NCBI GenBank assembly: GCA_900112915.1
Contig: FONK01000003.1
Coordinates: 1-64,000, forward strand
Direction: 5' to 3'
DNA length: 64,000 bases
Origin: Peptostreptococcaceae bacterium pGA-8
Lineage (GTDB): Bacteria; Bacillota; Clostridia; Peptostreptococcales; Anaerovoracaceae
The notes beneath the pieces were generated by a model. That model saw only the letters and a program-made list of their open reading frames with translations. It was not told the DNA's origin and made no database searches. The translations under genes were made by a program, and so were the position numbers. Positions 1 through 64,000 of the stretch are shown piece by piece (positions within the stretch are counted from its first letter, which is position 1; each line of letters opens with the position of its first letter).

Positions 1-120
1 CGAGCAGTTAACCAGGCTGCATATATACCGCCGGAAGAAGGATTTGAAATTATAAGAAAATATTATGACATTGAGCTGAACTCCAAACCCGAGACTATAG
101 ACATCAGCGATTTTTTATAG
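1..120 (+). CDS. C-terminal end of an unidentified phage early protein (partial)
   Basis: The first 120 bases are one open frame ending in TAG, giving the last 39 residues of a protein whose start lies left of the window. The tail is acidic and ends in IDISDFL. An acidic, aromatic-ended tip is seen in single-stranded-DNA-binding and other replication proteins, but the fragment is too short to assign. It ends 8 bases before the PcfJ-like gene, so it belongs to the same early phage operon. Confidence 0.6.
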   Translation, partial: RAVNQAAYIPPEEGFEIIRKYYDIELNSKPETIDISDFL

Positions 121-128
121 GTGGCAAA

Positions 129-1604
129 ATGCAAAAAGAAAAACCATACAAAATTTTAAAACCGCCAAAAGGGTTAGAAAGATACATCCTGATGCATGCG
201 GATAAAGGATATCTGATTACAGACAATAAAACCCGAATAGGAACTTGTAGTTGTTGCGGCAGACCGCAAAAAATATACGGATTAAAACATAATGACACAG
301 CATGTTGCGCACATTGTAACAGAACGGTAATTGTTAAAGAGAGCCGGTACGGCAGAAAAAAACTAGAAGAAAGAGGTCGCATATTATACCTAAAAAAATA
401 TAGTGCTACCACTTACGCAGAATTACTGCATTACACAATTGACTACACAACAACAATTCCAACAGTCCTGTACGCTGAGTCTGATGTATATAAACTTAAT
501 AAGGAAGTTCAAGAAAGATATGAATATGTTCGGCTATATGTAAACGGCACATGGCAATGGTGCTGGGAAAAAGCAAGAACTGTTAAAATAACAGATGTTT
601 TTAGAGGCTTTGGCTGGAAAGGCCACTATATAAAAACTATATTTTACAACCCGTCAATTAGTGAGACCGGAACGGATCTGAGGTATGCTGATTTCAGCAT
701 TTGCATGGATGAGCTTGGTCAATACCCTCCTGACTATGTAATTGGCTACATAAATAATTTTCTCAAATATCCATCAATTGAGATTCTACAAAAATCCGGA
801 TTTTTACATATCGTTAAACAAAAATCCTTTTACAACGTCGGATCACGAGCAATTAATTGGAGAGGGAGAAATTTAAAAAAAATATTAAAACTGGATGCTG
901 GCGAATTGACGGAATTCAGAAAAATAAATATGGGGGAAATCTATACACTTGAGGAGTACAAAAAAATCAAAAAAATATTTTTAATGTTAAGTTTTAAATA
1001 CATACATCTTTTTAGATGGGATAGCATAAATAAAAACCAAATAGAAGAAATTATTAAATATATGACTATAGAAACGCTGTACAAATATGTTTGTAAAAAC
1101 AAAATCCCAATAACCGATTACCAGGATTATTTTTCAGATTTGCAAAAATTACAACTTAATTTAGCCAATCGCAGAATATTAAGACCTAAGGATTTTGTAA
1201 AAGCTCATGCCGAAAGAGCAAAGCAGGTTGTGGCCTTACAAAATGAAATTACACTAAAAAAGTTTTTAGAAAATGATATAGCTGCCGGATTGGAGTATAA
1301 CGACAACAAATATTTAATAAGACCGGCAGCCAGTCCTGAAGAGTTGCAAAAAGAAGGAGATGTTCTCGGACATTGTGTAGGCACCTATATAAATAAAATG
1401 GCAGATAAAAGATGTGCAATCTTATTTGTAAGACTATCAGCCGAGCCAAATAACCCCTTGTACACGATAGAGCTTAGCCCTGACTACAAAATTAAACAGT
1501 TTAGGGGGAGATATAATAGCACCCCACCTGAAGATGCTAAAAAGTTTGTAAGCGACTGGACAGAATGGCTTGCAAAAACGAAAAGAATAAAAAAAGGAGC
1601 ATAA
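129..1604 (+). CDS. PcfJ-like domain phage protein
   Basis: A 491-residue protein. Near the N-terminus a Cys-rich knuckle (C40, C42, C43 and C59, C60, C63) looks metal-binding. The C-terminal 80 residues carry the signature of the PcfJ-like family, starting with HCVGTYINKM at about residue 415 and followed by LYTIELSPDYKIKQFRG. PcfJ-like proteins are common in Firmicutes prophages and conjugative plasmids, usually near recombination or replication genes; their biochemical role is not established. The GGTGG ribosome site lies just upstream. It is followed directly by the DUF3102 gene. The family call is firm, the function unknown. Confidence 0.8.
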   Translation: MQKEKPYKILKPPKGLERYILMHADKGYLITDNKTRIGTCSCCGRPQKIYGLKHNDTACCAHCNRTVIVKESRYGRKKLEERGRILYLKKYSATTYAELLHYTIDYTTTIPTVLYAESDVYKLNKEVQERYEYVRLYVNGTWQWCWEKARTVKITDVFRGFGWKGHYIKTIFYNPSISETGTDLRYADFSICMDELGQYPPDYVIGYINNFLKYPSIEILQKSGFLHIVKQKSFYNVGSRAINWRGRNLKKILKLDAGELTEFRKINMGEIYTLEEYKKIKKIFLMLSFKYIHLFRWDSINKNQIEEIIKYMTIETLYKYVCKNKIPITDYQDYFSDLQKLQLNLANRRILRPKDFVKAHAERAKQVVALQNEITLKKFLENDIAAGLEYNDNKYLIRPAASPEELQKEGDVLGHCVGTYINKMADKRCAILFVRLSAEPNNPLYTIELSPDYKIKQFRGRYNSTPPEDAKKFVSDWTEWLAKTKRIKKGA

Positions 1605-1606
1605 AA

Positions 1607-2596
1607 ATGAATGAAATTATAGATGTAGAATTTAAAGAAATAACAGATTTTAGCAATCGAAGCACAGAAGAACTAACCGCAGAGGCTAATGCCCTGTGGG
1701 AGCAAATGGAAGCTATAGGCAATCTTGGACTTATGATGGCAGTCAAGGCAGGTATGAGACTAATTGAGATTAAAAACCGTGTGCCTCATGGGTCGTGGGA
1801 AGATTGGGTCGATAAAAACTGCAAATTTTCAAAAAGAAAAGCCAGCAATATGATTAAACTGGCGGAAAAATCCAGGGGAAATGACAGTATATTTTCAAAT
1901 CGGCAAACGTTTGCCGATTTGGGAATTTCAAAGGTTTGGGAGCTCCTCTCAACGACAGAAGAGGTAGCAGAAACAGTACTTGAAAATGAAAATTTAGAGG
2001 ACATGACTGTAAAGGAGCTACGTGAAGAAATAAGAGTAACTAAAGCCGCATATGACAGAATAGAAGCAGATCGAAGAGAGATTGAAGCTGAAGCCAAGCG
2101 AGCCAAAGCTGAAATTCTGGAATTAAAAAAGCAACTAGAAGGTCCGGCTACACGGTCAGAGTCTACAGAAGCATTAGAGGCAGAGCTGAAAGAATTACAA
2201 GAAAAACTCGAGAAAAAAGAGCAGGAGATTAAAGACGCTAAAGCGAAGCAGAAAGAACTCATAAAAAAAGAAAAAGACAAGCTGCTTGCTGAAAAAGAGC
2301 ATGCAAAAATGGAAGCAAAGGCGGAAGCTGAAAAAAGCTTTAAAGACGAGTTGGAATCTAAGCGTGCAGAGGATCGAAAAAGAATTGAAACTCTTGAAGA
2401 AGAATTGGCTAAGGCAGAAAAAAAGCTAAGCGCTTCCGGAAATGAAAAGCTGCTCCAAATTAAAATACATGCCGAAACTATCCAAAATAGTTTTGACAAA
2501 ATTAAAGAAACTATAGAGCAGACCGAGCCAGAAACTGCAGAAAAAATGAAGAATTTTATAAGAGCGGTACTTGATAAAGTAAAAGGAGAGCTATAA
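1607..2596 (+). CDS. DUF3102 domain protein with long coiled coil
   Basis: I take the ATG at 1607, which has AAAGGAG 7 bases upstream, over an in-frame ATG at 1565 that would overlap the previous gene; this gives 329 residues. Residues 25-85 match the DUF3102 family: a helical region with VPHGSWEDWVDKNCKFSKR and a following SNRQTFADLGISKVW segment, which resembles the HTH part of ParB/KorB-like proteins. Residues 135-290 are a Lys/Glu/Ala-rich coiled coil. DUF3102 genes are frequent in prophages and mobile elements; DNA binding is inferred, not shown. A 26-bp perfect palindrome lies inside the coding sequence at 1896-1921. Confidence 0.8.
   Translation: MNEIIDVEFKEITDFSNRSTEELTAEANALWEQMEAIGNLGLMMAVKAGMRLIEIKNRVPHGSWEDWVDKNCKFSKRKASNMIKLAEKSRGNDSIFSNRQTFADLGISKVWELLSTTEEVAETVLENENLEDMTVKELREEIRVTKAAYDRIEADRREIEAEAKRAKAEILELKKQLEGPATRSESTEALEAELKELQEKLEKKEQEIKDAKAKQKELIKKEKDKLLAEKEHAKMEAKAEAEKSFKDELESKRAEDRKRIETLEEELAKAEKKLSASGNEKLLQIKIHAETIQNSFDKIKETIEQTEPETAEKMKNFIRAVLDKVKGEL
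1896..1921. repeat. 26-bp perfect palindrome inside the DUF3102 gene
   Basis: The half-site CAAATCGGCAAAC at 1896-1908 is followed immediately by its exact reverse complement at 1909-1921, with no spacer. It lies in codons for SNRQTFADL of the DUF3102 protein. Such length without mismatch is unusual for coding DNA and would suit a dimeric DNA-binding protein; that role is inferred. Confidence 0.85.
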
Positions 2597-2781
2597 TGCG
2601 AGCAAAAATAGACAATGACTGGTCAATTGAGCAGGCGGCAGACAAAGAAGAAATATTTGCAATTAATAAAAAGAAGGGCGTAGCTTATAAAATAGGCACT
2701 TCCGGAAAGAAACTCAATCGTATAGAACTGCTAAAGCTTGTTGAAAATTATCTAAAATTAAACAATTTTTTGGAGGAATAG
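2596..2781 (+). CDS. small phage protein of unknown function (61 aa)
   Basis: The ATG at 2596 shares one base with the DUF3102 stop codon (TAATG), so translation is probably coupled. AAAGGAG lies about 10 bases upstream inside the previous gene. The protein is basic, 61 residues, with no membrane segment and no motif I recognise. The tight spacing in the early operon supports it being real. Confidence 0.6.
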   Translation: MRAKIDNDWSIEQAADKEEIFAINKKKGVAYKIGTSGKKLNRIELLKLVENYLKLNNFLEE

Positions 2782-2782
2782 C

Positions 2783-3031
2783 ATGGATTTACAAAAACTA
2801 GAAAAAGCAAAAAAGCTGCAATGTGAAATTGATGAACTATCTGCATTTTTAAGTCATGATGGATGGAAACATAAATTCTTCAAAATCAAAACAGATCTTG
2901 AATCGCCCATACCTCTTTGGGGGGGCTACGATTTTAAGACATACAATCCATCGAATGAATTGAAAGATAAAATCAAAAGCGCAATGCAGGATTATTTGGC
3001 AGATTTGTTAGCAGAATTGGAAGAATTGTAA
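2783..3031 (+). CDS. small phage protein of unknown function (82 aa)
   Basis: Starts two bases after the previous stop, with GGAGG about 8 bases upstream. The 82-residue product starts with a helical EKAKKLQCEIDELSAFLS segment and ends in an acidic helix (DLLAELEEL); the middle has aromatic residues around WKHKFF and PLWGGYDF. I do not recognise the family. Its place in the operon and good ribosome site support translation. Confidence 0.6.
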   Translation: MDLQKLEKAKKLQCEIDELSAFLSHDGWKHKFFKIKTDLESPIPLWGGYDFKTYNPSNELKDKIKSAMQDYLADLLAELEEL

Positions 3032-3042
3032 AGGAGTTTAAT

Positions 3043-3162
3043 GTGGGGATAATGACAGCGTTTAACATAGCCACAGGCGCAATGGCTGTAGCGGCAATAA
3101 TAGGAGCAATCCTAGTAGCAGATGTATTAATTACAACAATTAAAAATAGGAGAGAAAAATGA
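3043..3162 (+). CDS. small single-pass membrane protein of phage (39 aa)
   Basis: An open frame from GTG at 3043 (AAGGAG six bases upstream) or ATG at 3052 ends in TGA at 3160-3162, overlapping the next gene's ATG by four bases. The product is 36-39 residues: a hydrophobic helix (AMAVAAIIGAILVADVLI) followed by a basic tail (KNRREK), typical of a small inner-membrane phage peptide. Function unknown. The last ~40 bases are nearly repeated at 4452-4490. Confidence 0.55.
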   Translation: MGIMTAFNIATGAMAVAAIIGAILVADVLITTIKNRREK

Positions 3163-3163
3163 A
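3124..3163 (+). repeat. direct repeat, copy 1 (leader/RBS segment)
   Basis: This stretch of about 40 bases, TATTAATTACAACAATTA followed by an AGGAGAGAAAA ribosome site and an ATG, recurs with few changes at 4452-4490. Here it overlaps the end of the small membrane protein and supplies the ribosome site of the gene at 3159. It is probably a recombination joint between early gene cassettes. Confidence 0.7.
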
Positions 3164-3350
3164 AAATAAAGAGCTTATTGAATTGCTAAAAGCATATGAG
3201 CCGGATCAAGAAGTGGTCATCGAAACAAAAGAAATGCTAACAGATATTAAAGGTACAAGAAATGTAATTAATATGGATCATGACAACTCTTGCATAGCTA
3301 TAGTTGCAGAGGATGAAATTGAAGAGAGAGTGACTGACTTATGGGGATAA
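3159..3350 (+). CDS. small phage protein of unknown function (63 aa)
   Basis: Starts at ATG 3159, overlapping the previous stop (ATGA), with AGGAGAG seven bases upstream. The 63-residue product is acidic, starts with an ELIELLKAYEPDQEVVI segment and ends in EEIEERVTDLWG. Proteins with this N-terminal pattern recur in Firmicutes prophages, but the function is unknown. It overlaps the next gene by 10 bases. Confidence 0.6.
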   Translation: MKNKELIELLKAYEPDQEVVIETKEMLTDIKGTRNVINMDHDNSCIAIVAEDEIEERVTDLWG

Positions 3351-3547
3351 GTGATAAACCTTGTCTTGATTGCGTCGAAAGAAGCATTGGATGTCACGGC
3401 AGATGCTTTGCTTATAACATCTGGAAGGATGTTCTAGCAAAGCGCAATCAAAAAGTAAAAAAAGAGAAACTCAGCGAAGCGAATATTTACATAGGCGACA
3501 GGCAGGCAAGATTTTGGGAAAGGAAAAATAAGGAGAAATCAAAATGA
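3341..3547 (+). CDS. Cys-rich small phage protein (68 aa)
   Basis: The N-terminus carries four closely spaced cysteines (CLDCVERSIGCHGRC, residues 8-22), a compact putative zinc-binding knuckle widely seen in early prophage genes. The rest is basic and helical. It overlaps the preceding gene by 10 bases and the following gene by 4 (ATGA), so it is within a translationally coupled set. Biochemical function unknown. Confidence 0.65.
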   Translation: MGISDKPCLDCVERSIGCHGRCFAYNIWKDVLAKRNQKVKKEKLSEANIYIGDRQARFWERKNKEKSK

Positions 3548-3834
3548 CTATTTATATCAGCGGGAAAATAACGGGATGTGAAAATTACAAACAAAAATTT
3601 GGAGAGGCTAAACAAAAACTCCAAAATCAATATCCAGGAGCAAAGATTATAAATCCGTCAAAAATAAAATTACCGGATGTCTGCGATTGGGAGGATTATA
3701 TGCACATATGTCTGCATCTTTTAAAAAAGGCAGATACTATCTACATGCTAGATAATTGGCTAGACAGTCCAGGAGCATGCATTGAATATGCTTGTGCGTT
3801 AAAACTTGGTAAAGCAATAATTTTCGGGGATTAA
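3544..3834 (+). CDS. DUF4406 / deoxyribosyltransferase-like protein
   Basis: A 96-residue protein starting MTIYISGKITG, with a conserved DTIYMLDNWLDSPGACIEY block near the C-terminus. This matches the DUF4406 family, a small Rossmann-like fold related to nucleoside 2-deoxyribosyltransferases. Members are frequent in phages and may act in nucleotide salvage or hypermodification, but activity is generally unproven. The gene has an AAGGAG site upstream and overlaps the Cys-rich gene by four bases. Confidence 0.8.
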   Translation: MTIYISGKITGCENYKQKFGEAKQKLQNQYPGAKIINPSKIKLPDVCDWEDYMHICLHLLKKADTIYMLDNWLDSPGACIEYACALKLGKAIIFGD

Positions 3835-3889
3835 ACAATATAAACTTGAGAAGAACGCAGAAGAGCTGAGAGAGGAGCAAGTATAAAAA

Positions 3890-3967
3890 ATGAAGAAGGG
3901 AAAACACAGCAGCGGGTGTAAGAGGGATTTCCCCAATTGCCCGTGTCTGACAATGGAGGAGATATGA
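3890..3967 (+). CDS. possible 25-aa Cys-containing phage peptide
   Basis: A short frame from ATG 3890 to TGA 3967 encodes 25 residues with three cysteines (CKRDFPNCPC). Its stop overlaps the start of the next gene (ATGA), which suggests coupled translation, but the AGGAG upstream is about 13 bases away, longer than ideal. It may be only a leader. Low confidence. Confidence 0.35.
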   Translation: MKKGKHSSGCKRDFPNCPCLTMEEI

Positions 3968-4266
3968 AACATTTACACGCGGTTTACTTTGACAAAACCA
4001 CATTCGGAATGGGCGTTGAAACCAATACGGAAGCATACAGAGAATTCAAGAAGGCGGTTCGGGAAGAAATTATCCTTGGGATTTTAGGAATTCCCGTCAG
4101 CATATTGACCGTACCTGCCCAAAATCTTGCAGCTATAATGCAGGAGGCTCACTGGATTGTGAGCGAACGCAAGGGCATAGACAAATTTAAAATCGAAGGA
4201 TTATTTCAGGACGAAGAAGTCTATGTTAAGTACAAAGACCCTTTTAACATTAATGACAGGAGGTAG
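3964..4266 (+). CDS. phage protein of unknown function (100 aa)
   Basis: I choose ATG 3964, preceded by GGAGG at 3956-3960, over an in-frame ATG at 3937 without a ribosome site. The 100-residue product has a helical start with a YREFKKAVREEII segment, a hydrophobic stretch (ILGIPVSILTVPAQNLAAIM) and an acidic end. No family recognised; the hydrophobic part is too proline-broken for a clear membrane helix. Confidence 0.55.
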   Translation: MKHLHAVYFDKTTFGMGVETNTEAYREFKKAVREEIILGILGIPVSILTVPAQNLAAIMQEAHWIVSERKGIDKFKIEGLFQDEEVYVKYKDPFNINDRR

Positions 4267-4283
4267 GAACAGGAGGTATAACT

Positions 4284-4460
4284 ATGATTACACAAGCTAA
4301 ATTAATAAATTATGCAAGCAATTTTTTGAATTCAGAAATAGAGAATATCGAGAAACTGTTAAAGGACGACAGCATTGATGATGTGAGTAGAGATATATTG
4401 AACAAGCTTTTGAAAACATACAAACAAGACCTTGAAGAAATGGAAAAGGAGATATATTAA
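4284..4460 (+). CDS. small helical phage protein (58 aa)
   Basis: An open frame from ATG 4284 to TAA 4460 encodes 58 residues that look like one long charged helix pair (NSEIENIEKLLKDDSID and KTYKQDLEEMEKEIY). AGGAGG lies 6 bases upstream, a strong site. No family recognised. The stop lies within the second copy of the leader repeat. Confidence 0.6.
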   Translation: MITQAKLINYASNFLNSEIENIEKLLKDDSIDDVSRDILNKLLKTYKQDLEEMEKEIY

Positions 4461-4490
4461 TTACAACAATTAGAAACAGGAGAGAAAATG
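4452..4490 (+). repeat. direct repeat, copy 2 (leader/RBS segment)
   Basis: Near-copy of 3124-3163: TATTAATTACAACAATTA, then an AGGAGAGAAAA ribosome site and ATG. It serves the XF1762-type gene at 4488. The few differences include one A fewer before the ATG. The interval between copies holds the DUF4406 and neighbouring genes. Confidence 0.7.
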
Positions 4491-4925
4491 GAAATCAGAC
4501 CGATAACCTTCCGACAAGCCTGTGATTTTGTATCGCAACACCACCGACACCATCGACCGACGGTTGGTTGTAAGTTTTGTGTAGGACTTTATGACAGTGA
4601 CAATCTCGTAGGTGTTGCGATATGCGGCAGACCTGTTAGCCGACACCTTGACGATGGATTAACCTGTGAAATCAACAGGGTATGTACTGATGGTACATAC
4701 AATGCCTGCTCTATGTTATATGGTGCGTGCTGTCGAGTAGCTAAAGAAATGGGTTATAAGAGAATCATTACTTATATTCTTGAATCTGAAAACGGTGCGA
4801 GCCTTAAAGCAAGCAATTTTACTTGTGAAGGAAAAGCCGGGGGCGTTAAGTGGAACGGTACTCGTGATACCGGGCAGTCTTATCCTCACGAAATGAAAAC
4901 AAGATGGTCGAGGAGGTTAGTATAA
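4488..4925 (+). CDS. XF1762-family (GNAT-like) phage protein
   Basis: A 145-residue protein with the features of the XF1762 family: RPITFRQACDFVSQHHRHH at the start, CGRPVSRHLDDG in the middle, EINRVCTDGTYNACSMLYGAC, and SYPHEMKTRW near the end. The family is fold-related to GNAT acetyltransferases, and many members sit in prophages; substrate unknown. AGGAGAG lies seven bases upstream. Sure of the family, not of any reaction. Confidence 0.75.
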   Translation: MEIRPITFRQACDFVSQHHRHHRPTVGCKFCVGLYDSDNLVGVAICGRPVSRHLDDGLTCEINRVCTDGTYNACSMLYGACCRVAKEMGYKRIITYILESENGASLKASNFTCEGKAGGVKWNGTRDTGQSYPHEMKTRWSRRLV

Positions 4926-4926
4926 C

Positions 4927-4992
4927 GTGGCAAATGAATTAAAATCCTGTCCTTTTGGAAGAAGAGCATTATGCTTTAAGAAGAAGATGTAA
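4927..4992 (+). pseudogene. possible decayed Lar-type zinc-ribbon gene
   Basis: A GTG-started frame of 21 codons encodes NELKSCPFGRRALCF and then stops. Full-length Lar-family restriction-alleviation proteins start with a similar LKPCPFCG knuckle and run 60-80 residues. Here the second cysteine codon is absent and a stop follows soon after, so this may be a remnant. The similarity is short and the call weak. Confidence 0.3.
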
Positions 4993-5048
4993 ACTTAATT
5001 TTGTGATTGTAAGAGCCACGAGCCCATTACAAGCAGTACAAAACAAAT

Positions 5049-5198
5049 ATGATCCTATCATTAACAGAGGCCGCCTTTGAGGGGCGAGTAAATAAAATAA
5101 CCCTGCAAATCGCAGGTGCAAAAATCAGCATTAAAAGGGCAAATGATAAGGTAAAAATCGAAAGAAAAGATGTTAAAACTTTCAGCGCTGAAAGATAA
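5049..5198 (+). CDS. doubtful small phage ORF (49 aa)
   Basis: ATG 5049 to TAA 5198 gives 49 residues (MILSLTEAAFEGRVNKITLQ at the start), with plausible composition but no recognisable ribosome site. It fills the space between the Lar-like remnant and the Rep-like gene. The end contains a 16-bp palindrome (5179-5194). Could be part of a decayed gene. Confidence 0.35.
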   Translation: MILSLTEAAFEGRVNKITLQIAGAKISIKRANDKVKIERKDVKTFSAER

Positions 5199-5309
5199 AA
5201 AACTTCCTTCATATATAAAGGAAAGAAAAAACATAAAGATCCCTGCAGAAAAAACTCTGCAGGGAATAATTATAGGGCATAACTACAAGCGGTGGAAGAG
5301 AGTCCGCTT
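5179..5309 (+). other. palindrome and three hairpins upstream of the Rep-like gene
   Basis: Four inverted repeats lie in 130 bases: a perfect 16-bp palindrome CTTTCAGCGCTGAAAG (5179-5194); TTCCTT/AAGGAA (5204-5209, 5218-5223); CCCTGCAG/CTGCAGGG (5241-5248, 5257-5264); and AAGCGG/CCGCTT (5287-5292, 5304-5309). The rest of 5199-5349 has no gene. They could be terminators or, given the HUH protein directly downstream, a replication origin; none has a good T-run on the plus strand. Confidence 0.6.
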
Positions 5310-5349
5310 ATGACTTGATAAAGAGTATTAAACTTAGGTACATCAAAAA

Positions 5350-6183
5350 ATGAAACTAGCACTAAGAGAAACAATTATTGCAGGGAATTTAATTTTTAAT
5401 AAAATCACAACTCGCAGAAAAAATGACAAAATAAAAACGAGAGCAAAAAAAAGCAATCCCACGCCAATGTCAGTGGAAAAAATGAATCAGCATTATGCAG
5501 AGAAAAAATTCAATATCTTGCTACATCACAATTTTAAAGCCGGAGATCTATATGTGACTTTGACATATAGAAATAATCCTGATAAAGATTACGCTAATAA
5601 AAAAATAACTAGTTTTATAAAAAAGTTGAAGAGGAGATATAAAAAAGCAGAAGTAGAACTTAAATGGGTCCATGTAACAGAATATGAAAACTGCAATAAT
5701 TTACATCATCACTTTGTACTAAGCTACATAGATCCAGCGATAATTTACGATTGCTGGAAAGAGGGCTTTATAAAGATAGCATTGCTAGATGAGAGTGGAG
5801 ACTGGAGAAAGTTAGGAAATTATTTAATCAAAGAGACAAGTAGAACATTTAGAAATCCAGATGCATTTTCAAAGCAACGATACTCAAAATCAAGAAATGT
5901 TGTCATGCCGGAAGTAAGAGTTGAAGAGGTAAGCACAGAACAATTGTTTGTAGCAAAAGCAACAAAGGGATATTATATTGATCAAGACAGTATAATCAAA
6001 GGCATAAATCCTGACACTGATAAGCCATATATAGAATTTGTCCAGGTGGCACTTGATACACCGTGTAAAAAGTATTGCAGAGGCAAACGCAAAAAGTATA
6101 AGCGAGAGCGTATTAAGCAGATAATTGCAGAGAGACAATTAAGCCTTGCAGATATGCAAGGCAATCTTGAGGTACAAAAATGA
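5350..6183 (+). CDS. HUH rolling-circle Rep-like protein
   Basis: A 277-residue basic protein with the three ordered motifs of HUH replication initiators: motif 1 LYVTLTYR (residues 67-74), motif 2 LHHHFVL (118-124, the metal-binding His pair) and a motif-3-like LGNYLIKE (155-162) with Tyr158 as candidate nucleophile. Family members nick one strand at an origin hairpin and attach through the Tyr. In Firmicutes prophages such genes are annotated as rolling-circle replication-associated, but their role in tailed-phage life is unclear. No strong ribosome site precedes ATG 5350. It overlaps the next gene by four bases (ATGA). Its C-terminal 40 residues are Lys/Arg-rich. Confidence 0.7.
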   Translation: MKLALRETIIAGNLIFNKITTRRKNDKIKTRAKKSNPTPMSVEKMNQHYAEKKFNILLHHNFKAGDLYVTLTYRNNPDKDYANKKITSFIKKLKRRYKKAEVELKWVHVTEYENCNNLHHHFVLSYIDPAIIYDCWKEGFIKIALLDESGDWRKLGNYLIKETSRTFRNPDAFSKQRYSKSRNVVMPEVRVEEVSTEQLFVAKATKGYYIDQDSIIKGINPDTDKPYIEFVQVALDTPCKKYCRGKRKKYKRERIKQIIAERQLSLADMQGNLEVQK

Positions 6184-6605
6184 CAGCAAAAGAATATTTA
6201 AAACAATACAAAGAAATAGAAGTTAAATTGAGCTTGATTGAGGATGAAATTATAAACTATGAAACGATGGCTGGACATATAACAACAGCGACGGATTCTG
6301 TTATAGTGCAATCATCAAAAACAATAGATCGAATTGGGGATATAGCTGCTAACCTTGCGGATTTAAAACTTGAAGCTATGGAGTATCGTTCACGGCTTAT
6401 TACTCAAAGAGCAGAAATTACAAAGATACTATGCAAGCTAAAAGATGCCAGATTCATAACTGTACTTTATCTCAGATATATAAAGCTCAAAACGTGGGAA
6501 CAAATCAGCGTTGAAATTGGACACTATCTAAGACATACACACAGGATTCACGGCAAAGCTTTGCAGGAGCTCGAAAAAATATTAATAAAAGATGGCATTG
6601 AATGA
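6180..6605 (+). CDS. ArpU/DUF1492-type late transcription regulator
   Basis: A 141-residue protein with an N-terminal coiled coil and a C-terminal sigma-70 region-4-like HTH (VLYLRYIKLKTWEQISVEIG, then HRIHGKALQELEKIL). This layout and its place at the end of the early operon, just before HNH and head genes, fit the DUF1492/ArpU/RinA-type regulators that switch on late genes in phages of Firmicutes. It starts inside the end of the Rep-like gene. An inverted repeat and a terminator follow directly. Confidence 0.7.
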   Translation: MTAKEYLKQYKEIEVKLSLIEDEIINYETMAGHITTATDSVIVQSSKTIDRIGDIAANLADLKLEAMEYRSRLITQRAEITKILCKLKDARFITVLYLRYIKLKTWEQISVEIGHYLRHTHRIHGKALQELEKILIKDGIE

Positions 6606-6629
6606 CACTATCCCCCAGTGCTATAGTGT
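6605..6629 (+). promoter_or_regulatory. inverted repeat after the late-regulator gene
   Basis: ACACTAT (6605-6611) is mirrored by ATAGTGT (6623-6629) around an 11-base spacer, overlapping the stop of the regulator gene. It sits just upstream of a terminator and the late genes, so it may be a binding site of the regulator or part of a late promoter. Function is inferred. Confidence 0.4.
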
Positions 6630-6637
6630 AGATAGAG

Positions 6638-6676
6638 AAATACACGGGAGCACAAAGAAACTCCGTGTATTTTTAT
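6638..6676 (+). terminator. terminator between early and late phage genes
   Basis: AAATACACGG at 6638-6647 pairs with CCGTGTATTT at 6663-6672 (the stem continues GAG/CTC with one bulged G), followed by a short T-rich run. It should separate early transcription from the late operon and is a natural place for antitermination by the late regulator. Confidence 0.7.
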
Positions 6677-6698
6677 ATCGCTTTGAAGAGGTAATAGT

Positions 6699-7028
6699 AT
6701 GAGACTAGATAAGACGGGGGCTCACAGATCTAACTTTGAAAGAAATAGAAGAAAAATAATGGCAACTCACAATACCTGTGGGATATGTGGACAACCGGTT
6801 GATATGACATTAAAAACACCCCACCCTATGGCTCCATGTATAGATCACATTATTCCTATAGCAAAAGGAGGCCACCCGTCAGATATTGCCAATCTGCAAC
6901 TCGCACACTGGAGCTGTAATCGGCAGAAATCAGATAAATTATTTAAAGACAGCACTAAAGGCAATTTGCCTGTCGGAAATAGAAATCTTCCACAAAGCAT
7001 GGATTGGACTGATTATAAATCAAAATAA
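6699..7028 (+). CDS. HNH endonuclease, packaging-associated
   Basis: A 109-residue HNH nuclease: zinc cysteines in CGIC (27-30), the catalytic DHIIP (49-53), a GG turn, NLQ and HWSCNRQKSD (70-79); His70 replaces the third usual Cys. Small HNH proteins next to the terminase/portal genes are required with the terminase for cos cleavage in HK97-like phages, so this is probably that packaging partner rather than a homing nuclease. GAGG lies upstream of ATG 6699. No separate small terminase gene is visible nearby. Confidence 0.85.
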   Translation: MRLDKTGAHRSNFERNRRKIMATHNTCGICGQPVDMTLKTPHPMAPCIDHIIPIAKGGHPSDIANLQLAHWSCNRQKSDKLFKDSTKGNLPVGNRNLPQSMDWTDYKSK

Positions 7029-7250
7029 TACTTTTGGTTACAAAAACGGTAACTTTTAATATCGTTTTTATATTTTAAATTACAAGTTTTTGACAAAATG
7101 TTATAGATTTACAGTAGCTAAAAAATACCGAAATTTTTATAAGTATATATATGTTATAAAAACTAAATAGGGGGCATAACCCCCTCCCTACCATGTGCTC
7201 AGGGGTTCACGCCGTCACTGTACAAATTTTCTCACGAGAAAGGAACTGAA
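7029..7250 (+). other. non-coding gap with GC hairpin, candidate cos/packaging region
   Basis: The 220 bases between HNH and portal hold no credible gene. They are AT-rich until an AGGGGG/CCCCCT hairpin (7169-7174, 7180-7185), then a GC-richer segment to about 7225 and a GAAAGG ribosome site for the portal. In cos phages with an HNH partner the cohesive end often lies beside the HNH and terminase genes, so this is the best cos candidate. No cut site can be read directly. Confidence 0.4.
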
Positions 7251-8489
7251 ATGTCAGAATTAAATGGAATTGAATATTTGAGAAGCAAATTAAACCAAAG
7301 AAAGCTTAGAGTTGATTTAAGATACAAGCAATATGACATGAAATACCAGGATATAGATCCTGGTATGGTGATACCGGCAAATTTAAGACAGCGCTATAGA
7401 GCGACATTAGGATGGTGCTCAAAAGCGGTTGATTCGTTGGCTGATAGGCTTATATTTAAGGGTTTTGACGATGATATATTTGAACTTACAGAAATTTTCA
7501 ACATGAATAATCCTGATACATTCTTTGATTCAGCGGTTTTGTCATCTCTGATTGCTTCATGTTGTTTTGTTTATATATCGCATGGTGATGAGAATATGCC
7601 AAGGCTTCAGATTATCGAAGGCAGCAATGCAACCGGAGTAATCAATCCGATTACAGGATTGCTTGATGAAGGATATGCAGTCCTTGAAAGAGATAAAAAC
7701 GGAAATCCTGAGCTGGAAGCATATTTTATACCTGGAAAAACTCAAATATATTATAATAACAAACTACAAGAGGAATATAAGTACCATTGCCATTACCCGC
7801 TATTGGTGCCAATTGTACATAGACCTGACGCAGTTCGGCCGTTTGGAAGGTCAAGAATAACTCGTGCCGCTATGTACTATCAAAAATATGCAAAAAGAAC
7901 CCTGGAAAGAGCTGATATTACAGCTGAGTTTTATTCGTTCCCACAAAAATATGTTGTTGGACTTTCGCCAGATGCAGAGAGACTGGATGGATGGAAGGCT
8001 ACTATCTCAAGCATGTTGCAATTTGATAAAGATGAAGAGGGAGATAAGCCAACATTAGGGCAGTTCAACATGCCTAGCATGAGCCCATTCACCGAACAGC
8101 TCCGCACTGCAGCAGCTGGATTTGCAGGAGAAACAGGGTTGACATTAGATGATTTAGGATTTGTTTCAGACAATCCAAGCTCTAGTGAGGCCATTAAAGC
8201 CAGTCATGAAACGCTAAGAGCGATGGCTAGAAAGGCTCAAAGAAATTTCGGAAGTGGATTTTTAAATGTTGGATATCTTGCTGCTTGCATAAGAGACGAT
8301 TATCCTTACCTGAGAAATCAGTTTTATAACGTAAAACCTAAATGGTATCCGGTCTTTGAACCCGATGCAGCTACATTATCAGCCGTGGGCGATGGAGCTA
8401 TTAAAATCAATCAAGCCGTCGATGGATATTTTGATAAAAAGAGTTTAAGTGATCTTACAGGGATTGATGCTGGGGGGGAGCGCAAATAA
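7251..8489 (+). CDS. phage portal protein (SPP1 gp6-like)
   Basis: A 412-residue portal of the Gp6/DUF935-like class: an N-terminal YRATLGWCSKAVDSLADRL, a central VPIVHRPDAVRPFGRSRI and the long helical GFLNVGYLAACIRDDYPYL segment. It forms the dodecameric ring through which the terminase packs DNA. The frame closes in a run of seven G (8472-8478) followed by GERK and stop, and the minus-one frame stays open for 66 more codons to 8677, overlapping the next gene. The real product may therefore be about 475 residues, closer to the usual portal length. A GAAAGG ribosome site precedes ATG 7251. Confidence 0.85.
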   Translation: MSELNGIEYLRSKLNQRKLRVDLRYKQYDMKYQDIDPGMVIPANLRQRYRATLGWCSKAVDSLADRLIFKGFDDDIFELTEIFNMNNPDTFFDSAVLSSLIASCCFVYISHGDENMPRLQIIEGSNATGVINPITGLLDEGYAVLERDKNGNPELEAYFIPGKTQIYYNNKLQEEYKYHCHYPLLVPIVHRPDAVRPFGRSRITRAAMYYQKYAKRTLERADITAEFYSFPQKYVVGLSPDAERLDGWKATISSMLQFDKDEEGDKPTLGQFNMPSMSPFTEQLRTAAAGFAGETGLTLDDLGFVSDNPSSSEAIKASHETLRAMARKAQRNFGSGFLNVGYLAACIRDDYPYLRNQFYNVKPKWYPVFEPDAATLSAVGDGAIKINQAVDGYFDKKSLSDLTGIDAGGERK

Positions 8490-8677
8490 TTAAAACTCCT
8501 CTAAAATTAACCGAACAGCAAAATCCTAAAAGACAAAACATTACATCGCTAAACGGAGCGCAAACGCAAAGCTTAATTGCTATAATGGGCCAGTTCGCAA
8601 GCGGTATTTTAACAGAGGGACAAGCTATAAAAGAAAATGCAAAGAAGATTTTATTAGGAGAAATAGATGGCGAATGA
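8477..8677 (+). other. minus-one frame extension of the portal gene
   Basis: From the G7 run (8472-8478) the -1 frame is open to TGA 8675-8677 and encodes 66 residues. These include TSLNGAQTQSLIAIMGQFAS and GQAIKENAKKILLGEI, a pattern like the C-terminal helices of many portal proteins. It has no start codon with a ribosome site near its beginning and overlaps the MuF start by 11 bases, the normal operon arrangement. Explanations are a programmed shift, a one-G deletion in the homopolymer, or a sequencing error. Confidence 0.55.
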
Positions 8678-9710
8678 TATAGTGCCTGAACTGTTAGCGC
8701 AAATTCAAAAGGATTTTGAAGAGGCATATAAAGATAACAGCAAAGTAAAAAATGCATTAAAAAAAATCAAAAAAGGCACGGCTACTCATACTGATTCCAA
8801 TGAATTTGCAGAGGCTTTAGGAGATATATTGTCTCAATCTTTTGCAAAAAAATTATCTTCTGAAGCTTTACCAGGCGGAAAAATGTATTATAATATAGCT
8901 GATAGGATAATTAATGAAACTCTCGGTCAGAATTATAAACTAATTTCTGATTACGCTGCAAAAGTGCAAAATCAGCTTAATCAACAATCAGGAATAAGTT
9001 TCAAAGCGGTCAAACCGATTAAAAACCAAGAGAAAATCGATGGCATAATAAATAAAATTGCAAGTGCTGACAATTATGATGAAGTAGCATGGGTACTAGA
9101 TGAACCGGTAGTCAATTTTAGTCAAAGCATAGTAGATGATACCATAAAGGCTAATGCAGACTTTCATAACAAGCTGGGCATGAAGCCTAAAATTGAAAGA
9201 ATTAGTGCCGGTCATTGTTGTGACTGGTGTATCGCATTAGCGGGCAAGTATGCTTATCCGGATGTGCCAAAAGATATTTTCCGTAGGCACAGATTTTGCA
9301 GATGTACAGTAGAATACAATCCGGGTGATGGAAAAAAACAAAATGTCCATACCAAAAAATGGATAAATCCAGAAGAAAGTGAAAGAATTGAGCAACGTAA
9401 AATTGCAAATGTATATAAAAAATTAAGTATTAACGATGTACAGTTCGGCAAAAAGGCAGGCAAACACATGATGGATTATGGCCTTGATGCAAATAGCCGA
9501 GATGATAGAATTGTATTTAAACATGTAATAAACAACATTGCTAAAAATCCCGACTATACAGTAGATGATATCAGTTGGCGTGGTTTCAAAGAACCTGTAA
9601 AGGCATATATAAAGAATGGGGATGCTGTTTTAGCGACAAAAAACAATGAATTCATTACAATAATGAAGGGAGGCGCTGAAAATGAAAGGATTAAGAACAA
9701 AAGAAGGTAG
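8667..9710 (+). CDS. MuF minor head protein with C-terminal nuclease-like toxin domain
   Basis: A 347-residue protein. Residues about 1-220 form the MuF/minor-head part, with the diagnostic GHCCDWCIALAGKY (182-195) and FRRHRFCRCTVEY (205-217) metal-binding core. Residues 255-347 are a separate basic domain: FGKKAGKHMMDYGLD (His267), WRGFKEPVKAY, then NEFITIMKGG (Thr331). This order of His, Arg, Thr resembles the BECR-fold nucleases fused to MuF in temperate phages. Such proteins are known as polymorphic toxins that may enter the cell with the DNA. AGGAG lies upstream of ATG 8667. The next gene overlaps its end and looks like an immunity gene. Confidence 0.75.
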   Translation: MANDIVPELLAQIQKDFEEAYKDNSKVKNALKKIKKGTATHTDSNEFAEALGDILSQSFAKKLSSEALPGGKMYYNIADRIINETLGQNYKLISDYAAKVQNQLNQQSGISFKAVKPIKNQEKIDGIINKIASADNYDEVAWVLDEPVVNFSQSIVDDTIKANADFHNKLGMKPKIERISAGHCCDWCIALAGKYAYPDVPKDIFRRHRFCRCTVEYNPGDGKKQNVHTKKWINPEESERIEQRKIANVYKKLSINDVQFGKKAGKHMMDYGLDANSRDDRIVFKHVINNIAKNPDYTVDDISWRGFKEPVKAYIKNGDAVLATKNNEFITIMKGGAENERIKNKRR

Positions 9711-9981
9711 TAAATTTGAAAAATTTTTTGAAGAAGTGCAGAAAGAAGCAGAGAAACAGAATTCGGTATTTTTTTTAAATTTTGGAGAATGTAAAGATAT
9801 TGAATTTAAAGATATGGTTGTAGATGATTTGTTCGGCTGGTTAATACCTAATAGATTTGCACCGCAGTTTAAAAAAGCATTTGAAAAAAATGATATCCTA
9901 AAGACCTTTGATGAATTTTTAATTTGGTGCATCCCGGAAATTAAAAATAATGAATTAACTATAACATTCAAGACTTTTTAA
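9682..9981 (+). CDS. putative immunity protein for the MuF toxin
   Basis: A 99-residue acidic protein, overlapping the MuF gene end by 29 bases with GGGAGG just before ATG 9682. It has a charged N-terminal helix (KFEKFFEEVQKEAEKQ), an acidic middle (FGECKDIEFKDMVVDDLFGW) and a C-terminal beta-like end. It has no structural phage-protein hallmark. Position directly after a toxin-like domain, small size and acidity are what immunity proteins of polymorphic toxins show; the family itself is not recognised. It interrupts the head gene cluster between MuF and terminase. Confidence 0.5.
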   Translation: MKGLRTKEGSKFEKFFEEVQKEAEKQNSVFFLNFGECKDIEFKDMVVDDLFGWLIPNRFAPQFKKAFEKNDILKTFDEFLIWCIPEIKNNELTITFKTF

Positions 9982-10002
9982 AAGCAGTAAAAGTAGAAGG
10001 AA

Positions 10003-11394
10003 ATGGCAAGGAAAAGAATAGGAAATCAAAATCCTACAAAATCAGTCATACTATCAACAAGAAACAGTCTATATAAAGAGGCTGTTTTTTTGTATGAGAA
10101 AACAGGAAATAAATTGCAAAAATGGCAAGTTAATTTACTTAAGGCAATACTTGCACAGAACAGAAAAGGACTATGGACGCATACCAAATTCGGTTATTCG
10201 CTGCCAAGACGAAACGGGAAAAATGAAGTAGTTGCCACAAGAGAAATGTTGGCCCTTGAAAGAGCTGAACAAGTTCTACATACAGCTCATAGAACAACCA
10301 CTTCGCATTCTGCATGGGAAAGGCTGTGCAGACTGCTTGATAAAGCTCAGATACCGTATGAATCCTTAAGAGCAGCAGGAAGAGAACGAATAGAAGTTAA
10401 AAACGGTGGAAGGGTAGAATTTAGAACAAGGACATCTACAGGTGGTCTTGGTGAAGGATTTGACTTACTTGTAATAGATGAAGCTCAAGAGTATACAGAT
10501 GACCAAGAATCTGCGCTTAAATATGTAGTTACGGATTCTGATAATCCGCAAACTATATTTTGCGGCACTCCACCCACACCTATTTCGAGTGGTATGGTCT
10601 TTGTTAACTTAAGGAATGATGTATTAGCGGGTAATAAAGAAAATACAGGGTGGGCCGAGTGGTCAGTTGATGAAGAGTCAGATGTTCGTGATAAAGAATT
10701 ATGGTATCTTACTAATCCATCCCTTGGCACTATCTTTACAGAAAGGTCTGTATCGGATGAAATCGGTAGCGATGTAATTGACTTCAATATTCAAAGACTT
10801 GGGCTATGGATTAGATATAATCAAAAATCAGCAATCAGTGTAACAGATTGGGAAGAATTGAAAGTATCTAAGGTTCCTAAATTTAAAGGCAAATTATTTG
10901 CCGGAATCAAATTTGGAAATGACGGAGCAAATGTAGCATTAAGCATAGCTGTAAAAACTACAGAGGATAAAATATTTGTTGAAAGTATTGATTGTAGGTC
11001 AGTAAGGGCAGGCAATGACTGGATTATATCATTTCTTAAAGCAGCAGATATACAGTCTGTGGCAGTAGATGGTGCAAGCGGTCAAGCGTTACTTGCGGCG
11101 GATATGAAAGATACGAGGTTAAAAGCCCCAATTCTCCCAACTGTTAAAGAGATAATTATTGCTAATGCAAGCTTTGAAAACGCAATATATCAAAAAAATA
11201 TTTGCCACAAAGGGCAATTATCCCTATCACAAGTAGTTACCAACTGCGAAAAAAGAAATATAGGATCTAATGGCGGCTTTGGATATAAGGCGCAATTTGA
11301 AGAGTATGAAATTGCACTTATGGATAGCTGCTTATTAGCACATTGGCTATGTGCAGAGGCTAAACCACCAATAAAACAAAGAATAAGTTATTAA
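10003..11394 (+). CDS. terminase large subunit
   Basis: A 463-residue packaging motor: Walker-A-like LPRRNGK (67-73), Walker B DLLVIDEA (154-161) and a C-terminal nuclease half, with VAVDGASG (about 345) and the final MDSCLLAHWLC. AAGG precedes ATG 10003. It cuts concatemeric DNA and drives it through the portal. Unusual for its position: it lies after portal, MuF and the immunity-like gene instead of before the portal, and no small terminase is seen. The protein appears complete. Confidence 0.9.
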   Translation: MARKRIGNQNPTKSVILSTRNSLYKEAVFLYEKTGNKLQKWQVNLLKAILAQNRKGLWTHTKFGYSLPRRNGKNEVVATREMLALERAEQVLHTAHRTTTSHSAWERLCRLLDKAQIPYESLRAAGRERIEVKNGGRVEFRTRTSTGGLGEGFDLLVIDEAQEYTDDQESALKYVVTDSDNPQTIFCGTPPTPISSGMVFVNLRNDVLAGNKENTGWAEWSVDEESDVRDKELWYLTNPSLGTIFTERSVSDEIGSDVIDFNIQRLGLWIRYNQKSAISVTDWEELKVSKVPKFKGKLFAGIKFGNDGANVALSIAVKTTEDKIFVESIDCRSVRAGNDWIISFLKAADIQSVAVDGASGQALLAADMKDTRLKAPILPTVKEIIIANASFENAIYQKNICHKGQLSLSQVVTNCEKRNIGSNGGFGYKAQFEEYEIALMDSCLLAHWLCAEAKPPIKQRISY

Positions 11395-11418
11395 AGGGGC
11401 AATTATGCCTCTTTTTTA
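11393..11418 (+). terminator. weak terminator after the terminase gene
   Basis: AGGGGCA and TGCCTCT pair (one G-T) around a four-base loop and are followed by six T. It overlaps the terminase stop and precedes the scaffold gene. It may lower or partly end transcription into the head genes. Confidence 0.5.
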
Positions 11419-11460
11419 TAAATTACGCAACTGTGCGGGAAAACAGGGAAAGGGCAAAAA

Positions 11461-11928
11461 ATGGCATTCAAAACAATTGAAACACAAGAAGAATTAGATG
11501 CAATAATCGATGAAAGATTGACAAGAGAAAGAGAGTCGACAGCAGAAAAATATGCAGACTATGAAGAAGTAAAAAATAATAATGCAACCTTAACTGCCGA
11601 GAATAATAATCTAAGAGAAACAATTCAAACACTTACTTCCGAAAAAACCGAACTGGAAGAGAATTACAGTAAAGCAGGAGCAAAAATAAAGGAGTATGAA
11701 ATGTCCGATATGAAGATAAAAATTGCTCTTCAAAATGGAATTCCTTACGATATGGCAAATAGGTTAGTAGGCGAAGATGAGGCGAGCTTAATTGAAGATG
11801 CCAAAAAAATGTCGGAGTTAATAGGCGGTCAGCCATCGCCACCGCTAAAAAAATTTGAACAAAAAGGCGATGAAGAAAACGCAAGCTATTTGAATTTAAT
11901 AAGTAATTTAAAATTGGAAGGAGAATAA
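11461..11928 (+). CDS. phage scaffolding protein
   Basis: A 155-residue, highly charged protein with a long coiled coil (residues 10-85, NNATLTAENNNLRETIQ and following) and a conserved MKIKIALQNGIPYDMANRLVG segment. This layout and its place directly before the major capsid identify it as the capsid scaffold (GP20/DUF4355 type). It guides procapsid assembly and leaves before DNA packaging. The gap to the capsid gene is three bases. AAAGGGCAAAAA precedes the ATG. Confidence 0.8.
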   Translation: MAFKTIETQEELDAIIDERLTRERESTAEKYADYEEVKNNNATLTAENNNLRETIQTLTSEKTELEENYSKAGAKIKEYEMSDMKIKIALQNGIPYDMANRLVGEDEASLIEDAKKMSELIGGQPSPPLKKFEQKGDEENASYLNLISNLKLEGE

Positions 11929-11931
11929 AAA

Positions 11932-12816
11932 ATGGCTACAGAATTATCAAGAGGAAATTTATTTGAAGCTAAGATTGTATCAGATCTTATTAGCAAAGTT
12001 AAAGGACACAGCTCCCTTGCTGTGCTATCAAAAATGGAACCGATTCCATTCAACGGACAGAAAGAGTTTACATTTTCGATGGACTCAGAAATTGATGTAG
12101 TTGCTGAAAATGGCAAAAAAACACATGGTGGGGCCACAGTTGAACCGGTTGTAATTGTACCTATCAAGGTTGAGTACGGTGCAAGAGTATCTGATGAGTT
12201 CCTATATGCATCAGACGAAGAGAAAATTGACATCCTAAAGGCATTTAATGACGGATTTGCAAAAAAAGTGGCAAAAGGTTTCGACTTAATGGCATTTCAC
12301 GGAATTAACCCAAGAACAGGATCCGCATCAACTGTAATAGGGAATAACCACTTTGACAGCAAGGTTACACAGACTGTTACATATAGTGCAGCTGATCCAG
12401 AAGCTAATATTGAAGCTGCTGTATCAGTAGTTCAGACTGCAGATGGTGATGTAACAGGTATTGCAATGGATAGAGTTTTCTCAGGAGCTCTTGCCGGCCT
12501 TAAAGTTAACGGAGTTAAACAGTATCCTGAATTAGCGTGGGGAGCAAATCCGGGTTCAATCAATGGTCTTGCAGTTGACATAAATAAGACTGTATATAAT
12601 GCTACAGTTAAGGACCATGCGGTGCTTGGAGATTTTGTGAATATGTTCAAATGGGGGTATTCAAAAGAAATCCCATTTGAAGTAATTAAATATGGTGATC
12701 CTGATAACTCCGGAAAGGACTTAAAAGGATATAACCAGGTATACCTAAGAGCAGAAGTTTACCTTGGCTGGGGCATTATGGATGCTGCAAGCTTTGCAAG
12801 AATAGTTGAGGCTTAA
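11932..12816 (+). CDS. major capsid protein, HK97 fold
   Basis: A 294-residue shell protein. Its opening resembles capsids of HK97-fold siphophages of Clostridia (ELSRGNLFEAKIVSDLIS, then SSLAVLSKMEPIPFNGQKEF); it also has a conserved EYGARVSDEFLYA segment and ends LGWGIMDAASFARIVEA. GGAG precedes ATG 11932. The short N-terminal arm, without an obvious protease delta domain, agrees with a separate scaffold gene upstream. Sure of the role; the exact capsid subfamily is not settled. Confidence 0.85.
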   Translation: MATELSRGNLFEAKIVSDLISKVKGHSSLAVLSKMEPIPFNGQKEFTFSMDSEIDVVAENGKKTHGGATVEPVVIVPIKVEYGARVSDEFLYASDEEKIDILKAFNDGFAKKVAKGFDLMAFHGINPRTGSASTVIGNNHFDSKVTQTVTYSAADPEANIEAAVSVVQTADGDVTGIAMDRVFSGALAGLKVNGVKQYPELAWGANPGSINGLAVDINKTVYNATVKDHAVLGDFVNMFKWGYSKEIPFEVIKYGDPDNSGKDLKGYNQVYLRAEVYLGWGIMDAASFARIVEA

Positions 12817-12818
12817 TT

Positions 12819-13010
12819 ATGAAGTACATATATAAAAAAACAGGGGTTATCATTGATAGCCCTTGTGAAATTTTTGGAGATGATTGGGAAAAGGTTGAAG
12901 AGGAAAGTTTTTCTAGTGATTCTGATGCAATCTCTGGAGGCATTGAAATTTCTGAAACCTTAGAAGAGGAATTACCTAAAAAGAGAGGTAGAAAGGCAGC
13001 TAATAAGTAG
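12819..13010 (+). CDS. small head-region protein with basic tail (63 aa)
   Basis: Starts three bases after the capsid stop. The 63-residue product is acidic through its middle and ends in KKRGRKAANK, an AT-hook-like tail. Small proteins with such a KKRGR end are common between capsid and connector genes; some are thought to be head decoration or DNA-binding proteins. No firm family. Confidence 0.55.
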   Translation: MKYIYKKTGVIIDSPCEIFGDDWEKVEEESFSSDSDAISGGIEISETLEEELPKKRGRKAANK

Positions 13011-13021
13011 GGGACTGTTAT

Positions 13022-13414
13022 ATGATAAAATTTGCAACCCGCCAGGATGTAATAGAGCTTTGGCGACCATTAACTAACGAAGAACTGGAAAGAACAGATA
13101 AACTAATTGAAGTTATATCAGATAATTTAAGAATAGAAGCTAAAAAGGTAGGCAAAAATTTAGACGAACTTGCCGAGGATAAAGTTTATCTAAATGTAAT
13201 CAGATCAGTTGTAGTAGATATAGTTGCAAGAACTCTAATGACATCGACAGAAAATGAACCTATGATTCAGGAGAGCCAATCAGCGCTAGGTTATACATGG
13301 TCAGGAACATATTTAGTTCCTGGAGGCGGTCTTTTTATCAAGAATACGGAATTGTCAAGATTAGGTCTTAAAACTCAAAGGTATGGAGCTATGGAGATAT
13401 ATGGGCAAGATTAA
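13022..13414 (+). CDS. head-tail connector, Gp15/Gp19/Gp42 family
   Basis: A 130-residue helical protein with the ATRQDVIELWRPLTNEELER start and a VVVDIVARTLM segment typical of the Gp19/Gp15/Gp42 family, adaptor proteins that join portal and head-closure ring. The C-terminal half has an aromatic YTWSGTYLVPGGGLF segment. The start is preceded by a weak GGGGACTG site. Overlaps the next gene by 14 bases. Confidence 0.75.
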   Translation: MIKFATRQDVIELWRPLTNEELERTDKLIEVISDNLRIEAKKVGKNLDELAEDKVYLNVIRSVVVDIVARTLMTSTENEPMIQESQSALGYTWSGTYLVPGGGLFIKNTELSRLGLKTQRYGAMEIYGQD

Positions 13415-13739
13415 AGGTCAAAAAGTAATAATATGGGAAAAGCGAGAGATAGGAGTTGATGGATTTGGAGCTCCGACTTATGAAGAGATCCCAATTGAAG
13501 TTGAAAATGTACTTATCGCAAGCCCCACCGCTGATGATATTTCCACGGCTCTTAATCTTTATGGCAAAAAAATTGAGTATATACTTGGGATTCCAAAAGG
13601 TGATAGTCATGTATGGGAAGACAGAAAAATAAGTTTTTTCGGTAAAGATTTCAGCTCTATTGGATTTGTTGAAGAGGGGATAGAAAAAAATATTCCCCTT
13701 TCATGGCATAAAAAAATTAAGGTGGTCAGATATGAGTAA
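13401..13739 (+). CDS. head-closure protein
   Basis: I choose ATG 13401 (GGAG upstream) over an in-frame ATG at 13383; it gives 112 residues. The protein is beta-rich, starts GKIKGQKVIIWEKRE and contains VLIASPTADDISTALNLYGKK. Position after the connector and small size fit the head-closure (stopper) protein of siphophages. It overlaps the gene before by 14 bases and the one after by 8. Confidence 0.65.
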   Translation: MGKIKGQKVIIWEKREIGVDGFGAPTYEEIPIEVENVLIASPTADDISTALNLYGKKIEYILGIPKGDSHVWEDRKISFFGKDFSSIGFVEEGIEKNIPLSWHKKIKVVRYE

Positions 13740-13971
13740 GACAAGATTCAAACTTAACAGAGCGGGAGTAAAAGAGTTACTTAAATCTAAAGAAATGGAA
13801 GGCATCTTATTGGAATATGGAAATGCCATCATTGCAGAATGCGGAGGAGATGGATACGAAACCAGTTCTTTTACTGGAAAGAACAGAAGTAATGTAACAG
13901 TAAGAGCCAGTACAAGAAAAAGCATTAAGGATAATCTTGAGAATAACACTCTATTAAAGGCGGTCCACTAA
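13732..13971 (+). CDS. HK97 gp10-like tail completion protein
   Basis: A 79-residue basic protein: FKLNRAGVKELLKSKEMEG at the start and SNVTVRASTRKS near the end. This is the pattern of short gp10-family tail completion proteins found between head-closure and tail-terminator genes. Overlaps the previous gene by 8 bases and abuts the next. GGTCAG is a poor ribosome site, so coupling is likely. Confidence 0.65.
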   Translation: MSKTRFKLNRAGVKELLKSKEMEGILLEYGNAIIAECGGDGYETSSFTGKNRSNVTVRASTRKSIKDNLENNTLLKAVH

Positions 13972-14303
13972 TGATTGAGAAAATACTTTTAGACTACATT
14001 AACCAAAATTCCACAGTTAAAGCCTGTATGGAAAAGCCCCAAAATAATGACACATATATATTGCTCGAGAAAATTGGCGGCGGCGAAAAAGGCCATATTG
14101 GCAAAGCAACATTTGCAGTTCAATCAATCGCGCCTACTTTATTTAAAGCCGCAGAACTCAATGAAAAAATTAAAAAAATAATAAAAAATGCTATTGAGCT
14201 TGACTCAATAGTCAAAGTAGAAATTAACTCAGACTATAATTACACAGATCCTACGACAAAAACATATCGTTATCAAGCGGTTGTAAATATAGTTTATTAC
14301 TAA
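13971..14303 (+). CDS. tail terminator protein
   Basis: A 110-residue protein just before the tail tube gene, with an N-terminal helix (EKILLDYINQNSTVKACMEK) and a beta-rich end (YRYQAVVNIVYY). This arrangement fits the tail terminator, which caps the tube and joins it to the head-closure ring. The ATG shares a base with the previous stop. Family assignment rests mainly on position and fold pattern. Confidence 0.65.
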   Translation: MIEKILLDYINQNSTVKACMEKPQNNDTYILLEKIGGGEKGHIGKATFAVQSIAPTLFKAAELNEKIKKIIKNAIELDSIVKVEINSDYNYTDPTTKTYRYQAVVNIVYY

Positions 14304-14315
14304 TGGAGGTAAAAA

Positions 14316-14879
14316 ATGGCAGGTACAGCAAATACAAAAAATGTAACAGCAGGTAAACCTAAAATCACAGGAGCAATATATAGGGCTCCAATTGGAACAG
14401 AGTTACCGACTGATGCAAAAACAGATCTTAATGTTGCATTTATGAATCTTGGATATATTGGAGATGATGGGATGTCCAACGAGAATAGTGCATCAAGCGA
14501 TGAAGCGAAGGCTTGGGGCGGTCAGACAGTGCTAACCATTCAAAGCGAAAAACCGGACAAATTTAAATTTACATTAATAGAGGCACTTAATCTGGAAGTG
14601 CTTAAAACGGTATACGGCGACAGCAATGTAACAGGCACTTTAGATACGGGAATTGTAATTAAGGCCAATGCCCAGGAGCAGAAAGAGTATGCTTGGGCAA
14701 TTGATATGATCCTAAAAGGTGGTGTCCTTAAAAGAATTGTTATCCCCAATGGAAAGGTGACATCGGTAGGGGAGATTACATATACAGACAATGATCCTGT
14801 AGGATATGAAACGGAATTGACAGCACTACCTGATACAGATGGTAACACACATTATGAATATATTACCAAAGGAGAGTAA
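14316..14879 (+). CDS. major tail tube protein
   Basis: A 187-residue beta-rich protein opening with [20 protein letters not shown] and a proline-rich loop, and containing [17 protein letters not shown]. This is the tail-tube pattern of Clostridia siphophages: gene before gpG/gpGT and tape measure. GGAGG lies directly upstream. Hexameric rings stack along the tape measure to make the tail. Confidence 0.85.
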
Positions 14880-14881
14880 AT

Positions 14882-15142
14882 ATGAAGATAGAACTAAATG
14901 ACGGGTTTGTTTGCGAGGTCAATAAAGAAAATCTGGATGATATGGAACTGGTGGATAAAATCGCTGCTGCTGATTCGGGCGATGTGCTGGCAGTATCATT
15001 TGTGGTGGATAAACTATTAGGGTCAGAAACAAAGTCAAAACTATATAACCATTTAAGGGAAAAAGGCAGAGTACCAATTGAAAAAGTAAGCGAAACTATA
15101 ATAGAAATAATGACCAAAATGGGAGAAGATGGAAAAAACTAA
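14882..15142 (+). CDS. tail assembly chaperone gpG-like
   Basis: An 86-residue acidic protein following the tube gene by two bases, in the usual gpG position. It ends EDGKN at TAA 15140-15142, and its last codons form a canonical slippery site A AAA AAC (15133-15139). It makes the short chaperone; ribosomes that slip back one base continue into the next ORF to make gpGT. Chaperones of this pair coat the tape measure during tail assembly. Confidence 0.8.
   Translation: MKIELNDGFVCEVNKENLDDMELVDKIAAADSGDVLAVSFVVDKLLGSETKSKLYNHLREKGRVPIEKVSETIIEIMTKMGEDGKN
15133..15139 (+). promoter_or_regulatory. programmed -1 frameshift site A AAA AAC
   Basis: The zero-frame codons are GGA AAA AAC TAA. Both tRNAs can re-pair after slipping one base (AAA stays AAA, AAC becomes AAA), and reading then continues CTA ATT GCC into the downstream frame. 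The heptamer directly precedes the stop, the classic arrangement for gpG-gpGT. Confidence 0.85.
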
Positions 15143-15519
15143 TTGCCCTTGCCGGCATGATTAGCTGTGATAAGGCCGCCTTGCTTTGCGATATGGCAGA
15201 AACTTATAGAATTTATGATGTATACAGTTTTCCTGCAAGGCTTATAGCTATATATGCTGCCGGTTTAAGGGATAATTCGAGAATCAAATTAAAACTTTCA
15301 GGGGTTGAGCTGGATTATACTCAGATTATTCAAACTGCAGTTTATGACAAGCTCAATCTTCTTTTATGGCAAAACTCCGGAGGGCGAAAATCCAATCGAC
15401 CAATAAGTCTCCTTGATAAGATTTTAAGAAGTTTTAAAAGGGATGATTATACAACATTTGATACAGCAGAAGCCTTTGAAGCTGAAAGAAAGAAAATAAT
15501 GAAAGGAGGCAAATCATAG
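15139..15519 (+). CDS. gpGT extension, DUF5361-type tail chaperone
   Basis: Read in the -1 frame from 15139 this gives 126 residues starting LIALAGMISCDKAALLCDMA, then DVYSFPARLIAIYAAGL, which matches the DUF5361-type T domain of tail chaperones in Firmicutes. The predicted fused gpGT is about 212 residues. An internal ATG at 15157 has no ribosome site, which supports expression by frameshift rather than independent start. The stop overlaps the GTG of the tape measure by one base. Confidence 0.8.
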   Translation, partial: LIALAGMISCDKAALLCDMAETYRIYDVYSFPARLIAIYAAGLRDNSRIKLKLSGVELDYTQIIQTAVYDKLNLLLWQNSGGRKSNRPISLLDKILRSFKRDDYTTFDTAEAFEAERKKIMKGGKS

Positions 15520-17444
15520 TGGCGGGAATGGAACTGGGAAAGGCTTACATCCAAATTATTCCATCGGCTCAGGGAATAAAGGAGAAAATTGAAAAAGAAA
15601 TGGGCATAGCCGGAGAAAATTCTGGTAATTCATTTGGGGCTAGATTTAAAGGTGCAATAAGCAAACTAGCTATAGGAGCGGCAATAGCCAAGACGATAAA
15701 AGATGCATTTACAGAAGGTGCAGCTCTTGAGCAGTCTATAGGTGGAATAGAAACACTTTTTAAAGATGCTAGTGACAAAGTTATAACTAATGCAGAAAAA
15801 GCGTGGAAGACTGCAGGAATGTCTGCTAATCAGTATATGGAAACGGCCACCAGTTTTTCCGCAAGCTTGTTACAGGGGCTTAGTGGAGATACTGCAAAAG
15901 CCGCAGATATCACGGATATGGCAATTAGAGATATGTCAGATAATGCAAATAAGATGGGCACAGATATGAGTGCTATCCAACTGGCATACCAAGGCTTTGC
16001 GAAGCAAAACTATACAATGCTAGATAATTTAAAACTGGGATATGGCGGGACTAAAACAGAAATGGAAAGACTCCTTGCCGACGCAGAAAAATTAACTGGC
16101 AAGAAATATGACATCAATAACTTATCGGACGTATACCAAGCAATCCACGCTATACAAGAAAAGCTTGATATCACAGGCACTACTGCTAAAGAGGCATCAA
16201 GCACATTAGCCGGTTCGTTTTCAAGTATGAAGGCTGCATATAAAGATTTAGTTGGTAATATGCTACTGGGAAATGACATCAGTGGAAATGTTAAAAATTT
16301 AGTAGAATCTGTTGTAACTGTAGCAAAAAATGTATTGCCTGCAGTTAAAAATATTATAATTGCGCTACCTCAAGCTATTACAGGCACATTGGCTAAGTTG
16401 GCACCTGAATTACTGCCAATGATTGCAGACTTGGTAGTTGGATTAGCGCAAGGCTTGGCAGATAGCCTACCGGTAGTTTTACAAAATATAAATGATATTT
16501 TTTTGGGATTAGGTAACGGATTGATAGCTGCGCTGCCTACAATTATTTCAGCATTACCAGCGATAATCACAAGTATTGCAAATGCAATAATCACATATGT
16601 GCCAATTATGGTGCAAACTGGTATAACGCTTATAACTTCATTGGTACAGGCGCTACCAGAGATTATAAATGGTATCGTTGCAGCGTTACCTGCTGTCATT
16701 TCAGGCATAATCCAAGCTTTTATATCTTTTTTACCGCAATTATCAATTGCCGGGATTCAATTGTTTGTAGCACTGGTTCAAAACTTACCAACAATTATAA
16801 CTACAATAGTTAATGCATTACCACAGATTATAAACGCTGTTATAACGGCATTTATAGATAATATACCTCTACTCATTAATGCTGGCATACAATTATTTAC
16901 AGCTTTAGTCAGGGCCACACCACAAATTATTGTAGCAGTAGTAAAGGCAGTACCACAAATAATAGGTGCACTTATAAGTGCTTTCGGAAGTTGCATAGGG
17001 CAATTTATCAATGTTGGTGCAAACATAATCTCTGGCATGGCACAAGGCATCATTAATGGCATTGGTAGACTTGTAAAAGCAGCTGTAAACGCTGCAAAAA
17101 ATGTTGTTAAAGCAGTAAAAAAAGCCCTTGGAATAAACTCTCCTTCTAGAGTCTTTGCTGAAATCGGAAGTTTTATAGACGAAGGATTGGCTCAAGGTAT
17201 AAATAATAATTTGGGTGTAGTATCAAGAGCTGTAGATGGATTAAATACAGTTGTCAATGATCATTTTGTAAATGACATAAGAATGACTCACGAACTTGCG
17301 CTAGGATATAGCCAAGGAGAAAAAAAGGGCGAAGCTGCCGTGATTAATCAATATGTTAACATAAGTCAACCTGTAACCACACCGTGGGAAACAGCCAAGG
17401 CAATTAGAAAAGAAGCGAGTATATTAGGATTAGCAGGTGCATAA
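15519..17444 (+). CDS. tape measure protein
   Basis: A 641-residue protein starting at GTG 15519 with AAAGGAGG about 10 bases upstream. The first 240 residues are the conserved tape-measure head, with GGIETLFKDASDKV and SANQYMETATSFSASL. Residues about 270-510 are a run of hydrophobic repeats built on ALPxIIxxIxxAI, and the end has the GINSPSRVFAEIG motif of this class. It sets tail length; at 1.5 angstrom per residue the tail would be near 95 nm. Hydrophobic repeats may also help form the DNA entry channel. Confidence 0.9.
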   Translation: MAGMELGKAYIQIIPSAQGIKEKIEKEMGIAGENSGNSFGARFKGAISKLAIGAAIAKTIKDAFTEGAALEQSIGGIETLFKDASDKVITNAEKAWKTAGMSANQYMETATSFSASLLQGLSGDTAKAADITDMAIRDMSDNANKMGTDMSAIQLAYQGFAKQNYTMLDNLKLGYGGTKTEMERLLADAEKLTGKKYDINNLSDVYQAIHAIQEKLDITGTTAKEASSTLAGSFSSMKAAYKDLVGNMLLGNDISGNVKNLVESVVTVAKNVLPAVKNIIIALPQAITGTLAKLAPELLPMIADLVVGLAQGLADSLPVVLQNINDIFLGLGNGLIAALPTIISALPAIITSIANAIITYVPIMVQTGITLITSLVQALPEIINGIVAALPAVISGIIQAFISFLPQLSIAGIQLFVALVQNLPTIITTIVNALPQIINAVITAFIDNIPLLINAGIQLFTALVRATPQIIVAVVKAVPQIIGALISAFGSCIGQFINVGANIISGMAQGIINGIGRLVKAAVNAAKNVVKAVKKALGINSPSRVFAEIGSFIDEGLAQGINNNLGVVSRAVDGLNTVVNDHFVNDIRMTHELALGYSQGEKKGEAAVINQYVNISQPVTTPWETAKAIRKEASILGLAGA

Positions 17445-18295
17445 TGGAGTACGGAATAAGAATTAAGAGAAACGATGGTGAGATTTTTGTTTTTGATTCA
17501 GATTTTGTTTTGACAGAAGTAACAGGAATAGACTTTGTGCCAAATGAAATATTCAAAGAACCCAGAGGCCTTGGCAATGGTGACATCATTACAGGTAAAA
17601 GAAAACACAGTAGAGAGATTGGAATCAAAGCTCTTTCAGGGATTTATAAAGGGATGAACTATAGAAACAATAGAGATTATGCTATTGCTTTTTTTAATAA
17701 TAATTATAGTTTTGACTTAGAAATCACATATATCGGAAAAACTATGATTGCAAAAGACTGCATAATTCAAGAAAATTCGTTCCCGAGCGAAAGGAATGGG
17801 AAAAATGCATTTCTCGAAATTGTTTTCCTTTCGCCTTATTCAGACCTCTTTGCTGCTTCAGGTGCAACTACTGATTTCACATCCACTAAAGCACTATGGC
17901 ATGACACAAGAATATATGAAGGGGCTGCAGGGAAATTGGCATTCAGCGAGATGGCAAGAACAACTGAAAAAATAATAAACTATCTTGGAAGTGAGCCGGC
18001 ACCACCTGTTATAACGGTGAGAGCCACTGGATATGTGCCTGGTATAGACATAGCCATAGATGACAAAAAAACGAGCATTAAGACTATATTAAGCTCCGGA
18101 GATACGCTGATAGTGGACTGTGAAGAAAGAGCTGTGACAAAAAATGGATCACCTGTACCTGTGGCAGATTATGATGCATGGGAGCTGATGGAGATGCTGT
18201 TAAGCTATGGAGACAATCTTGTAAAAGTCTCTAAAAACAGCAATACCGCCTTTACTGCAGAAATAAGTTTTGTGGGTAGATATGGAGGACTGTAA
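17444..18295 (+). CDS. distal tail protein (Dit)
   Basis: A 283-residue protein of the siphophage tail family: GIRIKRNDGEIFVFDSDFVL and EVTGIDFVPNEI at the start, then REIGIKALSGIYKGMNYRNN, the belt of the Dit N-terminal ring; the C-terminal half is a galectin-like carbohydrate-like domain. It forms the hexameric hub between tape measure tip and baseplate. The ATG overlaps the tape-measure stop by one base. Confidence 0.8.
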   Translation: MEYGIRIKRNDGEIFVFDSDFVLTEVTGIDFVPNEIFKEPRGLGNGDIITGKRKHSREIGIKALSGIYKGMNYRNNRDYAIAFFNNNYSFDLEITYIGKTMIAKDCIIQENSFPSERNGKNAFLEIVFLSPYSDLFAASGATTDFTSTKALWHDTRIYEGAAGKLAFSEMARTTEKIINYLGSEPAPPVITVRATGYVPGIDIAIDDKKTSIKTILSSGDTLIVDCEERAVTKNGSPVPVADYDAWELMEMLLSYGDNLVKVSKNSNTAFTAEISFVGRYGGL

Positions 18296-18298
18296 CAA

Positions 18299-19483
18299 GT
18301 GATTAAATTATTAAATAAATATGGGGCCGAAATTCGCAATGTCGAATTTATAGAGCTGCAATGGACTCGCAAATACCATGAATGCGGCTCCTTTGTGCTA
18401 TACATGGCGGCAAAGGATTATAATCCGGATATAAAGTATATACAGCTTAAAGATAGACCAGAAACCGGTATGGTTCAAAAAGTTGTATACGAAAAAAAGA
18501 CTAATGGAGATTTTGTTACCCTATCAGGTTTTTTTGTACAAAAACAGTTGGATAACGGCATGCTCATTACAGATGTGCTGCGGACCGGTCTACCAACAGC
18601 AGAGTCTACAGCCCAGTTTATAAAAATGCTGCTCTGGATGGGTTTTAGACAATACACTAACGATTTAGATTTGGAGATAAACAATGGGCAATTGCCGTCA
18701 CATATTCGGTTAGGCAGTGCAGATTGTTTATATCGCACAGTCATAGATGAGTCATCAGAATTTTTTGTGCTGGAATCACAGACTGCGCCGGCAGAAAAGC
18801 CTTTGGGCAGTTTTTTGTATAACCTACTACAAGGATACAACTACAGCTATTATTGTTTGCCAGAATGGCAGCAAGACGAAAGTAAGCCTCTACTTGGATT
18901 AAAATTAAAATCATATAAAGGTAGAGACTTAAGAGATAAGGTGTTTTTTGGTCAAGCTTGGAGCTCCGTCAAAAACATAGATTATGTAATTGATGAGAGT
19001 AGAATGTACCCTAAATATGTTGCAGTGCAAATATTGGATGACAAAATTAATTACACGGATATGATTTTTGTAAATAATGAGGGGCAATTCAAAAAGGCAA
19101 TTGTTGAGTTTTATCAGTATGAGCATAATTGCCCTAACAATCTTGGCAAATGCATCCCGACAAAAGTAATTTACACAAATGCGACGAACATCGAGGCTGA
19201 TAAAGAAGCTTATGTACGGCGTCAAATGCAGCAGGCTATGAAGCTGGACATGCTCAATAATTATAAAATTGAGCATATCTCGGCTGATGTGCTACAGAAT
19301 CGTTTTTTATATCTTAAAGATTATGATTTAGGCGATATATGTACGGTGGTTATTGATGAGATTAAGCAGATGTATACTGCCAGGATTGTCGAGGTTAGAG
19401 AGGTTTGGGCAAAAAATAAAGTTGATGTTGAGATTGTGCTTGGAACTCCTCAAAAACAACAATACAGAAAGGTTATGGTATAA
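18299..19483 (+). CDS. tail-tip protein, ReqiPepy6 Gp37-like
   Basis: A 394-residue protein from GTG 18299, with an initial beta region (VEFIELQWTRKYHECGSF) and later FLYNLLQGYNYSYYCLPEW and DYDLGDICTVVI. This matches the Gp37-like/tail-associated (Tal) class of siphophage tip proteins, which plug the tail and lead to receptor binding. The ribosome site is weak (GGAGG about 10 bases upstream in the Dit end). No peptidase motif seen. Confidence 0.75.
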   Translation: MIKLLNKYGAEIRNVEFIELQWTRKYHECGSFVLYMAAKDYNPDIKYIQLKDRPETGMVQKVVYEKKTNGDFVTLSGFFVQKQLDNGMLITDVLRTGLPTAESTAQFIKMLLWMGFRQYTNDLDLEINNGQLPSHIRLGSADCLYRTVIDESSEFFVLESQTAPAEKPLGSFLYNLLQGYNYSYYCLPEWQQDESKPLLGLKLKSYKGRDLRDKVFFGQAWSSVKNIDYVIDESRMYPKYVAVQILDDKINYTDMIFVNNEGQFKKAIVEFYQYEHNCPNNLGKCIPTKVIYTNATNIEADKEAYVRRQMQQAMKLDMLNNYKIEHISADVLQNRFLYLKDYDLGDICTVVIDEIKQMYTARIVEVREVWAKNKVDVEIVLGTPQKQQYRKVMV

Positions 19484-19486
19484 ATT

Positions 19487-20203
19487 ATGGCAAAGAGTTT
19501 CCCTTTTGAGAGCAAAAACACAGGGAGCAGTACAGCTCCGGTATGGGACAGAGCAATAACGGCTCAGGATGAGCGTGATTTTAATAGACTCTGCTGGACA
19601 AATGGAGTTTTTCCGAGCCCTGTCGATGGGCTTGTGGTTACAGCTGCCGGCGGAATGAAAATTAATATAAAGCCGGGAGGAGCACACATTGAGGGTGCAA
19701 GATTTTGGGAATCTAACACTCGTCAAATTAGCCTATCCTCAGCATCTAATACGCTGCCTAGAATTGATAGAGTCGTTTTAAGATTTGATACTGCAGAGGA
19801 CAAGCGAAATATAGATATATATCTTAAAGAGGGCGTGCCGGCAACTAGCCCAAGCCCGCAGGACCTTATTAGACAGTCCAACTATTATGAGCTGGCATTA
19901 GCAGATATATATGTGCCATCAAGGGCAACGGATATTGCTAATGCTAATATTACGGACAGACGACCTGATACATCTGTGTGTGGCATAGTTATACCAGCTA
20001 TCCCGTATACTGCACAATCAGAAGATTTATGGCTACAGCTAAAAGACGGCGTTAATCTCGTTAACTCTGCCTTGCAAGGCACTACAGCAGGACAGCTGCA
20101 ATCGCAGATTACGCAGCTTAATAATACCAAAGCAGATAAGGCAACGGTTGAAATTACTGAGACGACAATACAAAAGTTTGAGCAATTGGGATTTGTGAGG
20201 TAA
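19487..20203 (+). CDS. baseplate/receptor-binding protein
   Basis: A 238-residue protein. Its start (MAKSFPFESKNTGSSTAPVW and DERDFNRLCWTNGVFPSP) and the repeated IDRVVLRFDTAEDKRNIDIYL are typical of phage baseplate upper or tail-fibre adaptor proteins of Firmicutes siphophages. The last 40 residues are a coiled coil suited to trimerisation. It connects the tail tip to the two small fibre-like proteins downstream. Confidence 0.7.
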   Translation: MAKSFPFESKNTGSSTAPVWDRAITAQDERDFNRLCWTNGVFPSPVDGLVVTAAGGMKINIKPGGAHIEGARFWESNTRQISLSSASNTLPRIDRVVLRFDTAEDKRNIDIYLKEGVPATSPSPQDLIRQSNYYELALADIYVPSRATDIANANITDRRPDTSVCGIVIPAIPYTAQSEDLWLQLKDGVNLVNSALQGTTAGQLQSQITQLNNTKADKATVEITETTIQKFEQLGFVR

Positions 20204-20207
20204 AAAA

Positions 20208-20624
20208 ATGGACAATAAAATTATAAATAAATTATTAAGCTTTATAGCGGATATGTTAAAGCAGCTAAAAAATACAACGCCTAAATTAATCTTTGCAGGG
20301 AATGTTTACTGGGGTACTAACAAATGGATTTGCCCGGCTGATGGGTTTATAACCTTAGATGCAGGCAGCGTAGCAGGTGCCGCTTATCACCTTGTATATG
20401 TGGCGGATAAGTCGGGGCACTATGTGGGAGCATTAGCCGGTGCAGGCAGAGGCAGCACTGCGACAGCAACATTCCCGGTGATTAAGGGGGAAGAATATAG
20501 AACTATCGCAGAAGCAAATTGTAACGGTATAAATGCCTACTATTACAAAATAGGGGGGGTACTAACTAGAGTGCTTAATGCATTGCAATCACTAGTTTAC
20601 AGAAGGGCGGTGATTGCATGCTAA
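20208..20624 (+). CDS. tail-fibre-like protein 1
   Basis: A 138-residue protein with an N-terminal amphipathic segment (KIINKLLSFIADMLKQL) and a beta-rich, Gly/Ala-rich body (WGTNKWICPADGFITLDAGS). The AAAAAATGG start lies five bases after the baseplate gene stop. Fold and position suggest a fibre tip or receptor-binding module. It overlaps the next gene by seven bases. No sequence family named. Confidence 0.5.
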   Translation: MDNKIINKLLSFIADMLKQLKNTTPKLIFAGNVYWGTNKWICPADGFITLDAGSVAGAAYHLVYVADKSGHYVGALAGAGRGSTATATFPVIKGEEYRTIAEANCNGINAYYYKIGGVLTRVLNALQSLVYRRAVIAC

Positions 20625-21022
20625 ATAAAATATTATTATTCATAGCGTCACTATTAATACGGGCTGATTTTGTTATAGAGCGTGGAAAATCAAGCACATA
20701 TCCGACTTTTAGTTATGAGAAGTGGAAGAACGGTAAAATTGTGTATCACTTTATATATAACGATAGTTTTGCATTTCCCACTCGCAGCGGCAATCTGTAT
20801 TACAGTAGCGGAACATGCACACCACCATCGGACATACCTCAGCCAGTTGAACTGATAGATGCATATGGACATTTTTCAACCGGTAACGGATTGTGCTTTA
20901 TCGAGTGCAATAGAATTCAAGGCAAAACTGCAACATTTTTTTATGCTTGCGGGTCACAAGAACCTGAGTCGGCACCACTGCAAAAGACCGCTCACCTCTA
21001 TTTAGTAGGCAGGTGGAAATAA
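20618..21022 (+). CDS. tail-fibre-like protein 2
   Basis: A 134-residue protein. The N-terminus (NKILLFIASLLIRADFVIER) echoes the previous protein's NKLLSFIADML, and the rest resembles phage fibre head domains: TFSYEKWKNGKIV and a final LYLVGRWK. A GRWK-type end is common in trimeric fibre head domains. It may be the host-recognition part of the phage and is expected to vary quickly between related phages. Confidence 0.55.
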   Translation: MLNKILLFIASLLIRADFVIERGKSSTYPTFSYEKWKNGKIVYHFIYNDSFAFPTRSGNLYYSSGTCTPPSDIPQPVELIDAYGHFSTGNGLCFIECNRIQGKTATFFYACGSQEPESAPLQKTAHLYLVGRWK

Positions 21023-21038
21023 AAAGAAAGGCAACTAT

Positions 21039-21284
21039 ATGGATTGGACAAATATAGTAGTAGCCGGGCTAGCGTTTGCAGGCTCGGCATACGGCTCTTA
21101 TAAGAGCAAAGATAAGATTATGGCACTAATGGAATATCGGCTTAAAGAGCTGGAAAAAAAGCAAGATAAGCACAATAACCTAATCGACAGAGTGTATGGA
21201 TTAGAAAAAAATTGTGCAACTTGCACAGAAAAAATCAAGGTAGCCAATCATCGCATAGAGGATTTGGAAGATAAAGTAAATTAG
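21039..21284 (+). CDS. XhlA-like membrane-anchored lysis accessory protein
   Basis: An 81-residue protein with one N-terminal membrane helix (VVAGLAFAGSAYGSY) and a long coiled coil with a CATC pair. This arrangement matches XhlA/hemolysin-type proteins coded next to the holin in many Firmicutes phages. A GAAAGG ribosome site precedes the ATG. A terminator overlaps its stop. Confidence 0.65.
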   Translation: MDWTNIVVAGLAFAGSAYGSYKSKDKIMALMEYRLKELEKKQDKHNNLIDRVYGLEKNCATCTEKIKVANHRIEDLEDKVN

Positions 21285-21308
21285 CACATCAATAAGGGTG
21301 TGCTTTTT
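21283..21308 (+). terminator. hairpin overlapping XhlA-like stop
   Basis: AGCACA (21283-21288) pairs with TGTGCT (21299-21304), followed by four T. It may reduce read-through into the holin gene. Confidence 0.55.
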
Positions 21309-21332
21309 GTACAAAAGAAAGGAATTAAAGTT

Positions 21333-21536
21333 ATGAGCAAATTATGGATTAAAGCAGCAGCTGTAAGAGCAGTTAAAACTACAGCACAAACAGCAGTAGC
21401 GACAATTGGCACAGCAATGGCAATTGGAGAGGTCAACTGGGTGCTTGTAGGCAGTGCGAGCGCATTAGCAGGTATTTTATCAATTTTAACAAGCGTTGCA
21501 GGATTACCAGAGGTTGAGGTTAAGGAGGAGAAGTAA
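21333..21536 (+). CDS. holin, r1t-like
   Basis: I choose ATG 21333 (AAAGGAA upstream) over an in-frame TTG/ATG at 21300 lying in the terminator; it gives 67 residues. The protein has two hydrophobic helices, TAQTAVATIGTAMAIGEVNW and LVGSASALAGILSILTSVAG, and a charged C-terminus, the pattern of r1t-family class II holins. It forms the membrane hole that releases the endolysin four bases downstream. Confidence 0.8.
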   Translation: MSKLWIKAAAVRAVKTTAQTAVATIGTAMAIGEVNWVLVGSASALAGILSILTSVAGLPEVEVKEEK

Positions 21537-21539
21537 ATA

Positions 21540-22496
21540 ATGGCATATGAATTTATAACAACTCATGATAGCTTAAATTTCGGATATCCCAGAGGCACCA
21601 AGGGACAAAACAAGCCAAAAGAAATTATAATCCATCATTGGGGTGCTGATGGCGCCAGTTTTTGGGGTGTTGTAAACTGGCTTTGCCGTAAAGGCGGTGG
21701 ATCGTCAGCACACTTAGTTGTAGAGGCTGGCAGGGTTGCATGCCTAGTGGATTACGCAAATGCTGCTTGGCATGCTGGAGATGGCAGTGTAAATATGCAC
21801 TCAATCGGGATAGAGTGCAGACCGGAAATGAGTGACGGTGACATGCAGACGGTTGCAGAGGTTATCGCTGACATCTGGAAAACCTATGGGAGACTACCAC
21901 TGAGAGGGCATAAAGATGTACAGCCTACAGCTTGCCCTGGCAGATGGTATGCACAGCTTAAAAAATTAGAAAAAATGGCGGAACAGTATATGACAAATAG
22001 CAAGCCAACGATCGCACCATCAAAACCAGCACAGCCGACAACCGGAAAGAGCATCGAAACATTGGCTAGAGAAGTATTAGCTGGCAATTGGGGCAATGGC
22101 GACGACAGGAAGGCAAACCTTGAAAGTGCTGGATATAACTACTATGCAGTACAGGCAAGAGTAAATGAGCTATGTGGTGTACAGGCTACTACACCAACAC
22201 CGGCTAGCAAGAGTGTGGATGAGTTAGCAAGGGAAGTGCTTAATGGCGATTGGGGTGTAGGATCTGATAGAGCAGCAAGACTGGCTCAAGCAGGGTATAA
22301 TTACCAAGCTGTACAAGCTAGGGTCAACGATTTATGCGGTGTAACATCAGTCTCACCAGGCAAGTCTCTTGATGAGGTAGCAAGAGAGGTTATCCGTGGC
22401 GACTGGGGTAACGGCCAAGACAGATTTAATAGATTGGCTCAGGCAGGATATAACGTACAGGCGGTACAGGCAAGAGTAAATCAGCTATTAGCATAG
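21540..22496 (+). CDS. endolysin: amidase_2 with three CW_7 repeats
   Basis: A 318-residue cell wall hydrolase. Residues 1-140 form an Amidase_2 (N-acetylmuramoyl-L-alanine amidase) domain with zinc ligands in IHHW (about 32-33), HKDV (H124) and ACPG (C132). Three CW_7 wall-binding repeats follow at about 171-212, 225-266 and 276-317, each with LAREVLxGxWG and AGYNxxAVQARVNxL. CW_7 repeats, known from the Cpl-7 lysozyme, bind muropeptide rather than choline. No signal peptide, so release depends on the holin four bases upstream. Confidence 0.9.
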   Translation: MAYEFITTHDSLNFGYPRGTKGQNKPKEIIIHHWGADGASFWGVVNWLCRKGGGSSAHLVVEAGRVACLVDYANAAWHAGDGSVNMHSIGIECRPEMSDGDMQTVAEVIADIWKTYGRLPLRGHKDVQPTACPGRWYAQLKKLEKMAEQYMTNSKPTIAPSKPAQPTTGKSIETLAREVLAGNWGNGDDRKANLESAGYNYYAVQARVNELCGVQATTPTPASKSVDELAREVLNGDWGVGSDRAARLAQAGYNYQAVQARVNDLCGVTSVSPGKSLDEVAREVIRGDWGNGQDRFNRLAQAGYNVQAVQARVNQLLA

Positions 22497-22498
22497 CA

Positions 22499-22648
22499 AT
22501 GAGACAAGGGAGCTTCGGCCCCCTTTTTTTATTTGCAAAAAAATATAATATTCCGATCCGAACAATCCGCAGCTGGGAAGCCGGAGATAGAGTACCGCCG
22601 GAATATGTGGTGGACTTGCTGAATTTTAGAATTAAAAACGAACATTAA
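22499..22648 (+). pseudogene. truncated HTH gene fragment at the prophage edge
   Basis: An open frame from ATG 22499 to TAA 22646 runs across the terminator; its last 35 residues, FAKKYNIPIRTIRSWEAGDR followed by VPPEYVVDLLNF, are the C-terminal part of a small HTH protein. The N-terminal residues come from the terminator DNA and there is no ribosome site, so the gene is broken. It may be a host gene cut by phage integration, with 22530-22700 holding attR, or an old phage remnant. Confidence 0.45.
22506..22530 (+). terminator. UUCG-tetraloop terminator after the endolysin
   Basis: AAGGG (22506-22510) pairs with CCCTT (22521-22525), with an inner GC pair and a TTCG loop at 22514-22517, followed by a seven-T run. 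It ends the late phage transcript. Confidence 0.85.
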
Positions 22649-22737
22649 AAAAATATAAGACATTCAAAATTTAGAATTAAGAGCCTTTTAATTTCGGACT
22701 TTCTTTTTTGTGGCATAGCCGAAAAAATACTCATTCA

Positions 22738-22767
22738 ATATAAAAATGTTCGGATACATTTTTATAT
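22738..22767. terminator. 12-bp stem hairpin, possible bidirectional terminator
   Basis: ATATAAAAATGT (22738-22749) is exactly mirrored by ACATTTTTATAT (22756-22767) around a six-base TCGGAT-type loop. AT-rich, so of limited strength alone; it lies just before a second hairpin between the phage and the converging nuclease gene. Confidence 0.6.
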
Positions 22768-22780
22768 GCTGTACCAGAAT

Positions 22781-22815
22781 AAAACGGTTGAAGCTATTGA
22801 AGTTCCAACCGTTTT
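22781..22815. terminator. bidirectional terminator before the nuclease gene
   Basis: AAAACGGTTG (22781-22790) and CAACCGTTTT (22806-22815) pair perfectly; A-runs on one side and T-runs on the other let it work in both directions. It ends the minus-strand nuclease gene. Confidence 0.8.
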
Positions 22816-22817
22816 TC

Positions 22818-23387
22818 TTATTTCCAGCGAAAGCCTTTATCACCCCAAAAGCCTGCTCTGCTATTTCTTGCTTCTTTCTGCAATTCTTTAAATTCATCTT
22901 CGTACTTCACATTTGGATATGTGTTTATAACCCTGGCATAGCCCTTTTTTAAGAGCTCTTTATTGAACATTTCCCCGTTGACGTATATATAGGCAAGGGT
23001 GCGGCCATATTTATCTTCTGCCTCCTTGTCATATTCGAGAGTGACTTCTTTGTTTAGGAGACTTTCTTCAGTGTATTTAGCCGCCATCTTCCCTTGAGGC
23101 ACATTCCGTTCTTCTTGCGGGCTGACTGATTCGGGTGTATCTATGCCTATCAGCCTAACCCTCGCTTCTTTTCCTGACCTGTTTACAATGACCGTATCAC
23201 CGTCTACAATTCTTGTGACCCGGCAGCTGTCCCGGCTTTCAAGGTTGGATGCTCCGGAAGGGTTTTCACGAAAATTATCATATATGCCGAACTTCGCAGA
23301 AGCTAGAATGAAGATAAGGATTATTGACTTCAGTATCAGGGAACGGCTTCTATTTTTTTGCTGATTTCGGGTTCTGTTTTTTGACAT
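22818..23387 (-). CDS. staphylococcal-type thermonuclease, membrane-anchored or secreted
   Basis: A 189-residue protein of the SNase family. An N-terminal basic stretch and hydrophobic segment (SLILKSIILIFILASAKFG, residues 16-34) look like a signal anchor. The nuclease domain has VDGDT (D64 in DGD), R78 and D83-E86 in RLIGIDTPES, and R129 in DKYGRTLAYIY: all catalytic and calcium-binding positions are present. It should act outside the membrane on DNA or RNA. The gene reads toward the prophage, with GGAGG just upstream of the start. It marks the first chromosomal gene right of the phage. Confidence 0.85.
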   Translation of the reverse strand: MSKNRTRNQQKNRSRSLILKSIILIFILASAKFGIYDNFRENPSGASNLESRDSCRVTRIVDGDTVIVNRSGKEARVRLIGIDTPESVSPQEERNVPQGKMAAKYTEESLLNKEVTLEYDKEAEDKYGRTLAYIYVNGEMFNKELLKKGYARVINTYPNVKYEDEFKELQKEARNSRAGFWGDKGFRWK

Positions 23388-23518
23388 TTGGCCTCCTAAA
23401 TATGAGTAAAAACTTAAGAATCAGTATAGCATTTTTGCAAAATCTTTTAAAGGGATTTTGATGAGGTAAACTGTGAAAAAACTTCATACAAACTGAAGGC
23501 AAGAAAAGCCTACATTAC

Positions 23519-23547
23519 TTGCAAATGCAAGCCCGTTGTTGTATAAT
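23519..23547 (+). promoter_or_regulatory. sigma-A-type promoter for the 23583 operon
   Basis: TTGCAA (23519-23524), a 17-base spacer and TATAAT (23542-23547), about 35 bases before ATG 23583. Fits a housekeeping promoter. Confidence 0.6.
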
Positions 23548-23582
23548 TATATGAAATATGTTTATTTGAAGGGAAAATAATT

Positions 23583-24056
23583 ATGAATGTTTTCGGCCTA
23601 ATTGGAAAGTTTATTATTGATCACCAGAACACAATTCAGTGGATTGCGGTTTGTGCAGGCATTCTGCTTATGATTTATATAGTTTATAGGCTTATTAAAT
23701 TTGCTATAAAGAGCAATAGGCGTATGGATAAAATCACCGATACTCTCGATGAGATTAATGCTAATATCTCTGATATGACAAGACAAGGTGATGTGATATA
23801 TATTGATAATGGCAAACATTCCGCTGATACAAAATCGCAAGCGGATAAGGCCGTTGATGAAGACAGCATACCTTCCCGTAAGGAGTACTACAGCCAAGAA
23901 GAAATCGTCGAGAAATTAAAGGCTGCTTCTGACAAAAGAGAACAGGTCCTGGACATGGAAGATAAATTTAATAAGTTTTTGTCAAGGAATGAAGGTACGG
24001 ATAAGCATGGCAAGACTTACACCATTGAAGAGATAGAAGCGATAATTAGAGATTGA
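23583..24056 (+). CDS. small membrane protein of unknown function (157 aa)
   Basis: A 157-residue protein with one N-terminal membrane helix (WIAVCAGILLMIYIVYRLI, residues 20-38), a short basic stretch (KSNRRM) and a charged cytoplasmic part that may form a coiled coil around DKITDTLDEINANISDM. The C-terminal SRNEGTDKHGKTYTIEEIEA resembles the short SHOCT-like ends of bacterial membrane proteins, but I do not assign it. GAAGGG precedes the ATG. It is followed by the zinc-ribbon protein, probably in one operon. Confidence 0.6.
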   Translation: MNVFGLIGKFIIDHQNTIQWIAVCAGILLMIYIVYRLIKFAIKSNRRMDKITDTLDEINANISDMTRQGDVIYIDNGKHSADTKSQADKAVDEDSIPSRKEYYSQEEIVEKLKAASDKREQVLDMEDKFNKFLSRNEGTDKHGKTYTIEEIEAIIRD

Positions 24057-24085
24057 TATAGAAAGATTAAGGTTTGGAGGCAGTT

Positions 24086-25858
24086 ATGTATTGTAAGCAG
24101 TGTGGACATTTAGTGGGAGATAATGACAGGTTTTGCAGCAATTGCGGAGAGCGAATTGTTGGCTCTGTCGCTCCTTCTCTTTTTGAAAAAGAATCAAGTG
24201 ATGCATCTGTTACAAATGTAGAGAATAAGGCATTTGTAGGCGGTAGTGTACCGGGAACATTTTCTGATGAGGTGGAAGCAAAGCCGAAAAGAGTTTACAA
24301 GAGAGAGAATTTTTCTTGGGATTTGGAAGGCTATCCTGACACAGAGGTAAAGAAAACTGATGAAGTGGATTTCAACTGGGACTCCGTAATGGAAGAAAAG
24401 ATGAGACTTAACAGCAGGGCTGCCTTTGTTAACGAAGAAGTCAAGGATAAGGAGCCGGAGAGCTTTACCGACCTTTCCCCCTTTACCGGAAGCGAAAATG
24501 TTCAACCTGAAAAAGAGAATTTAGAAGAGTTTTTATTTAAAGATAAGAGTCTGACCATGCCTGCTAAAAATGATGCTCAGACCGCAGATGAAGAAAAGGT
24601 GGACAAGTTCTATACCTTCAACAAGAAAAATGAAGAATTCCAAGCCCTTTTAGATAGAGAGTACGAGAAACTGAAAATGTCAAGAGGAGAGGGCTTCAGA
24701 AGTGAAGATACATCTATGGACGCACCTGTAACCAAGATGACATTTGCCGGAAATCTGGCTGATAGACTGTCAAAGCTGGAGGAGAGCAACCAAGCTAAAG
24801 CGAACCCGGAGGCTGAAGAAGCGGTAGCTGATGAAGAGGAGTCATTTGAAGAGCCTGAAATTCAAACCCCTGTAACGCCGATTGAAGAAGCTGCTGAGAC
24901 GGTCTCTGAAAGTGAAATGGGAAAAAAAGCAGAGCCGGAATTCAGCTCGTCAGGGGAGGAGGTTGTATCAGTAGCACAGCCGGTACTTTTGCCTGTTACA
25001 GAGTCCTTTGATGCAGAGGCTGAGACAGAAGCTGTAAATGAGGCTACTGAAGAAACTGCGGCTGAAGAAGCCGAAGAAGAGGAAAAGCCTTGCTCAATTA
25101 TCGGTGCTGCAAAACCGGAGAAGAAGCTCACATTGGATGATATCTTCAATGGCGCTGAAGATGAAAATGATGATGCTGTAGAGAAAAAATCAAGAAAAGA
25201 AAAATCCGGGAAAGGCAGAAAAGTCAGCATCCTTGTTAAAATACTGTTTTACTTAATTCTAATTCTGGCGATTGCAGCATTAGGCTTTAAATATTTTGCA
25301 AAGGACAGCATTGTAACAAAGAAAATGGATGCCGGCTACGACTACATTATTTCCAAGCTCACCGGCAATGATACCGGCAAACCGGAAATGAAAGTAGATG
25401 ACATAGGCAGTGCGAAAACTATAGAAAATTGGATTGCAGATGCCAAATCATTAAATGAATACATTGGCACGGTAATTCCGAATCAGGAGCTTAAGTTTGT
25501 AAATGAAAAGGACTATGGTTTCAAAGAGGTTGCAGATGCCAAGCCTTTTGAGAATGCTAGTTGGTACACTATAAAGAATAATGGCATAGAGAAACATGTA
25601 TACTATGGTGGAGGCATCGTAGAAACATTGGTTAAATACTACTCTGACGAAGCCGGAAATTACGAAAGCGGCAATACACTGGACAAGCTGGAAATAGGCG
25701 AGATAAGGACAGGAGACTTCGGGTTTTTTGTTCTTGTAAAAACCGGAAAGACTGAGAATGGCCAAAATGTAACAACTACAGAAACTGTGAAGATAGTTGT
25801 GGGAGATAAGGAAATGTCTGTTCAGGAGGTTAAGCCTTTTGAGGGAGGAGATTTATAA
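24086..25858 (+). CDS. zinc-ribbon, acidic single-pass membrane protein
   Basis: I choose ATG 24086, with GGAGG six bases upstream, over 24074. The 590-residue protein has an N-terminal zinc ribbon (CKQCG and CSNCG, C3, C6, C17, C20), then about 350 very acidic low-complexity residues, a membrane helix near 382-402 (ILFYLILILAIAALGF) and a 190-residue extracytoplasmic domain with beta-rich, Lys/Glu content. Zinc-ribbon membrane proteins of this kind occur in clostridia, often with UPF0182 genes, but no function is known. The stop directly abuts the UPF0182 TTG start, so the two are coupled. Confidence 0.7.
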   Translation: MYCKQCGHLVGDNDRFCSNCGERIVGSVAPSLFEKESSDASVTNVENKAFVGGSVPGTFSDEVEAKPKRVYKRENFSWDLEGYPDTEVKKTDEVDFNWDSVMEEKMRLNSRAAFVNEEVKDKEPESFTDLSPFTGSENVQPEKENLEEFLFKDKSLTMPAKNDAQTADEEKVDKFYTFNKKNEEFQALLDREYEKLKMSRGEGFRSEDTSMDAPVTKMTFAGNLADRLSKLEESNQAKANPEAEEAVADEEESFEEPEIQTPVTPIEEAAETVSESEMGKKAEPEFSSSGEEVVSVAQPVLLPVTESFDAEAETEAVNEATEETAAEEAEEEEKPCSIIGAAKPEKKLTLDDIFNGAEDENDDAVEKKSRKEKSGKGRKVSILVKILFYLILILAIAALGFKYFAKDSIVTKKMDAGYDYIISKLTGNDTGKPEMKVDDIGSAKTIENWIADAKSLNEYIGTVIPNQELKFVNEKDYGFKEVADAKPFENASWYTIKNNGIEKHVYYGGGIVETLVKYYSDEAGNYESGNTLDKLEIGEIRTGDFGFFVLVKTGKTENGQNVTTTETVKIVVGDKEMSVQEVKPFEGGDL

Positions 25859-28720
25859 TTGAAACCTAAAAATAATAATTCCGAACGCAATTTAAGCCTT
25901 GTAGTTTTAGGATTTGTGGTGGTCGTTGGAGCGTTTTTGCTGGGAATTAACTTTATAACCGATTGGCTATGGTTTGATGAAATGGGATATGTAAGTGTAT
26001 TCTTTACTAAACTGGTTACACAGCTTAAGTTCGGCATACCTTGCTTCGTAATTGTAACTCTAATCGGGGAGTTTTACCTTCATAGGTTAAAAAGGGGATA
26101 TTTCACTAAGATAGCATCCTCTGAAAACACGGATATGAGGAAGCTGTCTAAATTCACAAATCTGATTGCAGCCGGATTCGGATTAATTGTAACTGTTTTC
26201 GGCGTCAGCAGATTGTGGTTTCAAATTTTGCAATTTGTTCATGCTACGGATTTCAAGGTCAAGGATCCTTTGTTTGGAGCTGATATATCTTTTTATATTT
26301 TCAAATTAGAGTTCCTACAGCAGTTAAATGAAATGGTAATAGGTCTTGTAGTCCTGTTTGTGGCTGTGACCGTAATCTACTACCTGATTCTTTTGACCAT
26401 GCATACTCCGGATATCTATGACAGAGAAGAACCGATATTTGAAGAGGCCGCTGCAGGTGAACCCTTTAATGGAACCGGAAATCCGTTTGCCGGAGCTTTT
26501 AACGGAAATAACCCTTTTGACAAGGTAATGAAGGGTGTATTTGAGCATAGAAAACCGAAGCCGAAGAAGGAGTTCAACCGAAGCAATTTCAGACAGCTTT
26601 TGGATATTGCCTCTCATCAGATAGTCTTCTTAGGAATAGTCTTTTTCCTGATGATTGCAGGCAATTTCTTCTTAAAACAGTTTGAGCTGCTTCATTCGCA
26701 TACAGGGGCTCTTTACGGGGCGGGATTCACAGATGTAGTTGTGAACCTCTGGCTATATAGAATACTAATGATTATGGCTGTCTTTGGAGCCATAAGCGTT
26801 GGATATTTTGTGAAGAAGAATAACTTCAAAAAGCTTCTTGGAATACCTGTAGCAATGATCATCATTGGACTGGCAGGTTCAGGAATAGCTATGGTGGTTC
26901 AAAACTTTGTTGTTTCTCCTGATGAGATTAACAAAGAAGCGAAATACTTAGAGAGAAATATTAAATATACCCAGATGGCTTATGACCTTGACAAGGTTGA
27001 GGTAAAGCCGTTTGCAGCAGATAATCAATTGACTTCAGATGATATTCAAAGCAATAATGAAACCATCAGCAACATCAGGATTAATGACTATAAACCGGTA
27101 AAGACCTTTTATAACCAAACGCAAAGTATCAGGCAATACTACACCTTCAATGATGTTGATATTGATAGATACAATGTGGACGGCAAGCTGACTCAGACCT
27201 ACATGGCTACAAGAGAAATTGACGAGTCTAAAATAAATGACACTTGGTTAAACAGACATCTTAAGTACACTCATGGATATGGAGTAACCCTTTCAAGAGT
27301 CGACACTATTACTGCAAGCGGGCAGCCTGATGTTTTGATTAAAAACATTCCGCCGGAATCGGCAATAGCCGATATAACCGTCAAGAGACCTGAAATCTAT
27401 TTCGGTGAATTATCAAATGACTATATTCTGACCAATACTAACGAAGAGGAATTTGACTATCCGGACGGGAATAAAAATAAATATGCCCAGTACAAGGGCA
27501 CTGCCGGGATTAAGATGAACTTTTTTAACAGATTATTGTTTGCAATTAGAGAAGGAAGTCTTAAGATGCTGGTGTCTTCCAACATTAACAGCGATTCAAA
27601 GATTGTAATATACAGAAATATAATTGAGCGTGTAAATAAGATAATGCCGTATCTGTCCTACGAAAAGGACCCATATGCAGTTACTGCAAATGGGAAGGTT
27701 TATTGGATTTTAGACGGCTATACCACAAGCCCATACTATCCGTATTCCGAGCCTTACAGCGGTGTTAAGGGTTCAACCAACTATATTAGAAATTCTGTTA
27801 AGGTTGTTATTGATGCATATAACGGAAATGTTGATTTTTATGTGGTGGATGAAGATGATCAGATAGCACAGACCTTTAAAAAGATTTATCCTAAGCTTTT
27901 TAAATCTGTAGATGCTATGCCGCAGGAGCTGCGAGAGCATGTAAGGTATCCGAATTCTCTGTTTGAAATTCAAGCAGGAATTTATACCAGATACCATATG
28001 AATGATGTTAAAGTTTTCTACCAAAAGGAAGATCTTTGGGACATCGCTCACGAGATATACGGAACTGATGAGGTTAAAATGGATCCTACATATTTCGTTG
28101 TTAAATTGCCGGGTGAGGAAAAAGCGGAATTTATAAATTCACTTCCATTTACGCCGAAGAGCAAGCAGAATATGACAGCCCTAATGGTTGCCAGAAACGA
28201 CGGAGAAAATTATGGCAAGCTCCTGGTTTATCAATTCCCTAAGAACAAAACTATTTATGGTCCTATGCAGATAGAGGCACAGATAGACCAGAATACTAAG
28301 ATTTCTCAGGACTTCTCCTTGTGGAGCTCTTCCGGATCAAAGTATAGCCGAGGTAATTTATTTGTTATTCCTTTGGAAACATCTTTGCTATATGTGGAGC
28401 CGGTTTATCTGGAGGCATCAAATTCTGCAATTCCGGAGGTTAAGAGGGTAATTGTTGCATACAATGATACTATTGCATACGAGGCGACCCTGGGTGAGGC
28501 TTTAAACTCACTGTTTGGAGAAGGGGCTGCATCGGGCTATAGCAATAGCGGCAATGCCGGCAAGAAAGAAGGCGGCGAAAAAAATAGCAAGGGAGAGCTT
28601 ATTGAAAAGGCGAATAAGGCATACGAAGATGGACAAAAAGCTCTGAAGGACGGAGACTGGGCTACCTACGGAAACAAAATGAGCGAGCTGGAGAGCTATC
28701 TTAAGGAGCTGGCACAATAA
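25859..28720 (+). CDS. UPF0182 family large membrane protein
   Basis: A 953-residue protein starting at TTG 25859 (GAGGGAGGAG upstream). The first 300 residues hold about seven membrane helices, with the family's WLWFDEMGYVSVFFTKL segment near residue 40. Residues 310-900 are a large extracytoplasmic region with conserved blocks DTWLNRHLKYTHGYG and RPEIYFGELSNDYI, and the end is a Lys/Glu helix. UPF0182 (COG1615) is widespread in actinobacteria and clostridia; its function is unknown. The family is clear from length and motifs. Confidence 0.9.
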   Translation: MKPKNNNSERNLSLVVLGFVVVVGAFLLGINFITDWLWFDEMGYVSVFFTKLVTQLKFGIPCFVIVTLIGEFYLHRLKRGYFTKIASSENTDMRKLSKFTNLIAAGFGLIVTVFGVSRLWFQILQFVHATDFKVKDPLFGADISFYIFKLEFLQQLNEMVIGLVVLFVAVTVIYYLILLTMHTPDIYDREEPIFEEAAAGEPFNGTGNPFAGAFNGNNPFDKVMKGVFEHRKPKPKKEFNRSNFRQLLDIASHQIVFLGIVFFLMIAGNFFLKQFELLHSHTGALYGAGFTDVVVNLWLYRILMIMAVFGAISVGYFVKKNNFKKLLGIPVAMIIIGLAGSGIAMVVQNFVVSPDEINKEAKYLERNIKYTQMAYDLDKVEVKPFAADNQLTSDDIQSNNETISNIRINDYKPVKTFYNQTQSIRQYYTFNDVDIDRYNVDGKLTQTYMATREIDESKINDTWLNRHLKYTHGYGVTLSRVDTITASGQPDVLIKNIPPESAIADITVKRPEIYFGELSNDYILTNTNEEEFDYPDGNKNKYAQYKGTAGIKMNFFNRLLFAIREGSLKMLVSSNINSDSKIVIYRNIIERVNKIMPYLSYEKDPYAVTANGKVYWILDGYTTSPYYPYSEPYSGVKGSTNYIRNSVKVVIDAYNGNVDFYVVDEDDQIAQTFKKIYPKLFKSVDAMPQELREHVRYPNSLFEIQAGIYTRYHMNDVKVFYQKEDLWDIAHEIYGTDEVKMDPTYFVVKLPGEEKAEFINSLPFTPKSKQNMTALMVARNDGENYGKLLVYQFPKNKTIYGPMQIEAQIDQNTKISQDFSLWSSSGSKYSRGNLFVIPLETSLLYVEPVYLEASNSAIPEVKRVIVAYNDTIAYEATLGEALNSLFGEGAASGYSNSGNAGKKEGGEKNSKGELIEKANKAYEDGQKALKDGDWATYGNKMSELESYLKELAQ

Positions 28721-28738
28721 CACAAAAAAGGAGGTTGT

Positions 28739-30658
28739 ATGCTAGATTACGATATTAATAAAATGCTATTTAGAATTTCTTCAGAGGAGCACTCTGCAGA
28801 GGTGATCAAAAATATTCTTGAATCTCATCCTGAAGTCAAGTTTGTTTCTCTGGTTGGAATAGATATTGGCGGACACGATACAGATGAAAAAATACCTGTG
28901 AAGGCATTTTTGGAGGATATTGACAATATTCTTTCCAGAGGGGTGCAGACTGATGGCTCCAGCGTTGCGTTGCCTAAGATTGCAGAGCTGAACAATGCCA
29001 AGGTTGATATTATTCCGGATTTAGGAGTTCACTGGTATGTAGATTATAACTTCAGATATTTGGATTACTTGACAGGCTTACCTGTCGGCACACTAAGAAT
29101 TCCGTCATTCTTGATACATAATGAAGATTTTGAATGCGGATCAAGAGTGATTCTCAGAGACGCACTAAATCTGTTCAAGAAGGAGCTGTTAGAAATCCTA
29201 AGAGAAAATCCATATGTATTCAGGTATATTGATGGGATAGACGGAGTGGATGACATTGACAGCCTGGTTATGACCAGTGCCACAGAGCTGGAGTTTTGGG
29301 TAAAGACCCCCGATGAAAAGGGCGATAGAGAGCAGCTGTTTACAGCTCAAATGCTAAAGGAGCAGTATTGGAAGAGAACCTATGGGCAAGTTAGAACGGC
29401 TCTTGAGGAGACCTTGATAATCCTTGACAAATATGGATTCGAAGTTGAAATGGGTCACAAGGAGGTCGGCGGCGTCAAGGCGAGAATGAGCCATGGCGGC
29501 AGCTATGATCATGTAATGGAGCAGCTGGAAATAGACTGGAAATATGCAGATGCTCTTCAGGCCGCAGACAATGAAAATCATGTAAAATATGTAGTTAGAG
29601 ATATTTTTACCAGATATGGTCTTGATGTTACCTTTATGGCAAAGCCTATAGAAGGTGTTGCCGGATCAGGCGAGCATACGCATCTTGGACTGGCTGCAAA
29701 GCTGAAAAATGGGAAAACCGTTTCTTTGTTTGCACCGGCGGATCCGAATAAAGACTTTATGAATCCGGTAGGCTTCGGTGCTCTAATGGGATTATTGAGA
29801 AATTATGAAATTGTCAATCCATTTGTAAGCTCAACCAACGACTCCTTCAATAGATTGAAGCCGGGCTATGAAGCACCGGTCTGCATCGTTACTTCTCTGG
29901 GTAGAAGTCTGGAGGAGCCATCTAGAAACAGAACCGTGCTGGCAGGCCTGATAAGAGATCCGAAGAAGCCGATAGCCACAAGATTTGAGCTTAGATCGCC
30001 AAATCCTAAGAGCAATACTTATTTAGTAATTGCGGCTTCATATCTTGCCATACTGGATGGTATCAAGGAAGCTTTAAAGGCCAATAAAACTCCGTCTGAT
30101 TTAGAAAAATCGATTTCAAAGAAAAGTGGAGAAGAGGATTTCTATCTTGAAACGGATAGAGAGTATCGAAGCGAGCACAATGTATTTGAGTTCTATAGCG
30201 AGGATGAGAGAAATAAGCTGTTTGGAAAAGCACCATCTACAGTCTGGGAGAATTTGCAGGCTTTTGAAAAGTATGCGGACCGACTGAAAATCTTTCACGA
30301 GGGAGGTGTAATGCCGCCTATTGTAATTGAGTCATATATAGCTCAAACTATTTCTCAGTGGAAGAACGAGCTTCACGACAGAATAATCCCTAATACTATG
30401 AATTATATTAGGGAGTGCAAGAAAAGACATGACGACAATGATTTTTCTGACTATGATATAAAGCTTTGGCTAGCCATTGACAAGCTGAGACATGAGATAG
30501 GAAAAGACAGCATAGGGGAGAAGGCTCTTTTGTCCAGAGCAAAGGATGCCTTGGATAATGAAGAATATGAATTAGCATCGCAGCTGCAGCTTGAAATTCA
30601 GGAAAAGGTTAAGATACTTGCCAACATGTATACTACCTATAAGAAGAATTTAATGTAG
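28739..30658 (+). CDS. glutamine synthetase, large clostridial form
   Basis: A 639-residue enzyme that joins ammonia to glutamate with ATP in the cytoplasm. GS signatures are present in order: GTLRIPSF, LEFWV, KPIEGVAGSGEHTHLG (ATP/glutamate site), STNDSFNRLKPGYEAP, and an arginine-rich RNRTVLAGLIRD with RFELRSPNPKSNTYL. The extra 130-residue C-terminal helical tail makes it longer than GS-I (about 450) and is seen in clostridial homologues. GGAGG precedes ATG 28739. It may be regulated by nitrogen, but no sensor or riboswitch is seen upstream. Confidence 0.85.
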   Translation: MLDYDINKMLFRISSEEHSAEVIKNILESHPEVKFVSLVGIDIGGHDTDEKIPVKAFLEDIDNILSRGVQTDGSSVALPKIAELNNAKVDIIPDLGVHWYVDYNFRYLDYLTGLPVGTLRIPSFLIHNEDFECGSRVILRDALNLFKKELLEILRENPYVFRYIDGIDGVDDIDSLVMTSATELEFWVKTPDEKGDREQLFTAQMLKEQYWKRTYGQVRTALEETLIILDKYGFEVEMGHKEVGGVKARMSHGGSYDHVMEQLEIDWKYADALQAADNENHVKYVVRDIFTRYGLDVTFMAKPIEGVAGSGEHTHLGLAAKLKNGKTVSLFAPADPNKDFMNPVGFGALMGLLRNYEIVNPFVSSTNDSFNRLKPGYEAPVCIVTSLGRSLEEPSRNRTVLAGLIRDPKKPIATRFELRSPNPKSNTYLVIAASYLAILDGIKEALKANKTPSDLEKSISKKSGEEDFYLETDREYRSEHNVFEFYSEDERNKLFGKAPSTVWENLQAFEKYADRLKIFHEGGVMPPIVIESYIAQTISQWKNELHDRIIPNTMNYIRECKKRHDDNDFSDYDIKLWLAIDKLRHEIGKDSIGEKALLSRAKDALDNEEYELASQLQLEIQEKVKILANMYTTYKKNLM

Positions 30659-30676
30659 GTGTAAGGAGGAAATAAC

Positions 30677-31948
30677 ATGTTAGATATCAAGAGAATTAGA
30701 GAAGATTACGAGAATGTTAAGGAACGGGTAGAGTTTAGAGGCAAAGGCGATTTTGGACTTCAGGAGGTAAAGGCTTTAGATGAGGAGAGGAGGGCTGTTC
30801 TCGCTCAGGTAGAGTCTATGAAGAACAAACAAAATACTGTTTCCAGGGAAATTCCTAAACTTAAGAAGGAAGGCAAGGATACCTCGGCTGTAATGGCTGA
30901 AATGAAAACCTTGTCAGGGGAGATTAAGGAGCTTGACGGTAAGCTTTCGGAAATCGAAGAAAAGCTATCAGATGCAATCTTGAATGTTCCTAATACTCCT
31001 TACAAGGATGTACAATTTGGCGTTGATGATTCTGACAATGTGGAATTAAGAAAGTTTGGCGAGCCGACTAAGTTTGACTTTGAAGCTAAGGCTCACTGGG
31101 ATGTAGGTGAGAGCCTGGATATATTGGATTTTGAACGTGCTGCTAAAATTGCCGGCACGAGATTCACCATTTACAAAGGTCTGGGGGCCAGACTGGAAAG
31201 AGCTGTAATCAACTTTATGCTTGATCTTCACACAGTTGATCAGGACTATACTGAAATTTTGCCAACATTTATGGTTAATAGAGCAGCCATGAGGGGTACA
31301 GGCCAACTTCCTAAATTTGAAGAAGATATGTTCTACATTCCTCAAAAAGACTTTTTCTTAGTTCCTACTGCAGAGGTTCCTGTAACCAATATGAGAGCTC
31401 AAGAAATTATGGATGCAGGAGAATTACCGATTTACTATACGGCATATACACCGTGCTTTAGAGCTGAGGCCGGGTCTGCGGGAAGAGATACGAGAGGTCT
31501 CATTAGGCAGCATCAATTTAACAAAGTAGAGTTGGTTAAGTTTGTGAAACCGGAGACATCATATGATGAGCTTGAAAAGCTGACTGCAGATGCAGAGGAG
31601 GTTCTTAAGCTGTTGAAGCTACCTTACAGGGTCGTTAGATTATCTTCAGGAGATTTAGGCTTCTCCTCAGCGATGACTTATGATATAGAGGTTTGGATGC
31701 CAAGCTATGGAAGATATGTTGAAATTTCATCATGCAGCAATTTTGAAGATTTCCAAGCCAGAAGAGCCAATATAAGGTTTAGACCGGAACCAAAATCAAA
31801 GCCGGAATTTGTACATACTCTTAACGGGTCCGGACTTGCAGTAGGAAGAACGGTTGCTGCAATTCTTGAGAATTATCAACGAGAAGATGGAACTGTGGAG
31901 GTTCCCGAAGCTTTGAGGAAATACATGGGTATAGATGTAATAAAATAG
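30677..31948 (+). CDS. serS: seryl-tRNA synthetase
   Basis: A 423-residue class II enzyme that charges tRNA-Ser and tRNA-Sec. An N-terminal coiled coil (residues 30-100) reaches for the tRNA long arm. Motif 2 is [21 protein letters not shown], motif 3 [27 protein letters not shown] is about 8 bases before ATG 30677. It lies 18 bases after glutamine synthetase, so the two may be co-transcribed. All key residues are present. Confidence 0.95.
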
Positions 31949-31993
31949 TAAGATTTTCTTAATCTACAGCATTAATATTACATTAAGCATATA

Positions 31994-32030
31994 TGGTATA
32001 ATTAGGCTGTCTTAGATGCAATTGAGACAG
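31994..32030 (+). promoter_or_regulatory. extended -10 promoter and inverted repeat before the ABC pair
   Basis: An extended -10 TGGTATAAT (31994-32002) is followed by CTGTCT (32007-32012) and AGACAG (32025-32030) around 12 bases, just past the probable start site. The repeat could bind a regulator. No good -35 is seen. Confidence 0.45.
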
Positions 32031-32054
32031 TCTATTGAATTTAGAGGAAAAGAA

Positions 32055-34271
32055 ATGATTAAGTTAAGAAATTTATCCAAATTTTATTACAGCAAAGGTA
32101 TAATCGCCAGCGGCTTATCCAGAATCAATCTGGATCTTGAAATGGGTGAATTTGTTGTAATCACCGGAGAATCCGGATCAGGAAAATCCACATTAATCAA
32201 TGTTATATCAGGACTGGACACCTACGAAGAAGGTGAGATGTACATTGAAGGGCAGGAGACAAGTCATTATTCTGTAGGAGATTTTGAGGAATACAGGAAG
32301 AAGTATATAGCTAATATATTCCAGAATTTCAATCTCGTTTCAAGCTATACCGTCTACCAGAACATTGAATTGATTCTTCTCATTGAAGGAAGGTCAAGTG
32401 CTGATGTTAAGGACAAGGTGAATGACATAATTGACAAGGTTGGATTAACAGAATATAGGAATACGAAGGTTTCCAAGCTTTCCGGCGGACAGAAGCAGAG
32501 GGTTGCTATTGCAAGAGCCCTTGCAAAGGAAACTCCGATTATAGTCGCTGATGAGCCTACAGGGAATTTGGACAGTGAATCTGCGGAAATTGTCGTGAGA
32601 CTTTTAAGCGAGCTGTCAAAGGATAGACTGGTTATTGTTGTCACTCACAATTATGACCAATTTGAAAAGTATGCTACACGTAGAATTAAGCTTAATGACG
32701 GCAAGCTTAACGAAGATGATAAGATAAAAGCTGTTGAAAACAGCGAGGATATGAAGCCTACAGAGTTTGATAAGATTAAGGCTGCAAGTAAGCTTAAGTT
32801 GGGCTTTAGAAACACTTTTAACCTCATACCGAAGTTTCTTTTAACACTATTTGTATTTTTGTTCCTGGTTTTTGCCGTTGCCAGCCAATATACCAGCTAT
32901 AAGGCACAGAATGACACATTAAATAATTTGGGCTTCAATAGCTTCTTTATGAATGGAACGGATGACAGAATCGTATTCAAAAAACAGGACAACACTCCTT
33001 TAACAGATGCCGATTACGAACAGGTTAAAAAGCTGAAAAATGTTGCACGAATAGAGAAAAACGATTTAATCCTGGATACCAATGTTTACATTGAAGGAGA
33101 GAGTACAAATTTAGACGGCTATCCTGCTTCAAGAGAAAATATGCCAAAGAAGCTGGTTGCAGGAAGACTTCCTGAAGCTGATGATGAAATTGTAGTGAGC
33201 TACTACTCTTTCAATAAACCGCAAGGGGAGCCTAAGGCTATTTTTGATGATAATCTTAAAATAAACCTGGATGGTGGAGGAACTATAAAATGCAAAATTG
33301 TAGGACTAGCAGTTAAGGACTCCAATACCATATCCCTTTCCGGTGCATCAACTCTGCATATGAGTGAGGCTCTGCTGCAGTCAATTAAAAATAGCGCTCT
33401 TCGCAGAGTCACCAATGTTGAGCTGACAATTAACGGCAAGAAAGCACCTTCATCTGAAGGCTCAATGCAGCTGGTTGCTAATGAGAAAGTTCCTGCAGGC
33501 AATGCCTTTGTTACAGAGGAAGTAGATGCCTTCTATGACAATGGTGTTTCCAAGGGCAAGAAAATAGATATTCAAGCTAAAAATATATATTATACAGACA
33601 CAATTACTGTAACATCACAGAATACTTACAATAAATCTAATTACAAGAGGCTTCTCGGCACAGAAGACGAATACGATATGGTGTCTGGAAAAATTTATAT
33701 AAGCCCTCAGGATTACAATTATATTTTTGAGAAGCCTGACTATCAGAGCAGTGTGTTTATAAAGGATACAGATGATGATAAGCTTGCTGCGGTGGAGAAA
33801 GAGCTTGATAAGCTGGGATATAAGACAATTTCCCTCAAGAAAGCGAAAACTTCAATGGACGAGCTTTCAATAATCAATCTTATAAGAGTGCCGATGTTTG
33901 TGATTATGACAGTTGCAATATTCTTTATTTGTTACTTTGTAATAAAGCTGATTCTAAAATCAAGAGGCGTTTATTTCTCAATATTAAGAATGTTGGGATT
34001 AGATATGAAGAGTATAAAGCAGGTGCTGGATATTGAAATGCTGACAATTATACACATAGCCTACGGATTGTTCATGGGCTTCGCTTATCTGGTTAAAATA
34101 AAAGTTGTGGATGTCACAACAATACAGAATATGGTTAAATTCTTTGCTCTGAGCGATTATATAATTCTTTACATTATTGTAATAGCAATGTCGTTGATAA
34201 TTTCCAGAAAATTTGCAAAAGCATTATTCAAGAGCTCAGCCATGAATTCTTATAGAGAGGGGGCACAGTAA
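32055..34271 (+). CDS. ABC transporter, ATPase fused to FtsX/MacB-like permease (1)
   Basis: I choose ATG 32055 with AGAGGAAAAGAA upstream over an in-frame ATG at 32016 in the promoter region; this gives 738 residues. Residues 1-225 are the ATPase: Walker A GESGSGKS (38-45), signature LSGGQ (142-146), Walker B IIVADEP (162-168). A membrane helix at about 255-275, a large extracytoplasmic domain, and three C-terminal helices (VPMFVIMTVAIFFICYFV onward) form the FtsX/MacB-like permease. Such fusions export peptides or act in mechanotransmission. It abuts a second, similar gene with no gap. Confidence 0.8.
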   Translation: MIKLRNLSKFYYSKGIIASGLSRINLDLEMGEFVVITGESGSGKSTLINVISGLDTYEEGEMYIEGQETSHYSVGDFEEYRKKYIANIFQNFNLVSSYTVYQNIELILLIEGRSSADVKDKVNDIIDKVGLTEYRNTKVSKLSGGQKQRVAIARALAKETPIIVADEPTGNLDSESAEIVVRLLSELSKDRLVIVVTHNYDQFEKYATRRIKLNDGKLNEDDKIKAVENSEDMKPTEFDKIKAASKLKLGFRNTFNLIPKFLLTLFVFLFLVFAVASQYTSYKAQNDTLNNLGFNSFFMNGTDDRIVFKKQDNTPLTDADYEQVKKLKNVARIEKNDLILDTNVYIEGESTNLDGYPASRENMPKKLVAGRLPEADDEIVVSYYSFNKPQGEPKAIFDDNLKINLDGGGTIKCKIVGLAVKDSNTISLSGASTLHMSEALLQSIKNSALRRVTNVELTINGKKAPSSEGSMQLVANEKVPAGNAFVTEEVDAFYDNGVSKGKKIDIQAKNIYYTDTITVTSQNTYNKSNYKRLLGTEDEYDMVSGKIYISPQDYNYIFEKPDYQSSVFIKDTDDDKLAAVEKELDKLGYKTISLKKAKTSMDELSIINLIRVPMFVIMTVAIFFICYFVIKLILKSRGVYFSILRMLGLDMKSIKQVLDIEMLTIIHIAYGLFMGFAYLVKIKVVDVTTIQNMVKFFALSDYIILYIIVIAMSLIISRKFAKALFKSSAMNSYREGAQ

Positions 34272-36731
34272 ATGATTAGATTAGAAGGTATAAACAAGTA
34301 CTTTAACAGATATAAGAAAAATCAAATACATGTAATTAACAATACTACCCTCACTCTTGAAGGTGCAGGCCTGGTAGCCTTGCTAGGTCCGTCAGGATGT
34401 GGTAAAACAACGCTTCTGAATGTAATTGGCGGGCTGGATACAGTAAATGGCGGACAAATTTATCTGGATGATGAAAGAATAACCAAGAGGGCTACCTTCA
34501 AAAAAGATGCGATTAGAAATCTAAAGGTTGGATATATATTTCAAAACTACAACCTGATTGACAATATGACCGTCTTTGACAATATTGCCTTAGTACTTAA
34601 GATGCAGGGCATGAAGGACGAAAAAGAAATCAAAGACAAGGTTCACTATGCCCTTGAAATGGTCGGCATGTATAGATATAGAAATCGATTTGCAGACATG
34701 CTCTCAGGCGGCGAGCGTCAAAGGGTAGGTATAGCAAGAGCGATTGTTAAAAACCCTCAAATTATAATTGCCGATGAGCCTACAGGCAATCTTGACAGTA
34801 AGAATACCCTGGATGTAATGAATATAATTAAGACGATTGCCGAAAAGAAGCTGGTAATTCTTGTTACTCATGAAGAAAGGTTGGCAAATTTCTATGCATC
34901 CAGAATTATAAGGCTGGAGGATGGCAAAATCATTTCTGACGAAATCAATGAGCATGGTAATGACCTGGACTACAGAATTGATAATGACATTTACTTAAAA
35001 GATCTCCCTAACCATAAGGTTATCGAGGAAAACGGATATAAGCTGAATATATATGATGCCGGTGATAGTAATATTACTTTAAATATTGTAATTAAAAATG
35101 GAAACATATATCTTCAAACAGATGATTATTTGAGCAGATTGGAGATTGTAGATGAAAACTCTACTGTTGATTTAATTGATGCTCACTATGAAGGAATAGG
35201 CCAGGACGAATATTTGAAGCAGGGCTTTGATATGTCCAAGTTTGAGCCTAACAAACCGCCTAAGCATTCATCAATCTTAAATTCTTTTTCGATGATTAAG
35301 GCGGGATTTACAAAAGTAATGAATTACTCAATTCTGAAGAAGCTGTTACTTTTCGGCTTTTGTATTTCTGCCATGTTTATTGTATATGGTGTATCAAGTA
35401 TAGCTGGAGCGCTGAACGTTCCTGACGAAAGGTTTATTACCGCAAATAAGGATTACCTGATAATTAAAGATAAAACCTTAGATGTGGATGAATATTTGCA
35501 GCTTGAATCGAATCCTGATGTTCAATATTTGATTCCGGGAAACGGACAAGCCAATTTTAAGATTAACTATACAGATTTTCTTCAAACAAGCATTAGCAAC
35601 GACTCAATTTCGGGCTCACTTACTGATTCAGCAGCATTAACTGAAAAAGATATTAAGGCAGGAAGCTTGCCGACTACACCTTATGAAATTGTCTTGGATG
35701 AGTTGGTGTTGAAGAAAGCTCTTAAAAATGGTTCAGCAAAAGAAGCGGGATTTTTCAAAGCCTCAGAATTTATCGGCAGAGAAATCAAAATGCATAATTT
35801 GCCTAATTTTAAAATTGTAGGTATAACAGATAAGCATGCTCCGAATATTTATATGGACAGAGCCCAATTCATAAATGTTCTTTCTCAAACTACAGAGCAA
35901 GAGGACGGCGGAGCTATGCCGGGTGATGAGCATACCGGCGGAAATGATATTGTTTCAACGGCTATAGCGGAATCTAAAGGGGAAATATCTTGGAAAAGCG
36001 GTAAGTGGCCGGAAAATCCTTATGAGGTTTCCGTAAACTACAATAAGAGAGAAGCATATCCTTTAAATAAAGAAATACCAACGAAGATTAACGGTGTCAA
36101 GCTAAAGACCGTCGGCTATTTCACTGACCCTTATGACAGGGATATTAAGGTTGTCAGCCCTGAAACCATGAAATACAATGTAATCAAAAAAGCATCAGAT
36201 ATTATAGTTATGCCGAAAGGCGGTACCGCTGCCGAAAAGAAGGCAAACTTATCTAATCTGAAAGACCAGGGCTATAATATATATAGTCTTTACGACAAGA
36301 GCAGAGCTGATTATGACAGGCAGAACAAAGACAATGTCAAGACTGCGGTTATCATGGGATGTGTTATTTTGATAATTTCGTTAATTGAAATTTATCTAAT
36401 AATAAGAGCCTCATTCCTGTCAAGAATAAAGGAGATAGGTGTGTATAGGGCTATTGGCGTTAAAAGGCTTGATATATACAGAATGTTCCTCGGTGAGATT
36501 TTTGCAATCACTTCAATGGCTGCAATTCCGGGATTTGCCTTTATGACATATATTGTGATTCAGCTCACTAAAATTCAACAGCTTGAAGGCACCCTTTATA
36601 TGAGTCCTATAGTTGGACTTATTGCGCTCGGAATTATATATGCAGGCAATATAATCTTTGGACTGATGCCTGTATGGAGCGTTCTAAGAAAGACCCCTGC
36701 AGCTATTTTGAGCAGGACTGACGTAGATTAA
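34272..36731 (+). CDS. ABC transporter, ATPase fused to FtsX/MacB-like permease (2)
   Basis: An 819-residue partner starting one base after the first. ATPase features: Walker A GPSGCGKT (39-46), LSGGERQR signature and IIIADEP Walker B. One membrane helix follows at about 357-375, then an extracytoplasmic domain and three C-terminal helices around VIMGCVILIISLIEIYLII. The pair probably makes a heterodimeric exporter of the LolD-FtsX/MacB class, with each half carrying both ATPase and permease. No cargo or two-component system lies adjacent, so the substrate is not known. Confidence 0.8.
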   Translation: MIRLEGINKYFNRYKKNQIHVINNTTLTLEGAGLVALLGPSGCGKTTLLNVIGGLDTVNGGQIYLDDERITKRATFKKDAIRNLKVGYIFQNYNLIDNMTVFDNIALVLKMQGMKDEKEIKDKVHYALEMVGMYRYRNRFADMLSGGERQRVGIARAIVKNPQIIIADEPTGNLDSKNTLDVMNIIKTIAEKKLVILVTHEERLANFYASRIIRLEDGKIISDEINEHGNDLDYRIDNDIYLKDLPNHKVIEENGYKLNIYDAGDSNITLNIVIKNGNIYLQTDDYLSRLEIVDENSTVDLIDAHYEGIGQDEYLKQGFDMSKFEPNKPPKHSSILNSFSMIKAGFTKVMNYSILKKLLLFGFCISAMFIVYGVSSIAGALNVPDERFITANKDYLIIKDKTLDVDEYLQLESNPDVQYLIPGNGQANFKINYTDFLQTSISNDSISGSLTDSAALTEKDIKAGSLPTTPYEIVLDELVLKKALKNGSAKEAGFFKASEFIGREIKMHNLPNFKIVGITDKHAPNIYMDRAQFINVLSQTTEQEDGGAMPGDEHTGGNDIVSTAIAESKGEISWKSGKWPENPYEVSVNYNKREAYPLNKEIPTKINGVKLKTVGYFTDPYDRDIKVVSPETMKYNVIKKASDIIVMPKGGTAAEKKANLSNLKDQGYNIYSLYDKSRADYDRQNKDNVKTAVIMGCVILIISLIEIYLIIRASFLSRIKEIGVYRAIGVKRLDIYRMFLGEIFAITSMAAIPGFAFMTYIVIQLTKIQQLEGTLYMSPIVGLIALGIIYAGNIIFGLMPVWSVLRKTPAAILSRTDVD

Positions 36732-36733
36732 AA

Positions 36734-37702
36734 ATGGAATTTTTTAACTCAATACAGAGTGTAATAAGCATATTTCTTATAATAGGCTTAGGCTACTATC
36801 TGGAATATAGAAAATGGTTGGATGATAATTTCGGCGAGACAATTTCGGCAATAATAACCAAAATTGCCTTGCCGGCATCTATTTTTGTTTCTGTTGTGAC
36901 AAATCTGGATAAGGATAATTTACTATCATTATCGGGGAGCTTGGTTTTACCGGCTATTTCAACCATAGTGCTGTACCTGATAGGATGGCTGCTTGCAGCG
37001 GCATTAAATATTTCACAAAAGAGACGCGGGGTGTTCATTAATGGAATTGCAAACTCCAATATGGTTTTTATAGGGTTGCCCCTAAGCGTAGCTCTATTTG
37101 GAAATAAAGGCTTACCCTTTTATCTTCTTTGCTATATAATAAATACCTTATCAACTTGGACATTGGGCATTTATCTAATTTCAAGAGATAACCCGGCTCA
37201 TTTAGATGAGAGAGCTGAGATGAAGATTAATTTAAAACGCCTTTTGCCACCGCCCCTGGTGGGATTTTTGTCGGCTGTTGCAGTTTTGTTTATAGGAATT
37301 GATATACCCGTATTTGTGGGAGATACATTCACCTATGTCGGTAACCTGGTGGCGCCACTTTCCCTCATGTATATAGGGATTATGCTGCGAAAATCAGGAC
37401 TAAAGCATATTAGATTTAACAAAGATATGTCCGTACCCCTTGTTTGCAGATTTATCGTTTCGCCGGCAGTAACCTTTACAATGTTGGCCATATGTACAGA
37501 GGTTATAGGAATGAATCTTCATGTGATGCTTAAAGAGATGCTGTGGATTCAGGCGTCGACACCTATGCTGGTGGTATTGCCTATATTAGCTGCTGAGTAT
37601 AATGCGGACTCTGAATACGCTACAGATCTGGTGACAACAAGTACGGTGATGTTTATAGTCATACTGCCGATAATGATAAACTTAATGAATGTATTCTATT
37701 AA
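36734..37702 (+). CDS. AEC family transporter
   Basis: A 322-residue integral membrane protein with about ten helices in two groups of five around a central hydrophilic loop (RDNPAHLDERAEMKINLKRL). Patterns such as VFIGLPLSVALFGNKGLP and LVAPLSLMYIGIMLRKSG match the auxin efflux carrier (AEC) family, which exports or imports small acids (malate, malonate, auxin-like compounds). Substrate unknown. Two bases after the ABC gene, so it may share its transcript. Confidence 0.8.
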   Translation: MEFFNSIQSVISIFLIIGLGYYLEYRKWLDDNFGETISAIITKIALPASIFVSVVTNLDKDNLLSLSGSLVLPAISTIVLYLIGWLLAAALNISQKRRGVFINGIANSNMVFIGLPLSVALFGNKGLPFYLLCYIINTLSTWTLGIYLISRDNPAHLDERAEMKINLKRLLPPPLVGFLSAVAVLFIGIDIPVFVGDTFTYVGNLVAPLSLMYIGIMLRKSGLKHIRFNKDMSVPLVCRFIVSPAVTFTMLAICTEVIGMNLHVMLKEMLWIQASTPMLVVLPILAAEYNADSEYATDLVTTSTVMFIVILPIMINLMNVFY

Positions 37703-37704
37703 GT

Positions 37705-37739
37705 TGGTACCGGAAGAAATAGTGGTACCGGAAGAAATA
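37705..37739 (+). repeat. two 18-base tandem repeats
   Basis: TGGTACCGGAAGAAATA occurs twice in tandem, one base apart (37705-37721 and 37723-37739), right after the AEC stop. Likely a replication slip or fragment of a longer repeat. Confidence 0.7.
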
Positions 37740-37781
37740 ACTGAAGGATAAATTATCATATACAAATAAAGTATATAAATC

Positions 37782-37812
37782 AAAAACCGGCATCTCGGAG
37801 GATGTCGGTTTT
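37782..37812. terminator. terminator between AEC and putP
   Basis: AAAACCGGCATC (37783-37794) pairs with GATGTCGGTTTT (37801-37812) with a single G-T, flanked by A-run and T-run. It can serve both converging genes. Confidence 0.8.
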
Positions 37813-37817
37813 CTATG

Positions 37818-39356
37818 TTACATATGAAGCATTTTTTGATATTGCTCAAAGTTCTCTTTTACTTTTTCTTCAGGCTCCTTAGTGAGCAAGCTTACAGCTA
37901 TGATTGTAATAAGAGCAGCCAGGAATGCAGGCAGGAGTTCATATGTATCCCAAATGCCGCCCATAGGTCGAACCATATACTTCCAAATGAATATGGTAGC
38001 AGCACCTACTACAAGTCCTGCAAGAGCCCCTTCTTTGTTAGCCCTCTTCCAGAACAAGGAACAAAGCATTAGAGGTCCGAAGGTTGCCCCGAAGCCTGCC
38101 CAGGCAAATGAAACTATTTCGAATACTGAGCTGTTGGGATTAGACGCAAGAGCAACTCCGATTACTGATATGGCAAGAACTGTAATTCTGGCAACCAGCA
38201 TTGATTTCTTCTCGCTCATCTGTATTTTCAGGAAATCTCTGAATATGTTCTGGCTTACACTTGAGGATGCAGCCAGCAGTTGAGAATCGGCAGTTGACAT
38301 AGTTGCGGCAAGAATTCCTGCAAGTATAACTCCGGCAATTAATGCCAGGATTGCCCCGTTGGTGCTCAAAAGATGGGCAACCTTTATTATAATTGTCTCT
38401 GATGCAGAGCCGGCAAGGTTAGGAATTGCACCTGCGCTGGTCATGCCGTTTCCAACTATACCGATCATTACTGCAACACCCAGAGAAATTATCACCCAAG
38501 TCGTTGCAACTCTTCTGGAAAGCGCAAGCTTGTTTTTATCTCCAATTGCCATAAATCTGAGAAGGATATGAGGCATACCGAAGTATCCGAGTCCCCAAGC
38601 TAATGTACCCAGCACCTTAAGGAAGTTATATGGCTGTTCTGTCCCTGTTGCGGTATCAAAGGTTTTGGTAAAGCTTAAATATCCGGGTATCGAATCCGCA
38701 TTGCCGATTACTGCATCGAGTCCGCCGGCAGCATAGGTGCCAAAGCCGAGGATTGCAACCAGAGCGATGGTCATTACGATGCTTTGGATCAGGTCGGTCG
38801 TGCTGGCTGCCAGGAAGCCGCCTAAGGCTGTGTATCCGACGATTACGGCAGCACTGACAACCATGGCTGTAAAGTAATTGATGCCGAATAAGGTTCCGAA
38901 CAGCTTACCGCATGCAGCGAAGCCGGATGCAGTATAAGGAATGAAGAATATTATGATAATAAGGGCAGCTATGAAGTTGAGGATATTCCTGCTATCTCCA
39001 AATCTCTTGCTGAAAAATTCAGGAATTGTAATGGCATCAATTTGATGAGAATAGCTTCTTATTCTCTTAGCTACAATCAACCAGTTCACATAAGTACCAA
39101 TTACAAGCCCTATGCCGGTCCAAGCTGCATCAGCAACTCCGGACAGGTATGCAACGCCCGGCAAGCCCATCAGCAGCCAGCTGCTCATGTCAGATGCTTC
39201 AGCACTCATGGCTGTTACAAATGGACCCAGCGTTCTTCCTCCCAGATAGAAGTCACCGGCACTTTCATTTTTCTTTGAAAAATAAATGCCGACTCCCAGC
39301 ATTGCGGCCAGATATATAACGATGGATAACATCATCAAAATTTCATAAGATGTCAT
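37818..39356 (-). CDS. putP: sodium/proline symporter PutP
   Basis: A 512-residue SSS-family symporter, read on the minus strand from ATG 39356 (GGAGG upstream); the longer start at 39371 lacks a ribosome site. It has about 13 membrane helices; the sodium-site region GAGDFYLGGRTLGPFVTAMS and ASDMSSWLLMGLPGVAY, IPEFFSKRFGD and TADSQLLAASSSVSQN are the PutP hallmarks. It brings in proline with sodium for nutrition and osmoprotection. The neighbouring terminator lies on its downstream side. Proline specificity is inferred from close family similarity. Confidence 0.85.
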   Translation of the reverse strand: MTSYEILMMLSIVIYLAAMLGVGIYFSKKNESAGDFYLGGRTLGPFVTAMSAEASDMSSWLLMGLPGVAYLSGVADAAWTGIGLVIGTYVNWLIVAKRIRSYSHQIDAITIPEFFSKRFGDSRNILNFIAALIIIIFFIPYTASGFAACGKLFGTLFGINYFTAMVVSAAVIVGYTALGGFLAASTTDLIQSIVMTIALVAILGFGTYAAGGLDAVIGNADSIPGYLSFTKTFDTATGTEQPYNFLKVLGTLAWGLGYFGMPHILLRFMAIGDKNKLALSRRVATTWVIISLGVAVMIGIVGNGMTSAGAIPNLAGSASETIIIKVAHLLSTNGAILALIAGVILAGILAATMSTADSQLLAASSSVSQNIFRDFLKIQMSEKKSMLVARITVLAISVIGVALASNPNSSVFEIVSFAWAGFGATFGPLMLCSLFWKRANKEGALAGLVVGAATIFIWKYMVRPMGGIWDTYELLPAFLAALITIIAVSLLTKEPEEKVKENFEQYQKMLHM

Positions 39357-39371
39357 AAAAAATACCTCCAT

Positions 39372-39568
39372 GATTAAACAAATCTTGAAGGCATTATAAC
39401 ATAAAATATAGTAGACTGAAACACAGAATATAGTCTGAACTAAATATAAAAATAAATGTAGATATAATGAGTAAACCCCTTGAAAAAACCTAAATTTTAA
39501 ATAAACTAAAAACTATACTAAAAATATAACGAAAAATAAAATATAAAATTTTTTCAAAAATTTTAAAC
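39372..39568. other. AT-rich gap between putP and the TetR gene
   Basis: No gene is credible here. It must carry the putP promoter (a TATAAT-like box appears in the minus direction near 39400) and the end of the TetR gene. Only an imperfect A/T inverted repeat near 39548 (TetR-side) is seen as a possible terminator. Confidence 0.4.
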
Positions 39569-40168
39569 TTAATTGGAATTTTCACCCTGTTTTTTATAGC
39601 TATCCAAGAACTGAGGCAATAAAATTCTACTGTATTGAGCAAGGGAATAATCACCGTTGCATAGGCACCAGTCATACATCATTCCTCTCTCCATAAGGGC
39701 ATATGCCTTGATTACTTCGTTTACCGAAATATCATCACGAAGCTGTCCGTCACTCTGTCCCTCCTGAAGAATTTCTCTGAGCAGCTTGTAGTATGTTCTG
39801 TCCTGGTCAAGAAGGTGCCTGTTGCCACGGGTTATAAGCTGGGATGAAAAAAGTCTCGCCAGAAGATCTACGGAAATGGAGTTTTCAATCATAAGAAACA
39901 GCTGCTGGTTAATATAGCATAGTTTTTCTATGGCGGAGCCGGCTGGAATTGAGTCTCTAATCTGGTCATACTTTTCATCGAAAATATAGGATAATGAACT
40001 CAAAAGAGCATCCTTTCCTTCAAAATAATGGTAGAAGGAACCTTTTGAAGTAGCAGACTCTTCAACAATCTCATCGACGGTTGTATCATCATAGCCCTGC
40101 TCGTAAAACAGCTTCCAAGCAGCAGAAATTATTTTTCCCTTAGTGTTTCTGGTATTTTTTTTGCCCAT
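39569..40168 (-). CDS. TetR family regulator
   Basis: A 199-residue repressor. The N-terminal HTH is typical: TKGKIISAAWKLFYEQGYDD followed by TTVDEIVEESATSKGSFYHYF. The C-terminal part (residues 70-190) is the ligand and dimer domain, with little conservation. It is transcribed away from the decarboxylase gene, and an inverted repeat TGTTATA-12-TATAACA lies in the shared promoter, so it probably represses itself and the decarboxylase gene. Ligand unknown. The C-terminus is basic and ends near 39569. Confidence 0.8.
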   Translation of the reverse strand: MGKKNTRNTKGKIISAAWKLFYEQGYDDTTVDEIVEESATSKGSFYHYFEGKDALLSSLSYIFDEKYDQIRDSIPAGSAIEKLCYINQQLFLMIENSISVDLLARLFSSQLITRGNRHLLDQDRTYYKLLREILQEGQSDGQLRDDISVNEVIKAYALMERGMMYDWCLCNGDYSLAQYSRILLPQFLDSYKKQGENSN

Positions 40169-40183
40169 TTAATCATCCCTTTC

Positions 40184-40209
40184 TGTTATAATATAGTAAG
40201 AGTATAACA
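40184..40209. promoter_or_regulatory. inverted repeat in the TetR/decarboxylase divergent promoter
   Basis: TGTTATA (40184-40190) and TATAACA (40203-40209) are separated by 12 bases in the 67-base space between the divergent genes. It overlaps likely -10 elements, so it may be the operator of the TetR protein. Confidence 0.5.
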
Positions 40210-40235
40210 TATTTAGATGGAGGGCGGAATCCAAA

Positions 40236-41795
40236 GTGAAAGGGATTTTAAGTTTTTTGGAAGAACACAGGGACAGCAAGCCGATATCATTTCATATGCC
40301 GGGACACAAGGGCAAGGATTTCTATGAAAGCCTGGGGATGGGCTCCTTTGATAGAGACTGTTCTGATATGGATATTACGGAAATAAGCGGTGCGGACAAC
40401 TTGTTCCAGCCTGAAGGTATCATTAGAGAAACTATGGATAAGTATAAGAAGCTATATGGCTCTGAAGAGAGCTTTCTTCTTATCAACGGCAGCAGCTGCG
40501 GTATTATTGCCGCAATTCTTGCAAGCCTTGAAAGCGGAGGTAAGCTCCTTATGGCCAGAAATAGTCATAAGTCTGTATATAACGCACTCGAGCTGGGGAA
40601 AATAGAACCGGTTTATGTTTATCCTAAGCCGACGCGGGAGTACGGCCTTATGGGTCAGATCAGCCCGGAGGATGTGAAGGCAGCCTTGGAGGAAAATCCT
40701 GATGTTAAGGCTGTCATTGTGCCAAGTCCGAATTATTATGGAATTTGCAGTGATATCAGATCAATTGCGGATATAAGTCACAGCCATGGAGCCCTGCTGA
40801 TAGTGGATCAAGCTCACGGGGCACATTTGAAATTTATGAAGGAGACCATGGCGGCAGAAAATCTGGGGGCGGATATTGTAATAAACAGTACTCATAAAAC
40901 CTTAGCCAGCTTTACTCAAACGGCAATATTGAATCTTTGCAGTGACAGAATTTCCAAGGAGTCTGTCGCACATCATCTTCATCTTCTGGAGAGCACATCA
41001 CCATCATATTTACTTATGGCATCCCTTGATGTAAATGCAGATATTATACAAAATTATGGTCAGGGCTTGTTTATGGCATGGCAAAAAAACTTGGATTTTT
41101 TCTATGATGAGGCTATGTGGATTCGCGGGCTGATGACCATGGATGACCCTAATTTGGACAGGACCAAGATTATTCTGGATATGAGCTACCTGGATCTTAC
41201 GGGAAGCCGACTGGCACATGAGCTGGAGAAAAGAGGCATTTTTACAGAGCTGTCCGATGGGCCTATAGTAATGTGTATGACAGGAATCGGCAATAAGCGA
41301 TATGACTATGAAAGGCTGTTAATGGCGCTTTCCGAAATATCTGAGGAGAGAATTGACGAAGCCATAGACAGGGCGTGCAAAAGAGAGGCTCTCAGGGCTG
41401 AGTTCGATGAGAGAAGAGACAGGCTTAAGGCAGCAGTTTTTCAGGCTAAATCAAAAGTGGAATTGGATGAAATAGAAAAAAGTCTTCAGGCACTGGAGGA
41501 CGAAAAGGATTTGTCTTCCGATGAATACCAAAATTATTCTTATGAGCTTGAAGGCGGCGCTGAATGTGTCGGGTTTCCAAAAGGAAAGAAATCTGTTCCC
41601 CTGAAAGATTCGGCAGGAGAAGTAGCCGCAACTTGCCTGACTCCATATCCCCCCGGAGTTCCGATTATTTGTCCGGGAGAGGTGATAACTGAAGAGGTGA
41701 TAAATCACTTAGTCGCTTTGAAAGCTTCAGGGAAAAAGGTTACAGGTCTTGGGGCGGAAGGTACTGTTCTCGTAGCTTCAGAAATAACAACTTAG
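40236..41795 (+). CDS. Orn/Lys/Arg decarboxylase-type PLP enzyme
   Basis: A 519-residue enzyme starting at GTG 40236 (GGAGGG upstream). Motifs match the Orn/Lys/Arg decarboxylase class: SFHMPGHKGKDFY near the start, NGSSCGIIAAILA, DQAHGAHLKF and INSTHKTLASFTQ, whose Lys binds PLP. The C-terminal part has the group's CLTPYPPGVPIICPGE. It would make a polyamine or cadaverine, possibly for acid tolerance or as part of polyamine pools. The gene type is conserved just upstream of the SRP RNA and dnaX in clostridia. The substrate is not settled by sequence. Confidence 0.8.
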   Translation: MKGILSFLEEHRDSKPISFHMPGHKGKDFYESLGMGSFDRDCSDMDITEISGADNLFQPEGIIRETMDKYKKLYGSEESFLLINGSSCGIIAAILASLESGGKLLMARNSHKSVYNALELGKIEPVYVYPKPTREYGLMGQISPEDVKAALEENPDVKAVIVPSPNYYGICSDIRSIADISHSHGALLIVDQAHGAHLKFMKETMAAENLGADIVINSTHKTLASFTQTAILNLCSDRISKESVAHHLHLLESTSPSYLLMASLDVNADIIQNYGQGLFMAWQKNLDFFYDEAMWIRGLMTMDDPNLDRTKIILDMSYLDLTGSRLAHELEKRGIFTELSDGPIVMCMTGIGNKRYDYERLLMALSEISEERIDEAIDRACKREALRAEFDERRDRLKAAVFQAKSKVELDEIEKSLQALEDEKDLSSDEYQNYSYELEGGAECVGFPKGKKSVPLKDSAGEVAATCLTPYPPGVPIICPGEVITEEVINHLVALKASGKKVTGLGAEGTVLVASEITT

Positions 41796-41797
41796 GT

Positions 41798-41826
41798 TTG
41801 ACAAGATAGCCAAAAAACAATATAAT
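41798..41826 (+). promoter_or_regulatory. consensus promoter for the SRP RNA
   Basis: TTGACA (41798-41803), a 17-base spacer and TATAAT (41821-41826): a perfect consensus, as expected for an abundant stable RNA. It overlaps the decarboxylase stop region. Confidence 0.85.
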
Positions 41827-41834
41827 ATATCAAG

Positions 41835-41989
41835 CGGTTGCCTTTAAGCAGCTTCGCATACATGGTTTGGGTCCTGCGCAATAGGATGCCGTGAACCTTG
41901 TCAGGTCCGGAAGGAAGCAGCAATAAGCGGAAGTTCTTATGTGCCGCAGTTTCGCCTTCTCTAGGGTATGCGAGGCTGCTTGAAGGCAA
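41835..41989 (+). ncRNA. ffs: signal recognition particle RNA
   Basis: A roughly 155-base RNA: the 5' end (TTGCCTTTAAGCAGC) pairs with the 3' end (GCTGCTTGAAGGCAA) with two G-U, forming a long rod. The apex holds the conserved Ffh-binding elements: GGTCAG-like TTGTCAGGTCCGGAAGGAAG and AGCAGCAATAAGCGG-like sequence. It ends in a T-rich run before dnaX. The length lies between E. coli 4.5S and Bacillus scRNA, and no separate Alu domain is seen. It guides membrane proteins to the translocon together with Ffh. Confidence 0.9.
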
Positions 41990-42015
41990 TTTTTATTAGA
42001 AAAAAGAGGTTTGTA

Positions 42016-43566
42016 ATGTACACAGCACTTTACAGGGCAGAAAGACCGGAAACCTTTGAACAGGTCATTGGTCAGGAACATATTGTACGGGTTCTGAGGA
42101 ACCAGGTTGCCACGGACACAGTAAGCCATGCTTATCTTTTTTGTGGTACAAGGGGAACAGGAAAGACGACTGTAGCCAGAATATTAGCGAAGGCGGTTAA
42201 CTGTACGGATGAGGATGTTCACGGCAGACCTTGTGGAAAGTGTGCAAGCTGTCAGGCGATAAAAAACGGGACCTTTGTGGATGTCTATGAAATGGATGCC
42301 GCTTCAAACCGAGGCATTGATGACGCCAGAGATTTAAGAGACAGCACCGGATATGCACCTGCAGCAGGCAGGAAAAAAGTATATATAATCGACGAGGCTC
42401 ACATGCTCACTCAAGCCGCCTTTAATGCTCTTTTGAAAACCTTGGAAGAGCCGCCGGCAGATGTGATTATGATTCTTGCCACTACGGACCCTCAGAAATT
42501 ACCTCAAACCATATTATCCAGATGTCAAAGACTGGATTTCAGAAGGATGAACCATCAGCTGTTGATGGAGCATATGAAGGGAATTTGCGAAAAAAGAGGC
42601 ATAAACATTACCGAGGGAGCTTTGGGAGTATTGGCTGCCAATGCAGACGGCTCTGTGAGAGATGGCTTAAGCCTCCTTGAGCAATGTCTGGCTACAGGTG
42701 AGAAGGAAATTACAAGAGAGCTTGCCTTGGAGTATTTGGGTGTCGCATCTCAAGACTTCTTCATAGATCTGGTGAATAAAATCATTAATAACAAGGTTGG
42801 TGAAGCCCTTTTAGGCATAAATCAGCTGATTGACAGTGGTAAGGATACGAAACAGCTTACTAAAGATATTTTGGCACACTATAGAAATTTAATGCTGGTA
42901 AAATACATTGAAAATCCGGAAAACATGCTGAACCTATCCTCTGAGAATGTAGAGGCCCTGAGAAAACAGAGCTCTTACATGGAGATGGGAAATATAAATC
43001 AAGCTATTATGACCTTGGCACAGGCTATTAATGACGGGCGATACTCAACACAGCCAAGAATACTTTTAGAGCTGGCAATTGTCAAGCTATCGACCATGGA
43101 CAGCCATTTTGTCAGTGAGCCTATTAAATTTGATGCTGAACAAAAGGCAAGGGCTGTGGCTGAAGCCAAGTCGGCAACACAGACACCGGCGTCAGCAACG
43201 AAGCCCATAGTCGAGGAAGAAGCACAAGAAAAAAATGTAGTTCCGAATAAAGAAGACAGGGTTATCCTTTGGAACCGGATTTGTGATAGAGCCGGTCAAG
43301 TGAGGAAGTCTGTCGGAACCTTGAGAAAGAAAGCGGATTTAGTGGAGGTAGGGGAAAACACCTTCACTTTGAAAGCGGACACAGGTGCGACAAAGCGCAG
43401 ATTGGAAGAGGCGGAGCAGATTTTGTCAGAAGCGGCCACCATGATTGTAGGCAGACCTCTTAGAATGAAATGTCATATTAATGACACTCCTGATGAAGAT
43501 GAGGGAGATAAGGCCATGATGGAAGCTCTGTCAAAGATGTTCGGCGATACTTTAAATGTGAAGTAG
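42016..43566 (+). CDS. dnaX: DNA polymerase III gamma/tau subunit
   Basis: I choose ATG 42016 (AAAGAGG upstream); the open frame extends back into the SRP RNA to 41968 but this cannot be coding. The 516-residue clamp-loader ATPase has Walker A GTRGTGKT (44-51), zinc cysteines C63, C73, C76, C79, Walker B IIDEAH (124-129) and an SRC-type sensor (LSRCQRL). A short, tau-like C-terminal region follows residue 370. It loads the sliding clamp at the fork. It starts the dnaX-ybaB-recR cluster. No internal slippery site was confirmed. Confidence 0.95.
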   Translation: MYTALYRAERPETFEQVIGQEHIVRVLRNQVATDTVSHAYLFCGTRGTGKTTVARILAKAVNCTDEDVHGRPCGKCASCQAIKNGTFVDVYEMDAASNRGIDDARDLRDSTGYAPAAGRKKVYIIDEAHMLTQAAFNALLKTLEEPPADVIMILATTDPQKLPQTILSRCQRLDFRRMNHQLLMEHMKGICEKRGINITEGALGVLAANADGSVRDGLSLLEQCLATGEKEITRELALEYLGVASQDFFIDLVNKIINNKVGEALLGINQLIDSGKDTKQLTKDILAHYRNLMLVKYIENPENMLNLSSENVEALRKQSSYMEMGNINQAIMTLAQAINDGRYSTQPRILLELAIVKLSTMDSHFVSEPIKFDAEQKARAVAEAKSATQTPASATKPIVEEEAQEKNVVPNKEDRVILWNRICDRAGQVRKSVGTLRKKADLVEVGENTFTLKADTGATKRRLEEAEQILSEAATMIVGRPLRMKCHINDTPDEDEGDKAMMEALSKMFGDTLNVK

Positions 43567-43612
43567 TCCACCAAAGATACGTGAGAAATTGGAATTTTAG
43601 GAGGAAATATAA

Positions 43613-43987
43613 ATGGGAAAAGGAATGAGAGCAGGCAAAAAATCCGGAGGCGGAAGTAAATCGGGTGTCCTGGGTGGCGGCGGAATGCAAAAGCAGCTTC
43701 AGCAGATGCAGGCTATGCAGAGAAGGATGGAGGCTATGCAGGCTGAGCTTGAAGAAAAGGAAATTTCAACTACATCCGGTGGCGGCGCAGTAAGCGTAAC
43801 CGTGAATGGAAAGAAAGAAATTGTAGACCTTAAAATAGATAGGGATGTTGTTGACCCTGATGATGTTGAAATGCTTCAGGATTTAGTTGTTGCCGCAGTA
43901 AACGAAGCTATTCGTCAGGTTGAGGAAATGTCCAATAATGAAATGAACAAGCTAACCGGTGGCCTTAATATTCCGGGCTTATTCTAA
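43613..43987 (+). CDS. YbaB/EbfC nucleoid-associated protein
   Basis: A 124-residue protein with a Gly/Lys/Met-rich N-terminus (residues 1-30), a Gln/Met-rich helix ([17 protein letters not shown]) and the YbaB core [20 protein letters not shown] ending with a typical [14 protein letters not shown]. It binds DNA as a dimer and is conserved between dnaX and recR. The N-terminal Gly-Lys stretch is longer than in many homologues. AGGAGG precedes the ATG; overlaps recR by one base. Confidence 0.9.
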
Positions 43988-44586
43988 TGAAATCCTATCC
44001 TAAACCCCTTGCTAAATTAATAGGTGAGTTTGCCAAGCTTCCCGGTATAGGGAACAAAACAGCCCAGCGCCTTGCCTTTCATCTTTTGTCGCAGGACAAG
44101 ACGGAAGCTGAGGCTTTTGCCAATGCCATTATAGAAGCCAAGGAGAAGATGAAGTTTTGTTCTGTTTGTGGAAATCTTACCGATGAAGATCCTTGCAGCA
44201 TATGCAGTGATGCAGGGCGAAGGCAGGATGTAATCTGCGTTGTTGAAACTCCACAGGACTTAATGGCAATGGAGAGAATCAGAGAATTCGACGGGTTATA
44301 CCACGTTCTTCACGGGGCTATTTCTCCTATGGACGGAGTAGGTCCGGAGGATTTGAATCTGAAGGATTTGATTGTCAGATTGCAGAATAATCCGGTGAAG
44401 GAAGTAATTGTCGCAACAAATCCAAATATTGAGGGCGAGGCAACGGCTATGTACATTGCGGGCCTCTTAAAACCGGCAGGAATAAAGGTAACGAGAATTG
44501 CCCACGGGATTCCGGTAGGTGGAGATTTGGAATATGCAGATGAAATTACCCTTCTTAAAGCTGTTGAAGGAAGGCGTGAGTTATAG
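43987..44586 (+). CDS. recR: recombination mediator RecR
   Basis: A 199-residue protein of the RecFOR pathway. It has the HhH start ([17 protein letters not shown]), a zinc finger with C58, C61, C70 and C73, and a TOPRIM domain ([17 protein letters not shown]) ending in the [14 protein letters not shown]-like [18 protein letters not shown]. RecR helps load RecA on gapped DNA. ATG overlaps the ybaB stop by one base. A terminator follows. Confidence 0.95.
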
Positions 44587-44613
44587 AAATCCAAAAAAGA
44601 AATAGAAATTGAT

Positions 44614-44652
44614 AGAAGCTGAGAGTGAGCCTTAATTTTCAGCTTCTTTTTT
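44614..44652 (+). terminator. terminator after recR
   Basis: AGAAGCTGA (44614-44622) pairs with TCAGCTTCT (44639-44647), followed by a T-run. Ends the dnaX-ybaB-recR transcript. Confidence 0.85.
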
Positions 44653-44663
44653 ATTGAGCGATA

Positions 44664-44715
44664 TTGACAATAAAATAACAATATGCTATATTTTAGTTGT
44701 GGTGGTAATACCACC
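44664..44715 (+). promoter_or_regulatory. GntR operon promoter and palindromic operator
   Basis: TTGACA (44664-44669), a 17-base spacer and TATATT (44687-44692). Immediately after the expected start site is the palindrome GGTGGTA-A-TACCACC (44701-44715), a perfect seven-base half site each side of the central base. Its GGT...ACC arrangement is typical of FadR-type GntR operators, so the regulator probably represses its own operon. Confidence 0.75.
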
Positions 44716-44757
44716 GGCTGTTTCTAAGACTGAGAGTGAAGGGAAGGGAGTCAAGAA

Positions 44758-45465
44758 ATGAGCAAACCTAAAGAAAAGAATAGTTTAAGGAAGCAATTTG
44801 TTGAAAGTATACAGCATAAAATCCTTTCAGGAGAGCTTTCTGTGGGAACCAAGCTGCCTACGGAGCGACAGCTGGCTGAAGAATTGAATGTTAGCAGACA
44901 GGTTATCAACAGCGGTATGGATGAGCTCAAAGCAGCGGGATTTATAAAGGTTGTGCCCAGACATGGCACCTATGTTGCCGACTTTAGGGTGGATGGCAAC
45001 ATAAACACACTGAATGCGATTATGGATTATAAGGGAGAGGACTTAAGAGAAGAAGAGATACGTTCTATTCTTGAGGTTAGATGGGGCCTGGAGCATTTGA
45101 CAATAAAAAACGCCATAGATAATGCTACCGATGCCGACATCCTTGCCTTGGGGGAGATTGTAAAAAAGCTGGGAGCCGCACAGAGTCCTGAAGAGGCAGC
45201 AACGCTTTCCTTTGAGTATCAGATGACCTTGGCAACAATAGGACGTAATACTGTTTTGCCATTGATTATATCCTCCTTTAAGGCACCTACGACTATTTTG
45301 TGGGAGAGATTTGTAAGGCTGTATGGAGTAAAAACCCTTTATGATAATACTGCAAGAGCCTTTAAATTTATTGAGGAAAGAGACTATGAGCAGGCTGTAG
45401 AATGGTTAAATATAATTTTAAGAGAGACCATTAGCGGAGGTCATAGAATCTATAGAAATTATTAG
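44758..45465 (+). CDS. GntR/FadR family transcription regulator
   Basis: A 235-residue regulator. The N-terminal winged HTH (GTKLPTERQLAEELNVSRQV followed by INSGMDELKAAGFIKVVPRHGT) is the GntR fold. The all-helical C-terminal FCD-type domain (residues 90-235, LRVLEVRWGLEHLTIK-like) binds a metal and small acid or lipid ligand in FadR relatives. It heads the DUF5692-hypB-oxidoreductase-hypA operon, and its probable operator overlaps the promoter at 44701. GGGAGTC precedes the ATG. The ligand cannot be told from sequence. Confidence 0.85.
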   Translation: MSKPKEKNSLRKQFVESIQHKILSGELSVGTKLPTERQLAEELNVSRQVINSGMDELKAAGFIKVVPRHGTYVADFRVDGNINTLNAIMDYKGEDLREEEIRSILEVRWGLEHLTIKNAIDNATDADILALGEIVKKLGAAQSPEEAATLSFEYQMTLATIGRNTVLPLIISSFKAPTTILWERFVRLYGVKTLYDNTARAFKFIEERDYEQAVEWLNIILRETISGGHRIYRNY

Positions 45466-45488
45466 TTTTATTTTATGAGGAGGGCATT

Positions 45489-46535
45489 ATGCTTTTTCAA
45501 ATTTATGGCGACCTGTCGATTTATCAGGTTCTAGGATGGATTTTAGTTTTCGCTGGGCTAATAATCACCAATGAAATTCAGCGAAGAAGCAAGATTGGGG
45601 GCTATGCGTTCTTTTTAGCACTTCCGGCAGCATTAACGGTGTATTTTATCGCTATATACATTGGAGCTGCACAAGGAGCTGAGTGGGCTTTGAACAATCA
45701 AACCTATACTCATATGAACAGCTGGTTCCACTATGCTAAGCTCTATGCAGCAACAGCAGGATGCATTGGTTTCATGCTTCTTAAGTACAAGAAGGGCATC
45801 GGCAGGTTGGATTGGTTCAAAGCCTTTCCTTTTGTAATCGTTGCCATTAATATTCTAATTGCAGTAGGCTCTGACTTTGAAAGTGCTGTTAAGGGTAGCA
45901 TGGCTCTTGCTGAAACCGGATCCAGATGGTGGCTATCATCTGAAGGCGTTTGGTTATATGGCGGATGGTGGAATATAGCTAACGGTATTGCCGGAATCGT
46001 TAATATTTTCTGCATGACAGGCTGGTGGGGAATTTATTCTTCCAAGAAGAAGGATGACATGCTATGGCCTGATATGACCTGGATGTATATTTTAGCATAC
46101 GATGTGTGGAATTTTGAGTACACATACTTGAATCTGCCAACTCATTCATGGTACTGCGGTTTGGCTCTTTTGCTAGCTCCAACCGTTGCAGCTATGTTCT
46201 GGAATAAGGGCGGATGGATTCAAAATCGTGCGAATACCCTTGCTACCTGGTGTATGTTTGCTCAGGTATTTCCGTTGTTCCAGGATGCCGGTGTATTTTC
46301 CGTATTACCGACGATGTATGCAGACGGATTTATGAACCCGGATGTTCACCCTCAGGCAGTTGCTCCACAGGCTATGGGATTTATTGCTGTTCTGTCTATT
46401 CTTGTTAATCTGGCAGTCTTAGGGGCAGTTATTAAGAAGGCAAAGAAGCTGGGAGTTAATCCATATAAGCATGAGATTTGGGCAGGAACAAAGGATTATG
46501 ATGAAGCCTTGGCAAGAAGCCTAAATTATAACTAG
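45489..46535 (+). CDS. DUF5692 membrane protein
   Basis: A 348-residue protein with about nine membrane helices, rich in Trp and Tyr. The stretch YDVWNFEYTYLNLPTHSWYC and the FLLAL-like ILSIL helices are typical of the DUF5692 family, which is found in clostridia and has no known role. GAGGAGG precedes ATG 45489; the gap to the regulator is 23 bases. Its place before hypB and hypA could mean a metal-related or anaerobic redox role; this is inference from context. Confidence 0.75.
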   Translation: MLFQIYGDLSIYQVLGWILVFAGLIITNEIQRRSKIGGYAFFLALPAALTVYFIAIYIGAAQGAEWALNNQTYTHMNSWFHYAKLYAATAGCIGFMLLKYKKGIGRLDWFKAFPFVIVAINILIAVGSDFESAVKGSMALAETGSRWWLSSEGVWLYGGWWNIANGIAGIVNIFCMTGWWGIYSSKKKDDMLWPDMTWMYILAYDVWNFEYTYLNLPTHSWYCGLALLLAPTVAAMFWNKGGWIQNRANTLATWCMFAQVFPLFQDAGVFSVLPTMYADGFMNPDVHPQAVAPQAMGFIAVLSILVNLAVLGAVIKKAKKLGVNPYKHEIWAGTKDYDEALARSLNYN

Positions 46536-46583
46536 GGCGATAAGGTTATCATTAATTCAGGTGAATAAAAAGGAAGGCGACCT

Positions 46584-47249
46584 ATGGGTGACATAAAGGT
46601 AATTGAAATTAAAAAAAGCGTATATGCCGATAATGATGAAAGGGCTGATTTGCTCAGGAGAGAGCTTAAGGAAAAAGGGATTTTTTTGATGAATTTAATG
46701 TCATCTCCCGGTTCAGGAAAGACAAGTACTCTGAAGCAAATTATTGCTGCTATGAAGGATAAGTACCAAATAGGCATTATGGAGGCGGATATTGATTCGG
46801 ATGTGGATGCTGTGGCTATAGCTGAAACCGGTGTGAAGGCCATACAGCTGCATACAGGAGGCATGTGTCACTTGGATGCAGACATGACGAGGCAAGGTCT
46901 GGAAGCCTTGGAGGTAGACGGGATTGAGCTGGCAATTTTAGAAAATGTAGGAAATTTGGTCTGCCCTGCGGAATTTGATACGGGAGCTGCTAAAAATGTC
47001 ATGATACTTTCCGTTCCGGAGGGTCACGATAAGCCTCTGAAATATCCGCTGATGTTTTCCATATGCGATGTTGTTTTGATTAACAAAATAGACGTAATTG
47101 AGCACTTTGACTTTGACCTTCAACAGTGTAGGCAAAATATACTTATGCGCAACAAGGATGCTGTAATAATTCCGATTTCGGCGAAGACAGGTGAAGGTAT
47201 AGAGGAATTTACAGAGTGGCTTAGCCAAGAAATAGAAAATATGAGGTAA
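46584..47249 (+). CDS. hypB: HypB nickel-chaperone GTPase
   Basis: A 221-residue GTPase that delivers nickel to metalloenzymes. Walker A SSPGSGKTS (40-48), the metal site GGMCHLDAD with C95 and H96, ENVGNLVCPAEFD with C127, and the guanine motif NKID are all present. The N-terminal His-rich nickel store of some homologues is absent. AAGGAAGG precedes ATG 46584. It shares an operon with hypA at 50034, split by the oxidoreductase gene. No hydrogenase or urease structural gene occurs in the window, so the enzyme it serves lies elsewhere. Confidence 0.9.
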   Translation: MGDIKVIEIKKSVYADNDERADLLRRELKEKGIFLMNLMSSPGSGKTSTLKQIIAAMKDKYQIGIMEADIDSDVDAVAIAETGVKAIQLHTGGMCHLDADMTRQGLEALEVDGIELAILENVGNLVCPAEFDTGAAKNVMILSVPEGHDKPLKYPLMFSICDVVLINKIDVIEHFDFDLQQCRQNILMRNKDAVIIPISAKTGEGIEEFTEWLSQEIENMR

Positions 47250-47254
47250 AGAAT

Positions 47255-50029
47255 ATGTCAATAAATAAGCCGGACTATATTAAAGATGAGGGGCCGATAA
47301 GGGAGCCGATTGCCAAGCTGGCAAAGCTTATTACAGATAGAATCCCGCAGAAATTGCCCTTCGTTAAAATTACTAAGGATGACCCGGAATACTGGGGCTT
47401 AGCAGCAATAGCCACTGATGAAGAGGCTCTTTTGGCATTGAAACTGGGCGTGAGAAAGCCAAGAACCTTTGCTGAAATACAGAAGCTTTCAGGGATAGAA
47501 GCCAACAAGCTGGAGGCTATGCTTGAGCACATGTCTTATACAGGTCTTTTAGAATATAACTGGGAAAACCTTGACGGAAAAAATCCTGATAATGAGAAGA
47601 GATGGGTGCTTCCGATGTTTGTACCGGGCATCGGAGAATTTACTAATATGAATCAGGAGCTTTTAGATGAGCATCCTGAGCTGGGCAGATTTTTTGAGAG
47701 AATGACAAAGCTTCCTTTGGAAAAGGTTACTCCAATGGTACCTCCCGGGGGAGCAGGTATTGGAATGCACGTAATTCCTGTAGAAAAGGCGATTTCTATG
47801 GAAGAAAAATCCATATCAATTGAACACATTTCCCATTGGCTTGAAAAATATGATGGTAAGTATGCAGCTAGCCCATGCTCCTGCCGTATGTCCAGAAAAA
47901 CCTATGATGAGGGCTGCGCAGATGATCATCACGATTGGTGTATTGCCATGGGAGATATGGCAGATTATGTAGTTGAGACCAATAAAGGCGGAAGATACAT
48001 CGACAAGGAGGAGGCCCTTAGAATATTTAAAAAGGCTGAAGACAATGGCTTCGTTCATCAAATTACGAACATAGACGGAGAGGATAAGATTTTCGCTATT
48101 TGCAATTGTAATGTCAATGTATGCTATGCTCTCAGAACCTCTCAGCTCTTCAATACACCTAATATGTCTAGGTCTGCATATGTTGCCAGGACAAAAAAGG
48201 AGAACTGCGTAGCTTGCGGCAGATGTGTAGAATATTGTCCGGCAGGAGCGGTAAAGCTGGGACAGAAGCTATGTAAAAAAGACGGTTCCGAGGTGGAATA
48301 TCCTAAACAGATTTTGCCTAGTGAGAAAAAATGGGGCAAAGAAATGTGGGATGAGGATTACAGAGACAACAATAGAATTAACTGCCATGATACGGGCACG
48401 GCGCCATGTAAGACAGCCTGTCCGGCTCATATTGCAGTCCAAGGTTATTTGAATATGGCATCTCAAGGCAGGTATAAAGAAGCCCTTGCTCTAATAAAGA
48501 AAAACAATCCGCTTCCGGCGGTATGCGGCAGAATTTGCAATAGAGCCTGCGAGGACCAATGCACCCGAGGAGCTATAGACAGGCCGGTTGCCATTGATGA
48601 GGTAAAGAAGTTTATAGCTGAACAGGATTTGAGGGAGGAAACCAGATTTGTTCCTGAGAAGGTAGTTCCTGCTGTTAAGGGCTATTTTGATGAAAAGGTA
48701 GCCATAATAGGAGCAGGACCGGCAGGACTGTCCTGTGCATTTTACTTGGCAGAGATGGGATATTCCCCAACTGTATTTGAAAAAAATGAAAGACCCGGCG
48801 GAATGCTGACCTATGGAATTCCTACATTTAAACTGGAAAAGGATGTTATTATGGCAGAAATTGACATAATAAAGGAGATGGGAGTTACCATTAAAACCGG
48901 TGTGGAGGTCGGAAAAGATATAACTTTAGATCAGCTCAGAAAAGAAGGATACAAAGCATTCTATGTGGCGATAGGCTGTCAGGGAGGCAGAGGTCTTGGC
49001 CTCGATGGTGAAGATGCAGAGGGAGTTATGACTGCAGTAGACTTCCTGCATGAAACTGCTCAGAGAGAAGCCTTTGATATTGAAGGTGATGTAGTTGTAA
49101 TCGGTGGCGGAAATGTTGCCATTGATGTGGCGAGGACTGCATCAAGATGTGCAAAGGATAGCATAAATATCAGCATGTTCTGCCTGGAATCCAGAGAGAT
49201 TATGCCTGCCGGCGGCGAAGAAATTCAGGAGGCCGAGGAAGAAGGCGTTGTAATCAATCCGGGATGGGGTCCAAAGGAAATAATTTCTGAAAAGGGAAAG
49301 GTAAAGGCGGTTGTTTTAAGAAAATGTATATCCGTCTTCGATGAGAACAAAAAATTTGCTCCGGTCTATGATGATGACAATTGCATAACTGTTCCGTGCA
49401 GCCATCTATTCCTTTCAGTAGGACAATCGATTATATGGGGAAATCTTTTAGCCGGCACTAAGGTGAAGCTGGGAAAAGGCAATGGTGTAATAGCAGATGG
49501 CCTTACTTACCAGACTGATGAAAAAGATGTGTTTGCAGGCGGAGATGTCTACACCGGTCCAAGCTTTGCAATCAATGCAATTGCTGCCGGAAAGCAGGGA
49601 GCGATATCTATACATAGATTTGTTCAGCCTAAGGCATCCTTAACAATAGGAAGAAACAGGTATGAGTTTATCAGTATCGACAAGGAAGACATCAGCATAA
49701 TGAGCTATGACAAGGCAGGAAGACAAGAGGTTAGGCTTGACAGCAGCATTGACCATAGGAAGTCCTTTAGAGATGCTCATTTGCCATTTACAGAAGAGCA
49801 GGTTAAGGCTGAAACATCCAGATGCTTGTCCTGTGGAGCCTCTGTCGTAGATGAGAACAAATGTATCGGATGTGGTCTGTGTACAACTAAATGCGAATTC
49901 GATGCTATCCATCTTTACAGAGACAATCCGGACTGTTCCACTATGAGAAAAGCGGAAGATAAGCTTAAGTATATTCTTCCTTATGCGGCGAAGCAGGCAA
50001 TAAATATTAAGCTTGGAAGAAAGAAGTAG
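47255..50029 (+). CDS. large iron-sulfur/FAD NAD(P)-dependent oxidoreductase
   Basis: A 924-residue multi-domain protein. Residues 1-240 start with a winged-HTH-like part (RTFAEIQKLSGIEANKLEAM) and carry a CSCR-type cysteine group (SPCSCRMS, CNCNVNVC). A ferredoxin-like cluster CVACGRCVEYCPAG follows near 317. Next comes a GltD-like N-terminal cluster (CKTACPAHIAVQGYL, CGRICNRACEDQC), the FAD site IGAGPAGLSC (near 485) and NADPH site IGGGNVAIDVA (near 616). A last 4Fe-4S ferredoxin motif, CIGCGLCTTKCEFDAI, is near 870. It belongs to the GltD/NuoF-like flavoproteins that move electrons between NAD(P)H and ferredoxin. Partner and substrate unknown. It is five bases after hypB. Confidence 0.85.
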   Translation: MSINKPDYIKDEGPIREPIAKLAKLITDRIPQKLPFVKITKDDPEYWGLAAIATDEEALLALKLGVRKPRTFAEIQKLSGIEANKLEAMLEHMSYTGLLEYNWENLDGKNPDNEKRWVLPMFVPGIGEFTNMNQELLDEHPELGRFFERMTKLPLEKVTPMVPPGGAGIGMHVIPVEKAISMEEKSISIEHISHWLEKYDGKYAASPCSCRMSRKTYDEGCADDHHDWCIAMGDMADYVVETNKGGRYIDKEEALRIFKKAEDNGFVHQITNIDGEDKIFAICNCNVNVCYALRTSQLFNTPNMSRSAYVARTKKENCVACGRCVEYCPAGAVKLGQKLCKKDGSEVEYPKQILPSEKKWGKEMWDEDYRDNNRINCHDTGTAPCKTACPAHIAVQGYLNMASQGRYKEALALIKKNNPLPAVCGRICNRACEDQCTRGAIDRPVAIDEVKKFIAEQDLREETRFVPEKVVPAVKGYFDEKVAIIGAGPAGLSCAFYLAEMGYSPTVFEKNERPGGMLTYGIPTFKLEKDVIMAEIDIIKEMGVTIKTGVEVGKDITLDQLRKEGYKAFYVAIGCQGGRGLGLDGEDAEGVMTAVDFLHETAQREAFDIEGDVVVIGGGNVAIDVARTASRCAKDSINISMFCLESREIMPAGGEEIQEAEEEGVVINPGWGPKEIISEKGKVKAVVLRKCISVFDENKKFAPVYDDDNCITVPCSHLFLSVGQSIIWGNLLAGTKVKLGKGNGVIADGLTYQTDEKDVFAGGDVYTGPSFAINAIAAGKQGAISIHRFVQPKASLTIGRNRYEFISIDKEDISIMSYDKAGRQEVRLDSSIDHRKSFRDAHLPFTEEQVKAETSRCLSCGASVVDENKCIGCGLCTTKCEFDAIHLYRDNPDCSTMRKAEDKLKYILPYAAKQAINIKLGRKK

Positions 50030-50033
50030 CGCT

Positions 50034-50378
50034 ATGCATGAGCTTGGAGTGGTATTTCACATTATTAGGAGCCTTGAAAAGGTGGCAAAAGAAAACAATG
50101 TGTCTAAAATAAATTCAGTAACCCTGCAATTGGGAGAGGTATCTACGGTCATTCCTTCTTACTTAAGCAGCTGCTGGAAATGGGCAGCTGCAAAAAATGA
50201 GTTGCTTAAAAGAGCAGAGCTCATAATAGAAAAAATAGACGCCGTTACCCGTTGCGATAGCTGTGGAGCGGAATATTCAACTGTTGAACATGGAAAGCTT
50301 TGCCCTGAATGTGGCAGCCAAGAGACTTGGCTTTTACAAGGAATGGAATTTCTCATAAAAGAGATAGAAGCTGAATAG
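50034..50378 (+). CDS. hypA: HypA nickel-insertion protein
   Basis: I choose ATG 50034 so that the conserved MHE N-terminus (His2 is a nickel ligand) is intact; the frame extends back to 50013 but no start there fits. The 114-residue protein has a zinc knuckle with C74, C77, C90 and C93. HypA and HypB together insert nickel into NiFe hydrogenase or other nickel enzymes. It overlaps no other gene and closes the operon four bases after the oxidoreductase stop. Confidence 0.9.
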   Translation: MHELGVVFHIIRSLEKVAKENNVSKINSVTLQLGEVSTVIPSYLSSCWKWAAAKNELLKRAELIIEKIDAVTRCDSCGAEYSTVEHGKLCPECGSQETWLLQGMEFLIKEIEAE

Positions 50379-50386
50379 GTAAGATT

Positions 50387-50415
50387 AAAGCCTCGTGGAA
50401 CTGACACGGGGCTTT
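50387..50415. terminator. hairpin between hypA and yitT
   Basis: AAAGCCTCGTG (50387-50397) pairs with CACGGGGCTTT (50405-50415) with one T-G. It lies between converging genes and could act in both directions. Confidence 0.6.
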
Positions 50416-50437
50416 GAAATTTACATTGTTATTAAAA

Positions 50438-51316
50438 TCAGTCATGAGGCTTCTTATAAAATCTTCCGTTGATCTGCTCGGTCTTCAATACGTTTATAAA
50501 GGCCTTATGGTCTACGGCCTGAATTTCGTTTATTACTTTATCGACCTCATCGCTGGAAACAACTGAATAAAGCATGTTTCTATCAGTGCCCTGATAGCAT
50601 CCGGTCCCTGTAAATAGGGTGGCATCATGATGAGTTACCTCTTTAATTCTACCATAAACGGCACTCGGCTGATCCGTAATTATTATGAGGGTATGCTTGC
50701 GATACCTCTTAAACAGTGTTGAAATAACCTGAGTAGTGCAATATTGAAATATTATGGAGTACATAGCCCTGTCAAATCCGAACAAAACACCTGCAATAAA
50801 CAGGATGCAAATATTGCCTAAAAGAATATAGTTCCAAGCATCGATTCCATGCTTTTCCGACATGTATATTGATATAAAATCAGTTCCGCCGGCACTGGCA
50901 CCTACTATTAGACATAACCAAATAGCAAAGCCGTTAATGACACCTCCAAAGATGCATATGAGCAATACATCATAGGTTATTACTATATCAGGCAATAAAT
51001 CAACCACGATACTGCTAAGTAAAATGACAAAAAGTGAATAGAAGGTAAACTTTTTACCCAGCCACTTTATTCCAATATACACCGGCACCAGATTAAGAGG
51101 TATGTAGATTGTCGTATATGATAGCCTGATGTCTGCGTACTTATCCAGGATTTGCTGAATCAGCAGGGTCATTCCGGTGAACCCTCCGGGGAAGAGACCA
51201 CCCGTTCTGACAAAGCTTTTAATGTTAAATCCAATGATTACGGCACCTAACACCACAAACAGGAATCTCTTTCCGACTCTATAAGCGGGGTGCTTTTTGG
51301 CAAATTTACTCGGCAT
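50438..51316 (-). CDS. YitT family membrane protein
   Basis: A 292-residue protein with about five membrane helices (DUF161 part, residues 15-195, GGLFPGGFTGMTLLIQQIL and SAGGTDFISIYMSEKHG) and a C-terminal cytoplasmic DUF2179 domain (HTLIIITDQPSAVYGRIKE, then GCYQGTDRNMLYSVVSSDEV). YitT proteins are common in Firmicutes; transport of some small molecule is suspected but unproven. GGAGGG precedes the start on the minus strand. Confidence 0.85.
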   Translation of the reverse strand: MPSKFAKKHPAYRVGKRFLFVVLGAVIIGFNIKSFVRTGGLFPGGFTGMTLLIQQILDKYADIRLSYTTIYIPLNLVPVYIGIKWLGKKFTFYSLFVILLSSIVVDLLPDIVITYDVLLICIFGGVINGFAIWLCLIVGASAGGTDFISIYMSEKHGIDAWNYILLGNICILFIAGVLFGFDRAMYSIIFQYCTTQVISTLFKRYRKHTLIIITDQPSAVYGRIKEVTHHDATLFTGTGCYQGTDRNMLYSVVSSDEVDKVINEIQAVDHKAFINVLKTEQINGRFYKKPHD

Positions 51317-51408
51317 CCTTTTCCCTCCAATTTACAAAATTTATTATAACACAGCTAAAAGATAATGTAATATGAATTTTACAAAATCAAGTTTTTTATG
51401 AAATTTAG

Positions 51409-51436
51409 TTGACAGCCTTTTTCAAAGTGGTATAAT
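51409..51436 (+). promoter_or_regulatory. promoter for the first NSS transporter gene
   Basis: TTGACA (51409-51414), a 16-base spacer and TATAAT (51431-51436). The start site would be near 51442, at the foot of a perfect hairpin. Confidence 0.75.
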
Positions 51437-51439
51437 TAG

Positions 51440-51501
51440 CGTATCGCTTTATCACCAACAAGTGATAAAGCGATATGGCTGCACAGAACAAATATGCAGC
51501 C
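51440..51501 (+). promoter_or_regulatory. two perfect hairpins in the NSS leader
   Basis: TATCGCTTTATCAC (51442-51455) is exactly mirrored by GTGATAAAGCGATA (51462-51475) around CAACAA, and GGCTGCA (51477-51483) is mirrored by TGCAGCC (51495-51501). The first stem can be extended by two pairs and starts at the expected 5' end of the mRNA. Neither has a T-run, so they are not terminators. They may be an operator, an mRNA stabiliser or an RNA switch. Confidence 0.65.
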
Positions 51502-51537
51502 GTAGATATTAAGATATTAAATGCTAGGAGATGAAAT

Positions 51538-52941
51538 ATGGATAATAAAACCGATGCTAAAGGCAAGTTTAAGTCTAATTTCGGATTTCTGATGGCTGCC
51601 ATCGGTGCAGCGGTAGGCTTAGGCAATATTTGGGGGTTTCCATTTAAGATGGGAAGAGGCGGAGGATTCGCCTTCCTTGCCATCTATATAATTTTAGCTG
51701 TAGTTGTAGGATATTGCTGCATGCTTGGTGAACTTTCCATTGGAAGAAAGGCCGGTAAGGCGTCAATAGGTGCATATGGCAAGATGGATAAGCGGTTCAC
51801 TTTTAACGGATGGTTCGCCACCTTGACACCTGTGCTGCTCCTTTGTTTTTACTGCACCCTGGGAGGCTACTGCCTTAAATACACCGTCGCAAATTTTGGT
51901 GAACTGATAGGAGCATCCTTTGGAACTACAGGAGTACCCAGCGAAGCCTTTTTTGCCGGGTTTATTACGGATACCTCTCAAGCTTTAGTTTACGGAATGC
52001 TGTTTTTAATCGCTACAATTCTGATTGTAATGGGCGGAGTATCCGGGGGAATAGAAAGATTTTCGGTAATTGCAATGCCGGCATTGTTCGTCATGCTTTT
52101 AGTAATCGTGGTGCGCAGCGCAACTCTTCCCGGAGCTGTGGAAGGGTTAAAGTTCATGTTCAAGCCTGATTTTGAGGTGTTCAAGGGAACGGGATGGATA
52201 AGTGTCCTCGCCTTGGCAGGCGGTCAGATGTTCTTCTCCCTATCCTTAGCTTCAGGATGCTTGATTACATATGGCTCTTACCTTGATAAGAGTGAAAGCC
52301 TTGAAAAAAATGCAGCAATCATTATTATAGCTGACACAATTGTAGCCCTATTGGCGGGAGTAGCCGTTATGCCGGCAGTATTTGCCTTCGGCCTTGACCC
52401 GGCTGCGGGTCCGGGTCTTTTGTTTGTAACCCTACAAACCGTATTTAATTCAATGGGTACAACCGGAGCTGTGTTCGGCTTTATATTCTATTTCTTGGTG
52501 TTCATTGCAGCGCTGACATCGTCCATCGGCATGATAGAGGGAGCGGCCTCCGCCTTTATGGATAGAATGATTGAAAAGGGCAAAAAAGCCAACCGCATGC
52601 GGGTTGTGTTGATAATAGGAGCTGTGGCAGGAGCCGGAACTGTCCTTGTTTCTGCAGATGCACTGGGAAAGGGCAATTTACCTCATTTATTTGGATTCGA
52701 CAATTGGATTGATACTATTGATTTGTTTGCGGAAGGTTTTATGATGCCTATAGGCGGTTTGATTATGGCTGTTTTGCTCGGTTGGATTCACCCTTTTTAT
52801 GTGGATGATGAGGTCAAATTGAGTTCAAGCTTTAAAAGTCAAAAATTTTTCCATGGTGCTGTTAAGTGGATTGCGCCGATATTTATGCTGTTTATCCTTA
52901 TAGGACAGATAAATGATTTTTTCAAGCTGGGATTATTTTAG
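51538..52941 (+). CDS. NSS-family sodium-dependent transporter (1)
   Basis: A 467-residue LeuT-fold symporter with 11-12 membrane helices. The N-terminal signature FGFLMAAIGAAVGLGNIWGF (sodium and substrate site in helix 1) and a GGQMFFSLSLASGCLITYGS helix 6 are typical of neurotransmitter:sodium symporters in bacteria, which take up amino acids. The family of tryptophan/tyrosine-type or TnaT-like carriers is possible but the substrate cannot be fixed. AGGAG precedes ATG 51538. It has its own promoter and its own terminator, so it is not in one operon with the second NSS gene. Confidence 0.85.
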   Translation: MDNKTDAKGKFKSNFGFLMAAIGAAVGLGNIWGFPFKMGRGGGFAFLAIYIILAVVVGYCCMLGELSIGRKAGKASIGAYGKMDKRFTFNGWFATLTPVLLLCFYCTLGGYCLKYTVANFGELIGASFGTTGVPSEAFFAGFITDTSQALVYGMLFLIATILIVMGGVSGGIERFSVIAMPALFVMLLVIVVRSATLPGAVEGLKFMFKPDFEVFKGTGWISVLALAGGQMFFSLSLASGCLITYGSYLDKSESLEKNAAIIIIADTIVALLAGVAVMPAVFAFGLDPAAGPGLLFVTLQTVFNSMGTTGAVFGFIFYFLVFIAALTSSIGMIEGAASAFMDRMIEKGKKANRMRVVLIIGAVAGAGTVLVSADALGKGNLPHLFGFDNWIDTIDLFAEGFMMPIGGLIMAVLLGWIHPFYVDDEVKLSSSFKSQKFFHGAVKWIAPIFMLFILIGQINDFFKLGLF

Positions 52942-52982
52942 CCTGAAAATTTTGGCATTGCTATAGCCCAGAATATATGCTC

Positions 52983-53017
52983 GGGTAGATGGGAGAGCCT
53001 TTCTACCCAATTTTTTT
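52983..53017 (+). terminator. terminator after the first NSS gene
   Basis: GGGTAGA (52983-52989) pairs with TCTACCC (53002-53008), followed by AA and seven T. Standard intrinsic terminator. Confidence 0.85.
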
Positions 53018-53077
53018 GTCTATACATAAAAATATTTTGTGTTTTAAAACAAATTATTTTTAATTTTTATATTTTTA

Positions 53078-53105
53078 TTGACAAATTTTTTGGTGCGTGT
53101 ATAAT
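53078..53105 (+). promoter_or_regulatory. promoter for the second NSS transporter gene
   Basis: TTGACA (53078-53083), a 16-base spacer and TATAAT (53100-53105), about 35 bases before ATG 53142. Confidence 0.75.
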
Positions 53106-53141
53106 GTTGACATTACATTATTTTATGAGGAGGTCGTTCAT

Positions 53142-54542
53142 ATGGAACAGACAAAGAAAGGACAGTGGGGCAGCCAATTTGGATTTCTGATGGCAGCAGT
53201 AGGATCCGCGGTAGGCCTCGGGAATTTATGGGGATTCCCGTACAAGATGGGTAAAAGTGGCGGATTTGCATTTTTAATGATATATTTGGTCTTAGTAATT
53301 TTTGTAGGTATTATTATTACATTAACAGAGCTCAGCTTAGGAAGAAAGTCCGGAAAGGGTGTAATTGGAGCATATGGATCAGTTAGCAAGAAATATTCCT
53401 TCCTGGGATGGTTTGCTACTATTTCACCATTCTTGATTTTATCATTCTATTCGATGCTTGGCGGATACACAATTAAATATGCAATTGCAAATTTTGGAGA
53501 CATCTTTGGCGCCGGCTGGGGTGTAAACGGTGTGGACAGCGGAACCTTCTTCCAGGGCTTCTTCACCGATCAGCTACAGACTTCATTGTATACAGCGGTA
53601 TTCGTAATTCTTACGGTTTTGATCGTAAGAGGCGGAGTATCCGGGGGTATAGAAAAGTTTTCCAAAATCGCAATGCCGGCCTTATTCTTTATGCTTCTTG
53701 CTGTAATCGTTAGAAGCGTTACCCTTCCGGGAGCCGGAGCAGGATTGGAGTTTATGTTTAAGCCTAATTTTGAAGTGTTTAAGGGTAGCGGTTGGCTAAG
53801 CGTCCTTGCAGCTGCCGGCGGACAGATGTTCTTCTCACTGTCCTTAGGAATGGGCATAATGGTTACATATGGTTCTTATGTTCAGAAGAAAGAGGATTTA
53901 AAATTCAATGCGGTTGTAATTCCATTTGCAGATACCTTAATTGCTGTTTTAGCAGGATTGGCGGTAATGCCGGCGGTATTTGCTACAGGACTTGATCCTG
54001 CCGGTGGACCGGGACTTCTGTTTGTAACTCTACAGACCGTATTCGATTCTATGGGAGCGGCAGGTCCGGTATTCGGCTTCTTGCTATATTTCCTAGTATT
54101 CATTGCAGCTATAACATCTTCAATTTCTCTGTTGGAGACAGTTGTTGCTGTAGTTGTGGATAAGAAGGAAGCTGATAATAAGCCATACAACAAGAAAAAT
54201 ATAGTTCTCGCCGTAGGTGCTGTTATTTTGGCAGAGGCGGTATTTGTATCCATGGACGGACTTGGAACACATAACTTCCCGCAGATTTTGGGACAGTCAA
54301 CTTGGCTTGACAGCTTTGACTTAATTTCAGAAGGCTTCCTAATGCCGTTGGGCGCTTTAATTACAGCGGTGCTTTTCGGATGGTTTAGAAAAGGACATTT
54401 AGATGATGAAATTGAGCTGAACGGTGAATTCAAGTGGAAAAAGGTATACTACTTCTGCTTAAGATTTGTAGCTCCACCGGTAATGCTCCTGGTTTTACTT
54501 GGTCAGCTGGACAGCTTCTTCAAGTTGGGCTGGTTCAATTAA
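53142..54542 (+). CDS. NSS-family sodium-dependent transporter (2)
   Basis: I choose ATG 53142 with GAGGAGG upstream over an in-frame start at 53097 that would lie in the promoter. The 466-residue protein is a close relative of the previous transporter: FGFLMAAVGSAVGLGNLWGF in helix 1, GGQMFFSLSLGMGIMVTYGS in helix 6 and LDPAGGPGLLFVTLQTVF. The two are evidently paralogs from a duplication but clearly diverged in sequence and separately regulated. Substrate (an amino acid, taken up with sodium) is not resolved. Confidence 0.85.
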   Translation: MEQTKKGQWGSQFGFLMAAVGSAVGLGNLWGFPYKMGKSGGFAFLMIYLVLVIFVGIIITLTELSLGRKSGKGVIGAYGSVSKKYSFLGWFATISPFLILSFYSMLGGYTIKYAIANFGDIFGAGWGVNGVDSGTFFQGFFTDQLQTSLYTAVFVILTVLIVRGGVSGGIEKFSKIAMPALFFMLLAVIVRSVTLPGAGAGLEFMFKPNFEVFKGSGWLSVLAAAGGQMFFSLSLGMGIMVTYGSYVQKKEDLKFNAVVIPFADTLIAVLAGLAVMPAVFATGLDPAGGPGLLFVTLQTVFDSMGAAGPVFGFLLYFLVFIAAITSSISLLETVVAVVVDKKEADNKPYNKKNIVLAVGAVILAEAVFVSMDGLGTHNFPQILGQSTWLDSFDLISEGFLMPLGALITAVLFGWFRKGHLDDEIELNGEFKWKKVYYFCLRFVAPPVMLLVLLGQLDSFFKLGWFN

Positions 54543-54580
54543 TGATAAAGCTATAAAACAATCGAAATACTTTGACGCAA

Positions 54581-54615
54581 AAAAGCCGGAGGCTCTGAGG
54601 GAGCATCCGGCTTTT
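54581..54615. terminator. bidirectional terminator between NSS 2 and the HAD gene
   Basis: AAAAGCCGGA (54581-54590) pairs perfectly with TCCGGCTTTT (54606-54615), with A- and T-runs on either side, between converging genes. Confidence 0.8.
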
Positions 54616-54661
54616 GTAGTTAAAGTCTGCATTTATTTATTTCCTATCAGGGCAATCGCTT

Positions 54662-55435
54662 TTATTTTGCAATATCACCAACACCGTTTAAAATAAGTCG
54701 AGGACGATATGGGAATTGCTTGATTGTTTCCATAGTTGATACACCGGATAAGACTAAGACCGTATCAAGACCTGATTCTATGCCTGCAACAATATCCGTA
54801 TCCATTCTGTCTCCTATAATAGCCGCCTCGTCAGAATGAACTCCCAGGAGCTTAAGTCCGGTTCTCATCATAAGAGGATTTGGCTTACCGATATAGTAGG
54901 CAGTTTTTCCTGTAGTCATTTCAATGGGTGCCATCAGGGTCCTGCAAGCGGGAATGAAGCCGTCGGGAGCAGGACCGGTCAAGTCGGAATTTGTTCCGAT
55001 AAGCTTTGCTCCCTTTTCCACCAGCCTGGTTGCCAGCAAGATGCTTTCGTAATTATAGGCGGTTCCTTCACCAATTACGACATAATCAGGGTCAATCGGG
55101 TTAATGGTAATTCCAACATCATAAAGAGCATTGGTCAGTCCGGCGTCCCCTATTACATAGGCACTGCAATTAGGCGCCTGGCTATCAAGGAATTTAGCTG
55201 TTGCAAGAGCGCTGGTGTAAAAATGACCGGGGTCAACCTCCATGCCCATACGAGCCAGCTTCATCGCCAATTCTTTTTGAGAAAGATTGCTGGCGTTAGT
55301 CAAAAATAGAAAGTCCTTATTCTCTTTATAGAGCCAATCAACGAAGTCTGTAACACCGGGTAACAGCTTATTGCCGTGATATATAACTCCATCCATATCT
55401 ATAATAAAACCCTTTTTCTTTTTTAATTCTTCCAT
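54662..55435 (-). CDS. HAD-IIA family phosphatase (NagD-like)
   Basis: A 257-residue HAD hydrolase: motif I FIIDMDGVIYHG with D13 and D15, a threonine motif II (FLFLTNAS), and motif III/IV region GKPNPLMM with IGDRMDTDI. The class IIA cap follows motif II. Such enzymes dephosphorylate sugar phosphates, nucleotides or phosphoglycolate-type compounds; the substrate is not known. AGGAGG precedes the ATG. It is 22 bases downstream of the Eis-like gene, so they form an operon. Confidence 0.85.
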   Translation of the reverse strand: MEELKKKKGFIIDMDGVIYHGNKLLPGVTDFVDWLYKENKDFLFLTNASNLSQKELAMKLARMGMEVDPGHFYTSALATAKFLDSQAPNCSAYVIGDAGLTNALYDVGITINPIDPDYVVIGEGTAYNYESILLATRLVEKGAKLIGTNSDLTGPAPDGFIPACRTLMAPIEMTTGKTAYYIGKPNPLMMRTGLKLLGVHSDEAAIIGDRMDTDIVAGIESGLDTVLVLSGVSTMETIKQFPYRPRLILNGVGDIAK

Positions 55436-55457
55436 ATTATAAAACCTCCTATAAGCT

Positions 55458-56771
55458 TTAATAATCAGTATTTGTGTAAGGCATCTGTTCAGCTAGGAAT
55501 AATCTATCCAAGGCTTCGACAAAAGAGTCGTCGGACAGGGTTACGGCTCCAAGTCTAACCAGGGCATTAATTCGAGCACTTCCCATGAGTACAGCGGATA
55601 AATCTGACAGCTTGATTCTCATAAATACATCTGAACCGGAGCTGAAGGGCTCGCAGGACATGCGACTCACCTTACTATTACCTTCATCAGGCTGAAATAA
55701 AACACCAAGCTTTTCAATGTCGCCGCCATCCTCTGATGTGACGGTAATTCCAACTGAAAGAGTGTAATGAGGGAACTCCCTGTAATAGGATGCAGCTATG
55801 AATCTGGGCAGGTCCGGAATTTTATACATGGTTCCGAGAGCCTGAGTGTTGGTCTGTAGGAATCCGAAGTCGTAGTAGTTTCCTGTAACATCCTGAGGAC
55901 TGGTCAAGATATGATAAAAATCCTCTTCTCCCGTAGTTAAAATCACCGATGAAGCAAGGTCACTCTGCATTCTAAGTCCGTGAAGCAGTTTTCTGAGAAC
56001 TGTGCTGTTGGAATATATCAGCTCCTTTACCTCTATGTGATTTATGGTGTAGTTGGCAGAGCTGTCGTTGATAATTTTAAAGGCTGCGTAGCCTTCGAGA
56101 AATTCATCATCATAGCAGCCGATGTATTTTGTGTCACAATCTTCCTTTATATCCCTTATTTCCTCACTGAATTTTTTGAGGGCACCGTGGTTATGCTCAG
56201 CGAAATCCTCGTAGCAGCTAAGCACATCGCCTATTTGGGATTTGTCTAAAAGCTCAAGGGTTAAAGCGGAGTCCGTGGCGCTTTTCGGCAGTTGGTCTGT
56301 AGGAATATGAAATCTTGTCATCCTTGTTCCACAGCCATAACCTAGACGCCTATAAAAGTCCACTCTAAAAGGCAGTAGTAGAGATACTAAGGCACCCGAT
56401 TTTTTTGTGTAGTCCTCGAAGAACTCAACCATCCTTCCGGCAATCCCCTGCTTCTTGTAGATTGGATGCACCCCCAATGCCATAAGACCGGTTGCGGGAA
56501 CCATTTTTCCATATAAATTCATTGAAAAATCAATGAGCTTCATGGTAGCTACAAGCTTGTTGTCCTGAAAGTATCCGAAAAAATTGATATCATCGAAGTC
56601 AGACATAGCCTTTAGGGTCTTTTCTGTGTAGTATCGTATTCCGTCCGCAGATAAGTCCTTACCGGAGGGATAGGCGTTAAGATATATTTCTATGTACTGA
56701 TGAATATCACCCGGGTGAAGCGGTCTTATTATGTGGCCATTTTCAAATTCTTGGGAAAAGTCAAAATTCAT
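55458..56771 (-). CDS. Eis-like GNAT N-acetyltransferase
   Basis: A 437-residue protein with an N-terminal GNAT domain (LMALGVHPIYKKQGIAGRMV, the acetyl-CoA loop, residues about 95-115), a central second GNAT-like part and a C-terminal sterol-carrier-like domain. This layout is that of the Eis family; Eis relatives acetylate amines including aminoglycosides, but the substrate here is unknown. GGAGG lies six bases before the ATG on the minus strand. It comes before the HAD phosphatase in the same operon. Confidence 0.8.
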   Translation of the reverse strand: MNFDFSQEFENGHIIRPLHPGDIHQYIEIYLNAYPSGKDLSADGIRYYTEKTLKAMSDFDDINFFGYFQDNKLVATMKLIDFSMNLYGKMVPATGLMALGVHPIYKKQGIAGRMVEFFEDYTKKSGALVSLLLPFRVDFYRRLGYGCGTRMTRFHIPTDQLPKSATDSALTLELLDKSQIGDVLSCYEDFAEHNHGALKKFSEEIRDIKEDCDTKYIGCYDDEFLEGYAAFKIINDSSANYTINHIEVKELIYSNSTVLRKLLHGLRMQSDLASSVILTTGEEDFYHILTSPQDVTGNYYDFGFLQTNTQALGTMYKIPDLPRFIAASYYREFPHYTLSVGITVTSEDGGDIEKLGVLFQPDEGNSKVSRMSCEPFSSGSDVFMRIKLSDLSAVLMGSARINALVRLGAVTLSDDSFVEALDRLFLAEQMPYTNTDY

Positions 56772-56910
56772 TGGTTAGCCTCCATTCTCATTTCTTTTCA
56801 AGACTATGATATATTAAAGTAAGGATAAACTCAATCTATATTTATTTTTTGTTTAGTTCTATGTCTTATAGTGAATTAATAAGGTAATTTAACTTTTGGA
56901 GGAATAAAAT

Positions 56911-57408
56911 ATGTTTAGAGAAATGCGCAGAAAAAAACAGCTTCTTGACGAGGCGATAACCTTAGAAATACTCGAAAAACGCACATCGGGAACCTTGGCT
57001 CTTATGGGAGATGACGGGTATACATACTCGTTGCCCATCAGTTTTTTGTATAAGGATGGGGTGTTCTATTTTCACGGCAGCAAGGTGGGACACAAGGTAG
57101 ACGCTATGAGAAAGCACAATAAAGTCTCTTTTTCTGTCATTGATCAAGACCGTGTTATTCCGGAGGCCAACACCACTCATTTTCGAAGTGTAATTGCTTT
57201 TGGCACCATTGAGCTGATTGAAGACGATGTGGAAAAGCGTAAAGCGATTGAAATCTTTGCCTATAAGTTTGCTCCCGGGGACAAATATAAGGAAAGCAGA
57301 GAGAAGGAAATCGAGCTGGATTTTAACAATTTTATGGTCTACAAGATGACTGTTGAGCATATGACGGGCAAGGAACATTTGGCGTTGGTAAATCAGCGAA
57401 AGTTGTAA
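56911..57408 (+). CDS. Nim-like pyridoxamine-phosphate-oxidase-fold flavoprotein
   Basis: A 165-residue protein with the split beta-barrel of the PNPOx family. GTLALMGDDGYTYSLPISFL and FYFHGSKVGHKVDAMRKHNK, then VSFSVIDQDRVI, are typical of NimA-type flavoproteins, which reduce nitro groups and give 5-nitroimidazole resistance in some anaerobes, although many homologues have other roles. GGAGG precedes the ATG. It leads a set of sulfur/thiol-related genes. Confidence 0.75.
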   Translation: MFREMRRKKQLLDEAITLEILEKRTSGTLALMGDDGYTYSLPISFLYKDGVFYFHGSKVGHKVDAMRKHNKVSFSVIDQDRVIPEANTTHFRSVIAFGTIELIEDDVEKRKAIEIFAYKFAPGDKYKESREKEIELDFNNFMVYKMTVEHMTGKEHLALVNQRKL

Positions 57409-57432
57409 TGGTTAAAGTATATATAGGAAAGG

Positions 57433-57738
57433 ATGAAAAATATGTTTGGACTATTCGGACCTAATATTGAAAAGGGTCTCAGGGAATACAGAGAATGTGA
57501 AAATGGCGTTCTTATTGATGTTAGAACTGAAGAGGAATTTCAGAATGGTAGAATCCCCGGCAGTATAAATGTGCCGCTGGATAAGCTTAACAGGGTCAAA
57601 ATCCCTAAGGGGAAGCTATTCATATATTGCCATAGTGGCGGCAGAAGCGCTCAGGCGTGTAATTATTTGAAGAGAGTCGGCAGAGATGCTACTAATATTG
57701 GAGGGATTGCTTCATACAAGGGAGAAATAGAAAGGTAG
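57433..57738 (+). CDS. rhodanese-like sulfurtransferase
   Basis: A 101-residue single-domain rhodanese: GVLIDVRTEEEFQNGRIPGS, and the active loop YCHSGGRS with C66. It carries persulfide sulfur and passes it to acceptors. Placed between the Nim-like gene and the CoADR-rhodanese gene, it probably works in the same thiol/persulfide chemistry. AGGAAAGG lies upstream of ATG 57433. Confidence 0.85.
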   Translation: MKNMFGLFGPNIEKGLREYRECENGVLIDVRTEEEFQNGRIPGSINVPLDKLNRVKIPKGKLFIYCHSGGRSAQACNYLKRVGRDATNIGGIASYKGEIER

Positions 57739-57748
57739 GTGTGATAAA

Positions 57749-59407
57749 GTGAAGGTAGTTATTGTTGGAGGTGTTGCCGGTGGTGCAACCGCAGCAGCCA
57801 GACTTAGAAGGTTGGATGAAAAGGCCGAGATTATAGTCCTGGAAAGAAGCGGCTTTGTTTCTTACGCAAACTGCGGACTTCCTTATTATATAGGCGATGT
57901 TATTACTGATAAGAGAGAGTTAACCCTACAGACACCTAAAAGCTTTAAGCGCAGATTTAATATAGATGTTAGAACATCCAATGAGGTTCTGTCAATCGAT
58001 CGTGCTGATAAAAAAGTCGTGGTCAAGGATTTGACAAGCGGCGATGTTTACGAGGAGTCCTACGATAAGCTGGTCTTAAGCCCTGGTGCAAGGGCCATGT
58101 GGGTAGATATAGAAGGACTGGACAGCTCCAAAACCTTTACTCTTAGAACTGTTGAAGATACCTTTGCCATTAAGGCTTTCGTCGACAGGAAGAAGCCCAA
58201 GACTGCGGTAATTATTGGAGGAGGCTTCATTGGACTGGAGATGGCGGAAAATCTAAAAGAAATCGGAGTGGATGTCTCCGTACTAATAAGAGGAAATCAG
58301 GTTATGAGACCTTTTGACCATGATATGGCTGTTATCATTCATGCTTACATGAGAGGTAAGGGCATCGATCTCAGACTTCATCAAAGTCCGGATGATTATG
58401 CCAAGGCTACAGCGTCAGCTGATTTGGTAATTATGGCAACGGGTGTTGCACCGGAAAGTAAGCTGGCGGAGGAGGCCGGTTTGGAGCTTGGACCTAAAAA
58501 GTCCATAGTCACGGATAAGCACATGAGAACCTCGGATTCTGACATTTATGCAGCAGGAGATGCCGTTTTGACAGAGCATTATGTAAGTGGTGAGAAGGTG
58601 TTGATTCCGCTTGCCGGTCCGGCAAATAAGCAGGGCAGAATAATAGCTGATAACCTTTGTGGTATCCCAAGCACATACAGAGGTTCACAGGGTTCATCCA
58701 TACTGAAGCTATTTGAGCTTACGGCAGCAGCCACAGGTCTAAATGAAACTACAGCAAAAAAACTGGGTATGGATTACGGGAAGGTAGTATTGAATTCCCA
58801 ATCCCATGCTTCCTACTATCCCGGTGCTGAGCCTATGTTTACAAAGGTAATCTTTGAAAATAAGACAGGTAAGATTTTAGGGGCTCAGATTATTGGAAGC
58901 AGCGGTGTAGACAAGAGAATTGATGTTTTTGCAACAGCAATACACGGAAAGATGACAGCCGATGATTTAAAGGATTTAGAGCTTGCATACGCACCACCCT
59001 TCTCTTCGGCAAAGGACCCGGTAAATATGGCAGGCTACGTCATTGAGAATGTTTTGTCCGGCAGAGTAAAGCAATTCTTCCCTGAAGATGTGGAGGCTCT
59101 AATTGACAGAGATGATGTTTGCCTTCTTGACACAAGAACTGATGAAGAATTTGCAGAGGGTCACCTTCCGGGGGTTATTCATATTCCGGTTGACCGGCTT
59201 AGAGAAAGATTGAATGAGCTTCCTAAGGATAAGAAGCTTTACATAAATTGCTACTCAGGACTCAGAAGCTATATTGCTTGCAAAATACTGGCAGGCGAGG
59301 GATATGACTGCTACAATCTATCCGGCGGATATGGTTTTTATGAGTACCTTATTTCAGAAAGGGCTTATGACTCGTCTTTGAGATACCCTTGTGGAGTGAA
59401 AAAATGA
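57749..59407 (+). CDS. CoA-disulfide reductase fused to rhodanese
   Basis: A 552-residue flavoenzyme of the CoADR/NADH-oxidase group. It has the N-terminal FAD fold [17 protein letters not shown], the active cysteine in [13 protein letters not shown] (C42), the NAD site [16 protein letters not shown] and the FAD motif AAGDAVL. A C-terminal rhodanese domain carries C501 in INCYSGLRS. Such fusions reduce CoA disulfide, CoA persulfide or polysulfide with NAD(P)H and help with sulfide or oxygen stress. It starts 10 bases after the rhodanese gene and its stop overlaps uvrB by four bases. Confidence 0.9.
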
Positions 59408-61377
59408 CACGGTTTAAAATACATTCGACATATGAGCCTACGGGAGACCAGCCTGAGGCTATCTCCCGTCTTGTTGAAGGCTTTAGAGGCGGAAAAAATT
59501 ATCAAACCCTCTTAGGTGTTACAGGCTCAGGAAAAACCTTTACCATGGCCAATGTCATCGAGCAGATGCAAAAGCCCACGTTGGTTATTTCTCATAATAA
59601 AACTCTTGCAGCCCAGCTCCATGGAGAGTTTAAGGAAATGTTCCCTGAAAATGCGGTGGAATATTTCGTGTCATACTATGATTATTACCAGCCTGAAGCC
59701 TATGTTCCATCCACAGATACTTACATTGAAAAGGACTCGGACATCAATGAGGAAATAGAAAAGCTCCGTCACTCGGCGACAGCTGCCCTGGCAGAACGAA
59801 AGGATGTAATTATTGTTGCCAGCGTTTCATGTATATATGGCCTGGGAAGTCCTTTTGATTATGAAAATCAAATGCTGTCCTTGAGGCCGGGAATGGAAAA
59901 ATCAAGGCGAGATATTTTGAGGAAGCTGGTGGACATACAGTATACCAGAAATGATATGGCCTTCGACAGAGGAAGCTTTAGAGTGAGAGGGGATGTAATT
60001 GATGTTTTCCCTGCCGGCTCAGATAAGGCAATAAGGATAGAGCTTTTCGGAGATGAAATAGAGAGCCTTAAGGAGATGAACCCCATAACAGGTGAAATTT
60101 ATGGACTGAGAAACCATGTGGCAATCTATCCCGCATCCCACTATGTCACATCCGCTGAAAATATGGAAAAGGCACTTGTAACCATCGAAGAGGAGCTGGA
60201 GGATAGAATAAGATGGTTCACCGATAGAGGAAAGCTGATTGAAGCACAAAGGATAGAGCAAAGAACCCGCTATGATATGGAAATGCTCAGAGAGGTAGGA
60301 AATTGTAAAGGCATAGAGAATTACTCTCGTCATATAAACGGATTGCCTCCGGGCATAAGACCCTATACCTTAATAGACTATTTCCCTGATGACTTTATGA
60401 TTATGATAGACGAGTCTCATGTAATGCTTCCGCAGCTGAGAGCCATGTATGCCGGTGACAGAAGCAGAAAGCAGTCGCTGGTGGATTATGGGTTCAGGCT
60501 TCCATCCGCCCTTGACAACAGGCCTCTTCAATTTCCTGAATTTGAGAAATTGGCAAAGAATTGTTTATATGTCAGTGCAACTCCCGCAGCTTATGAGAAG
60601 GATAAGGCCGGGGGAATTTCCGCTGAGCAAATTATAAGACCTACAGGGCTTTTAGATCCTCCAATTGATGTACGACCTACAGAGGGGCAGATAGATGACC
60701 TGATAAAGGAGCTTAAGATTGCTTCAGAAAAGGGGCAGCGTTCATTTATAACGACTCTTACCAAGAAGATGGCTGAAAGCCTGACGGATTTCCTTAAGGG
60801 CGTCGGAATCAAGGTGCGTTATCTCCACTCCGAAGTGGATACTCTGGAGAGACTGGAGATAATAAGAGATTTAAGACTGGGAGTTTTCGATGTTTTGGTT
60901 GGAATCAACCTTCTGAGAGAGGGGCTTGATGTGCCGGAGGTCTCGTTGGTTGCCATAATGGATGCAGACAAAGAGGGCTTTCTCCGAACGGAAACTTCTT
61001 TGATACAGACCATAGGAAGAGCCGCACGAAATGTAGACGGTCGTGTTATAATGTATGCTGACAAAATAAGCAAGGCTATGAGGGTTGCCATAGATGAAAC
61101 CAATAGAAGGCGTCAGCTTCAGGACAGATACAACAAAGAAAAGGGCATTACACCACAGGGCATCCGAAAATCTGTCAGAGCTGTCATCGAGGCTACTAAA
61201 ACCTACGATGAGGAAGCTGATTACAAGGCGATGAAGCCCGGTGAATTAACAAAGAAAGAATTGAAAGCCTACATTGAAAAGCTGGAGAAGGAAATGAAGC
61301 AGGCAGCAAAAGATTTGCAGTTTGAGAGAGCTGCCGAGCTTAGAGACTTGGTTTTTCAGTACAAGGCTAATCTATAG
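59404..61377 (+). CDS. uvrB: UvrB, excinuclease ABC subunit B
   Basis: I choose ATG 59404, which overlaps the upstream stop (ATGA), with GGAG upstream, over 59389. The 657-residue helicase-like DNA-damage verifier has Walker A GVTGSGKT (38-45), the beta-hairpin [20 protein letters not shown] (about 92-111), helicase motif IDESHV and a C-terminal UVR motif ([21 protein letters not shown]). It works with UvrA and UvrC in nucleotide excision repair. uvrA follows 17 bases downstream. Confidence 0.95.
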
Positions 61378-61394
61378 AAAATGACGGTATTTGA

Positions 61395-64000
61395 ATGGAA
61401 AACAACATTATAATTAAAGGGGCAAGAGAAAACAACTTAAAGGGCATAGATGTGACAATTCCCAGAGATAAGATGGTGGTTCTTACCGGTCTGTCCGGTT
61501 CAGGAAAATCATCATTAGCTTTTGATACTATCTATGCAGAGGGTCAGCGAAGATATGTAGAGAGCCTTTCCGCCTACGCAAGGCAATTCCTTGGGCAGAT
61601 GGACAAGCCCAATGTTGAGCAAATTGACGGACTTTCCCCGGCAATATCAATAGACCAAAAAACTACAAGTAAAAACCCAAGGTCTACAGTGGGAACAGTG
61701 ACTGAGATACATGACTATTTAAGACTTCTATATGCAAGAATAGGCAAGCCTCATTGCCCAATCTGTGGAAAAGAGATTTCAAGTCAGACTGTGGATCAAA
61801 TTGTAGATGCGATTATGGAGACGGGAGAGGGTGCAAGAATTATGATTCTGGCGCCTGTAATAAGAGATAGAAAAGGCGAGCATGAGAAGCTTCTTGAAAG
61901 AATCAGGAAGGAAGGCTTTACCAGGGTCAATGTTGACGGCGAGATTAAAATTCTTGGAGAGGATGAAATCAAGCTGAAAAAGACCTTCAAGCATACTATT
62001 GAAATTGTCGTAGACAGAATAATTGTGAAAAAGGGGCAGGAAGGCAGAATTGCAGAGGCGGTTGAAATGGCCATCAGTCATGGAGACGGTCTTGTAGTGT
62101 GTCAAACCGTCGCATCGGATGATAATTCGGACGCAATCAGAAAAACCTTTTCCACCAAGTTTTCCTGTCCTGACCATGGGGTCAGCATCGAAGAGCTGGA
62201 GCCGAGGATGTTTTCCTTCAACAGCCCATTTGGAGCATGTGAAGAGTGCAACGGGCTGGGGTTCACACAGAAAATAGACCCAGGCTTAATTGTTGACCTG
62301 GAAAAGACAATTCCCAACGGAGCTTTGAGCAAAATTTTTGCTTCTATGGAATTTTCCGGATACTATAGACAGGTTATCGATGTCCTTGCCCGTGAGCATG
62401 GGGTGGATATAAATAAACCTCTGGGAACATTGCCGCAGGCCTTCATAGATGAAGTGATGTATGGCACAGGTGACAGAAAGCTTAAATATACCTATGTAAG
62501 CAAGACCTCCGGAAGAACCTCCAATATGAATCATACCTTTGAAGGGGTAATAAACAATGTAGAAAGGCGATATAGAGAAACCAATTCTGACTTCATGAAG
62601 GAAAAAATTCAAAAGTATATGGCAACCAAACCATGTACATCCTGTGGAGGCAGGCGTCTAAAGCCTGAAGTTTTAGCAGTTACAGTAGGGGGCAAGAATA
62701 TATCGGAAGTAAGCGATATGTCCATAACCGAGGCATACGACTTTTTTGCTCAGCTGAAGCTATCGGAGAAGGAAGCTATCATTGGTGAGCAAATCCTCAA
62801 AGAAATACGAGAGAGGCTGAAGTTCCTCTTGAATGTGGGCTTGGAATATCTGACTCTGTCGAGAAGCTCAGGGACCTTAAGCGGTGGTGAATCGCAGCGA
62901 ATACGGCTGGCAACACAGATTGGTTCAGGACTCATGGGTGTTTTGTACATTTTAGATGAGCCCAGCATCGGACTCCATCAAAAGGATAATGAAAAACTGC
63001 TTTTAACCCTTAGAAGGCTTACGGATATGGGCAATACTCTTTTGATAGTTGAGCATGATGAAGATACGATGTATGCAGCTGATCAAATAATTGATATTGG
63101 CCCCGGTGCAGGAGTTCACGGCGGAGAACTGGTGGCTCAAGGTACAGTGGAGGAAATTAAGAAGAACAAAAAATCCATAACGGGACAGTATTTATCCGGA
63201 AGAAAGCAGATTAAGGTTCCTGCGGAGAGACGAAAGGGCAATGGAGAATTCATAAAAATTGTCGGCGCCCGGGAGAATAATCTGAATAATATAGATGTAG
63301 AAATCCCTCTTGGTGAGTTGGTTTGTGTTACAGGGGTTTCAGGTTCCGGCAAGAGCAGCCTGATTAACGAGATTTTGTACAAAGGAGCTGCAGCTGAGAC
63401 CAATGGGCTTAAGGAGCCGGTAGGACGTCATAAGGCGATTTTAGGCCTTGAGAACATTGATAAGGTGATAGATATCAACCAGTCACCTATAGGAAGGACT
63501 CCAAGATCCAACCCGGCCACATATACGGGCATGTTCACCCATATTAGAGACCTCTTTGCAGCATTGCCGGAGGCTAAGCTCAGGGGCTATGAAAAGGGGA
63601 GGTTCAGCTTCAATGTTAAGGGCGGCAGGTGTGAAGCCTGCAGTGGTGACGGAATTATAAAGATTGAGATGCACTTCCTGTCGGATGTATATGTACCTTG
63701 TGAGGTGTGCAAGGGGAAAAGGTATAATAGGGAAACTCTGGAGATTAAATACAAAGGAAAGAATATTTTCCAGGTACTTGATATGACTGTTTCTGAAGCC
63801 TTGGAATTTTTCAAAAACATTCCTTCTTTGACACGACATCTGGAAACCTTGGAAAATGTAGGTCTTGGATATATTAAGCTGGGACAGCCTTCACCGCAGC
63901 TATCAGGAGGAGAGGCTCAGAGAGTAAAGCTGGCGGCGGAACTGTCTAAACGCAGCACAGGCAAAACGCTGTATATTTTAGATGAACCGACTACAGGGCT
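61395..64000 (+). CDS. uvrA: UvrA, excinuclease ABC subunit A (partial)
   Basis: The only fitting start is ATG 61395, since the frame is closed just upstream; it has no strong ribosome site and may rely on coupling to uvrB. The 868 visible codons run off the right end of the window. The protein has the first ATPase with [20 protein letters not shown], a zinc module starting CPICG, the signature [19 protein letters not shown], a second ATPase with [10 protein letters not shown] and a second CEAC/CEVC zinc finger, and stops just after ILDEPTTGL. It finds DNA damage as a dimer and loads UvrB. Confidence 0.95.

Follow-up and report, generated by a model that had tools for sequence, protein, structure and literature searches.

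The window analyzed here, a stretch of 64,000 nucleotides (nt), opens at the start of contig FONK01000003.1 in the 1.78-Mb genome of Peptostreptococcaceae bacterium pGA-8. A prophage takes up the first 23.4 kb and matches an IMG/VR contig of 23,387 bases with identical coordinates. This prophage appears to be truncated at the contig start, so that the phage's own early genes are partly unseen. The initial annotation had placed an HUH Rep-like gene at 5179 to 6183. The three motifs behind that call do lie in one open reading frame, running from 5350 to 6183, and the gene start given at 5179 is wrong: the span read from there contains three stops, and 5179 to 5349 is an upstream region with four inverted repeats, all of them present as described. 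The features of the locus, in window coordinates, are the following.

5179..5194, no strand assigned: perfect palindrome of 16 nt, CTTTCAGCGCTGAAAG (inverted-repeat search)
5204..5223, plus strand: imperfect inverted repeat, TTCCTTCATA/TATAAAGGAA, overlapping a TATATA element (inverted-repeat search)
5240..5265, plus strand: second, stronger hairpin of 10 bp, TCCCTGCAGA/TCTGCAGGGA, terminator-like on the minus strand too (z = −6.3)
5287..5309, plus strand: candidate-origin hairpin AAGCGG/CCGCTT (5287-5292 with 5304-5309) with an 11-nt loop (z = −2.7, counterpart stems)
5314..5331, plus strand: candidate nick site and core, CTTGATAAAGAGTATTAA (homologue comparison, phiX174 and pC194 origins)
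5350..6183, plus strand: rep, HUH-type replication initiator of 277 amino acids, ATG start (PF23343, phrog_3584, motifs)
6180..6605, plus strand: phage transcriptional regulator (sigma-like), next after rep (phrog_36)
6699..7028, plus strand: HNH endonuclease, preceding the packaging genes (PF01844, phrog_338)

The rep gene and its prophage setting

The tailed-phage setting proposed earlier is borne out by PHROG matches to portal, minor head, and TerL genes downstream of rep, where the gene order (Pfam and PHROG) is sigma-like regulator, HNH, portal, minor head, and TerL. Genes with Pfam matches on the 5' side are PcfJ, DUF3102, DUF4406, and a Mom-like gene. The last of these, a DNA modification/acetyltransferase gene (4488-4925; phrog_1384, PF25680, NCBIfam XF1762), directly precedes the candidate origin region, and the PcfJ-like and DUF3102 genes (129-2596) recur 5' of Rep in relatives; in one related prophage (G064), PcfK adjoins PcfJ. 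The right edge of the prophage carries a staphylococcal-nuclease homologue, encoded on the minus strand (22818-23387).

Both Pfam and PHROG assign the rep product to a replication-initiator family, in agreement with the HUH Rep-like call. Its match to PF23343 (REP_ORF2-G2P) scored 56.1 bits against a curated cutoff of 27.8 (E = 4.7e-15, residues 67 to 164), and its match to phrog_3584 ("replication initiation protein") stood at 7e-47. No Pfam family other than PF23343 was listed for it at E ≤ 1, and profiles of Rep_1 (PF01446) and P2-type gpA (presumably PF05840) were absent from its Pfam matches. The motif residues are HUH at 119-121, Glu111, and Tyr158-x2-Lys161-Glu162. In a 63-row alignment, in which the window protein is counted twice, H119 is conserved in 62 rows, H121 and Y158 in all 63, and K161 in 61; W136 is also kept, within 61 to 63 of the 63 rows. 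Position 162, four past Tyr158, is Glu in 35 rows, as in the window protein, Asp in 15, and Tyr in 3, whereas phiX174 gpA has two tyrosines (YVAKYVNK). Judging from this comparison, most of the family has a single tyrosine here and an acidic residue at the position of the second.

An AlphaFold2 model of Rep (29-row alignment; pLDDT, 85.8) had as its best match among solved structures SIRV1 ORF119 (2x3g), which we take to be an HUH Rep, with a Z score of 9.1 and 3.4 Å over 108 residues, the only one above a Z score of 8. Ribosomal S6 proteins came next (Z up to 7.1), above the remaining HUH proteins (Z of 5.3 to 6.4); parvovirus NS1, Helitron, RepB, and REP-associated transposase matched at Z of 5.6 to 6.4. 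Foldseek returned no match to the model in the PDB at E ≤ 0.001, and PDB sequence searches with Rep gave no meaningful match. We regard the evidence from the model for an HUH fold as supportive, not decisive.

Members of the family are frequent in the host's order, with phrog_3584 matches in 55 of 393 genomes, and the window Rep itself was matched in 16 of 196 genomes of relatives, its own included. A mobile element that has multiplied within the host is unlikely, given the single Rep match in the host genome. Among 51 context loci searched with tblastn, homologues were found for Rep in 46, HNH in 10, portal in 10, TerL in 8, DUF3102 in 12, and PcfJ in 11.

The initial annotation had also raised the possibility that rep is a captured plasmid gene, and a plasmid replicon or hitchhiker of this kind might be separate from the phage's own replication system. 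Weak Rep relatives do occur in 49 plasmid records, all at less than 60% identity and 44 of them from Enterococcus, and one Enterococcus plasmid Rep (L105, upstream of 2294) is preceded, as read by eye, by a hairpin and then CTTGATTTATAG; nothing similar was seen by eye in the 220 nt upstream of the Rep of a Fusobacterium plasmid (L106). However, in a 68-row Rep tree, the window Rep falls in starred sets of 8, 29, and 37 rows, all from phages or bacterial genomes; neither of the two plasmid Reps tested belongs to the 37- or 29-row set, nor does any of three single-stranded DNA (ssDNA) phage Reps; the tree is midpoint rooted, has long branches, carries a false-join warning among the outside rows, and samples two plasmids. 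Moreover, 10 of the 51 context loci (two of which, L010 and L064, are one prophage) have Rep 5' of both an HNH and a portal homologue, and 8 of these 10 have a TerL homologue downstream of Rep as well. Recent capture from a plasmid is thus unsupported, and we consider a replicon foreign to the phage's own replication system very improbable. Microvirus Reps are also found among the weak tblastn relatives (E of 2e-4 to 1).

Repeats and conserved box upstream of Rep homologues

As single-stranded DNA, the region from 5179 to 5349 folds more stably than all of 200 shuffles (z = −5.1). The first two repeats fold weakly by themselves (z = −1.55 and −1.67), and the segment from 5286 to 5335 has a z value of −2.7, with 4 of 200 shuffles equally good. 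The initial annotation had named a lack of hairpin conservation in relatives as part of what would speak against its reading; the fourth hairpin (5287-5309), together with its CTTG, proved to be conserved, and the other three are not widely conserved. For the palindrome, no counterpart was recognized in the upstream regions of relatives read by eye. Of 56 loci, 28 have the TATATA element that overlaps the second repeat in the 105 nt preceding the origin hairpin, and 8 have it in a 105-nt stretch further up; the region from 5204 to 5223 is possibly a promoter or melting region.

A second upstream hairpin is present in 18 of 56 loci, the window included, against 0.8 expected from shuffles that preserve base composition, not dinucleotides. 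It lies 62 to 148 nt before CTTG and has CAAG in or at its loop in 7 of the 18. In L004, L005, L013, L049, L051, and L117, but not in the window, ACAAG (CTTGT on the opposite strand) occupies the loop region; where it carries ACAAG, this hairpin is possibly an opposite-strand nick or strand conversion site.

The unit that recurs beside Rep usually consists of a variable hairpin, CTTG, seven or eight bases, and TATTAA. With CTTG-N6..9-TATTAA allowed one mismatch at most, 43 of 64 Rep homologue loci (two of the 64 being short fragments) have the box in the 140 nt upstream. Elsewhere, the loci yielded 175 matches over 818,171 nt, a background of 0.03 per 140 nt. Under progressively looser criteria, the total reaches 56 of 64: four loci have it with two mismatches (L003, L016, L049, and L061), one has GTTC in place of CTTG (L045), and eight have it 146 to 282 nt upstream by a looser pattern that carries no background count. 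Two-mismatch sites at L020, L021, L023, L025, L030, L035, L045, and L073 were dropped by eye as spurious; among these loci, L045 later gave the GTTC site, and L021, L023, L030, and L035 gave a site further upstream. The box was not found upstream of five homologues (L020, L025, L026, L073, and L101), and L017 has GTAG where CTTG is expected.

Across 57 distinct elements, the tetranucleotide is CTTG in 48 (at 5314 in the window), CTCG in 7, and GTTC in 2. GTTC replaces CTTG upstream of rep in L016, L061, and L045, and since L016 and L061 are sisters in the Rep tree, with L045 far away, the switch from CTTG to GTTC probably happened twice. IS91-type elements, too, have CTTG and GTTC as their two target forms. 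In two Latilactobacillus phages, a CTTG-TATTA box lies before the annotated rep (L103, 5849) or inside it (L104, 3860), where the annotated start may be wrong.

The stem in front of the box is kept in position and not in sequence. The best stem ending 2 to 10 nt before CTTG averaged 7.96 in the 57 elements versus 3.58 in composition-preserving shuffles, exceeding their 95th percentile in 37 elements (20 had no stem above this threshold), compared with 1 of 57 for a downstream control segment. An alternative measure gave 30 of 55 loci with a stem reached by no more than 3 of 60 shuffles. In the window, the AAGCGG/CCGCTT stem ends 4 nt before CTTG. As the 57 elements have 49 different arm pairs, pairing is kept while the sequence changes, suggesting that the hairpin is under selection.

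A 17-mer scan starting from the motif led back to Rep. Among 39 viral loci, 20 had Rep downstream on the same strand, and in genomes (84 stretches found) Rep lay beside 8 of 80 among the matches listed; several of these 28 Rep-linked loci are first-set loci met again or copies of one another. Of 24 distinct hits next to Rep, 15 had a strong stem preceding CTTG, as against 3 of 83 elsewhere. Among the matches listed, hits without Rep numbered 91 (19 viral and 72 from genomes); 12 of the genome hits resemble S-box ends, all 12 overlapping Rfam SAM riboswitches, and several others look by eye like coding sequence.

The bare core is not confined to the upstream region of rep. Exact CTTG-N7/8-TATTAA also occurs on the minus strand of the window prophage at 4318 and 513, without the AGAG middle, and the Butyrivibrio phage Arawn has a single exact copy, 44 nt before rep, along with eight one-mismatch matches whose middles differ by eye. 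CTTGATA alone was uninformative as a signal, with 23 occurrences in the window versus 13.0 expected, a count reached by 1 of 100 shuffles; our argument relies instead on the longer element at its position.

Conservation of this kind could also arise if the hairpin and box were an operator or mRNA leader controlling rep, with replication starting elsewhere; a Rep operator for self-regulation would show the same pattern. In 32 of the 43 loci, 27 to 49 nt separate the box from the start codon, a spacing suited to a leader or operator, and TATATA is enriched just upstream, but the distance is 58 to 117 nt in the other 11 and 146 to 282 nt in the eight further loci, so that the box is not tied to the start codon. 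In addition, phiX174 is nicked at the tetranucleotide conserved here, and an Rfam scan of window positions 1 to 24000 gave just one chance-level rox1 match and no known family at the element. We therefore consider a purely regulatory role improbable.

Candidate origin and mode of replication

Because the hairpin-CTTG unit is conserved and no other recognized initiator was found in the proteins examined, the idea of a replication function is supported, with one of the hairpins as the candidate origin. The initial annotation had suggested that Rep might nick at these hairpins for a replication or packaging step; the conservation of 5287-5309 with its CTTG fits probable nicking beside that one hairpin, for replication. 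We consider it likely that rep encodes the phage's rolling-circle initiator and that 5287 to 5331 is its double-strand origin; nicking, the exact cut, direction, termination, and the standing of this process as the main mode of replication are inferred.

In the proposed mechanism, Rep would bind the hairpin region, and Tyr158 would cut the plus strand at CTTG^A and remain on the 5' end. The cut is predicted between 5317 and 5318, since the phiX174 record annotates its origin at the A of CTTGA (CTTG^A cut). The free 3' end would then prime a host polymerase through rep into the late genes, displacing the plus strand, and after one round Rep would recut and rejoin the site. Glu162 may act for the second tyrosine of phiX174 gpA, and host helicase and primase would supply the remaining functions.

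The replication genes of related phages bear on this division of labor. In the full annotation of Arawn, where many proteins are hypothetical, Rep (gp43) and two SSBs are listed, and no helicase, primase, DNA polymerase, or loader appears. Prophage G196 reads integrase, HsdR-like, cI-like, PcfJ, DUF3102, MazG, and Rep, and prophage G064 reads integrase, AlbA-like, repressor-like, PcfK, PcfJ, DUF3102, and Rep; no replication initiator was found among the 10 early-region proteins scanned in each, several of them family-less. Rep is thus the sole recognized candidate initiator in these three phages and prophages within the proteins annotated or scanned. The family-less early proteins could include a replication protein of another kind, the G064 AlbA-like protein combines an AlbA_2 domain with a "putative ATP-dependent DNA helicase recG C-terminal" domain, and a related Latilactobacillus phage has one gene annotated "primase." Of the GC-skew bins, 15 of 16 in Arawn and 12 of 12 in the window prophage are positive; we set the skew aside as replication evidence, as one-way transcription fits as well as one-way replication.

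The names PcfJ and PcfK come from a conjugative plasmid. With these genes as neighbors, and with rep directly preceding the HNH, portal, and terminase genes, Rep might instead nick phage DNA for packaging or cell-to-cell transfer, not for copying. The phage nevertheless carries its own HNH and TerL, and in Arawn and in Latilactobacillus phage TMW 1.1381 P1, which was obtained as virions after induction, SSB and other early genes stand between Rep and the packaging genes. Nothing we found speaks for packaging, and we give very little credence to a role confined to packaging or transfer.

Returning to rolling-circle initiation, the recurrence of the hairpin and nick-like site beside the same gene in dozens of phages and prophages makes it probable that the tailed phages which have it copy their DNA by rolling circle, as tiny single-stranded phages do. 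More tentatively, and with an assurance that stops somewhat short of an even call, we hypothesize that a broad lineage of tailed double-stranded DNA (dsDNA) phages and prophages, found mainly in hosts of the Clostridia type and with some Lactobacillales among them, replicates its entire genome from a hairpin-CTTG origin of about 60 nt by means of a single small phiX174-like Rep, through single-stranded or monomer-circle intermediates and with host helicase, primase, and polymerase, the second Tyr being mostly Glu or Asp and the tetranucleotide having gone from CTTG to GTTC on two or more occasions (L016/L061 and L045). A predictable origin for the Rep would account for the replication of such phages and provide mappable nick sites, and the pair would allow mini-replicons to be built for hosts with few genetic tools. 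The 57 distinct origin elements can be paired with their Reps for specificity work, in which the CTTG/GTTC switches, if the hypothesis is true, would be a natural series for decoding Rep-origin specificity.

Comparison with known replication systems

Rolling-circle replication of tailed phages is known from P2, in which gene A encodes an HUH initiator that works with the host replication machinery; the P2 protein has two tyrosines, and replication starts from an origin within gene A itself. The present phage is like P2 in being tailed and having an HUH initiator, and differs in that the window Rep has no P2-type gpA Pfam match. HUH replication in a tailed phage (P2) and PF23343 as a named family are thus already known. 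Within the open-access literature, which leaves most subscription papers outside its scope, we found no description of a hairpin-CTTG-TATTAA origin beside PF23343 and no paper under the Pfam and PHROG names of the Rep family; the words "rolling" and "HUH" do not occur in PMC9641780 and PMC10688831.

Plasmids of the pC194/pUB110 family offer a second comparison. The pC194 origin contains CTTGATAATAAGGGTAACTATTG (PMC7072734), CTTGATA is named as the nicking site for Rep_1-like proteins (PMC10378824), and this heptamer is common to the origins of the family and the one proposed here (PMC7072734, PMC5031790, PMC10378824). Unlike the initiators of that family, the window Rep has no Rep_1 (PF01446) match, and here the hairpin lies 5' of CTTG, with TATTAA downstream. 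Rep-Arvir of the pleolipovirus SNJ2 is likewise a virus initiator with a conserved hairpin origin adjoining its gene, but it is non-HUH, has an archaeal host, and has its hairpin downstream, unlike the window Rep (PMC13107129).

With phiX174 protein A, the window Rep shares the HUH-type and Y-x2-K motifs and the CTTG^A nick sequence. The phiX174 origin lies inside gene A, whereas the candidate site here is 5' of rep, after a hairpin, and Glu162 stands four past Tyr158 where protein A has its second tyrosine. If the proposed reading holds, a lineage of tailed dsDNA phages would be tied to an initiator family common to ssDNA phages.
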